Shown: positions 1 to 38,353 of the stretch, piece after piece
Numbering within the stretch: the stretch's first letter is position 1
Layout of the letters: the number at the start of each line of letters is the position of its first letter
Origin: Vicinamibacterales bacterium
GTDB taxonomy: Bacteria; Acidobacteriota; Vicinamibacteria; Vicinamibacterales; Fen-181
NCBI GenBank assembly: GCA_036504215.1
Contig: DASXVO010000047.1
Span: forward strand, 1-38,353
Direction of reading: 5' to 3'
Length of the DNA stretch: 38,353 bases
Notes under the pieces: generated by a model
What the model saw: the letters and a program-made list of their open reading frames with translations, nothing else
What the model was told of the DNA's origin: nothing
The model's database searches: none
Program-made: the position numbers and the translations under genes

Positions 1-1130
<1,130 letters not shown>

Positions 1131-1135
1131 GCCGG

Positions 1136-2005
1136 CTAGAGCGCCTGCGCGCCCGACACCACCTCGATGATCTCTCGCGTGATCGCCGCCTGGCGCTGTT
1201 TGTTCATGGTCAGCGTCAGACTGTCGATGACATCGCCCGCGTTCTTCGTCGCGTTGTCCATCGCCACCATCTGCGCGGCATTGCCGGCGGCGGCCGATTC
1301 GAGCAGCGCCCGGTACGTCTGCACCTCGACGACGCGCGGCAGCAGCCCGTCGAAAATCTGCTGCGCCGACGGTTCGTACAGGTAGTCAACCGTGGCGCTC
1401 GAGTCCGTGGGTTCGAACACCGCCTTCGTGATCGGCAGCATCTGGTCGATGACGATGCGCTGCTGGAGCACGGACTTGAACTCGTTGTAGGCGAGGAACA
1501 CCCGGTGCACCTCGCCGTTGGTGAACATCCGGATCGCCTCTTTCGCAATGGCCTGCGCGTGGCCGTATTCCGGCTTGCGCGTGAAGTTCACCAGTTCGAA
1601 CTGAATCGGGTAGCCGCGGCGGCGGAAGAAGTCGCGCCCCCTGCGGCCGATGCAGCCGAGCGTCACCTTCTTTTCCGGGTGATCGAGGATGAAGTTGGCG
1701 GACGCGCGGATGATGTTCGCGTTGAAGCTGCCGGACATCCCCTTGTCGCCGGTGAGGACGATCAGCAACGTGGGCTCGTCCGGCCCGGCCTCCGGCTGCG
1801 CGAGCAGCGGGTGCAGGGACGGGTCCACGCGCGCGGCGACGCTGTTGAGCACGCGCGTGGCCAGCAGCGCGAACGGACGCGCGTTCAGGATCCGCTCCTG
1901 GGATCGACGCAGGTTCGACGTGGCCACCATCTTCATGGCCTTCGTGATCTGCTGCGTCGACTTGACCGCCCGGATCCGCCGACGAATATCAATCAGTGAC
2001 GGCAT
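1136..2005 (-). CDS. atpG: F1 ATP synthase gamma subunit
   Basis: Central rotor stalk subunit that couples proton flow through Fo to catalysis in F1. The 289-residue product begins MPSLIDIRRRIRAVKSTQQI and continues TKAMKMVATSNLRR, the conserved N-terminal helix of the family. It ends in the matching C-terminal helix with SLTLTMNKQRQAAITREIIE followed by VVSGAQAL. Length is normal (family about 285-300). The ATG at 2005 is the conserved start; a longer open frame upstream only reads through atpA. It lies 11 bases downstream of the atpA stop, so it is cotranscribed. Confidence 0.97.
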   Translation of the reverse strand: MPSLIDIRRRIRAVKSTQQITKAMKMVATSNLRRSQERILNARPFALLATRVLNSVAARVDPSLHPLLAQPEAGPDEPTLLIVLTGDKGMSGSFNANIIRASANFILDHPEKKVTLGCIGRRGRDFFRRRGYPIQFELVNFTRKPEYGHAQAIAKEAIRMFTNGEVHRVFLAYNEFKSVLQQRIVIDQMLPITKAVFEPTDSSATVDYLYEPSAQQIFDGLLPRVVEVQTYRALLESAAAGNAAQMVAMDNATKNAGDVIDSLTLTMNKQRQAAITREIIEVVSGAQAL

Positions 2006-2016
2006 GTTCTGATGTG

Positions 2017-3540
2017 CTAGGCAGCCTTCCGGGCGGCGAGAAACTGCTCGCCGAACTCCTTCAGCGCCGCGTCGATGTCCGCCTTCAGTTCGTCGCTCAA
2101 CACCTTCTTCTCGCGCAGCGTCGTCAGGATGCCCGGGCGCCGCGTGTCGATGAAGCGGTAGAGTTCCTTCTCGTACGCGTCGGCCTCGGTCACTTCGAAC
2201 TTGTCGAGGAACCCGTTCGTCGCCGCGTAGACGATCAGCACCTGCTTCTCGACCGCCAGCGGCTCGTACTGCGGCTGCTTCAGGATTTCCATCAGCCGGC
2301 GGCCGCGGTTGAGCTGATCCTGCGTCGCCTTGTCGAGGTCGCTCGCGAACTGCGCGAACGCCGCGAGGTCGCGGTACTGCGCGAGGTCGAGGCGCAGGCG
2401 GCCGGCCACCTGGCGCATCGCCTTCACCTGCGCGGACCCGCCGACGCGCGAGACCGACAGGCCGACGTTGACCGCCGGACGCTGGCCCTGGTTGAAGAGG
2501 TCGCTCTCCAGGAAGATCTGGCCGTCGGTGATCGAGATGACGTTCGTCGGGATGTACGCCGACAGGTCGCCTGCCTGCGTCTCGATGATCGGGAGCGCGG
2601 TCAGCGAGCCGCCGCCGAGTTCCTTGTTCATCTTCGCCGCGCGCTCGAGCAGGCGCGAGTGCAGGTAGAAGACGTCGCCCGGGTACGCCTCGCGGCCTGG
2701 CGGGCGGCGCAGCAGGAGCGAAATTTCGCGGTAGGCCTGCGCGTGCTTCGACAGGTCGTCGTAGACGCACACCGCGTGGCGGCCGCTGTCACGGAAGTAC
2801 TCGCCCATCGCACAGGCCGAGTAGGGCGCGATGTAGAGCATCGGCGCCGGATCGGCGGCCGTGGCGGCCACGACAATCGTGAACTCCATGGCGCCTGCCT
2901 CTTCCAGCGTCTTGACGACGTGGGCGACCGTGGAGGTCTTCTGCCCGATCGCGTTGTAGATGCAGACGACGTCCTGGCCCTTCTGGTTGATGATCGTGTC
3001 GATGGCAATCGCCGTCTTGCCGGTCTGGCGGTCGCCGATGATGAGTTCGCGCTGGCCGCGGCCGATCGGGATCATCGTGTCGATGGCCTTGAGGCCGGTC
3101 TGCACCGGTTCGCGCACCCCCTGCCGATCGACGACGCCCGGCGCAATGCGTTCGATGGGCGAGACCTTCTTGGTCGCGATCGGCCCCTTGCCGTCAATCG
3201 GCTGACCAAGGGCGTTGACGACGCGGCCGAGCATCTCCTCGCCGACCGGCACCGAGATGATGCGCCCGGTGCGCTTCACCGGGTCGCCTTCCTTGATCTG
3301 GCGGTACTCGCCCAGCAGCACGGTGCCGACGCTCTCCTCTTCGAGGTTCAGCGCGATCCCGAACACGCCGTGCGGGAACTCGATCATCTCGCCGGACATC
3401 GTCCGCTCGATGCCGTGCACGCGCGCGATGCCGTCACCGATCGACACGACCGTCCCGACCTCGGCCACGTCCACGTCCACGGCGTAGCTGCCGATCTGGT
3501 CGCGGATGATCTTGGAGATTTCTTCGGCTTTGATTTCCAT
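2017..3540 (-). CDS. atpA: F1 ATP synthase alpha subunit
   Basis: Regulatory nucleotide-binding subunit of the F1 hexamer. It is 507 residues, the normal length, starting [20 protein letters not shown]. The P-loop GDRQTGKT lies near residues 168-175. The later [17 protein letters not shown] segment carries the alpha-subunit signature with its conserved arginine. The C-terminal helical domain ends [13 protein letters not shown]. The gene sits between atpH (29 bases upstream) and atpG (11 bases downstream) in the same orientation. No anomaly was seen. Confidence 0.98.
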
Positions 3541-3569
3541 AAGGATCGAGGCTCTGAACTCCGAATCAA

Positions 3570-4115
3570 CTACGCCGACTGGGTCAGCGTGTCCTTCATC
3601 TTCTCCAACTGGCGCTGCACGCTGCCGTCGTAGACGACGCTGCCGATGCGCGTGACGACGCCGCCAATGATGGCGCGGTCAACCTTCGTGGTGACGATGA
3701 CGTCCCGGCCGGTCTTCTCGGCGATGGCCTGCTGCAGCGCCTGAACGCGGTCGGCGGGCAGGGGCACCGCGGAGGTGATCTCCGCCTGGACGACGTTCAG
3801 GAAGTCCAACAGGCGGCGGCGATACTCGTCGAGCATGTCGGACAGCAGCACGAGACGATCGCGATTCGCGAGCATGACGATCAGCTTGCGGACCACCGGG
3901 CTGACGGTGAGGTGGTCGAGCAGATCGGTCACGAGCGCCGCCTTGCGCTGCGCCGGAATCGCCGGGTTGACGACCGCGCGCCTCAGTTGGTCGTTCGACT
4001 CGACGATGGCGACAAACGACGCGAGTTCGGCCTCGACCGCCTTGGGGTCGGCTTCCACCCGGCTCACGTCGAGCAACGCCCGCGCATACCGCGCGGCGGA
4101 ACTGCGATTGGTCAT
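3570..4115 (-). CDS. atpH: F1 ATP synthase delta subunit (OSCP)
   Basis: Stator subunit that links the b/b' stalk to the top of F1. The product is 181 residues and begins [20 protein letters not shown], typical of the family; the C-terminal part contains [20 protein letters not shown], the conserved delta/OSCP end. The ATG at 4115 is supported by this N-terminus. An AGGAG lies directly against the ATG, closer than an ideal Shine-Dalgarno spacing. The 34-base gap to atpF is mostly a three-unit heptamer array. Confidence 0.95.
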
Positions 4116-4121
4116 CTCCTA

Positions 4122-4142
4122 GGCTCTCGGCTCTCGGCTCTG
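4122..4142. repeat. Heptamer array, three units of GGCTCTC
   Basis: Three head-to-tail 7-base units, GGCTCTC, GGCTCTC and GGCTCTG, occupy most of the 34-base gap between the atpF stop and the atpH start. It is the smallest member of the window-wide set of intergenic short-period arrays. Confidence 0.75.
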
Positions 4143-4149
4143 GGGCCTG

Positions 4150-4920
4150 CTAGTGTCTCACCTGCGTCACATACCGGTCGATCAGCCGGGTCTGGTCCTC
4201 ATCGGTGATCGTGCGCCTCACGCGCTCGGTGGCGACCGACACCGCGAGTTCGCCGACGCGTTTCTTCAGGTCGCGCTCGGCGATCCGCAGTTGCGTGTCA
4301 ATCTCGCGGCGTGTCTGATCGAGCATCCGCTGGCGCTCGAGGGCCGCCAGTTCGCGGATGCGGACCTCTTCGGCCTTGATGTCGCCGAGGCCGCGTCGTT
4401 TCAGCGCGTCGAGTTCGGCCGGCAGCGCCTTCAGTCTGGCGTCAATCTGCTCGAGTGCCGCGGCGGCTTCGGCCCGCATGTCGGCAGCCTTCTTCAGATC
4501 ACTCCTGATCGTCACGCCCCGGTTCTGCAGATACGTGGCGAAGGGCGATCTGAGCAGATAGATCAGCACGCCGGCGAGAACCGCAAAGTTGAAGAGACGT
4601 GCGATCGGTGCCCAGATCGATTCGGACGTTTCCTCTCCGTGCTCCTTCGCCCCGCGTCCGCCGGCGTGTTCGGCTGAACCGGCGGCCTCTGTGGTCTTGT
4701 GCGGCTCGCCGGCTTGCGCGCCGCGCCCGGCCGGCGGCCCGGCCGTCTCGGGTGCGGGCTGCGCGTGCTCGGCTGCGGGCGCCTGCACAGGAGCCTGCGG
4801 CGCGGCGATCGCGGGCCGGATCGCGACCAACGTCACGAAGAGGCAGACAATCGCCAGCGCGGCGGCCCGATGTGGTGCTCGCGGGGCGGATGAACTTGTG
4901 TGGGTCGGAACGGTGGTCAA
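4150..4920 (-). CDS. atpF: Fo ATP synthase b subunit with signal-like N-terminus and long Ala/Pro-rich linker
   Basis: Peripheral stalk subunit anchored in the membrane. I start it at TTG 4920, five bases after the end of the upstream b' gene, because the frame from there gives a hydrophobic segment (about residues 19-39) in a signal-peptide position; a longer frame upstream only overlaps the b' gene. This gives 256 residues. Residues 40-100 are Ala, Pro, Gly and Glu rich and look disordered. The typical b-subunit membrane helix (IARLFNFAVLAGVLIYLL) lies at about 106-123, followed by a long charged coiled coil to the C-terminus. Classical b subunits are about 160 residues and lack the first 100. 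The operon position between b' and delta fits. The exact start is uncertain. Confidence 0.85.
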   Translation of the reverse strand: MTTVPTHTSSSAPRAPHRAAALAIVCLFVTLVAIRPAIAAPQAPVQAPAAEHAQPAPETAGPPAGRGAQAGEPHKTTEAAGSAEHAGGRGAKEHGEETSESIWAPIARLFNFAVLAGVLIYLLRSPFATYLQNRGVTIRSDLKKAADMRAEAAAALEQIDARLKALPAELDALKRRGLGDIKAEEVRIRELAALERQRMLDQTRREIDTQLRIAERDLKKRVGELAVSVATERVRRTITDEDQTRLIDRYVTQVRH

Positions 4921-4924
4921 GGGT

Positions 4925-5350
4925 TTACGACGCCTTTCGATCGAGCACGCGTTCCACGATGGCCTCGCCAAGCGCATCGGCCTCCTTTTCGAGCTGCGCG
5001 GAGGCCGCCAGCTTCTGGGCCTGCAGTCGCGCGCTGGCGTCGGCCACACTCGCCTCAACTTCCTGGCGAGTCTGCGCCATGATGGCGGCGCGCTGATCGT
5101 TGGCCAGACGACGGTTCTCGTCCATTTCCCGGTACACGTCGGCCTGCGCGGCCTTGGTGCGCCGCTCGAACTCGGCGGTCGCTTCGCGTGCGCGCGTCGC
5201 GGATTCCTGCGCCAGTTCCTGCGCCGTACGGATGGCTGCCTCGCGCTCGCGCATGACGCGACCGATCGGGCGGAACAGGCCGCGGTCGAGAACGACCGCG
5301 ATCAGCAGGACGAAAACGATGACCCAGATGACAGCAAGGCCCGGGAGCAC
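4925..5350 (-). CDS. atpF': Fo ATP synthase b' subunit (second b-type stalk subunit)
   Basis: A second b-type subunit, forming a heterodimeric stator with the product of the next gene. From GTG 5350 it is 141 residues: VLPGLAVIWVIVFVLLIAVV is the membrane helix at the extreme N-terminus, followed by LDRGLFRPIGRVMRERE and a long Ala/Glu/Arg-rich coiled coil. GTG 5350 is chosen because GGGAGG sits 9 bases upstream and the hydrophobic helix then starts at residue 1; a frame open to 5404 would add a Cys/Arg-rich stretch unlike the family. First gene of the visible operon. No a or c subunit gene precedes it, so the Fo genes are split. Confidence 0.85.
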   Translation of the reverse strand: MLPGLAVIWVIVFVLLIAVVLDRGLFRPIGRVMREREAAIRTAQELAQESATRAREATAEFERRTKAAQADVYREMDENRRLANDQRAAIMAQTRQEVEASVADASARLQAQKLAASAQLEKEADALGEAIVERVLDRKAS

Positions 5351-5451
5351 CTGAGCGCACCTCCCACCCGCGCGCGCGATGATGCGACACGGCACGCAGG
5401 GCACAGATCAGAAACGCGGGGACGCGAGGGCAAACGACACGAAAACATCAA

Positions 5452-5457
5452 TTTATA
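5452..5457 (-). promoter_or_regulatory. Candidate -10 element for the atp operon
   Basis: The minus strand reads TATAAA here, about 100 bases upstream of the b' start, in the only AT-rich patch between selD and the atp genes. No convincing -35 hexamer is visible, and the adjacent bases belong to a repeat array. Confidence 0.3.
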
Positions 5458-5466
5458 CCATGAGAT

Positions 5467-5529
5467 AGGTGCTGGGTGCTATCTGCTATGTGCTGAATGC
5501 CCGCGAAGGTGCTGGGTGCTATCTGCCAG
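5467..5529. repeat. GTGCTGG-type heptamer array with an exact 20-base direct repeat
   Basis: AGGTGCTGGGTGCTATCTGC occurs at 5467-5486 and again, exactly, at 5507-5526, 40 bases apart. Each copy is made of 7-base units (GTGCTGG, GTGCTAT, CTGCTAT, GTGCTGA). The second copy contains the selD stop codon (5519-5521), so the array reaches into the end of the gene. Related units occur at 16531-16558 (reverse orientation) and 35200-35254. Confidence 0.8.
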
Positions 5530-6580
5530 GTCCGTCGGTGCACGATGTCAGCACGATTGCCGATCCGGCCGATGGGGCGACCGTTCCGATCTGCACGGCT
5601 GGGACGCCCGCGCGCGCGAAGGCGGCAGCGGCCAGGCTGGCCTGCCTCGGGTCAACGGCGGCCAGCAGGCCGCCCGAGGTCTGCGGATCGAAGAGGAGCG
5701 CCCACAGCGCAGCGTCCATGTCCCCGCCGCCGGCGACTCCTTCGGCAAAATGCTGCTCGTTGGTCTTCATCCCGCCCGAGCGATTGTCCGCGAGGTCACG
5801 CGCGCCTGGAAGCAGCGGGATTGAAGAAGCTTCGAGGCGCAACGTCACACTGCTGGCGACGGCCATTTCGCTGGCGTGGCCGGCCAGGCCGAACCCGGTA
5901 ATATCAGTACACGCGTGGACGCTTCCCTTCGGCAGGGTGAGCAGCGCGTCGGCTGCGGCCCTGTTCAATTGCACCATCGTCGCGATCGCCGCGTCCATCG
6001 AGAGCTTGGGCGCGCGATCGAACTTGATGGCCGTCGCGATGACTCCCGTCCCGATCGGCTTGGTCAGGAAGAGCGTGTCGCCCGCGCGCGCACCGGCGTT
6101 CGCCCAGACGGCGTCTGGCGCGACCACGCCGGTGATGGCGTAGCCGAATTTCACCTCGCGGTCCTGCACGGTATGGCCACCGAGGAGGGCGACACCGGCT
6201 TCTTGCAGCTTGCGGAACCCGCCGAGAAAGACGTCGCGGATGATTGACGCGTCGAAATCCGCCTTCGGGAAGCCGGCGATGGCCAGGGCGGTGAGGGGCC
6301 GGCCGCCCATCGCGTAGACGTCGCTCAGTGCGTTGGCGGCGGCGATGGCGCCGAAGGTGGCCGGGTCGTCGACGACGGGTGTGAAGAAGTCCACGGTCTG
6401 GACGAGCGCCGTGGCGTCATCCCACCGGTACACACCGGCATCGTCCGCGGTCCTGAAGTCCACCAGGACACGGTCATCGGGCTGAAGAGGAATGTCGCCC
6501 AGAACCTGGGCGAGCTCGCCTGCGGCGAGTTTGCTCGCTCAACCCGAACAGGAAACCATTTCGGTCAGACGTTTGGCCAT
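5519..6580 (-). CDS. selD: Selenide, water dikinase (selenophosphate synthetase), selenocysteine-containing
   Basis: Makes selenophosphate, the selenium donor for selenocysteine, from selenide and ATP. The frame open without interruption starts only at GTG 6463 (314 residues) and lacks the family N-terminus. Extending upstream restores it: ATG 6580 gives MAKRLTEMVSCSG, then in-frame TGA at 6539-6541, then ASKLAAGELAQVLGDIPLQP running into the known frame. The TGA sits where E. coli SelD has its catalytic Cys17 (GCGCK), so it is read as Sec14, with Lys17 conserved and the second Cys replaced by Ser. Later conserved parts are DDAGVY, ANALSDVYAMGG, GGHTVQDREVKFG and HACTDITGFGLAGHASEM. Total 353 residues including Sec. 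A stop lies in frame not far above ATG 6580. The 3' end overlaps a repeat array. Confidence 0.93.
6510..6541 (-). promoter_or_regulatory. Bacterial SECIS-like hairpin behind the selD UGA
   Basis: Directly after the UGA (6539-6541), the minus strand reads GCGAG, CAAA, CTCGCC, GCA, GGCGAG, CTCGC. The inner CTCGCC/GGCGAG pair makes a perfect 6-base stem with a GCA loop. GCGAG/CTCGC makes a lower 5-base stem, leaving CAAA as a one-sided bulge. The first loop base is G and lies 16 bases beyond the UGA, matching the known bacterial SECIS pattern (loop G, fixed distance from UGA) recognised by SelB. Confidence 0.8.
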
Positions 6581-6619
6581 AGATCCAGACTTGACGATGA
6601 TAATCGAGAATCAGGGACA

Positions 6620-6748
6620 GTCAGTCGCGGACCACAAGGTGACGGTCGGCCGTGCGGCGTGTCAGTCGATGTCACGAGGCGTCCGTCGGTGCTACGGGCA
6701 TCGGTCGCTGTTCGCGGATCGTCAGTCGAAGCCGATCGTTGTCGGTCG
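6620..6748. repeat. Dispersed GTCAGTCG / GTCGGTCG octamers upstream of selD
   Basis: The 361-base gap between selD and parB (6581-6941) has no supportable gene. GTCAGTCG occurs at 6620, 6661 and 6721, GTCGGTCG at 6741, and weaker variants near 6643, 6685 and 6700, giving a spacing of roughly 15-24 bases. The exact octamer is shared with the 17-base array at 1049-1130. The rest of the gap contains the twin palindromes at 6797-6830 and nothing else recognised. Confidence 0.55.
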
Positions 6749-6796
6749 GGGATCCTTCGGCCGTCCGACCGGCCCGGCTGCCCTGGGATCTATGTC

Positions 6797-6830
6797 TGAC
6801 CAACGGGTCATTCATATGACCCAATGGTCA
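6797..6830. promoter_or_regulatory. Twin operator-like palindromes TGACC-N4-GGTCA
   Basis: Two 14-base palindromes, TGACC-AACG-GGTCA (6797-6810) and TGACC-CAAT-GGTCA (6817-6830), have centres exactly 20 bases apart, about two DNA helix turns. Together they also form a longer imperfect inverted repeat. This resembles binding sites of dimeric helix-turn-helix repressors such as the TetR family. They lie 217 bases upstream of the selD start and no regulator gene is adjacent. A hairpin terminator for parB is possible but no T-run follows on either strand. Confidence 0.55.
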
Positions 6831-6941
6831 GCACGCCCATGCCGGGAGCACGTTGACCCGGAAGATTCGTCGGCGTCGCCACTGGAGGTCCTGTCCCGTG
6901 ACTGAATGGCCGTCGTCGCCTGATAGTCGATTGTCTTCGCG

Positions 6942-7793
6942 TCAGTCTTCCGTTAGCAACTCGAACAATCGCTGCAACTCATCTTCGCTCTTGAAGTCGA
7001 TCTCGATTCGGCCGCCCTTCCGCTGGCGGATGATGCGGACCTGGGCGCCGAGGCGGAGGCGGAGATCCTGTTCGGCGGCGCGAGTGTGGACGTCCGGCTT
7101 CTTTTCCTTCGGCGGCGGCGGTGGCGTCGTGAGGCGCTTGACGAGCGCCTCGGTCTCGCGCACCGACAGGCGACGCGAGACGATCTCTGCGGCTGCTTTC
7201 GAAATCGCCGGGTCGTTCTCGAGCGCCAGCAGGGCTCGCGCGTGCCCCATCGACAACTGGCCTGATGAGACCTGGTCGCGGACAGCCGGCGGGAGGCGCA
7301 ACAGGCGCAACGCGTTGGCCACCGACGACCGGTCCTTTCCCACCACGTCCGCGATTTGCTCCTGCGTCAGGTCGAACTCGTCGCTGAGCCGCCGGTAGGC
7401 GAGTGCCTCGTCGATGGCGTTCAGGTCTTCTCGTTGGATGTTCTCGATGAGCGCCATCTCGAGGAGCCGGGCGTCCTGGCCCGGCGCCACATCTTTCACG
7501 ATGACCGGCACTTTGAGCAGGCCGGCATGTTGCGCGGCGCGCCATCGCCGCTCTCCGGCGATGATCTGGTAGTTGCTTCCCACCCGGCGCACGATGATCG
7601 GCTGGATGATGCCGTTTGCCTTGATCGAGCGAGCCAGATCTTCTACGCCCGCCTGGTCGAAGTGGCCGCGGGGTTGGAACCTGTTCGGCTCGATCCGATC
7701 GACGTCGACTTCGAGTGCTCCGATCCGTGGTTCTGGCGCGTCGGGGATCAGGGCGCTGAGGCCTTTACCAAGTGCGGGTCTCTTCTCAGCCAT
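6942..7793 (-). CDS. parB: Chromosome-partitioning protein ParB
   Basis: Binds parS sites near the origin and spreads to form the segregation complex moved by ParA. 283 residues. The N-terminus MAEKRPALGKGLSALIPD is the short ParA-contacting leader. Residues about 28-120 form the ParB/Srx-type CTP-binding domain with IIQPIIVRR and AGERRWRAAQHAG. The helix-turn-helix follows with LTQEQIADVVGKDRSSVANA and GHARALLAL. The C-terminal dimerisation part ends LFELLTED. It lies 30 bases downstream of parA. Its target sites are found just upstream of parA. Confidence 0.97.
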   Translation of the reverse strand: MAEKRPALGKGLSALIPDAPEPRIGALEVDVDRIEPNRFQPRGHFDQAGVEDLARSIKANGIIQPIIVRRVGSNYQIIAGERRWRAAQHAGLLKVPVIVKDVAPGQDARLLEMALIENIQREDLNAIDEALAYRRLSDEFDLTQEQIADVVGKDRSSVANALRLLRLPPAVRDQVSSGQLSMGHARALLALENDPAISKAAAEIVSRRLSVRETEALVKRLTTPPPPPKEKKPDVHTRAAEQDLRLRLGAQVRIIRQRKGGRIEIDFKSEDELQRLFELLTED

Positions 7794-7823
7794 CGTGGTC
7801 TACGTGCTCCAAGGGGAAGTCTG

Positions 7824-8624
<801 letters not shown>

Positions 8625-8684
8625 TTTCAATTAGTTAACGGTGATCTCTTTCCGTGTGTCGCAGGCGATGCGTCTGCTCGGCGG

Positions 8685-8700
8685 TGTTTCACGTGGAACA
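8685..8700. promoter_or_regulatory. parS site 1
   Basis: The minus strand reads TGTTCCACGTGAAACA, an exact match to the broadly conserved parS consensus known from Bacillus subtilis. It lies about 60 bases upstream of the parA start and probably also touches the parAB promoter. Confidence 0.9.
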
Positions 8701-8848
8701 ACTGGCGGACACACGCAGCCGTCAAGGATACCAGATAACCGGGAAGACGAGACAGTCCGGTGCCACGAGTGCGGCACTACCCGGCGATGGGCATCATTCT
8801 CGTGACATGTTGGTGCTGGCGCCGTGGACCGCGTCTGGTACTTCCCGC

Positions 8849-8864
8849 TGTTCCACGTGGAACA
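8849..8864. promoter_or_regulatory. parS site 2
   Basis: TGTTCCACGTGGAACA, a perfect 16-base palindrome one base away from the parS consensus. It lies 164 bases from site 1 and ends 8 bases before the rsmG stop codon. Both sites are in the 248-base gap between parA and rsmG, which otherwise shows no gene. Confidence 0.88.
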
Positions 8865-8872
8865 AGTCCGCC

Positions 8873-9556
8873 TCATTGCGCCGCAGAAACGGACGGCGGT
8901 CCCGCGGGATCGAACTTCTTCAGCACAACCAATCGACTTTGCAGCGACTCGACCAGCGGGTGCGAGGCCTGCCAGAAGAGCGGAGGCGTTGGCGTGGCGG
9001 GAACCTCGGCCCCGGCCGGGCCGCGGAACAGGAGGCACTGTCCCCCGGCCTTCAGGAATGCCTGCAGCCCAGTCAGGACGCGCGGCTCAACGCGCACGGC
9101 ACGCATCGTCAGCACATCGAACGCCTCATGTAGTTCGGGTCGCGCAAGCAGCGACTCGTACCGGCTCGTCTCCACACGGAGATCAATCTTCAACTGCCGC
9201 CCGGCTTCGCGAAGGAACGCACACTTGCGCGTCTTTGCCTCGACCAGCGTGAAGTCGAGCGCTGGAAGCGCCAGTTTCATGGGAATGGCCGGGGACCCTC
9301 CGCCGGACCCGATGTCAATCAGAGAACCGTCCCGCCGCTCGACATGCCGCGCCGCCACGAGCGGCTCGACGAGCAGACGGTCGATGGCGCGGTCTCCCCC
9401 GCCTTCGAGATCGAGCGCGGTCAGGTTGATCTTCGCGTTCCATGCCTCGAGCAACCGGTAGTAACCCTCGAGCCCGACGACGAGTTCCGACGACAGGACC
9501 ACGCCGGCCCTCTTGCATCGTCGCTTCAGCCGTTCGGTGAACTCGCGGGTGGTCAT
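8873..9556 (-). CDS. rsmG: 16S rRNA (guanine527-N7)-methyltransferase RsmG (GidB)
   Basis: Methylates G527 of 16S rRNA (E. coli numbering) using S-adenosylmethionine; loss gives low-level streptomycin resistance in other bacteria. From ATG 9556 the product is 227 residues, starting MTTREFTERLKRRCKRAGVV. LLEAWNAKINLTAL is the family N-terminal signature and LIDIGSGGGSPAIPMKLALP is the SAM-binding loop, followed by VEAKTRKCAFLRE. A GTG at 9637 would add 27 residues and overlap mnmG; ATG 9556 gives the usual family N-terminus. Follows mnmG in the standard origin order. Confidence 0.93.
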   Translation of the reverse strand: MTTREFTERLKRRCKRAGVVLSSELVVGLEGYYRLLEAWNAKINLTALDLEGGGDRAIDRLLVEPLVAARHVERRDGSLIDIGSGGGSPAIPMKLALPALDFTLVEAKTRKCAFLREAGRQLKIDLRVETSRYESLLARPELHEAFDVLTMRAVRVEPRVLTGLQAFLKAGGQCLLFRGPAGAEVPATPTPPLFWQASHPLVESLQSRLVVLKKFDPAGPPSVSAAQ

Positions 9557-9623
9557 CCGGTACTGATCTCGGACGATAGGCTGGAGAACATTCGGGGAGG
9601 CGCGGATGAGAGGGAGAAAAGTG

Positions 9624-11501
9624 CTAGCACTTGGCACCTTTCAGTTTCTCCACATGGAACCCCACCACTGCAATGGCTGCCGGCGTCACGCCAGGGATCC
9701 GACTCGCCTGCCCCAAGGTCTCCGGCCGGGTCTGGGAGAGGCGCTCGATGACTTCGCGTGTCAGGCCTGGGAGGCCGTGATAGCAGAATCCCTTAGGAAT
9801 TCGGCGCGACTCCTCGCGCCGCCCCCGCGCGATCGATGCCAGCTCACGCTTGATATAGCCCTCGTACTTGACCGCGCACTCCAGCGACGAAAGCTCCATC
9901 TCCCCACGCGCAGCATCGATCTCGCACTCGAGCCGGCCCCCCTGCAACAGACTCGCAAGTGTCGTCTCCGGTTGCCTGATCAACTGCTCCGCCGGCACCC
10001 GGTTTCCGCTCTTCTGGCACCTCAGCCATGTTGACGCGACCCTCGCCCGGTTCCCTTCGAATCGCGCGCGCCTGTTCTCGAATCGCTTCCACCGCTCCTC
10101 GTCCACCAGGCCGACGCGCTGCCCGATCGGCGTCAAGCGCAGGTCGGCATTGTCAATCCGCAGCAGCAGTCGGTGCTCGGCGCGCGAGGTGAACATCCGA
10201 TACGGCTCCAGGCAACCCTTCGTCACCAGGTCGTCCACCATCACGCCGATGTAGGCTTCGCCTCGCCCGAGAACGGCCGCTTCCCTGCCCTGCGCCGACA
10301 GCGCGGCGTTCACCCCGGCCAACAAACCCTGGCCCGCCGCCTCCTCGTAGCCAGACGTCCCGTTGATCTGGCCCGCGAGGAACAATCCAGAAATCCGCTT
10401 GGTCTCGAGCGTTGCGCGCAACTCGGTTGGATCGATGAAGTCGTACTCGATCGCGTAGGCAGGTCGCAGCATGACCGCGTCTTCGAGGCCAGGCAGCGCA
10501 TGAACCATGTCGAGCTGAATCTCCTCGGGCAGACTCATCGAGAACCCGTTCACGTAGATCTCGTCAACGTCCAGACCTTCTGGTTCCAGGAATACCTGAT
10601 GCCGCTCCCGGTCGGAGAACCTGACGACCTTGTCCTCAATCGACGGGCAATACCTCGGACCTACTCCCTGAATCTGGCCATTGAACAGCGGCGACCGGGC
10701 GATGTTGGCCCTCACCAATTCGTGGACCCGCGCCGTTGTGTGCAGTTGGTGGCAAACGACCTGGGCCCGGTCGATGACGCCGCTCTCGAACGAGAACGGG
10801 ACGATCGGGTCGTCGCCCACTTCGCGCCTGAACGCGCCCGAACGGACTGCACCCTCGAAGTCGATACTGCGCCGGTCGAGACGAGGCGGCGTGCCCGTCT
10901 TCATTCGACCCCATCGGAACCCGAGGTCCTTCAGCGACTCCGCCAGTTCGTGCGCTGGTGCCTCGCCGAACCGACCCGCCTGCCGCTGCTCGGAGCCGAT
11001 GTGAATCACGCCATTCAGAAACGTCCCCGTCGTCACAATCAGCCGGGGACAGGAGAATGCCCGCCCGTCCACCATCTCGAGTCCCGCCACCGCGCCATCG
11101 CAGGTCAACACCCCGCCCGCGGCACCGACGATCCACTCGATGTTCCCCTCGCCGTCGAGCGTGCCCGTCACCCATTCCCGGTACCGCCGCTTGTCCGCCT
11201 GGGCGCGCGGCGACCATACGGCCGGACCCCGACTCCGATTGAGCACCTTGAACTGGATGCCGGTGGCGTCAATCGCCAAACCCATCAGGCCACCGAGTGC
11301 GTCGATTTCCCGAACGAGATGTCCCTTCGCCGTGCCGCCTATCGCTGGGTTGCACGGCATCTGCGCGACGGTCTCCCTCGATAGTGTGCACAGTCCCACC
11401 CGACAGCCCATTCGGGCCACGGCCCAAGCCGCCTCGCACCCCGCGTGGCCAGCGCCGACCACTATCACATCGAAGGATTGCATCGAGGGAACCGCTCGCA
11501 T
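9624..11501 (-). CDS. mnmG: tRNA uridine-34 carboxymethylaminomethyl modification enzyme MnmG (GidA)
   Basis: FAD-dependent partner of MnmE; together they modify the wobble uridine of certain tRNAs. 625 residues, normal length. The FAD-binding motif [20 protein letters not shown] is at the N-terminus. [31 protein letters not shown] and [17 protein letters not shown] are family signatures. The C-terminal helical domain with [10 protein letters not shown] and [17 protein letters not shown] is the MnmE-contacting part. An in-frame ATG at 11483 is an equally plausible start. It begins 12 bases after the mnmE stop, so the pair is cotranscribed. The last codons around 9645-9660 resemble a degenerate parS half-site. 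Confidence 0.97.
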
Positions 11502-11513
11502 CCAAGCAATAAG

Positions 11514-13058
11514 CTATTTGCCAATGCAGAACTTCGAGAAGATCGCTTCGAGCAGATCCTCGGTGGTCCGCTTCCCCGTCACTTCCTCGAGCGCCTCTCT
11601 CGCCGACAGGAGATCCGACAGAATGATTGTTTCTGTCATTTGCCCCACCTCGTCAGGTGCCAGGTCTCCAATCCGACAGAGGTCGGCCCTTGCGCGCACG
11701 AGCAGGTCAACATGCCTCGCGTTGCTCACCGCCGGGAGACCGCCGCCTTCAGGGAGCGCGCCAGTCTTTCTGGTGATTGACCTAATTAGGCAGTCGATAC
11801 CTTCACCGGTCCTTGCGGACACACAGACGATATCGCGCGCGCCTCGACCCTTGACCTCCGCCTCCCGTCCGTCGACCCCGCTCTGCCCGTCCGCCCGCCG
11901 GCAACCACCCTCGCCACCGCCGCAGCCCTCGCTGACCCCCCAGCCGCCAGCACCATCGGTTGTGCCTCGGCCAGACCCGAAGCTACCCCCACAGCAGTAC
12001 TCTGCCAACTCTGCTCCCGGCTCCCACGCCGCCGGTTCATCGATCTTGTTCACCACGACCAGACCGGGCCTTGACGCCGTGGCCCTGAGCACCCGGCGAT
12101 CCTCGTCACCCAGAGAAGAGGACCCATCCAGCACCACGATTGCGAGATCTGCGCTCTCGCCCGCCAGTTCAGCCCGACGAACGCCCTCCCGCTCGGCCTC
12201 GTCATCGCTGCCTCGCAACCCCGCCGTGTCCGCGAGCGTCACCTTCGCGTCGGCGAGCGTCACGACCTCCGTCAGCACGTCGCGCGTCGTGCCGGGTGTC
12301 GCCATCACGATCGCGCGATCGACGCCGACGAGTCGATTGAACAGCGTTGACTTCCCCACGTTCGACCGCCCGACAATCGCCACCGTCGCGCCTTCGCGAA
12401 TCAGTCGGCCCCGAGCCGCGCCCGCCAGCAATTCGTCGATGCGCGCAACCACGCGCCTGACCGCCTCCGCCACCTCGCCCGGCGCGACAAAGTGGAACTC
12501 CTCCTCCGCAAAATCGATCGACGCCTCGAGGCGGACGGTCAGATCGAACAACTCGCGCTCGATCTCGGCAATCCGCCCAGCCAGCGTTCCCTGCAGTTGA
12601 TCGAACGCCACGCGCGCCTGCGCGGCCGTCGTCGCGGAAACGAGATCCTCCACCGCCTCCGCCCGCGTGAGATCGAGTCGTCCATTGAGAAACGCGCGGA
12701 GAGTGAACTCGCCGGCCTTCGCCAGACGCGCCCCCGCGCGAACCGCCGCGAGGATCAACTCGTCCACGACCACCGGGCTGCCGTGCACGCTCAGTTCGAC
12801 GCAGTCTTCGCCCGAGTACGACGCCGGCGCTGCGAACGCCGTTGCGATGGCCTCGTCGATCGGCCGCGGCGCCGCCCCAGGTCTTTCGGCCACCGCAAGC
12901 CGGACGAGCGTCGCGTGCCGCGGTTCCAGTGTCTGGTGAGTCTCGCACAGAGCGCGCGCGACATCGAATGCACGCGGACCGCTCAGCCGCACGACTGCCA
13001 GACCGCCGCGCCCTCTTGGAGTCGCAAGCGCGACGATCGTGTCGTCCGCGGAATACAT
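11514..13058 (-). CDS. mnmE: tRNA modification GTPase MnmE (TrmE) with Gly-rich G-domain insertion
   Basis: GTPase that works with MnmG on wobble uridine. 514 residues, against about 450-460 for the family. The N-terminal folate-binding domain starts MYSADDTIVALATPRGRGGL. The G domain shows GRSNVGKST (G1), GTTRD (G2), DTAG (G3), NKID at 337-340 (G4) and SARTGEG at 414 (G5). The C-terminus ends CIGK, with the catalytic Cys. Between G4 and G5 there are 73 residues where E. coli has about 20; the extra stretch is Gly-rich with several Cys and looks unstructured. All motifs are intact and the frame is continuous, so the gene is probably functional. Confidence 0.97.
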   Translation of the reverse strand: MYSADDTIVALATPRGRGGLAVVRLSGPRAFDVARALCETHQTLEPRHATLVRLAVAERPGAAPRPIDEAIATAFAAPASYSGEDCVELSVHGSPVVVDELILAAVRAGARLAKAGEFTLRAFLNGRLDLTRAEAVEDLVSATTAAQARVAFDQLQGTLAGRIAEIERELFDLTVRLEASIDFAEEEFHFVAPGEVAEAVRRVVARIDELLAGAARGRLIREGATVAIVGRSNVGKSTLFNRLVGVDRAIVMATPGTTRDVLTEVVTLADAKVTLADTAGLRGSDDEAEREGVRRAELAGESADLAIVVLDGSSSLGDEDRRVLRATASRPGLVVVNKIDEPAAWEPGAELAEYCCGGSFGSGRGTTDGAGGWGVSEGCGGGEGGCRRADGQSGVDGREAEVKGRGARDIVCVSARTGEGIDCLIRSITRKTGALPEGGGLPAVSNARHVDLLVRARADLCRIGDLAPDEVGQMTETIILSDLLSAREALEEVTGKRTTEDLLEAIFSKFCIGK

Positions 13059-13081
13059 GGAGTCCGGCCAGGAGCGCAGGA

Positions 13082-13098
13082 GCGGGCCCGAAACCCGC
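13082..13098. repeat. REP-like hairpin between mnmE and jag
   Basis: GCGGG-CCCGAAA-CCCGC with flanking AGGAGC before and CCCTACA after, the layout of bacterial REP palindromes. It lies against the jag stop codon (13101-13103). Similar GC-rich hairpins occur at 13600, 15408 and 15449. Confidence 0.5.
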
Positions 13099-13100
13099 CC

Positions 13101-13628
13101 CTACAGCAGTTTGCGAACCGGCTTGGCGGTGATGATGACGGTCTTGACGGCGGCGTCGCCGATGCTCTCCGTGTCGGCCAGGCCCTGCTCCGCGATCGCC
13201 ATGTGGACGATGCGGCGTTCGTAGGCGTTGAGAGGACCGAGCTTCTGCTCGAGCCCGGCGCGCTTGGCCCGCTCGCCCAGGAACAACGCCATCTGGCGCA
13301 GCTCCGCGTCCTTGCCCCTGCGGAAGCCCATACAGTCAACGACGATCCGTTTGTGCTCGGGCAGTTCGTGCCGGAAGACGGTCGACGCGATGTGCTGCAA
13401 TGCCTGCAAGGCCTCGGCCTTGTGTCTCAGCAGAACCTCGCCCTCGTCGCCGGCGATGTTGACGCGGGGGCCATCGCCTGTGTCCTCGACCGTCGCCTCC
13501 ACGTGCAGGCCCATCGCGGTGGTGACGCTCTTCACGAAGTCCAGGAGGCGAGAGTTGATGTCGAGTTCGTCCACGTTGTCACCGTTCTCCGTTACCCGTC
13601 GCGGGCACCGAGGCCCGCGGCCACTCAT
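13101..13628 (-). CDS. jag: Jag/KhpB-type RNA-binding protein (KH and R3H domains)
   Basis: RNA-binding protein commonly encoded beside yidC. Up to 175 residues. After a short leader comes LLDFVKSVTTAMGLHVEATV, then a KH-like middle (VNIAGDEGEVLLRHKAEALQ), then an R3H domain with the KLGPLNAYERRIVHMAI signature. The start is uncertain. ATG 13628 has AGGG four bases away from a usable position, while GTG 13574 has GGAG upstream and avoids an N-terminal stretch that overlaps a GC hairpin (13600-13619). The GTG start may be the real one. Lies 38 bases downstream of yidC. Confidence 0.88.
   Translation of the reverse strand: MSGRGPRCPRRVTENGDNVDELDINSRLLDFVKSVTTAMGLHVEATVEDTGDGPRVNIAGDEGEVLLRHKAEALQALQHIASTVFRHELPEHKRIVVDCMGFRRGKDAELRQMALFLGERAKRAGLEQKLGPLNAYERRIVHMAIAEQGLADTESIGDAAVKTVIITAKPVRKLL
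13600..13619. repeat. REP-like hairpin at the jag 5' end
   Basis: CGCGGGC-ACCGAG-GCCCGCG, a perfect 7-base stem. It lies between the two candidate start codons of jag, so it is either in its leader or in its first codons. Belongs to the same GC-hairpin family as those at 13082, 15408 and 15449. Confidence 0.5.
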
Positions 13629-13666
13629 TGACCCTCACGAAGGCCAGCGGCCACACTCGCCGCCGA

Positions 13667-15394
13667 CTAGCTCTTCCCTTTGGTCTTCCGCTCGGCTGCC
13701 GGTCGCGCCGTGTTCGCCGGCCCGACGAGATTGTTCGTGATGTACTGCTGCCCGATCGCCAGCAGGTTGCTCACGAACCAATACAGCACCAGGCCGCTCG
13801 GCACCCAGAGGAACATGAAGGTGAAGACGAGCGGCATGAACATCATCATCTTCTGCTGGACGGGATCGGCCGAACTCGGCGTCATCCTCTGCTGCCAGAG
13901 CTGGCTCGCGCCCATCAGGATCGGCGTCACGTAGTACGGGTCGTGCGCCGACAGGTCGGTGATCCACAGCGTGAAGGGCATGCCGCGAATCTCGATCGCC
14001 TGGGACAGCAGCGAGTAGAACGCGAACAGCACCGGCATGGTCAGCAGCATCGGGAAGCAGCCGCTGGCCGGGTTCACGCCCTTCTCCTTGTAGAGGCTCA
14101 TCACCTCCGTGTTCATCTTCTGCCGCTCGGGGTCGGTCGCCTTCAGCTTGCCGTACCGGTCCTGGATCCCCTTCACCAGCGGCTGGATCTCCTGCATCTT
14201 CCGCATCGACACCATGCTCTTGTGACGGAGCGGGAACATGACGGCGTTGATGAGGAACGTCAGGATGATGATGGCCCAGCCGTAATTGCCGACGTAGCCG
14301 TTGATCCACTTGAGCGCGCGCAACAGCGGCACGGCCAGGAAGTCGAAGATGCCGTAGTTGATCGTGCGCACCAGACGGCGGTCGAGCGCTTCGAGAACGT
14401 CGAAGTCCTTCGGGCCGAAGAAGAAGGTCAGATTCGACATCGACTCCTTCTGCCGCACGCCCCACGCCACGAGCTCGGTGACCTTCTTCGGGTCCCGTCC
14501 CGCCGGCGCGGGAAGCGTCACCGGCGAGTACTCGACGCGCACCATCTTCTTCGGAAGCGCCATCGCGATGAAGTAGTGGTCGTCGACCCCGGCCGCCGTC
14601 ATGTCACCTTCCTGCACAGGCGCCGCCGGCAGGTCCTTGCTCGCCAACCGCTGCACCTTGTCCTCGCGGACGACGATGCCCTCGGGCTTCTGGATGTAGC
14701 TGCTGCTTTCGGCGCCCGGGATCTGATCGCCAAGCCCGGGTCCCCACAGTACCGTCGGATTGAGCGCGCGGTCGCCCACGAGCACTTGCGCGCTGACGCG
14801 CAGCGTGAACGACGCCGGCTCGAAGGTGAACTCCTTGCGGGCGGCCAGGCCAGACGCATCCTTGTAGTCGAACACGACCGTCTGGGCCTGTCGCGTCGCA
14901 TCGACTGGGTCACCACCGCCCGAGACCTTGAACAGCGCCTCGTTCACCTGACGCGTGATGGCCGCATCATCGACCTTCAACTCGAACGGCCGCGCGTGCT
15001 CCGGCCCGAGATATTGCGGCACCAACTCCTGCGGCTTCTTCTGCAGATCCAAATACTGTTTGAGGCGCCAGCTCTTGAGGTGCGCGCCGCGGTTGGTGAA
15101 AACCGCGCGCACGTGTCGCGTCTCGACCACCACGTCCCGCTCCGTCTCGTCCGCCACGATCGGCAGCCCCGTCTTCACGGCCGCCGGCTGGGCGTTCGCC
15201 GCAACCTCCACGGAAATCGGAGGTCGGTCGCCACCAGGGCTCTGCGCCGCAACCGCGGCCGGCGTAGGCGCCAGGGTGGCCGCGACCGCCTTGTTCTTCG
15301 CCGCCGCATCCTGGGCCGGCTTGATGACAAAGACCTGGTAACCGTAGAGGACCAGGAAAGAGAGGAAGATGGCAACGAGTAGACGCTTTTCCAT
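13667..15394 (-). CDS. yidC: Membrane protein insertase YidC
   Basis: Inserts proteins into the inner membrane alone or with SecYEG. 575 residues, the Gram-negative type. An N-terminal membrane anchor (MEKRLLVAIFLSFLVLYGYQ) and an Ala/Pro-rich linker come first. A large periplasmic P1 domain spans about residues 70-340. The conserved five-helix core follows: GWAIIILTFLINAVMFPLRH with the groove arginine, then GCFPMLLTMPVLFAFYSLL, and LVFTFMFLWVPSGLVLYWFV. The presence of P1 indicates a two-membrane cell. Cotranscribed with yidD, rnpA and rpmH upstream. Confidence 0.97.
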   Translation of the reverse strand: MEKRLLVAIFLSFLVLYGYQVFVIKPAQDAAAKNKAVAATLAPTPAAVAAQSPGGDRPPISVEVAANAQPAAVKTGLPIVADETERDVVVETRHVRAVFTNRGAHLKSWRLKQYLDLQKKPQELVPQYLGPEHARPFELKVDDAAITRQVNEALFKVSGGGDPVDATRQAQTVVFDYKDASGLAARKEFTFEPASFTLRVSAQVLVGDRALNPTVLWGPGLGDQIPGAESSSYIQKPEGIVVREDKVQRLASKDLPAAPVQEGDMTAAGVDDHYFIAMALPKKMVRVEYSPVTLPAPAGRDPKKVTELVAWGVRQKESMSNLTFFFGPKDFDVLEALDRRLVRTINYGIFDFLAVPLLRALKWINGYVGNYGWAIIILTFLINAVMFPLRHKSMVSMRKMQEIQPLVKGIQDRYGKLKATDPERQKMNTEVMSLYKEKGVNPASGCFPMLLTMPVLFAFYSLLSQAIEIRGMPFTLWITDLSAHDPYYVTPILMGASQLWQQRMTPSSADPVQQKMMMFMPLVFTFMFLWVPSGLVLYWFVSNLLAIGQQYITNNLVGPANTARPAAERKTKGKS

Positions 15395-15407
15395 GAAACC
15401 TGTGATC

Positions 15408-15427
15408 GGCGGGTCAGAGGACCCGCC
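15408..15427. repeat. REP-like hairpin upstream of yidC
   Basis: GGCGGGTC-AGAG-GACCCGCC, a perfect 8-base stem with a 4-base loop, in the 44-base gap between yidD and yidC. It would form in the operon transcript just before the yidC start. Confidence 0.65.
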
Positions 15428-15438
15428 ATGCGGTGCAA

Positions 15439-15741
15439 TTACTGCGATCCACGGGGCCGAAGACCCGCGGTGCGATGTTGTGCCGGAAAATCACTCCGAG
15501 GGTCATTATCCCGTCGGCGCGGCCAGGTATCCGGCACCGGGTCGAGCCCATGAGCGCACAGGGGCTGGCAGCGCAAGATTCGCCAGACGCCCAGCCATCC
15601 GCCGCGGAGGGCGCCGTGGCGCCGCACCGCCTCAACCATGTATTCCGAACAGGACGGGATGAACCGGCAGGATCCCCGGAAGAGCGGCGAGAGCAGCAAC
15701 TGGTAGCCGCGCACGGCCGCGAGCACCCCCCGAGCCGGCAC
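15439..15741 (-). CDS. yidD: Membrane protein insertion efficiency factor YidD
   Basis: Small membrane-associated protein that helps YidC-dependent insertion. From GTG 15741 it is 100 residues. VPARGVLAAVRGYQLLLSPL leads into FRGSCRFIPSCSEYMVEAVR, the family Cys-containing core, then HGALRGGWLGVWRILRCQPL and HGLDPVP. The C-terminal 30 residues are low complexity and Arg-rich. A frame open to 15837 would overlap rnpA. GTG 15741 lies 16 bases after the rnpA stop and gives the usual N-terminus. Confidence 0.92.
   Translation of the reverse strand: MPARGVLAAVRGYQLLLSPLFRGSCRFIPSCSEYMVEAVRRHGALRGGWLGVWRILRCQPLCAHGLDPVPDTWPRRRDNDPRSDFPAQHRTAGLRPRGSQ
15449..15470 (-). repeat. GC hairpin with C(UUCG)G loop at the end of yidD
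   Basis: On the minus strand CCGCGGGTC-TTCG-GCCCCGTGG folds into a 9-base stem with one mismatch and one G-U pair, capped by the very stable C(UUCG)G tetraloop. It overlaps the last yidD codons. Fourth member of the local REP-like set. Confidence 0.5.
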
Positions 15742-15757
15742 GCTGAGCCGCCCGGCA

Positions 15758-16144
15758 CTACTGTCCTGGGCGGGGTCGTCGGACGGCCCGGCGCAGGGCG
15801 TATCGGAAGTCGGCTTCAAGGGTGCGGAAGTCGGCATCGAGCAAGTCCGGCCGCGGGATGACTACGATGTCCACGCCTGGCGGTATGTCGGAGCGTCGGA
15901 AGATGTCGCGCACCCGCCGCTTCGCCCGGTTCCGAACCACGGCGCCCCCCAACTTCCGGGTCGCCGCGATCCCCAGGCGGCTGATCCCGCGTTCGTTTGG
16001 CAGCGCCAGCAGCGTCATGAGCCGGGTGCGGACGCGTTCGCCCCGGTTGTAGACACGCTGAAACTCGGGGCGCTTCCGGAGCCGCTGCGCCGCTCGGAAG
16101 GTATGACGGGTTCCGCCAGGCGCCTGTTCCACGAGCGCACCCAT
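15758..16144 (-). CDS. rnpA: Ribonuclease P protein component
   Basis: Protein subunit of RNase P, which removes 5' leaders from tRNA precursors. 128 residues from ATG 16144. RAAQRLRKRPEFQRVYNRGE is the family start, and VVRNRAKRRVRDIFRR is the conserved RNR motif that contacts the RNA subunit. DIVVIPRPDLLDADFRTLEA follows. Lies 31 bases after rpmH, in the usual rpmH-rnpA operon. Confidence 0.96.
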   Translation of the reverse strand: MGALVEQAPGGTRHTFRAAQRLRKRPEFQRVYNRGERVRTRLMTLLALPNERGISRLGIAATRKLGGAVVRNRAKRRVRDIFRRSDIPPGVDIVVIPRPDLLDADFRTLEADFRYALRRAVRRPRPGQ

Positions 16145-16175
16145 TGCCCCTACCGAGACATGGGCCTGGACCCAA

Positions 16176-16310
16176 CTACAGGGCCAGGCGCTTGCGGCCC
16201 TTCGCGCGCCGGCGCTTCAGCACCAGCCGGCCGCCCTTGGTGGCCATGCGAACGAGAAAGCCGTGGGTCTTGTGACGCCGACGATTATTGGGCTGAAACG
16301 TACGCTTCAT
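16176..16310 (-). CDS. rpmH: Ribosomal protein L34
   Basis: Small basic protein of the large ribosomal subunit. The 44-residue product begins [20 protein letters not shown], continues [20 protein letters not shown] and ends RLAL, a textbook L34. AGGA lies 7 bases before the ATG. First gene of the leftward operon from the origin, with a good promoter just upstream. Confidence 0.98.
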
Positions 16311-16367
16311 GGTCAAATCCTATGCGCGGGCCCCGGCCCGCCTTGTCGCGAAGATGCCGAACTGCCA

Positions 16368-16397
16368 ATGGTAGCGGACCATCTCAGACAAAGTCAA
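16368..16397 (-). promoter_or_regulatory. Sigma-70-like promoter for rpmH-rnpA
   Basis: On the minus strand TTGACT (16392-16397) and TACCAT (16368-16373) are separated by 18 bases, a good match to the vegetative promoter. The start point would fall near 16361, about 50 bases before the rpmH ATG. Confidence 0.55.
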
Positions 16398-16456
16398 CCA
16401 GTCCTGCAGCACGCTTCGCGCTCTGGGCTCCAGGCCCTGGCCACTCGACTCGCGAT

Positions 16457-16558
16457 GCGCACCTTCCACCCGCCATTGCGCACCTTCCGGCGCCCTTGGC
16501 ACTTGGTACCGAGCACCTTCCTGCGCACGAAGCATTCAGCACTCAGCACTCAGCACGT
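16457..16558. repeat. Repeats between rpmH and dnaA: GCGCACCTTCC copies and an AGCACTC heptamer run
   Basis: GCGCACCTTCC occurs at 16457 and 16478, with a near copy (GAGCACCTTCC) at 16511. Then four exact-phase heptamers AGCATTC, AGCACTC, AGCACTC, AGCACGT run from 16531 to 16558. The heptamer is the reverse complement type of the GTGCTGG arrays at 5467 and 35200. No gene is supportable in the 571-base gap 16311-16881. Confidence 0.7.
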
Positions 16559-16599
16559 CTCTCGCGCTGAAACTGTGCTACATTGTCCAGCCTTCCTAG

Positions 16600-16665
16600 T
16601 TTTCCACACCCCGGAGGTGCCTCTGAGTTCGGGCTGGTCCCAAAGTTTTCCACAACTGTGGAAAT
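16600..16665. promoter_or_regulatory. DnaA-box-like sites upstream of dnaA
   Basis: TTTTCCACA occurs at 16600-16608 and 16646-16654. The second is paired with an inverted ATTTCCACA at 16657-16665, forming the palindrome TTTTCCACAACTGTGGAAAT. These match the DnaA-box pattern TTWTNCACA within one base. They lie about 90-150 bases before the candidate dnaA promoter, so autoregulation or an origin sub-region is likely. Confidence 0.6.
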
Positions 16666-16756
16666 TTATGTTGAAAAACGGCCTCTCGGCAGGCCGCTGT
16701 TTCCGGGAAGGGGCGATATTTCGGGATCCGTGGCCGGGCGAAAGTGCCGGAAGCCA

Positions 16757-16762
16757 TATAAT
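16757..16762 (+). promoter_or_regulatory. Candidate -10 element for dnaA
   Basis: TATAAT, a perfect -10 hexamer, 120 bases upstream of the dnaA ATG. No clear -35 is seen at the usual distance, where the sequence is GC-rich. Confidence 0.4.
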
Positions 16763-16881
16763 TCGGCCGTTCGCACGGGCTGGTTGATGAAGATCACATG
16801 AGAATTCTCGGGTTCAGCAGGCGAAAGTCCGATTTTCTCGCGGCAAATTGAGGGGTGGCTGGCACCGCCCGCCAAGATCCG

Positions 16882-18246
16882 ATGGACGACACGAACATCT
16901 GGGAGCGCGTCCTTTCCCGTATCGAGACGAAGGTCAATCTGCACACCTTCTACTCGTGGTTCAGGCCGGCCGTCCTGGCCGAAGACCAGGGTGCGACGAT
17001 CGTCGTCAGGGTCCCTAACTCATTGGTAAAGAACTGGATCCTTCGGCACTACACCGGCGTCATCGCCGAGGCCCTTGCCGAGGTTGGGCGTCCCGGCACC
17101 GAAGTCCAGTTGATCGCGGACCTCATCATCGATCCGGCCGACGGCCCGGAACAGCCTCAGCCGTCGTTTCCGGCTGCCGATCCGCCGCCAGCAGAACCCG
17201 CTGAGGCTCAGCAGGCTCCCGTCACATCCCTCAGCGGCCTGAACCCGCGCTACTCGTTCGACACCTTCGTCGTTGGTCCCTCGAACCAGTTTGCAGAGGC
17301 CGCCTGCCGCGCCGTGGCCGAGGCGCCGTCTCGCTCGTACAACCCGCTGTTCATCTACGGCGGCGTGGGGCTGGGGAAAACCCATCTCATGCATGCGATC
17401 GGGCACTACGTGCTCAGTCACCACCGGAACATGCGGCTGGTGTACATCTCGACCGAGCGGTTCATGAACGAGATGATGAACGCGGTCAAGAACGCACGCA
17501 TCTACGAGTTTCGCGAGCGCTACCGGACCGTGGACGTCCTGCTGGTCGACGACATTCAGTTCCTGGCCGGCAAGGAAGGGACGCAGAACGAGTTCTTTCA
17601 CACCTTCAACTCGCTCTTCGATGCGCAGAAGCAGATTGTCGTCAGCAGCGACAGCCCCCCGCGCGAGATTCCCTCTCTCGAGGAACGGCTGCGCTCCCGG
17701 TTCGAATGGGGCTTGATTGCCGACATCCAGCCGCCCGATCTCGAGACGAAGGTCGCAATCCTCCAGAAGAAGGCGGAGGCAGAAGCCTTGCCTCTGCCCG
17801 ATAACGTCGCGCTCTACATCGCAGGCAAGATCAAGTCGAATATCCGCGAACTCGAGGGATCCCTCATTCGACTGATCGCGTACGCCTCGCTCAAAGGGCA
17901 GGAGATCACGCTCGGCCTCGCGCAGGACGTGTTGAAGCACGTCCTGGATCACGACGAGAAGGCCGTCACGATCGAAGTCATCCAGAAGTACATCGCCGAC
18001 TACTACCACCTCAAGCCCTCCGACTTGAAGGCTCGCAACAACGCAAAGTCGGTGGCGCGGCCGCGCCAGATCGCGATGTATCTGTGCAAGTCGCTCACCA
18101 ACTCGTCGCTACCGGAAATCGGCCGGAGCTTTGGCGGGAAGCACCACTCGACCGTCATCCACTCCATCAAGATGGTGGAGAAACTCAAGGACAACGATCG
18201 AGATTTCAACAACCTTCTCCACAGCTTTGTCGAGTCGTTACGGTAG
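16882..18246 (+). CDS. dnaA: Chromosomal replication initiator protein DnaA
   Basis: AAA+ ATPase that binds DnaA boxes and opens the origin. 454 residues from ATG 16882, beginning MDDTNIWERVLSRIETKVNL with the domain I motif FYSWFRP. A Pro/Ala-rich domain II spans about 90-125. GGVGLGKTHLMHAIG (Walker A, near 160) and LLVDDIQFLAGKEGTQNEFF (Walker B, near 221) define domain III. The C-terminal DNA-binding domain carries SLPEIGRSFGGKHHSTVIHS. A GTG at 16855 would add nine residues; the ATG gives the normal domain I start. Flanked on both sides by DnaA-box-like sites. Confidence 0.97.
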   Translation: MDDTNIWERVLSRIETKVNLHTFYSWFRPAVLAEDQGATIVVRVPNSLVKNWILRHYTGVIAEALAEVGRPGTEVQLIADLIIDPADGPEQPQPSFPAADPPPAEPAEAQQAPVTSLSGLNPRYSFDTFVVGPSNQFAEAACRAVAEAPSRSYNPLFIYGGVGLGKTHLMHAIGHYVLSHHRNMRLVYISTERFMNEMMNAVKNARIYEFRERYRTVDVLLVDDIQFLAGKEGTQNEFFHTFNSLFDAQKQIVVSSDSPPREIPSLEERLRSRFEWGLIADIQPPDLETKVAILQKKAEAEALPLPDNVALYIAGKIKSNIRELEGSLIRLIAYASLKGQEITLGLAQDVLKHVLDHDEKAVTIEVIQKYIADYYHLKPSDLKARNNAKSVARPRQIAMYLCKSLTNSSLPEIGRSFGGKHHSTVIHSIKMVEKLKDNDRDFNNLLHSFVESLR

Positions 18247-18450
18247 CAAAATTGACAACTCCCCCGAGATTTCCACAGCGTCCCTCCGGGGTGCCCCGGA
18301 GTCGACTGTGGATGCTTTTCGATCGGGTGGCGGCGGGACTCGGACGCCCACTTCTTCCACAGTTGGCATCCACAGCGCAAATTGTTCAAACGAAAGCACT
18401 AAGGTCCTCAAATAACGGTTTCAACAGTCTCTTGTTTCTTATATAATTTC
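18247..18450. other. Candidate replication origin (oriC) between dnaA and dnaN
   Basis: The 284-base gap holds four TCCACA-core sites: ATTTCCACA at 18269-18277, GCATCCACA inverted at 18307-18315 and direct at 18366-18374, and TCTTCCACA at 18353-18361. An AT-rich stretch (about 18378-18450), unusual for this GC-rich window, follows and could be the unwinding element. None is an exact TTATCCACA. Gene order (rpmH left, dnaN right, divergent transcription) is the standard oriC setting. Confidence 0.55.
18442..18447 (+). promoter_or_regulatory. Candidate -10 element for dnaN
   Basis: TATAAT about 84 bases before the dnaN ATG, inside the AT-rich block. The hexamer 18 bases upstream (GTTTCA) is a weak -35 candidate. 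It may simply be part of the unwinding element. Confidence 0.4.
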
Positions 18451-18530
18451 CTCTTCTGATCTCTGTACTTCAGACAACCGATCAAACCGACCGATCTTCA
18501 ACACCGTTCTCTCACGAGGTCAGCACCGCC

Positions 18531-19640
18531 ATGGAACTTGTTGTGCGCAAGAACGACCTGCTGCGCGAACTGCAACTCTTCCAGGGAATCGTCGAGCGCA
18601 ACAATACGATTCCTGTTCTCGCCAACGTTCTGATGGAGGCTGACGGCGAGGAACTCCGGTTCCTGGCGACCGATCTCCAGGTGGCGTTGCGGAGCCGTTG
18701 TGCAGCCTCTGTGGCGAAAAGTGGGCGGCTCACCCTGCCGGCCAAGAAACTGTTCGAGATCATCCGGGTGCTGCCGGAAACCGACGTGCGGATCGAGCAG
18801 GACAAGTCGGGCGTGAGGGTTGCGGCCGATCGGTTCGACTCGCGCATCCAGACGATGCCGGCGGAGGATTTTCCGTCCTTGCCGAAAGCGACAGGGACTC
18901 CGAGCCTCGTGCTGCCGAGCGTGCTCTTCCGTCAGATGATCGCGCGGACGCAATTTGCGACCACGAGCGATGACACGCGGTATTTCCTGAATGGTGTGCT
19001 GATGGTGGCGAGCGGTTCCGACTTCTCGCTGGTTGCGACCGACGGGCACCGGCTCGCACTGGTGAACGCGAAGCGGGACGGTGCCGCGCCGGCCGAGGAA
19101 GTGCGCGTGATTCTGCCGAAGAAGACCGTCGCCGAACTTGGCCGTCTCCTGCTCGAGGTGGACGGCGATATCCAGTACGAGCGGCAGGAGAACCATCTGT
19201 TCTTCACGGTTGGCGACCGCGTGCTCGTGTCGAGAATGATCGAAGCCCAGTTCCCGGCGTTCGAGCGCGTGGTGCCGAAGGGCAACGACAAGACGGTCGA
19301 GTTCGAGCGCGAGCGCCTCAGCAGCGCGCTCAAACGAGTCGCGCTGTTGTCGCCCGAGCGGTCGCGGGCGGTGAAGTTCGTCATCGAGGAAGGCAAGGTT
19401 GAGGTGTCGTCGAGCAGCCCTGAATTCGGAGAGGCCAAAGAGACGATCCAGGCGGACGAGTACAAGGGCGCGCCCCTGCAGATTGGCTTCAACGGGCAGT
19501 ATGTGCTCCAGTTCCTCGATGTGGTCGACACCGACAAGATCGCGCTCGAACTGAAGGACGAAGTCAGCCAGGCCGTGATGAGACCCATCGGCCAGGCAGG
19601 CTTCGACTACACGTACGTGCTCATGCCGATGCGATTCTAG
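18531..19640 (+). CDS. dnaN: DNA polymerase III beta subunit (sliding clamp)
   Basis: Ring-shaped processivity factor of the replicative polymerase. 369 residues, normal length, beginning MELVVRKNDLLRELQLFQGI. The three-domain clamp pattern is visible: VERNNTIPVLANVLMEA in domain 1, TRYFLNGVLMVASG and LVATDGHRLAL in domain 2, and ALLSPERSRAVKF, IGFNGQYVLQFLDVV and YVLMPMRF in domain 3. GAGG lies 11 bases before the ATG. Follows the putative origin directly. Confidence 0.98.
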   Translation: MELVVRKNDLLRELQLFQGIVERNNTIPVLANVLMEADGEELRFLATDLQVALRSRCAASVAKSGRLTLPAKKLFEIIRVLPETDVRIEQDKSGVRVAADRFDSRIQTMPAEDFPSLPKATGTPSLVLPSVLFRQMIARTQFATTSDDTRYFLNGVLMVASGSDFSLVATDGHRLALVNAKRDGAAPAEEVRVILPKKTVAELGRLLLEVDGDIQYERQENHLFFTVGDRVLVSRMIEAQFPAFERVVPKGNDKTVEFERERLSSALKRVALLSPERSRAVKFVIEEGKVEVSSSSPEFGEAKETIQADEYKGAPLQIGFNGQYVLQFLDVVDTDKIALELKDEVSQAVMRPIGQAGFDYTYVLMPMRF

Positions 19641-22298
<2,658 letters not shown>

Positions 22299-22301
22299 TC
22301 A

Positions 22302-22541
22302 GGTGCTGACGGTGCCACGGGTGCTGGTGGTGCCGAGGGTGCGAGTGCTGAAGGTGCTGTAGGTGCTGCTGGTGCCGTAGGCGCGGCAGGTGCGGCTGGT
22401 GCACGACATGGGCACCACGGCACTAACAGCACCGCACGCTGAGCACCCGTAGCACCGATAGCAGGGCACCGATAGCGCCCGTAGCACCATGAGCACTGGC
22501 ACCTTGAGCACCCGTAGCACCGATAGCACCACCAGCACCCG
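22302..22541. repeat. Paired inverted 9-base arrays between gyrB and gyrA
   Basis: The left arm (22302-22406) is about twelve units of GGTGCNNNN, nearly all nine bases long. The right arm (about 22411-22541) is some fifteen units of GCACCNNNN, the complementary core, mostly nine bases with a few shorter. The transcript could fold as one long hairpin in many registers. The right arm ends four bases before the gyrA ATG and leaves no Shine-Dalgarno sequence there. No gene in the 246-base gap. Confidence 0.85.
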
Positions 22542-22544
22542 ACC

Positions 22545-25001
22545 ATGACCATCGCCGCATCCAAGCTGCCCGTAAATATCGAAGACGAGATGAAGCGCTC
22601 GTACATGGATTACGCCATGAGCGTGATCATCGGGCGAGCGCTTCCCGACGTCCGTGACGGACTGAAGCCCGCTCATCGCCGCGTGCTCTACGGCATGCGG
22701 ACGATGGGCCTGGGCAGCAATCGCGCGTATCGCAAGTGCGCCAAGATCGTCGGCGAGGTGATGGGCAACTTCCATCCGCACGGCGACGCCGCCATCTACG
22801 ACACGCTCGTCCGCCTCGCGCAGGATTTCAACATGCGCGCGCCCCTGGTGGACGGCCAGGGGAACTTCGGATCGATGGACGGCGATCCGGCGGCGGCCAT
22901 GCGCTACACCGAGGCCAGGCTGAAGCCCCTGGCCGAGGAGATGATGGCCGACCTCGAGAAGGAAACGGTCGACTTCGTCCCCAACTACGACGAGACCACC
23001 GAGGAACCGTCCGTTCTTCCGACGCCCTTCCCGAACCTGCTCGTCAACGGGTCGGTCGGCATTGCCGTCGGCATGGCGACCAACGTCCCGCCGCACAACC
23101 TGCGAGAGGTGATCGACGCCGTCATCTGGCTCATCGAGCATCCCGCCGAGGGGCCCGACGCGAAGTTCAAGGCCATGCTCCGGTACGTCCCAGGTCCCGA
23201 CTTCCCGACCGGCGGGCTCATCGTCGGGCGGGCGGGCATCGTGCAGGCGCACCGTACCGGGCGAGGCTCGATCACGATCCGGGCGAGGGCAACGGTCGAG
23301 GAAGCCACCAAGGGCGAGCGCACGTCGATCGTCGTGACCGAGATCCCCTACCAGGTCAACAAGGCGAAGCTCATCGAGAAGATCGCCGAACTGGTGCGCG
23401 ACAAGACGCTCGAAGGCATCTCGGATCTGCGCGACGAGTCCGACCGCGAGGGGCTCCGCATCGTCATCGACCTGAAGCGCGGGGAGGTGGCGGACGTCGT
23501 CCTCAACAACCTCTACAAGCACACGCCGCTTCAGACGACGTTCGGTGTCATCATGCTCGCCATCGTTGGCGGGCGGCCGAAGGTTCTGTCGATGGTCGAG
23601 GTGGCCGAGTACTTCATCGACTTCCGACGGGACGTCGTCCGACGCCGTACCGAATTCGAGCTGCGCAAAGCCCAGGCGAGAGCCCATATCCTGGAAGGCC
23701 TCAAGATCGCGCTCGACCACCTCGACGAGGTGATTGCGTTGATCCGCGCGGCGAAATCGCCCGCCGAGGCACGCGAAGGGCTGATGACGACCTTCGGCCT
23801 GAGCCAGCTGCAGTCACAGGCCATCCTCGACATGCAGCTCCAGCGGCTGACGGGCCTGGAGCGGCAGAAGATCATCGACGAGTTGACCGAGGTTCGCGCG
23901 ATCATCGAGCGACTGCTCGCGATACTCGGCAGCGAAGCGCTGCTGATGCAGATCGTCAAGGACGAGCTGAAGGCCGTCCGCGACCGGTTCGGCAACCCGC
24001 GGCGGACCGAGATCATCGAGGAGGAGGGGGAGTTCCGTATCGAGGACCTGATTGCTGACGAGGACATGGCGATCACGGTCAGCAATACCGGGTACATCAA
24101 GCGGACGGCCGTCTCCAACTACCGGACGCAGCGGCGGGGCGGCCAGGGGCGGAAGGGAATGAGCGTGAGGGAGGAGGACTTCGTCACCCACCTCTTCGTC
24201 GCCTCCACCCACGCCTACATCCTCATCTTCAGCGACAAGGGACGCGTCTACTGGCTGAAGGTCTACGTGATTCCGGACGTCGGGCCGGACGGCAAAGGCA
24301 AAGCCATAGCGAACCTCGTCTCGATGTTGCCCGACGAGAAGATCGCGGCGCTGCTGGCCGTGCGGGAATTCGACGAGGGGAAGTTCGTTGTCATGGGCAC
24401 GCGCCGGGGCGTCGTGAAGAAGACCGAGTTGACCGCGTTCCGGAATCCCCGGGCTGCCGGCATCATCGCGATGGGGGTCGAGGACGAGGACGCCGTCATT
24501 GCCGTGCAAATGAGCGACGGGCAGAGCGAGGTGTTCATCGGCTCGCGCGACGGCATGGCCATCCGGTTCCCCGAGGGCGACGTGCGGCCGACCGGGCGCG
24601 GAACTTACGGCGTCAGAGGCATTTCGCTGCGCGACGATGATGCCGCGGTGGCGATGGAAGTGGTGACCCCAGGGGCCGGGGCGGTCCTGACGGTTTCGGA
24701 GAACGGGTACGGGAAGCGGACGGTCCTCGACGAATATCGCGTGCAGTCAAGGGGCGGTTTGGGTATCATCAACATCCACACGACGGACCGGAACGGCCGA
24801 GTAGTCGGGATTGCGTACGTCCGAGACGAGGATGAGCTCATGCTCATCACTCAACAGGGCAAGGTCCTGCGGATGGTGACGCGAGACATTCGGACGATCG
24901 GACGTGCCACCCAGGGCGTGCGGCTGATTGGGGTGGAAGAGGACGACCGGGTCGTGTCCATCGCTCGACTCGCGGAACGTGAAGCGGATCTCAACGAGTA
25001 A
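22545..25001 (+). CDS. gyrA: DNA gyrase subunit A
   Basis: DNA-cleaving subunit of gyrase. 818 residues. [20 protein letters not shown] precedes [20 protein letters not shown]. The catalytic tyrosine is Y121 in AMRYTEARL. The quinolone-interaction region reads [11 protein letters not shown], with Ala82 where E. coli has Ser83 and Asp86 at the Asp87 position. The GyrA box [10 protein letters not shown] is present in the C-terminal beta-pinwheel, which identifies gyrase rather than topoisomerase IV. No Shine-Dalgarno is visible because the repeat array abuts the start, yet the N-terminus matches the family. Confidence 0.98.
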
Positions 25002-25012
25002 AGGAGGCTGGC

Positions 25013-25738
25013 ATGCATCGGCCGCGTTATCTTTGGTGCTTACTGCTCACCCCCGTCGTGTTCGTGCTGGTTCTGTCTGCAGCCGGCTGCGGCGGATCGG
25101 ATCAAGACCAACTCGTGCGCAAGTTCTTCCAGGCCGCGCGCATGGGCGACAACATGACGCTCGCGAACATCGCGACCGTCTCGTTCGATCCCAACAAGGA
25201 CGGCCGCGCGGAGAGCATCTCGGTCGTCAGCGAGACGCCCGAGCAGGCGCGCGATCTGAAGCTGAAGGATCTCGACAAGACGCTGAAGGACGCGACGACT
25301 GCCGAGTCGGAATTCAGCAAGAAGATGAAGGAGTACCAGGACAAGAACGGCGAGGCCATCAAGCGTGTCCTCGAGGTCGAACAGAAGGGCAAGGGCAAGA
25401 TCGGTGGCAAGGACGCCGAGGTGCAGGCGACTTGGAGGAAGTGGCGCGACGAATCGTCCACCTATCAGAAGAAGGCCTCGGAGGCCAAGAACGCCCTGAA
25501 GACCGAGCGCAAGGTCGCCGACCTGAGCGTCCCGGACAAGGACGCGGCGACGTTCGACGCGACCGAGTTCACCAAGGAAATCACGGTGTCGGCCAAGGTG
25601 CGCACGCCGGCCAACCAGGTCGAGCAGAAGACGCTCGTGCTGACCCTCCAGCGTGTCGTCCTGAAGGACTCGGCCGGCAAGCTGACCGAGGGCAAGTGGA
25701 TGATCACCGCCCTGAAGGAAGGCGCGAAGACCAGCTAG
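25013..25738 (+). CDS. Predicted lipoprotein, function unknown
   Basis: 241 residues that I do not assign to a family. An N-terminal signal segment (LWCLLLTPVVFVLVL) leads to the lipobox LSAAGC, so the mature protein would start at that Cys and be lipid-anchored. Residues about 75-185 are very Lys/Glu/Asp-rich and likely coiled coil; the C-terminal part (about 190-235) looks like short beta strands. AAAGGAGG lies 5 bases before the ATG, the strongest ribosome site in the window. It starts 11 bases after gyrA and is followed by a terminator, so it ends the gyrB-gyrA transcription unit. Confidence 0.85.
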   Translation: MHRPRYLWCLLLTPVVFVLVLSAAGCGGSDQDQLVRKFFQAARMGDNMTLANIATVSFDPNKDGRAESISVVSETPEQARDLKLKDLDKTLKDATTAESEFSKKMKEYQDKNGEAIKRVLEVEQKGKGKIGGKDAEVQATWRKWRDESSTYQKKASEAKNALKTERKVADLSVPDKDAATFDATEFTKEITVSAKVRTPANQVEQKTLVLTLQRVVLKDSAGKLTEGKWMITALKEGAKTS

Positions 25739-25769
25739 CTCCAGCGGGACCGATGCATCGGACCTCTTG

Positions 25770-25802
25770 ACGGGGCGCCGCGAGGCGCCCCGTTTGCATT
25801 TT
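25770..25802. terminator. Strong rho-independent terminator between convergent genes
   Basis: ACGGGGCGCC-GCGA-GGCGCCCCGT is a perfect 10-base stem with a 4-base loop, followed on the plus strand by a T-rich GTTTGCATTTT. It sits between the lipoprotein gene (plus) and the helicase gene (minus). It may act in both directions, although the T-run favours the plus strand. Confidence 0.85.
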
Positions 25803-25808
25803 GGGCCG

Positions 25809-28079
25809 CTACAGCACCTCGAGCTTCGCGTACTTGGCGAGGAGGCGTTTCGAGCCCACGCTGTTGAAGCGGACGACGAGCTTGACGTCGCCGTCTGCCG
25901 GCTCGACGCTGATCACCGTGCCGAGGCCAAACTGGGCGTGGCGGACCTTCGCGCCAGCCTCGAGGTGGCCCGACCGGGACTGGTCCTCGTCCTCGTAAAC
26001 GTAGGTGGGCGACGTTTCCTTCAGACGCGTGGGGGAGGACCCGCGCGCGCCGCTCGCCCTGTACCCGCCGTACGCCGACCCGCCGGACCCGCGGCCACCC
26101 CACAGCCCGGCTTGATAGACCGACGGCGCGACTGATTCGATCCGCTCGATCAGTTCCTCGGGAACCTCGTCGATGAACCGCGAGGGCGCGCAGGCCCGGT
26201 ACTCGCCGTACCAACGGCGCCGCGCCGCGCTGGCGAGGATCAGCTTCTTCCGCGCGCGCGTCATGCCGACGTAGCAGAGTCGGCGCTCCTCCTCGAGTTC
26301 CGCCTCGTCCTCCGTCGACCGTGAGTGCGGGAAGAGGCCTTCCTCGAGACCCGCGATGAAGACGAGCGGGAACTCGAGCCCCTTCGCGCTGTGGAGCGTC
26401 ATCATCAGCACCCGCGCGTCGGCCGCGCCTTCGGCCTCGTCCGTGTCGGAGAGCAGAGAGAGGCGATCGACGAAACCGCCGAGGGTGGCGGCCTCGTCGC
26501 GCGTCTCGTACTCCTTCGCCGCCGACACGAGTTCCATCAGGTTCTCGATGCGGCCCAGGGCCTCCTCGGTCCGCTCGTCGCGCAACTCCTGCAGGTAACC
26601 GGTGCGGTCGAGCACCTTGCCGATCGCGATCGACACCGGATCCTGGCGCGCGACATCGAACAGGCCAATCATCAGATCGCGGAAGACACGCAGCGACGCC
26701 GCCGCCCGGCCGGAAAACGCCCCGTGATCGAGCCCCCCCGCCAGGCGCGACCACATCGAGTTAGGCGAGAGGCCGAGCGCGCCGGACAATCCGAGAACCG
26801 GCGGCGCCGACTCGAGCGACTCCATCACGCCCTTTCCGATCCCTCGCGTCGGCACGTTGATCACCCGCCTCAAGCTCACGTCGTCGTCCGGATTGATGAG
26901 GAGCTTGAGGTAGGCGAGCGTGTCCTTGACTTCCTTCCGCTCGTAGAACCGCACGCTGCCGATGATGCGGTAGGCGATGCCCTCGCGACGCAGCGCATCT
27001 TCGATGACGCGCGACTGGGCGTTGGTGCGATAGAGAACCGCCATCGGCGTGTCGCCGCTGGTGCCGACGGCTGTGCGCGCAACGCGCGCGATGACGTCCG
27101 CCTCCTCGAGTTCGTCGTTCGAAAAGTAGTAGCTGAGCTTGTCGCCGCCCTTCTGCTCGGTCCAGAGCCGCTTCTCCTTGCGGTTCCGATTCTGGCTGAT
27201 GACGGCCGACGCGGCGTCGAGGATTACCTGGGTCGACCGGTAGTTGCGCTCGAGGCGGACGACCTTCGCGTCGGGGTAATCGGCCTCGAAGTCCATGATG
27301 TTGCGCAGGTCGGCGCCGCGCCACTTGTAGATGGACTGGTCGGGGTCGCCGACGACGCAGATGTTGCGATGTGCCTCGGAGAGACGCCGCATCAGCAGAT
27401 ACTGCGGGCGGTTCGTGTCCTGGTACTCGTCCACGAGCAGGAAGCGGAAACGGCTCGCGTAGCGCGCCCGCACGTCAGCGGCCTTGTCGAAGAGTTCGAC
27501 GGTCTTGAGCAACAGGTCGTCGAAATCCAATGCGTTGCTGCGGGCGAGCGCCTTCTGATAACCCGCGAACAGCTTTCCCAACTGCGCGTCGCGCGGGTTG
27601 TAGCTGTCCAGGAAGGCTTCCGGGCCCTGCATCAGGTTCTTGGCGTGGCTGATTCGGCCGAGCGCGGCCTTCGGTTGGAGCACCGAGTCGTCGATGTTCA
27701 AATCGCGCATCACCTGCTTCATCGCCGACACCTGGTCGGTCGAGTCGTAGATGACGAAATCGCGGGACAGGCCGATGGCCGGCGCTTCCCTGCGGAGCAG
27801 CCGCGCGCACATCGAGTGGAACGTGGACACCCACGCGCCGGTCGCCGCGTCGCCGAGGAGTGTCTCGACGCGACTGCGCATCTCCTCCGCGGCCTTGTTG
27901 GTGAACGTCACGGCGACGACCTCGCGGGCATCCGCGTGGCCGGCGCCGATCAGGTAGGCGATACGATAGGCGATAACCCGTGTCTTGCCCGACCCGGCTC
28001 CAGCAAGGATGAGCAGAGGCCCGTCGACCAGCAGCACCGCCTCGCGCTGCTCGGGATTGAGTTCGTCAAGAAAATTCAT
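25809..28079 (-). CDS. pcrA: UvrD/PcrA-family 3'-5' DNA helicase
   Basis: Superfamily 1A helicase for repair and for removing obstacles to replication and transcription. 756 residues. Motifs run in order: LNPEQREAV (Q motif), AGAGSGKTRVI (I), VTFTNKAAEEM (Ia), LLVDEYQDTN (II), GDPDQSIYKWRGA (III), LERNYRST (IV), MTLHSAKGLEFPLVFIAGLE (V) and CYVGMTRARKKL (VI). The C-terminal GAKVRHAQFGLGTVISVEP is the Tudor-like module that in PcrA/UvrD contacts RNA polymerase. GGAG sits just before the ATG, inside the first repeat unit of the adjacent array. Uncertain only as to the uvrD or pcrA name. Confidence 0.96.
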   Translation of the reverse strand: MNFLDELNPEQREAVLLVDGPLLILAGAGSGKTRVIAYRIAYLIGAGHADAREVVAVTFTNKAAEEMRSRVETLLGDAATGAWVSTFHSMCARLLRREAPAIGLSRDFVIYDSTDQVSAMKQVMRDLNIDDSVLQPKAALGRISHAKNLMQGPEAFLDSYNPRDAQLGKLFAGYQKALARSNALDFDDLLLKTVELFDKAADVRARYASRFRFLLVDEYQDTNRPQYLLMRRLSEAHRNICVVGDPDQSIYKWRGADLRNIMDFEADYPDAKVVRLERNYRSTQVILDAASAVISQNRNRKEKRLWTEQKGGDKLSYYFSNDELEEADVIARVARTAVGTSGDTPMAVLYRTNAQSRVIEDALRREGIAYRIIGSVRFYERKEVKDTLAYLKLLINPDDDVSLRRVINVPTRGIGKGVMESLESAPPVLGLSGALGLSPNSMWSRLAGGLDHGAFSGRAAASLRVFRDLMIGLFDVARQDPVSIAIGKVLDRTGYLQELRDERTEEALGRIENLMELVSAAKEYETRDEAATLGGFVDRLSLLSDTDEAEGAADARVLMMTLHSAKGLEFPLVFIAGLEEGLFPHSRSTEDEAELEEERRLCYVGMTRARKKLILASAARRRWYGEYRACAPSRFIDEVPEELIERIESVAPSVYQAGLWGGRGSGGSAYGGYRASGARGSSPTRLKETSPTYVYEDEDQSRSGHLEAGAKVRHAQFGLGTVISVEPADGDVKLVVRFNSVGSKRLLAKYAKLEVL

Positions 28080-28086
28080 GGACTCC

Positions 28087-28205
28087 AGGCGGCTAGGCGG
28101 AAAGGCGGCGAGGCGACCAGGCAGCAGCAGCGCAACAGGGCGGAAAGGCCGAACGGCGGTCCGCCCCGCCTGCCCGCCCGTCCGCCTATTCGCCTACCCG
28201 CCCAT
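28087..28205. repeat. Paired inverted 8-base arrays between pcrA and glmS
   Basis: The left arm starts at 28087 with four exact 8-base units AGGCGGCT, AGGCGGAA, AGGCGGCG and AGGCGACC, then looser copies to about 28150. The right arm (28161-28205) carries CGCCTNNC-type units, the complement of the left core. Together they fill the whole gap between the glmS stop and the pcrA start and could fold into one GC-rich hairpin. Confidence 0.75.
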
Positions 28206-30062
28206 TCATTCTACCGTGACACTCTTCGCCAGGTTCCGCGGCTGATCCACGTCGCAGCCGCGACGAACGGCAATGTGGTAGGCGAGGAGTTGCAGCGGGA
28301 CGACCATGGCGACGGGCGCGAACAGCGGCTTGGTCTCCGGGAGACAGATGATCGAGTCGTGCTCGGTGTCGAGGAGGCTCTCGACCAGTTCGTCGCGTCC
28401 GGTCGTCAGCGCGATGACCGAGCCGCCGCGCGCCTTCACCTCCTGGATGTTGCTCAGCATCTTCTCGAACACGTGGTCGCGCGGCGCAATCGCCACCACC
28501 GGCATCTGTTCGTCGATGAGCGCGATCGGACCGTGCTTCATCTCGCCAGCCGGATACCCCTCGGCGTGGATGTAGGAAATCTCCTTCAGCTTCAGCGCGC
28601 CCTCGAGCGCGATCGGGTAGTTGATCCCCCGGCCGAGGAACAGGAAATCGCGGCGGTTGTAATAGCGACGCGCGATCTCGTCCACGAGCGACGACACCCG
28701 CAGCGTCTGATCGATCAGCGTCGGGAGCTGCAGCAGGCCTTCGATCTGCTCACGCGCCTGCTCGGCCGACAGGGTGTGTCGCGCCTGTGCCAGGTGGAGC
28801 GCCAGCAGGTGCAGCGCGACGAGCTGCGACGTGAACGCCTTGGTCGAGGCCACGCCGATCTCCGGCCCCGCGTGCGTGTAGACCGTGCCCTCGCTCTCGC
28901 GCGTCGCCATGCTGCCGACCACATTGCAGATCGCCAGGCTGCGGGCGCCCTTCTGCTTTGCCTCTCGCAGCGCCGCCAGCGTGTCCGCCGTTTCGCCCGA
29001 CTGCGTGATGACCACGGCCAGCGTCTTTCTGCCGACAATCGGATCGCGGTAGCGGTACTCGGAGCCGTAGTCGGTTTCGACCGGCAGCCTCGCAAGGTTC
29101 TCGATCAGATACTTGCCGACCAGGCCGGCGTGCCACGACGTGCCACACGCGATGATCGACACGTTCTCGATGCCCGCGAGATCGGGTTCCGACAGCGTCA
29201 TCTCTTCGAGGAACACGCGGCCGGTGTCCACCGACACGCGCCCGAGGACCGTGTCGCGCACGGCCTGCGGCTGCTCGAAGATCTCCTTCAGCATGAAGTG
29301 CTTGTAACCCGCCTTCTCGGCCTGGATCGGGTCCCACAGCACCCGCTGCGTCCGGCGATCGAGCTTCGTCCCGGCGAAGTTCGTGAACGTCACGCCGCCG
29401 GCCGTCAATACCGCCATCTCCTCGTCCGCCAGGAACACGATGTCGCGCGTGTGCTCCAGGATGGCGGGGATGTCGGATGCGACGAAATACTCGCCGTTGC
29501 CGATGCCGACCACGAGCGGCGGGCCGTTGCGGGCCGCGACGATCTTCTGCGGCTCATCGGCCGAGATCAGGACGAGGGCGAACATGCCGCGCATCTGCGC
29601 GAGGGCGCGCCGCGTCGCGCCCTCGAGACCGCCGTCGCCGGGATGCGCCTTGAGTTCCTGTTCGACCAGGTGCGCCACGATCTCGGTGTCGGTCTCCGTG
29701 ACGAACTTGTGGCCCTGGCCCTGCAGCTGGTGCTTCAGCTCGAGGTAGTTCTCGATGATGCCGTTGTGCACGACCACGATGCGGCCCGTGCAGTCGCGGT
29801 GCGGGTGGGCATTCTCCTCGGTCGGCCGTCCGTGCGTCGCCCACCGGGTGTGCCCGACACCGAACTCGCCGTCGAGCGGCTCGGCGCGGATCACATCCTC
29901 CAGGCGCGAGAGCTTCCCGGCGCTCCGGCGCAGGCTGATGACCCCGTGGCGGACCACCGCCACGCCGGCCGAATCGTAGCCGCGGTACTCGAGCCGCCGC
30001 AGGCCTTCGATGAGAACAGGAACAACGGGCTTCGAACCGATGTAGCCGATGATGCCGCACAT
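28206..30062 (-). CDS. glmS: Glutamine--fructose-6-phosphate aminotransferase (isomerizing)
   Basis: Makes glucosamine-6-phosphate from fructose-6-phosphate and glutamine, the first step to UDP-GlcNAc. 618 residues. N-terminal glutaminase domain starts [20 protein letters not shown], with catalytic Cys2, and contains [18 protein letters not shown]. Two SIS isomerase domains follow, with [38 protein letters not shown] and [20 protein letters not shown]. The C-terminus ends NLAKSVTVE as usual. No Shine-Dalgarno; the coding strand has CCTCCC directly before the ATG. No glmS ribozyme is seen in the 137-base leader, which is occupied by repeats. Encoded just downstream of glmU. Confidence 0.98.
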
Positions 30063-30080
30063 AGGGAGGTTACTCTCTTA

Positions 30081-30242
30081 AAGGATGAAGGAGGAAGGAT
30101 GAAGGAGGAAGGAGGAAGGAGGAAGGAGGAAGCACGAAGGAGGAAGGATGAACACGGAACATCATCAGCCGTCCTGCCTCGGTCCTCATCCTTCCGTCTT
30201 CATCCTTCCGTCTTTGTCCTTCCGCCTTCATCCTTCATCTTC
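30081..30242. repeat. Paired inverted heptamer arrays between glmS and glmU
   Basis: The left arm, 30081-30150, is ten exact-phase heptamers (AAGGATG, AAGGAGG x6, AAGCACG and others). The right arm, 30187-30242, is eight heptamers of the complementary type (CATCCTT, CCGTCTT, TGTCCTT, CCGCCTT). About 36 unrelated bases separate them. The right arm contains the glmU stop codon and its last dozen codons. The arms could pair into a long purine/pyrimidine hairpin. Confidence 0.9.
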
Positions 30243-31606
30243 TTCGTCGCCACCCAACCTTCTTTGTTGACCTGTTTGCCACGGGCGATGCCGAGGGCAC
30301 CCGGCGGGACGTCCTCGGTGATGGTCGATCCGGCGGCGACGTAGGCATCGCGACCGATGCGGACCGGGGCGATGAGCTGGGAGTCGCTGCCGATGAACAC
30401 GCCGTCCTCGATGACGGTCGGATTCTTGCGCACGCCGTCGTAGTTGCACGTGATCGTGCCCGCGCCGATGTTCACCTTCTCGCCGATCGTGGCGTCGCCC
30501 AAGTACGCGAGGTGGCTGGCCTTCGACCCCGCGCCGAGGCGCGTCTTCTTCAGCTCGACGAAGTTGCCGACGCGCGCGCCGGCCCGGATGTCCGAGTCGG
30601 GGCGAACGTGGGCGAACGGTCCAATGCTTACCTTTTCGGCAATTCGCGCCCCGGTCAGCAGGCAGTGGTCGAGCACGGTCACCTCGTCGGCGAGGACCGA
30701 GTCGACGATCCGCACGCCAGAGCTGATGACGCATCGGGCGCCGATGCGCGTCCGCCCCTGCAGGAACACGCCCGGCCGAATAGTCGTGTCCGGGCCAACC
30801 TCGACATCGCGGTCCACGTAGGTCGTGTCGGGATCCTCGAGCGTGACGCCGGCCGCCATCAGCGCCAGGTTCCGCGCCTGCCAGACCTGTCGGCTCATCG
30901 CGGCCAGTTCCGAGCGGTTGTTGATGCCGAGGATTTCTGCCGGATCCGCCGCCACGACGGCCCCGACCTGCCGCCCCTGTGTGCGATAGATACCGATCAG
31001 GTCCGGAAGGTAGTACTCGCGCTGTGCGTTGTCCGCGGCAATCTGGCCGAGGGCCGGGAAGAGCGGCTCGAGGTCGAACGCGTAGATGCCCGAGTTGATT
31101 TCGCGGATCGCGCGCTCGGCAGCGCTCGCGTCCCGATGTTCGACGATGCGCAGGACCGAATCGCCGTCACGGACGACGCGGCCGTAACCGGTTGGGTCCG
31201 GAACGATGGCGGTGACGACCGTGGCGGCGGCGCCCGAGGCCTCGTGCGTCGAGATCAGCGCGTCGAGGGTCTCCCTCCTCAGGAGCGGCACGTCACCCGA
31301 CAGCAGGACCAGCGTGCCGCGGACACCCTCGAGGAGCGGCTTGGCTTGCAGCACCGCGTGGCCAGTCCCGAGCTGCGGCTCCTGCAGAACGAACCGGACG
31401 TCGGCTCGATGGGCCAACGCCTTCTGCACCTGTTCCGCTTCGTGACCGACGACAACCGTCCGGCTGGCGGGGGAGAGCTGGCCCGCCGTGGCGAGCACGT
31501 AGTCGATCATCGGCGCGCCGGCCACCTGGTGAAGCACCTTCGGCCGGGCGGACTTCATGCGGGTGCCCTTTCCCGCAGCCAGGATGAGGACGTGGAGTGG
31601 GGTCAT
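30200..31606 (-). CDS. glmU: Bifunctional GlmU: glucosamine-1-phosphate acetyltransferase / GlcNAc-1-phosphate uridylyltransferase
   Basis: Completes UDP-GlcNAc synthesis for peptidoglycan and lipopolysaccharide. 468 residues. The N-terminal nucleotidyltransferase domain has LILAAGKGTRMKSARPKVLH, LQEPQLGTGHAVLQAKPLL and INSGIYAFD. The C-terminal left-handed beta helix contains GARVGNFVELKKTRLGAGSK, HLAYLGDATIGEKVNIGAGT and TCNYDGVRKNPTVIEDGVFI. The last 12 or so residues (MKDEGGRTKTEG) are encoded by the heptamer array and replace the usual short Lys/Arg tail. Starts 26 bases after the stop of the TPR gene. Confidence 0.97.
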   Translation of the reverse strand: MTPLHVLILAAGKGTRMKSARPKVLHQVAGAPMIDYVLATAGQLSPASRTVVVGHEAEQVQKALAHRADVRFVLQEPQLGTGHAVLQAKPLLEGVRGTLVLLSGDVPLLRRETLDALISTHEASGAAATVVTAIVPDPTGYGRVVRDGDSVLRIVEHRDASAAERAIREINSGIYAFDLEPLFPALGQIAADNAQREYYLPDLIGIYRTQGRQVGAVVAADPAEILGINNRSELAAMSRQVWQARNLALMAAGVTLEDPDTTYVDRDVEVGPDTTIRPGVFLQGRTRIGARCVISSGVRIVDSVLADEVTVLDHCLLTGARIAEKVSIGPFAHVRPDSDIRAGARVGNFVELKKTRLGAGSKASHLAYLGDATIGEKVNIGAGTITCNYDGVRKNPTVIEDGVFIGSDSQLIAPVRIGRDAYVAAGSTITEDVPPGALGIARGKQVNKEGWVATKKMKDEGGRTKTEG

Positions 31607-31632
31607 AAAGAGCCCGGAGCCGTATCCTCGCG

Positions 31633-32463
31633 CTACCGTCTTCGTCGCCGCACGACCGGCGCTTCCAGCAGGGCAACGAAGCTCTCCATCTCGTGGAGCG
31701 GTTCGAAATCGACGTCCTGGCTGGCGAGATAGCGATTCTCCGGGTTGAGGTCGATCGCCTGCCGCAGGTGTCCCAGACCTGCGGCGATGTCCCCCTTCAG
31801 TGCGTGAACGACGGAGAGCATGTAATGGACGTGGTCGTTCGACCCGTCCTCGGCCTCGAGCCGGCGGAGCAGCGTCAGCCCCTCATCGTACGCGCCGCGG
31901 TTGATGGCGACGGTGGCCGCGTACACCCGATCCTCGAACGTCTTCGGGGCCGGTTCCTTCGACGAGGCCTGTCGCTCGCAGAGGGTCAGGTAGACCCGGA
32001 CACGCTCCTGCAGTTCCTTCTCTTCCGGATACGTCTTGATGATCGCTTTCAGAAGTTCGGCCGCACGTCCGAATTGCCGCTGTTGGAGTGCGCGGAAAGC
32101 GCGCTCGAACATTTCGACGGCCGCCTCGTGGACCTTCTGATCGTCCAGTGCCGCCGGCGTGACAGGAGCCCTCGAATTCAGTCGCGACTGCGGTTTCGCC
32201 GCCTTGGTCGGGGGCATCGCCTTGGTGGGCACTCTCGCCGTGCGTTTCCGGGCTGGGGCAGACGGCACCGGCCTCTTGGCGACGGCCTTCCGCGCGGGCT
32301 TCACCGGTTTCCTGGGCGCGGCCTTCGGACTCGGCTTGGAGATCGCCTTCCGAGGCTTGGCGGCGGCCGCGGGGCGAGCAGCCTTCCCGGACTTCGGCCT
32401 CAAATGCTGAGCTGGCCTCCGATTCCCGACGGTCGATGAACGGGTCTGGCGCTGCTTAGCCAT
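31633..32463 (-). CDS. TPR protein with histone-H1-like basic N-terminal region
   Basis: 276 residues, no family name assigned. Residues about 1-115 are rich in Lys, Ala, Pro and Arg with PAKK-like steps (KPSPKAAPRKPVKPARKAVA), as in histone H1-like or nucleoid-associated tails. Residues about 120-260 form helical repeats of the tetratricopeptide type (AFRALQQRQFGRAAELLKAI, AYDEGLTLLRRLEAEDGSND, GHLRQAIDLNPENRYLA). The C-terminus is RRRRR. No signal peptide, so cytoplasmic, possibly nucleic-acid associated (inference). AGGGG lies 9 bases before ATG 32463 and can pair with a CCC directly ahead of the ATG. Confidence 0.85.
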   Translation of the reverse strand: MAKQRQTRSSTVGNRRPAQHLRPKSGKAARPAAAAKPRKAISKPSPKAAPRKPVKPARKAVAKRPVPSAPARKRTARVPTKAMPPTKAAKPQSRLNSRAPVTPAALDDQKVHEAAVEMFERAFRALQQRQFGRAAELLKAIIKTYPEEKELQERVRVYLTLCERQASSKEPAPKTFEDRVYAATVAINRGAYDEGLTLLRRLEAEDGSNDHVHYMLSVVHALKGDIAAGLGHLRQAIDLNPENRYLASQDVDFEPLHEMESFVALLEAPVVRRRRR

Positions 32464-32534
32464 GGGACAAGTCCCCTGTTAGGGCAAAACCCAGAAACAA
32501 TAAAGCGATTGGCGGCGCTAACTTAACAAATGCC

Positions 32535-33407
32535 CTATTGAGAGGTCAAGTCGGGTGCGGGATCGACGCTGGCCTTTGCGCGTTCGACGGCGGCGTACAC
32601 CTCACGGGCGCTGAGGCCGTATTTCTCGGCCAGCCGCGAAATGGCCGGCCGACGCGCGAGGCCAGAATCCTCAGTCAGATGATAGAACTCATCGAAAAGG
32701 CCGGCATCTGAGGGTAGGGCGTCTGGCAGAGACGGCGTCGCGGCGGCAGGTCCGAGTACGATCGTGAACTCTCCTCGCGGAGTCAGCAACCGAGGGAGCA
32801 CGGCAGAAATAGGTCCCCTGACCAATTCCTCGTGAAGCTTGGTCAACTCCCTGGCGACGCACACCGGCCGGTCGCCAAGGGCGCGAAGGGCGGCAGCCAA
32901 CGTCTCCCGGATCCGGTGCGGAGCTTCGTAGAAGATGAGCGTCTCCTGCCGGCCGGCGAGTGACTCGAACCAGCGGTCCCGAGCCTGCAAGCGGGGCGGT
33001 GGGAAGCCCAGGAACGCGAACGAGTTGGTCGGCAGGCCGGAGGCGACCAGGGCCGTGAGCAGGGCGCTTGGGCCTGGAACGGCCTCGACCCGGATGCCGG
33101 CCTCCACCGCCGCCTTCACGAGTCGATAGCCCGGATCCGAGATGCCCGGCGTTCCGGCGTCCGACACGAGGGCGAGGTTGTCGCCGGCCACAAGACGTGC
33201 GAGCAATCGGGGCGTCTTCTCGTGCTCGATCTGCTCGTAGAAACTGGTGGTCGGCACGTGGATGTCGAAATGTGCCAGGAGTTTTGCGGTGTGTCGGGTG
33301 TCCTCGGCGGCGACGAGCGAGACCTCGCGCAGTACACGCAACGCCCGCAGCGTGATGTCCTCGAGGTTGCCGATCGGCGTCGCAACGAGAAAGAGGGTGC
33401 CGGGCAT
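32535..33407 (-). CDS. rsmI: 16S rRNA (cytidine1402-2'-O)-methyltransferase RsmI
   Basis: Methylates the ribose of C1402 in the decoding centre. 290 residues from ATG 33407, starting MPGTLFLVATPIGNLEDITL. Tetrapyrrole-methylase-fold motifs are present: LVSDAGTPGISDPGYRLV, VEAVPGPSALLTALVASGLP, FAFLGFPPPR and IFYEAPHRI. An earlier GTG at 33455 would add 16 residues but runs through the candidate promoter. The C-terminal helix-turn-helix-like end (ISRLAEKYGLSAREVYAAVE) is normal for the family. Divergent from the DUF885 gene. Confidence 0.95.
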   Translation of the reverse strand: MPGTLFLVATPIGNLEDITLRALRVLREVSLVAAEDTRHTAKLLAHFDIHVPTTSFYEQIEHEKTPRLLARLVAGDNLALVSDAGTPGISDPGYRLVKAAVEAGIRVEAVPGPSALLTALVASGLPTNSFAFLGFPPPRLQARDRWFESLAGRQETLIFYEAPHRIRETLAAALRALGDRPVCVARELTKLHEELVRGPISAVLPRLLTPRGEFTIVLGPAAATPSLPDALPSDAGLFDEFYHLTEDSGLARRPAISRLAEKYGLSAREVYAAVERAKASVDPAPDLTSQ

Positions 33408-33445
33408 GTCCGTTCCAACCTTGTGCCCTGAACCGGAGGCCGGGT

Positions 33446-33459
33446 ATTGTACCATTGTA
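33446..33459 (-). promoter_or_regulatory. Candidate -10 elements for rsmI
   Basis: Two TACAAT hexamers on the minus strand, at 33454-33459 and 33446-33451, 39-52 bases before the rsmI ATG. The region is the divergent intergenic gap (33408-33540). No convincing -35 is seen. Confidence 0.35.
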
Positions 33460-33540
33460 GCCAGGGGCAGTCTGTCGGAGCGCGAACGGCGGGAGTCGCC
33501 GAACGGCTCGCCGGCGGCCCGGACCCTCGAGGGCGCGAGA

Positions 33541-35199
33541 GTGTACTCATCCGAACCGTTGCACCATTTCGTCGACGATTACCTGCGTTATCTCTACGAG
33601 ATCCAGCCAACGGGCGCGGCGCTCGACGGCGTGCACACGAACGACGATCTCCTGGAGGACTTCAGTCGAAACGCGCTCGAAGGACAGGCGCGGGCACTGT
33701 CCGGCTTCGCCCGCCGCCTCGACGAGATCTCGGTTGATGGTCTGACCGAGACCGAGCGAGTCGAGCATCCGGTCATTGCCGCCACGATCCGGGCGCGGAT
33801 CTTCGAACTCGAAGAGGTCCGGACGTGGGAGCGCAATCCGCAGCACTACGCCGACGTCCTTGCCACCAGCCTGGCGACCCAGGCGATCTTCCCGTACGCC
33901 GCCGAAGACGAACGCGCGCGGCGCGTGCTGTCCAAGCTGCGTCAGACGCCGCGCCTGCTGCAGGCGGCCCGCGATAACATCAAGGACCCGCCAGGCATCT
34001 ACGCGAAGGTCGGGATGGAGACCATGCGCGGCGTGCTGCGGTTCATCGAGCGCGATCTGCCGCGGGCGTTCTCCGGCGTCGATGACTTGCATCTGCTGGG
34101 CGATCTGGCCGACGCGTCGGTCGAGGCGGCGGATGCCATCAAGGGTTATCAACGCTACCTCGAGGAGGAGGTCGCGCCCAAGGCGCGTGCGTCGTTCCGT
34201 CTCGGCCGCGAGAAGTTCGAGCGCAAGCTGAAGCTGGAAGAAGGCATCTCGGTCGGAGTGGACAAGCTCCTCGCCATCGCGGGACGCGAGCTGTGGGCCG
34301 TGCAGGAAGAGTTTCGCCGCGTGGCGTCGCGCATCGACAACGGGGACGCGCGGACGGCGTGGCGCAAGGCGAAGGACAACCATCCGGCTGCCGGCCAGCT
34401 CGTGGGAACCGCGCAGGGGCAGCTCGAGAAGTTGATGACGTTCATCCAGCGGAACGACCTCGTGACGATTCCGCCGGGCGAACCGCTGCTCGTGGCGCCG
34501 ACGCCGGATTTCTACCGCTGGACGTTTGCCAGCATGTGGACGCCGGGGCCGTTCGAGACCAAGCCGACGCGTGCGTACTACTACGTCACCGACGCGGATC
34601 CGTCGTGGCCGGCGGAGCGCCAGGCCGAGCACCTGCTCGACTTCAACTTCGCCACGCTGTGGTCCATTTCCATCCACGAGGCGTACCCGGGACACTACCT
34701 GCACGCCCTGCACCTGCGGCAGGTGGATTCGAAACTGCGCAAGTCGATGCTGTTCTCGCCCGCGTCCACGGTCGAAGGCTGGGCGCACTACTGCGAGCAG
34801 ATGATGATGGAGGCGGGGTTCGAAAAGGGTGACCCGTACGTCCGCCTCGGACAACTGGCCGAAGCCCTCATCCGCCTCGCCCGCTTCATCGTCGGAATCC
34901 GGCTGCACGCCGAGGACATGTCGGTCGAAGCGGGGATGCGTTTCTTCCGCGACGAGGCGTTCATGGAGGAGTCGGGCGCGCGACGGGAAGCCGAGCGCGG
35001 CACGTTCGACCCAACCTACCTGGTCTACAGCGCCGGGAAGCTGATGGTGCAGAAGCTGCGCGCAGATTACAAGGCGCAACTCGGTGCGAAGTACTCGCTG
35101 CGCGCGTTCCACGACGCGTTCCTCGGCAATGGGACGCTGCCGATCTGGGCGATGCGAAAGCTGATGCTGCCGGGGGATAGGGGTGATGTGCTTGAATGA
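33541..35199 (+). CDS. DUF885-family putative metallopeptidase
   Basis: 552 residues from GTG 33541. I recognise the DUF885 family by its overall pattern and by HEAYPGHYLHALHLR (HEAYPGH at 379-385) followed by EGWAHYCEQ (412-417). These resemble zinc-binding HExxxGH plus Glu elements, so a metallopeptidase role is inferred. GAGGG lies 7 bases before the GTG; a frame open further upstream crosses the rsmI promoter and start. No signal peptide is evident, so the protein may be cytoplasmic, whereas several relatives are lipoproteins. The stop codon is immediately followed by a heptamer array. Confidence 0.88.
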   Translation: MYSSEPLHHFVDDYLRYLYEIQPTGAALDGVHTNDDLLEDFSRNALEGQARALSGFARRLDEISVDGLTETERVEHPVIAATIRARIFELEEVRTWERNPQHYADVLATSLATQAIFPYAAEDERARRVLSKLRQTPRLLQAARDNIKDPPGIYAKVGMETMRGVLRFIERDLPRAFSGVDDLHLLGDLADASVEAADAIKGYQRYLEEEVAPKARASFRLGREKFERKLKLEEGISVGVDKLLAIAGRELWAVQEEFRRVASRIDNGDARTAWRKAKDNHPAAGQLVGTAQGQLEKLMTFIQRNDLVTIPPGEPLLVAPTPDFYRWTFASMWTPGPFETKPTRAYYYVTDADPSWPAERQAEHLLDFNFATLWSISIHEAYPGHYLHALHLRQVDSKLRKSMLFSPASTVEGWAHYCEQMMMEAGFEKGDPYVRLGQLAEALIRLARFIVGIRLHAEDMSVEAGMRFFRDEAFMEESGARREAERGTFDPTYLVYSAGKLMVQKLRADYKAQLGAKYSLRAFHDAFLGNGTLPIWAMRKLMLPGDRGDVLE

Positions 35200-35254
35200 G
35201 CGCTAGCGGCTAAGCGCTAAGTGCTAGTGCTGGGTGCTGGGTGCTGGGTGCGCG
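35200..35254. repeat. Heptamer array (GCGCTAA to GTGCTGG) after the DUF885 gene
   Basis: Units of seven bases follow the stop codon at once: GCGCTAG, CGGCTAA, GCGCTAA, GTGCTA (six bases), GTGCTGG three times, GTGCGCG. The GTGCTGG unit is the same as in the array at the end of selD. Confidence 0.85.
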
Positions 35255-35289
35255 GGAAGGCGCCAGGCGGGGAAGCAGGGCTGGGAGCA

Positions 35290-35652
35290 ATGCCACTTTA
35301 CGAATATCAGTGTGAGATTTGCGGCGTCAAGTTCGAGGTGATTCAGAAGTTCGCGGATCGGTCCGTGGACAAGTGCCGAACGTGCGGCGGGCCGGTGCAT
35401 CGGTTGCTGTCGGCGCCGGCCATCCAGTTCAAGGGGACCGGCTGGTACATCACCGACTACGCGCGGAAGGGGAAGGGCGAAGGCGACACGGCCACCGTTT
35501 CTTCGAGCGGATCGAACAACGGCAGCACGTCGACGAGCGGCGCCACGTCGAGTCCGAGCAACGGCAGCGGCAGCAAGGACAGCTCAGCCGCCAGCACCTC
35601 GTCGACGACGACCCCGGCTGCCTCGACGACCCCGGCGGCCAAGAAAGAGTAG
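35290..35652 (+). CDS. FmdB-type zinc-ribbon protein with Ser/Thr-rich tail
   Basis: 120 residues. MPLYEYQCEICGVKFEVIQK begins a zinc ribbon with C8xxC11 and C29xxC32 (KCRTCGG), the regulatory FmdB family signature, followed by LLSAPAIQFKGTGWYITDYA. From about residue 60 the chain is almost entirely Ser, Thr, Gly, Asn and Ala, then Pro/Ala, ending AAKKE, and is likely disordered. The function of this small family is not established. GGAG lies just before the ATG. It ends three bases before the galU stop on the other strand, with no terminator between. Confidence 0.9.
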   Translation: MPLYEYQCEICGVKFEVIQKFADRSVDKCRTCGGPVHRLLSAPAIQFKGTGWYITDYARKGKGEGDTATVSSSGSNNGSTSTSGATSSPSNGSGSKDSSAASTSSTTTPAASTTPAAKKE

Positions 35653-35655
35653 GCG

Positions 35656-36534
35656 TTACCGTGCGATGAGGTCGAGTGTGCGCAGGTACTCCTTGAAGGG
35701 CTCGGCCAGATCGGGGCGGCGCAGCGCGAAGTAGACGACGGCCTTCAGGAAGCCGAGCTTGTTCCCGGTGTCGTGGCGGACGCCCTTGACCTCGTAGGCA
35801 TAGATGGGCCGCTCGTGCAACAGGCGGCGGAGGCCGTTGGTCAGCTGGATCTCGCCCGTGCGATCGGCGGCCGTCGCCTTCAACGCCGGGAAGATGTCGG
35901 GCGTCAGGATGTAGCGGCCGATAATCGCCAGGTTCGACGGCGCCTCGTCGCGCCGCGGCTTTTCCACCAGATCGCGCACCCGATACAACCCGTCGCCGAG
36001 CGGCTCCGCGATGTCCACGATGCCGTACGACGAGACATCCGTCTGTGGCACGCGTTCGACGGCGAGCACCGGGCTGTTGACCCGCTCGAACACATCGCAC
36101 ATCTGTCGCAGCGCCGGCGGATCCGCGTCAATCACATCGTCGCCCAGGATGACCGCGAACGGTTCGTTGCCAACGAGCTCACGCGTGACCAGCACGGCGT
36201 GGCCGAGGCCGAGCGGCTCGCCCTGGCGGACGTAGACGAAGTTGATGAGGTTCGAGACCTTGCGAATCGTGGCCAGCAGTTCCGTCTTGCCGCGCGACTC
36301 GAGGAATGTTTCGAGCTCGATCGAGACGTCGAAATGATCTTCGATCGCGTTCTTGCCGCGTCCGGTGACGAGGATGATGTTGTCGACGCCGGACGCCACC
36401 GCTTCTTCGACGCCGTACTGGATGATCGGCTTGTCGACGAGCACCAGCATTTCCTTCGGCTGGGCCTTGGTGGCCGGCAGGAACCTGGTGCCGAGACCGG
36501 CGGCGGGGAAGACGGCTTTTCGGATGGTCGTCAT
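35656..36534 (-). CDS. galU: UTP--glucose-1-phosphate uridylyltransferase
   Basis: Makes UDP-glucose for polysaccharide and glycolipid synthesis. 292 residues. RKAVFPAAGLGTRFLPATKA is the nucleotide-binding signature, then PKEMLVLVDKPIIQYGVEEA, GRGKNAIEDHFDVSIELE, FVYVRQGEPLGLGHAVLVTR and DLVEKPRRDEAPSNLAIIGR. Length and order are normal. GGAG lies 6 bases before ATG 36534. Lies opposite to serS across a 298-base gap that holds promoters and a small repeat. Confidence 0.97.
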   Translation of the reverse strand: MTTIRKAVFPAAGLGTRFLPATKAQPKEMLVLVDKPIIQYGVEEAVASGVDNIILVTGRGKNAIEDHFDVSIELETFLESRGKTELLATIRKVSNLINFVYVRQGEPLGLGHAVLVTRELVGNEPFAVILGDDVIDADPPALRQMCDVFERVNSPVLAVERVPQTDVSSYGIVDIAEPLGDGLYRVRDLVEKPRRDEAPSNLAIIGRYILTPDIFPALKATAADRTGEIQLTNGLRRLLHERPIYAYEVKGVRHDTGNKLGFLKAVVYFALRRPDLAEPFKEYLRTLDLIAR

Positions 36535-36631
36535 CGAATCTCCTCTGTAGCCTGAACGAAGCCCAAGGGCTTCGAGACCTATACACAGTCCGCCGAGGTC
36601 GCCGGGGAAAGACCGCGAAAGAAATCAGGAT

Positions 36632-36658
36632 CTCTGCGCCCTCTGCGTGCTCTGTGTT
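36632..36658. repeat. Three 9-base units CTCTGCGCC / CTCTGCGTG / CTCTGTGTT
   Basis: Three head-to-tail 9-base units in the 298-base gap between galU and serS (36535-36832). The upstream part of that gap shows no gene; the downstream part holds the serS promoter and leader hairpin. Confidence 0.65.
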
Positions 36659-36743
36659 CGAACCGTCCGCGCAGCACCGCTCATCGTAGACCGTTTCCGG
36701 GAGGCGCAAAAGGCCAAAGGGCTGCCCGCCGCCGGTTGTATCC

Positions 36744-36788
36744 TATAAGATCTGGATGCAGGCCGCCGTCTCCGCGGGCCCTGCATCC
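36744..36788 (+). promoter_or_regulatory. serS -10 element and leader hairpin
   Basis: TATAAG at 36744-36749 is a likely -10. The transcript would start near 36756, essentially at a hairpin whose outer stem GGATGCAGG (36754-36762) pairs perfectly with CCTGCATCC (36780-36788), with an inner CCGC/GCGG stem. It precedes the serS ATG by about 45 bases. It is not a recognisable T-box. Confidence 0.45.
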
Positions 36789-36832
36789 TCTGGCGACGAA
36801 CTTCTTCTGACCGGTGACGATCGGCTACAGCC

Positions 36833-38122
36833 ATGCTCGACCCTGCATTCGTTCGTGATCATCCCGATGCCGTGCGGACCGGTCTTCGCAGCCGCGGCAT
36901 CGACCCCGATGCCGACCTCGAGGCGCTCGCGACCTTCGAGTCGCGCCGGCGCGAGGTGATTCTCGAAGTCGAGGAACTCAAGCGCCTGCAGAACCGTTCG
37001 GGCGAAGAAGTGGCGCGAGCCAAGAAGGAGGGCCGCGATCCGAGCGCGGTGTTCGCCGCGAACCGCGAGCGCGGGCAGCAGATCAAGCAGCTCGAAGCCG
37101 ACCTCGACGCCATCGAGCAGCAGCGACGCGCCCTGCTGCTCACCATTCCGAACCTGCCGGCCCCGCACGTGCCGGTGGGCGCCAGTGCCGCCGAGAACAG
37201 GGAAGTGCGCCGCGTCGGCGAGCCCCGCGCCTGCGACTTCGAGCCCCAGGCGCACTGGGATCTCGGGCCGGCGCTCGGCATCATCGACTTCGAGCGGGCG
37301 ACGAAGGTGTCGGGCGCGCGCTTCTCGTTTCTGATGGGCGACGGCGCGCGGTTGTCGCGCGCGCTCATCAACTTCATGCTCTCGTTGCACACCCGTGAGC
37401 ATGGCTATACCGAGGTCGAGCCGCCCTTCATGGTCAGCGCCGAGACGCTGACCGGCACGGGCAACCTGCCGAAGTTCGAGGCCGACCTGTTCAAGATTGC
37501 CGGCGAGTGGGACCTGTACCTGATTCCGACCGCCGAGGTTCCACTGACGAACCTCCACCGAGGCGAAATTCTCGACGGCCGCCAGTTGCCGCTGAAGTAC
37601 TGCGCCTACACGCCGTGCTTCCGCAGCGAGGCCGGGTCGTACGGAGCCGACGTGCGCGGCCTGATCCGCCAGCACCAGTTCGACAAGGTGGAACTGGTCA
37701 AGTTCGCGGCTCCCGACCGCTCGTACGAGGAACTCGAGGGGCTGACGCGGGACGCCGAGCAGGTGCTCGTGCGCCTCGGCCTGCCGTATCGCACGATCAT
37801 GCTGTGCACTGGCGACATGGGCTTCGCGTCGGCCACGACCTACGACATCGAGGTATGGCTCCCGAGCCAGAAGACGTACCGCGAGATTTCGTCCTGCAGC
37901 AACACCGAGGCCTTCCAGGCGCGGCGCGCGAACATCAAGTTCCGGCCGGACGGCAAGGGCAAGGCTGAGCTCGTCCACACGCTCAACGGGTCGGGACTCG
38001 CCGTCGGCCGCACGCTGATCGCCGTGCTCGAGAACTACCAGCAGAAGGACGGCTCGGTGATCGTTCCCGAGGCGCTGCGTCCCTGGATGGACGGGCAGGA
38101 GATCATCACGCCCCGGCGGTAG
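36833..38122 (+). CDS. serS: Seryl-tRNA synthetase
   Basis: Charges tRNA-Ser, and in selenocysteine users also tRNA-Sec, with serine. 429 residues. The N-terminal antiparallel coiled coil (about 30-105; [20 protein letters not shown] and [20 protein letters not shown]) grips the long variable arm. Class II catalytic motifs are [20 protein letters not shown] (motif 2) and [20 protein letters not shown] (motif 3), with [17 protein letters not shown] and [20 protein letters not shown]. The protein ends EIITPRR. A tRNA-Ser gene lies 108 bases downstream on the same strand. No strong Shine-Dalgarno is seen. Confidence 0.98.
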
Positions 38123-38126
38123 ATGT

Positions 38127-38226
38127 CAGGATCCAGGAGTCAGGAGCCGGAATCCAGGCGCCGAAACGCAGAGGCTGTCATCTGGCTTCTCACTCCTGTA
38201 TTCTGACTCCTGACTCCTGACTCGTG
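38127..38226. repeat. Paired inverted heptamer arrays between serS and tRNA-Ser
   Basis: The left arm, 38127-38161, is five exact-phase heptamers (CAGGATC, CAGGAGT, CAGGAGC, CGGAATC, CAGGCGC). The right arm, 38192-38226, is five complementary heptamers (ACTCCTG, TATTCTG, ACTCCTG, ACTCCTG, ACTCGTG). Thirty unrelated bases form the loop. The array ends four bases before the tRNA. Confidence 0.9.
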
Positions 38227-38230
38227 ATGC

Positions 38231-38320
38231 GGAGAGGTGGCCGAGTGGTTGATGGCTCCGGTCTTGAAAACCGGCGTGGGGGAAACCCCACCGGGGGTTC
38301 GAATCCCTCCCTCTCCGCCA
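38231..38320 (+). tRNA. tRNA-Ser(UGA)
   Basis: Class II tRNA with a long variable arm. The acceptor stem GGAGAGG pairs with CCTCTCC, followed by G and an encoded CCA. The anticodon stem CCGGT/ACCGG encloses CTTGAAA, placing anticodon TGA at 38265-38267. The variable arm is GTGGGG...CCCCAC and the T loop is GTTCGAATC. It has a 7-base acceptor and UGA anticodon, so it is not tRNA-Sec. It lies downstream of serS in the same direction. Confidence 0.97.
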
Positions 38321-38353
38321 ACCACCTTCGCTCGCGCTCGATTGCTGCGCGAG

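Follow-up and report, generated by a model that had tools for sequence, protein, structure and literature searches.

The facing heptamer arrays between glmU and glmS in the window (the whole 38,353-nt stretch analysed here) represent, with a probability of roughly 75%, one of the copies of an intergenic heptameric simple-sequence repeat peculiar to this species, GAAGGA[T/G], which has expanded at many gene boundaries of its genome and whose hairpin at this junction is a by-product.

The glmU-glmS junction and the GlmU tail

The features of the junction are collected in Table 1. Read in register, the first arm is composed of AAAGGAT GAAGGAG GAAGGAT (GAAGGAG)x4 GAAGCAC GAAGGAG GAAGGAT on the plus strand and the second arm of GAAGGAT GAAGGCG GAAGGAC AAAGACG GAAGGAT GAAGACG GAAGGAT on the minus strand, with TRF limits of 30081-30152 and 30182-30236. 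The first-pass annotation had described ten heptamers facing eight, and the count was borne out by ten units on the plus strand against seven clean ones and a looser one on the minus strand. Its reading of the second arm as carrier of the glmU stop and of the last dozen residues also agrees with the codons: the TGA stop (30202-30200) lies within this arm and the final codons inside the array, AAG GAT GAA GGC GGA AGG ACA AAG ACG GAA GGA TGA, encode MKDEGGRTKTEG. An inverted duplication as source of both arms was ruled out, as the unit variants and their order differ between the arms.

Table 1. Positions of genes, arms and array-encoded glmU end at the junction (window coordinates).
Feature	Position	Strand	Remarks
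glmU, bifunctional UDP-GlcNAc pyrophosphorylase / GlcN-1-P acetyltransferase	30200-31606	-	TIGR01173, 583 bits (cut-off 367)
glmS, glutamine--fructose-6-phosphate transaminase	28206-30062	-	TIGR01135, 849 bits (cut-off 418); next same-strand gene after glmU
First arm, ten GAAGGA[T/G] heptamers	30080-30149	+	G-rich strand antisense to glmS; begins 17 nt from glmS start
Hairpin apex and loop	30150-30187		degenerate units GAGGACC GAGGCAG GACGG (- strand)
Second arm, seven clean heptamers (30188-30236) and a looser partial eighth to 30242	30188-30242	-	sense to glmU
Array-derived glmU end, M KDEGGRTKTEG and TGA stop	30200-30238	-	absent in 4/4 congeners

The source assembly is a draft of 5.92 Mb in 90 contigs, and the closest relatives of its GlmU are found in Acidobacteria MAGs. 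Elsewhere in the window, positions 16855-25001 and their flanks are likely a replication-origin neighbourhood: the translated ORFs were read as dnaA (16855), dnaN (18531), gyrB (19662) and gyrA (22545), rnpA, yidC, mnmE, mnmG, parA/parB and atp genes lie on their left, and the cumulative GC skew has its minimum at about 18-20 kb. Further short period-7 arrays are present at 35227-35251, 16531-16556, 4122-4141 and 38187-38227 (units GTGCTGG, AGCACTC, GGCTCTC and ACTCCTG), and the gyrB-gyrA gap (22301-22529) contains 9-, 18- and 33-nt tandem repeats with units like AGGTGCTGA / GAGCACCCGTAGCACC.

GlmU was aligned with its relatives. In four congeners (G001-G004) GlmU is 72-75% identical, ends in a tail of the type KEGW[AV]xxKKxxxxxEKK[TSE]* and is followed by glmS after 11-60 nt free of any array; the nearest public MAG (L031, GlmU 76%) shows the same tail type as the congeners and no array. 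In the array-bearing genome about 137 nt now separate the two genes, and the array has swapped out about nine final ancestral residues, leaving the protein about three residues longer. As all four same-genus genomes are without the array and carry another tail, the GlmU C-terminus is, judged from this sequence comparison, derived and supplied by the array, and the alignment revealed no relative with the same tail but without an array. That the tail is instead ancestral and resembles the array by accident is scarcely credible: the lysine-rich ancestral tail upstream (GATGAAGAAGG in G003) could have seeded the array, but none of the relatives examined has the GlmU tail of the window, the congeners share another one, and the stop and final codons fit the genome-wide unit in the same way as the ends of other genes.

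The GlmU family models end at about residue 452-459 of 468, so that the core essential sequence has not been invaded. The proposal that arrays can spread into essential coding sequence therefore stands as far as the stop and tail of glmU have been overwritten, but it does not reach beyond the variable tail past the last conserved block; only dispensable protein tails are overwritten by the arrays.

A genome-wide repeat family at gene boundaries

Exact (GAAGGAN)2GAAGGA matches occur 118 times in the source genome versus 8 for the reversed control, and the same search gave 0, 0, 2 and 0 matches in the four congeners, the two being of the GAAGGAA version; 53 of the 60 genomes searched had no GAAGGAN triple-unit match at all. 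Using a unit scanner, 37 array segments were identified in 1.24 Mb of the source genome, sampled in stretches partly picked to include arrays, so that their density is biased while their orientation should not be. A triplet-shuffled copy of the same 1.24 Mb, scanned on one strand, gave no array segment. The array at glmU-glmS is not due to chance.

Arrays commonly comprise 5-14 units (19 at most), and in many of them a period of 14 or 21 is scored as well, at 85-95% matches. Neither isolated two-unit copies outside the called arrays of the 1.24 Mb nor a gradient of unit purity along the arrays (Wilcoxon p = 0.31) were detected, and a second heptamer of the AGNGCT type was not found in the source genome. 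The arrays consist of head-to-tail 7-nt units in several to many copies, with one unit dispersed in the genome and absent or different in near relatives, as is characteristic of intergenic heptameric simple-sequence repeats. REP or MITE elements do not fit, as the arrays have neither a fixed length nor constant flanks and show no shared terminal sequence.

Other repeats are found next to this family. Long arrays with 14- or 21-nt units (e.g. GCCTGTGGCACTCT x 13.9), multiples of seven, occur at L142 ~12497-12539, L135 14761-14955 (C16:94761-94955) and L155 6874-6976 (C59:86874-86976). At L117 19584-19652 (G000:C5:139584-139652) a GAAGGAT array turns into (GAACGCT)n ahead of a GC-rich hairpin, possibly the birth of a new unit. 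After a cox-like gene in G001 and G002 (L184, L185) a ~21-nt repeat (GTCGGGAACTGACGCAGAAG...) takes the place that GAAGGAT has in the source genome; genome-wide it is present in 10 and 17 copies in these two congeners and in none in the source genome. Repeats seem to gather at gene junctions, with units that differ from species to species.

The window locus had been singled out as the clearest case of such arrays. It is real, yet it is one among many comparable ones, with a gene's stop codon being held by the array in 10 of the 33 arrays sampled. A predicted gene start lies inside the array in 6 of these 33, gene calls having been made with a simple hexamer-based caller and array-internal starts thus being predictions. 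In frame, GAA GGA TGA reads E-G-stop, and C-termini in 'EG' were found at arrays for GlmU, MnmA, LpxD, a GltP-like carrier, a histidine kinase and others; HypD also ends in 'EG', but its stop is TAA. The orthologues of these proteins in G001 and G002 have other ends and no GAAGGAT array at the respective junctions. Among 895 genes, eight have the ending GAAGGATGA, and each of them is located at an array, one of these arrays falling below the detector threshold. Besides glmU, eight junctions were found without array in congeners (mnmA, lpxD, gltP-like, histidine kinase, hypD, NtrC-like, cox-like and export-like). At hypD-hypE an ATGA stop-start overlap in the congener corresponds to an array giving both the stop and the start in the source genome, and HypE has the best-supported array-internal start, since its frame opens inside the array and matches the family from residue 18 onwards. 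A single lineage-specific heptamer expansion thereby rewrites the C-termini of several conserved proteins (GlmU, MnmA, LpxD and HypD to 'EG'), and for genome annotation this means that conserved-looking tails and starts beside arrays may be repeat-made.

The arrays are also placed and oriented in a regular way. In the source genome the 5' edge of the array adjoins the stop of a co-oriented gene in 22 of 33 cases, compared to 7.7 +/- 2.4 expected when place and strand are randomised and 13.0 +/- 2.5 when strands are flipped, while plainly counting how often the 5' side is nearer gives 21/33 (p = 0.16). A second Vicinamibacterales MAG (L033, genome G060) carries another heptamer, (CCCACTA)n, immediately before glmS, and its unit TAGTGGG shows 101 exact triple-unit matches in this genome against none for the control. 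For G060 we analysed 66 arrays from 40 stretches and L033, with binomial p-values being computed: 33 lie in sense just past a stop and 15 in antisense just ahead of a start, the 5' side is closer to the ORF in 48 of 56, and all 17 facing pairs not more than 400 nt apart have their G-rich strands pointing inward, the same polarity as in the glmU-glmS pair. In both genomes the G-rich strand is found near a stop in sense or near a start in antisense, and it usually reads outward from the gene into the gap. The glmU-glmS hairpin is the outcome of arrays being present at either edge of a single gap. Many of the TAGTGGG arrays are located within about 350 nt of contig ends (L219, L225, L237, L242, L243, L247); these repeats probably break assemblies and are hence undercounted.

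The hairpin and the origin of the arrays

Folding of the array RNA gave -96 kcal/mol for either strand (z -7.7 for plus and -6.6 for minus), and none of 200 shuffles folded as well, confirming the hairpin that had been read from the letters. The arms do pair in register, as the annotation's term phase-perfect implied, but such pairing is automatic for two facing copies of one repeat. Arms taken from randomly chosen unrelated loci reached -78.9 +/- 12.8 kcal/mol versus -69.1 for the glmU arms in the same frame; since unrelated arms pair as well or better, there is no sign of co-adaptation.

These results bear on the idea that the two arms form a regulatory hairpin under selection, which in the glmU-glmS transcript would control the processing or translation of glmS. 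In E. coli the regulation of glmS involves cleavage by RNase E close to the stop of glmU, a place equivalent to that of the arrays. The strength of the fold (-96 kcal/mol, z -7.7) would suit such a role, as would the independent facing pair with another unit that fills the same gap in a Nitrospirota genome (L058, -87 kcal/mol), the different heptamer just before glmS in L033, and the missing GGGGAGG-like ribosome site ahead of the window glmS, which is present in congeners G001 and G002. We nevertheless regard selection as unlikely: besides pairing no better than arms of unrelated loci, the congeners do without the array, and array-bearing junctions amount to three among the window and 80 glmU loci, which in repeat-rich genomes is weak evidence for enrichment at glmU-glmS. 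No intrinsic terminator, with a T run behind a G+C-rich stem, was found, and a search against Rfam gave 26 matches, all under the gathering score and nearly all to microRNA-precursor models, as a long perfect hairpin would attract; neither the glmS ribozyme nor any other curated family reached that score. The hairpin looks like a by-product of the placement rule of the arrays, although it may have an effect on the glmU-glmS mRNA.

For the expansion itself we propose that arrays would grow in non-coding DNA by slippage or unequal copying, the most likely origin, and would overwrite DNA under weak constraint as far as the gene ends and a little beyond them into the genes. An array growing in sense orientation into a 3' end could be tolerated: with GA behind it, each GAAGGAT unit carries a TGA, and the 7-nt period reaches every frame within three units, so that open frames would soon be closed, whereas the reverse strand of the GAAGGAT repeat is free of stops and would lead to a long added tail. 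Arrays at both edges of the glmU-glmS gap with their G-rich strands pointing in would then result in the long transcript hairpin. The period-14/21 sub-structure fits local block duplication. Slippage alone, however, predicts neither the strict polarity (17/17 facing pairs in G060) nor the absence of isolated two-unit copies, from which the growth looks saltatory rather than gradual, and the self-closing argument fails for GAAGGAG units, which have no stop, as well as for the stop-less Xanthomonas unit GGGAATC, which obeys the same rule. The cause of the polarity is an old question that has become testable because congeners with empty junctions exist.

Polarity would follow from a telomere-like process, in which a templated G-rich unit is added 5'->3' to broken ends in non-coding DNA before these are rejoined, leaving single arrays or facing pairs with inward G-rich strands. 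It would account for the orientation at both gene ends and the 17/17 inward pairs, for the missing two-unit copies and for one dominant unit per genome, and bacterial reverse transcriptases making tandem-repeat DNA do exist, as DRT10 produces 9-nt repeats (PMC12632851). Still, G060 as the strongest case has no RVT_1 match, and the single reverse transcriptase of the source genome reads from its sequence as the group II intron type, making this process very improbable. The more general form, that in each array-rich genome a polar, template-like process adds its own G-rich heptamer 5'->3' outward from retained coding DNA ends, is also quite improbable; if true, polar addition would explain why facing pairs point strictly inward and why gene tails have been overwritten.

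The arrays might also act as RNA-level sites, with tandem AAGGAUG titrating CsrA or marking transcripts, or with AAGGAGG serving as a repeated Shine-Dalgarno sequence. The core motif of CsrA/RsmA is ARGGAUG, which AAGGAUG resembles. CsrA is encoded in the source genome (71.8 bits) and in both other array-bearing genomes tested (G000:C5:5398-5550, G060:C11:150769 and G061:C454:11005) and was not found in congeners G001-G004, which are without a GAAGGA[T/G] array, but this is a tiny sample of three array-bearing genomes against four congeners, and the G060 unit TAGTGGG shows the same placement without any GGA, so that CsrA could not account for it there. Several predicted starts, e.g. that of hypE, lie inside arrays beside AAGGAGG-like units, which speaks for a role of this kind. 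Because placement tracks gene ends in both orientations and not one RNA strand, we consider such a role highly unlikely and retain slippage or unequal copying as the favoured origin.

Comparison with known heptamer repeats

The closest match is found in the intergenic G-rich heptamers GGGAATC of Xanthomonas and GGGGA(C/T)T of Nostoc, for which no function was found (Rehm et al. 2015, PMC4692102). Their G-rich strand is found no more than 50 bp from a gene, either past its stop on the sense strand or ahead of its start on the antisense strand, convergent facing pairs number 70 in Xcc and 75 in Xac but are few in Nostoc, the adjacent genes have random functions and array length varies between relatives (PMC4692102). 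They share with GAAGGA[T/G] the period of 7, one dominant unit per genome, the mostly non-coding location, the random functions of adjacent genes and the overlap with stops, and in Xanthomonas also the convergent facing pairs. In contrast, G-runs in GAAGGA[T/G] are limited to GG, so that the four-tract G-quadruplex argument does not carry over in the same way, its arrays are longer, and the unit itself contains TGA and ATG. Our analysis extends the Xanthomonas/Nostoc rule of placement and polarity to the Vicinamibacterales with two further units.

The TAACTGA direct repeats of marine Beggiatoaceae likewise carry stop codons in one orientation, and their overlap with gene 3' ends is limited by these stops to about three units (MacGregor 2015, PMC4679880), an argument equal to the self-closing idea above. 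Both are scattered heptamers with stops in one orientation and found beside essential genes, but TAACTGA is mainly located just before start codons in 2-6 copies and has almost no facing pairs, whereas GAAGGA[T/G] is longer and mainly found just after stops. The heptanucleotide repeats of the cyanobacterium Calothrix and the long simple sequence repeats of Mrazek et al. 2007, over-represented in bacterial genomes, are compared here as described in the papers citing them (PMC4692102, PMC4679880); according to that description they have other units and belong to other phyla. A proposal of heptamer slippage from the polymerase contact length is cited in the same two papers.

At the same junction, L058 from a Candidatus Manganitrophaceae member (Nitrospirota) has facing GTGAGGA / TCCTCAC units at 4362-4515 that fill the glmU-glmS gap, and the first TGA of this array is the glmU stop. 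Polarity, array-supplied stop and long hairpin are as in the window, while the phylum and the unit differ and the array is more degenerate; GTGAGGA is not abundant in that genome (2 exact triple-unit matches vs 2 for the control). A literature search on heptamers in Acidobacteriota found no description of the GAAGGA[T/G] unit. The arrays thus join the intergenic heptameric simple-sequence repeats already described, adding a new unit, a new phylum and unusually direct evidence that the tails of conserved proteins have been rewritten.

Follow-up and report, generated by a model that had tools for sequence, protein, structure and literature searches.

Opposed heptamer arrays between serS and tRNA-Ser in a Vicinamibacterales bacterium probably belong to a genome-wide class of degenerate intergenic repeats

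The 108-nt gap that separates the serS stop codon (ending at 38122) from the start of tRNA-Ser(UGA) at 38231 consists mostly of two opposed arrays of seven-base units. In our judgement these arrays probably form an inverted pair and represent a class of degenerate heptamer arrays spread across the genome; the pair would be either tolerated or, at most, active as a generic 3' stem. What was observed for this class is the arrays themselves, a bias towards intergenic sequence, a seven-base period, and the differing words that fill the same gap in relatives. As intergenic heptameric repeats with inverted pairs, the serS-gap arrays fall within a broad kind already described; what appears new is the lineage in which they occur, how many words they use, and how these are replaced at one homologous gap. 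Throughout, the window denotes the whole 38,353-nt stretch of DNA that was analysed, and the features needed here are the following.

36833 to 38122, plus strand: serS (serine--tRNA ligase, 429 aa), an open reading frame with stop codon TAG at 38120-38122
38127 to 38161, plus strand: left array, purine-rich, five degenerate CAGGAGT-type heptamers (sequence, inverted-repeat search, lag-7 matches)
38162 to 38191, no strand assigned: loop of 30 nt with two weaker right-type units (sequence)
38192 to 38226, plus strand: right array, pyrimidine-rich, five degenerate ACTCCTG-type heptamers (sequence, inverted-repeat search, Tandem Repeats Finder)
38231 to 38320, plus strand: tRNA-Ser, anticodon TGA (ARAGORN; RF00005)
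30063 to 30240, no strand assigned: another inverted heptamer pair, in the gap flanked by minus-strand glmU and glmS

The serS product scores 531.5 bits against NCBIfam TIGR00414 (serS; cut-off 301.65), and serS relatives are 57 to 90% identical to the window's serS. Read in order, the left-arm units (38127-38161) are CAGGATC, CAGGAGT, CAGGAGC, CGGAATC, and CAGGCGC, and the right-arm units (38192-38226) are ACTCCTG, TATTCTG, ACTCCTG, ACTCCTG, and ACTCGTG. The units are degenerate, the fourth and fifth on the left matching CAGGAGT at 3/7 and 5/7 positions, and Tandem Repeats Finder recovers 3.1 left copies and 5.1 right copies at 73 to 75% match. The first-pass annotation described five against five inverted heptamers around a 30-base loop. 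Its coordinates and counts hold in the phase that it used, though the count is a soft one: two weaker right-type units (4/7 each by manual count) lie at 38178-38191, just 5' of 38192, so that an exact "five against five" depends on the cut point. The four bases that it placed between the right arm and the mature tRNA 5' end agree with the ARAGORN start of 38231. The best gapless inverted match pairs 38126-38158 with 38195-38227 (33 nt, 82% complementary). At gathering score, tRNA is the sole Rfam match in the whole window, and the gap is intergenic and does not lie in a group I intron.

Both the arrays of the gap and their inverted match exceed chance. At lag 7, 55 of 101 comparisons across the gap match, whereas 3000 dinucleotide shuffles average 25 and never exceed 40. 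Lag-7 identity is 0.54 over the gap, against 0.13 to 0.33 at those lags from 3 to 20 that are not multiples of seven; it is 0.61 over 38125-38159 in the left array and 0.75 over the 35 nt of 38195-38229 in the right. The inverted score of 21 was reached by none of 300 dinucleotide shuffles. As RNA, the gap has a predicted minimum free energy of -52.3 kcal/mol, compared with -34.0 +/- 3.8 for shuffles (z -4.9; 0/200 as good), and the main stem of the predicted fold has 29 pairs. The hairpin that had been proposed at these arms is thus strongly predicted by RNA folding relative to shuffles.

Heptamer arrays are a genome-wide feature of this bacterium. A 24-base CAGGAGT pattern, with at most 3 mismatches allowed, is matched 30 times across the genome, at 22 distinct sites, while its reversed control has no match. 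Across contigs C16 and C59 and the window, we counted 27 lag-7 runs in 72 kb of intergenic sequence versus 5 in 665 kb of coding sequence, with 0.2 in shuffles; in the same sequences, lags 14 and 21, as multiples of seven, give 25 and 18, and lags 9, 18, and 8 are also raised (19, 13, and 8). In a 1.34-Mb genome sample, whose genes were called with a purpose-written hexamer-based script in place of a standard gene finder, a slightly looser cut yields 66 arrays in 58 of the 714 gaps of at least 25 nt. The commonest words, AAGGAGG and AAGGATG, account for 22 of the 66 arrays; CAGGAGT, CAGGAGC, GTGCTAG, GAGAGCC, GGGATCA, and others also occur. Clustering the words by single linkage merged 55 of the 66 arrays through intermediate words and was not used. 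Arrays often lie against genes, 28 of 59 being within 5 nt of a gene boundary or overlapping one (7 gap-length arrays left out), and they run in either direction next to genes.

By gene orientation, the gaps that hold arrays in our own sequence number 36/462 codirectional, 13/115 convergent, and 9/137 divergent. Divergent gaps hold arrays less often in the relatives (1/124 versus 22/280 codirectional and convergent gaps, serS gaps left out; p 0.004), which is not seen in our own sequence (9/137 versus 49/577 others; p 0.60), and the pooled comparison gives p 0.014. Inverted partners are a separate matter, and single-sided arrays are the rule in our own sequence. A strict hairpin screen over gaps of up to 1200 nt returned 19 hairpins, of which 2 are heptamer-built, both in the window; it was replaced by a looser screen at an inverted match score of at least 12. 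That score is reached in 5/56 of our own array gaps (two of the 58, each longer than 700 nt, left out) and is commoner in the array gaps of relatives, at 13/33. Such paired gaps comprise 15/61 codirectional, 3/19 convergent, and 0/9 divergent array gaps; the comparison of divergent gaps with the rest (0/9 versus 18/80) involves small numbers and gives p 0.19.

A mirror-repeat control scored as high as the inverted matches, with 23 versus 18 gaps at score 12 (19 versus 5 in our own sequence and 4 versus 13 in relatives). The score-12 screen by itself therefore does not prove pairing beyond chance. In our opinion the mirror control is an unfair null because purine-rich arrays are themselves mirror-symmetric. 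That the window's own pair exceeds chance follows from folding and from the inverted-match shuffles. Among gaps of 40 to 180 nt in our own sequence, 5/35 with arrays fold strongly (z < -3), as do 21/345 others.

The second inverted pair of the window, at 30063-30240, is built from arrays of AAGGAGGA/AAGGATGA followed by TTCATCC/TTCCGTC, and the glmU-glmS gaps of L031, L032, L033, L034, L035, and L037 hold no lag-7 array.

We examined 83 serS loci including the window (L031-L083, which are 53 of 80 loci, and L147-L175, which are 29 of 30), of which 69 were distinct and usable; record titles in the 80-locus set are mostly Acidobacteria or Vicinamibacteria, a few naming other groups. Three loci of the same genus carry other heptamers in the serS gap, namely GGAATCA/TTCTGTC in L032, CTTGGCT/GAGAGCC in L033, and GAAGATA in L031. 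By matching identity and duplicate removal, these are the set formed by genomes G001, G004, and G002; in a fourth same-genus locus, L034, the sequence stops before the serS gap. The serS genes of L031 and L032 are 96.7% identical, and the two gaps share TTCTGTATTCTGTTCTGCGTC as the end of the right arm, yet the left arm and the number of right units differ. The L032 gap folds with z -4.4, and the L031 gap (z +0.25) folds no better than shuffles.

The CAGGAGT pattern occurs in 6/6 genus or family relatives, with its reversed control in 1/6, and by manual count in 23/60 relatives, with the control in 17/60. Because the reversed control spells another heptamer, it matches widely among the 60, and only the genus and family result is informative. 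Over whole sequences, the density of lag-7 runs per Mb is 40 in our own sample and 32 in L035-L079; it reaches 177 in four same-genus loci, which hold 11 runs, and is 9 in 13 other loci grouped as Acidobacteriota, which hold 2. Seventeen loci of other phyla have 7 runs in 246 kb, or 28 per Mb, and other lags give 1.6 to 6.4 runs per Mb. The excess in loci of other phyla indicates that the class extends beyond this lineage.

At 29 of the 69 loci (our own counted), serS is followed within 450 nt by a same-strand tRNA-Ser gene, and the spacing is 2 to 26 nt in 9 of these 29 and at least 40 nt in the other 20. In L031-L079, arrays are commoner in codirectional gaps after serS than in those elsewhere in these loci (8/28 versus 18/216; p 0.004), and strong folds (z < -3) are likewise commoner after serS than in the remaining codirectional gaps (10/26 versus 16/154; Fisher p 0.0008). 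The strong folds after serS lie before a tRNA in 6/15 gaps and before something else in 4/11, and the 15 serS-tRNA gaps considered separately give Fisher p 0.006; in other gaps of the relatives, strong folds occur in 8/41 convergent, 3/85 divergent, and 1/5 other pre-tRNA gaps. This enrichment is suggestive, the locus having been picked for its hairpin and the relatives not being independent.

If our preferred reading is correct, arrays would grow and change their wording by replication slippage, and an array would sometimes acquire a partner in inverted orientation, probably through fold-back copying, after which each arm would drift and be homogenised independently of the other. The gap would be transcribed within a serS-tRNA-Ser transcript, and the arms would fold into an imperfect stem of about 29 bp. 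Such a stem would have no intrinsic terminator action; it would be tolerated, or would at most provide the serS message with a generic 3'-terminal stem that might block 3' exonucleases or offer a double-strand cut site. With the hairpin strongly predicted and strong folds enriched after serS among relatives, the 3' end of serS may be modestly influenced at the RNA level.

From 20 hairpins picked by eye, 15 were long enough for the units of one arm to be shuffled, and in 14 of these 15 the observed unit order pairs no better than shuffled order at the 0.05 level. The fraction of shuffles as good as the observed order is 0.03 for the glmU-glmS pair, 0.12 for L004, 0.12 for the L033 serS gap, 0.25 for our own serS gap, and 0.31 to 1.0 for the remaining 11. 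We also considered copying from arm to arm in register, but nothing in the unit-order shuffles points to one arm having recently been copied faithfully from the other. Mismatches carry no RNA-strand bias, with 14 G-U versus 15 A-C on the sense strand of 9 hairpins, and we rejected G-U pairs as evidence of RNA-strand selection on this count. Seven of these 9 lie in codirectional gaps; L061 (convergent) and L051, whose contig ends without a downstream gene call, were read on the serS strand. Neither unit order nor mismatch type shows any sign of fine-tuned pairing. A purine-first order of arms was likewise considered as a rule: the left arm is purine-rich in 11/11 of our own listed inverted pairs (several with arms of 6 to 13 nt) and in 5/5 from the looser screen. 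We draw no conclusion from this order because the relatives do not follow it, as the purine fractions of L033 (0.38), L061 (0.44 to 0.49), L044 (0.45), and L051 (0.50) indicate.

Intrinsic terminators and REP-type 3' stems also place a stem after a stop codon, REP/RAYT elements being conserved palindromes associated with a RAYT transposase, and the first-pass annotation proposed that the hairpin could end the serS transcript. In favour of a terminator, a long, stable stem is predicted directly after the serS stop codon. No T-tract, however, follows the stem on either strand, and the arms are tandem heptamers whose sequence is not conserved between relatives, which sets the serS stem apart from both of these known kinds. 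A terminator scan listed none in the gap, although its 8-nt loop limit would have missed this stem anyway. The tRNA-Ser(UGA) that lies directly after the right arm is the single copy among 46 tRNAs found in the 90-contig assembly, and the scan found no sigma-70-like promoter of at least 9/12 matches on the plus strand before it; a weak candidate read manually at 38175-38204 (CTGTCA at 38175 in the loop, a spacing of 18 nt, TATTCT at 38199) has 8/12. The spacing of 2 to 26 nt in 9/29 linked loci also speaks against termination here and suggests, from gene arrangement, that serS and tRNA-Ser are co-transcribed. An intrinsic terminator is accordingly unlikely, and we place very little probability on the hairpin terminating serS; the case cautions against taking every strong intergenic hairpin for a terminator. 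The companion proposal, that the hairpin is a leader element shaping 5' processing of tRNA-Ser by RNase P, draws on the right arm stopping four bases short of the tRNA in this genome. As a general role it is not supported, since arrays lie within 150 nt upstream of 3/46 tRNAs versus 42/1031 protein genes (p 0.44), and the serS-gap array is alone in abutting its tRNA; in L031, L032, and L033, moreover, the last 16 to 22 nt or so before the tRNA are free of array. We regard this role as highly improbable. Downstream, arrays lie within 150 nt of 2/46 tRNAs versus 54/1031 protein genes.

A tentative, rather unlikely alternative is a selected 3'-UTR stem, acting as an exonuclease block or an RNase III-type cut site, that would protect or trim the serS mRNA 3' end and free the tRNA-Ser precursor, with the arrays as its raw material. 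The strong predicted folding of our own gap is consistent with it, as are the 10/26 relatives' serS gaps with z < -3, whose sequences are unrelated and some of which (L035, L050, L059) fold strongly without heptamers; the enrichment of arrays and of strong folds after serS favours some selected RNA role over mere tolerance. Against it, the gaps of the close relatives L031 and L075 fold no better than shuffles, mismatches lack a G-U bias, nine linked pairs have gaps of 2 to 26 nt that are too short for such a stem, and serS was chosen after the fact among relatives that are not independent. We consider it improbable that the cell actively inserts heptamer arrays into gaps and converts both arms to a new word, for instance by means of a polymerase or a reverse transcriptase whose short template slips or folds back; if it did, the place of the stem and its seven-base architecture would persist in the lineage while the sequence is replaced. 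In a last reading, a sequence-specific protein would bind the arrays at many repeated sites, an idea put forward for the TAACTGA repeats of Beggiatoaceae; the presence of one word at 22 places in the genome would fit it. Several words coexist, however, the words of one gap change between close relatives, and arrays stand in either orientation next to genes, all of which make this exceedingly improbable.

Several described repeats can be set beside those of the serS gap. Rehm et al. (2015; PMC4692102) describe intergenic heptameric repeats of the words GGGAATC and GGGGA(C/T)T in Xanthomonas and Nostoc. The Xanthomonas repeats are degenerate, genome-wide, mostly intergenic, and rarer between divergent genes; their length varies between relatives, convergent inverted pairs number 70 in Xcc and 75 in Xac, with few in Nostoc, and their function is said to remain to be found (PMC4692102). 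Like them, the serS-gap class is degenerate, seven bases long, present in many copies, mainly intergenic, variable in length between relatives, and found in inverted pairs, and a tandem, degenerate unit of length seven is the feature that the serS gap has in common with repeats of this type. The GGGATCA array class found here (C16 152857 and L025) resembles the word GGGAATC (PMC4692102). Unlike the repeats in that account (PMC4692102), those in this member of the Acidobacteriota comprise several words, most without GGG runs, and different species use different words in one homologous gap. The serS-gap unit, of CAGGAGT type, has GG only, and the word GGGAATC with G-quadruplex capacity was not found in it, which places the array in the broader heptamer class and not in the G4 subclass.

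Two further systems invite comparison. The P6b stem-loop of the Nostoc tRNA-Leu(UAA) intron is built of Class I (TDNGATT) or Class II (NNTGAGT) heptamers (PMC4476775). There, too, complementary degenerate heptamers form both arms and one word class is replaced by another in place, but P6b lies in a group I intron, whereas the serS stem is intergenic and without a known host RNA (PMC4476775). The Beggiatoaceae TAACTGA repeats form 169 direct sets and one indirect set, mostly just upstream of start codons (MacGregor 2015; PMC4679880); they are likewise intergenic heptamer tandem repeats at many loci, although, unlike the serS-gap class, they consist of one fixed word (PMC4679880). A literature search for intergenic heptamer repeats in Acidobacteriota found no report, most subscription papers being outside its reach. 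Tandem repeats of exactly seven bases are favoured between genes of unrelated bacteria, and this lineage offers a useful test bed for asking why, with several words per genome and a differently worded serS-tRNA-Ser gap in close relatives, including a species pair whose serS genes are 96.7% identical and whose arms differ.

Several further arrays were observed along the way. In the window, the gap adjoining glmS holds inverted arrays of period eight at 28080-28205 (AGGCGGCA / CCCGCCTA); as at serS, this gap varies among relatives, L033 and L034 having heptamer hairpins that differ in their words and L031 and L032 a gap of 2 nt. A single-sided heptamer array at 35199-35260, of AGCGCTA and then GTGCTGG units, begins beside a stop codon. 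Between two codirectional gene calls, 22299-22544 is densely repetitive at periods of 9, 18, and 33 (GGTGCTG..., AGCACCC...) and is possibly coding on the other strand. Arrays of GGAGGAA/GGATGAA run into ATG at C59:270018-270096, C59:216796-216853, and C16:164182-164249 (G000), so that the repeat supplies an RBS-like GGAGG together with the start codon. At 11284-11370 of L053, a tRNA-Ser-like sequence follows serS and a heptamer array; ARAGORN reports no tRNA there, and the sequence, which seems to lack a T arm, is possibly a tRNA remnant. Shortly downstream of tRNA-Trp, a long inverted hairpin of GGGATCA-type heptamers occupies 435-600 of L025 (G000 C61; also L227).
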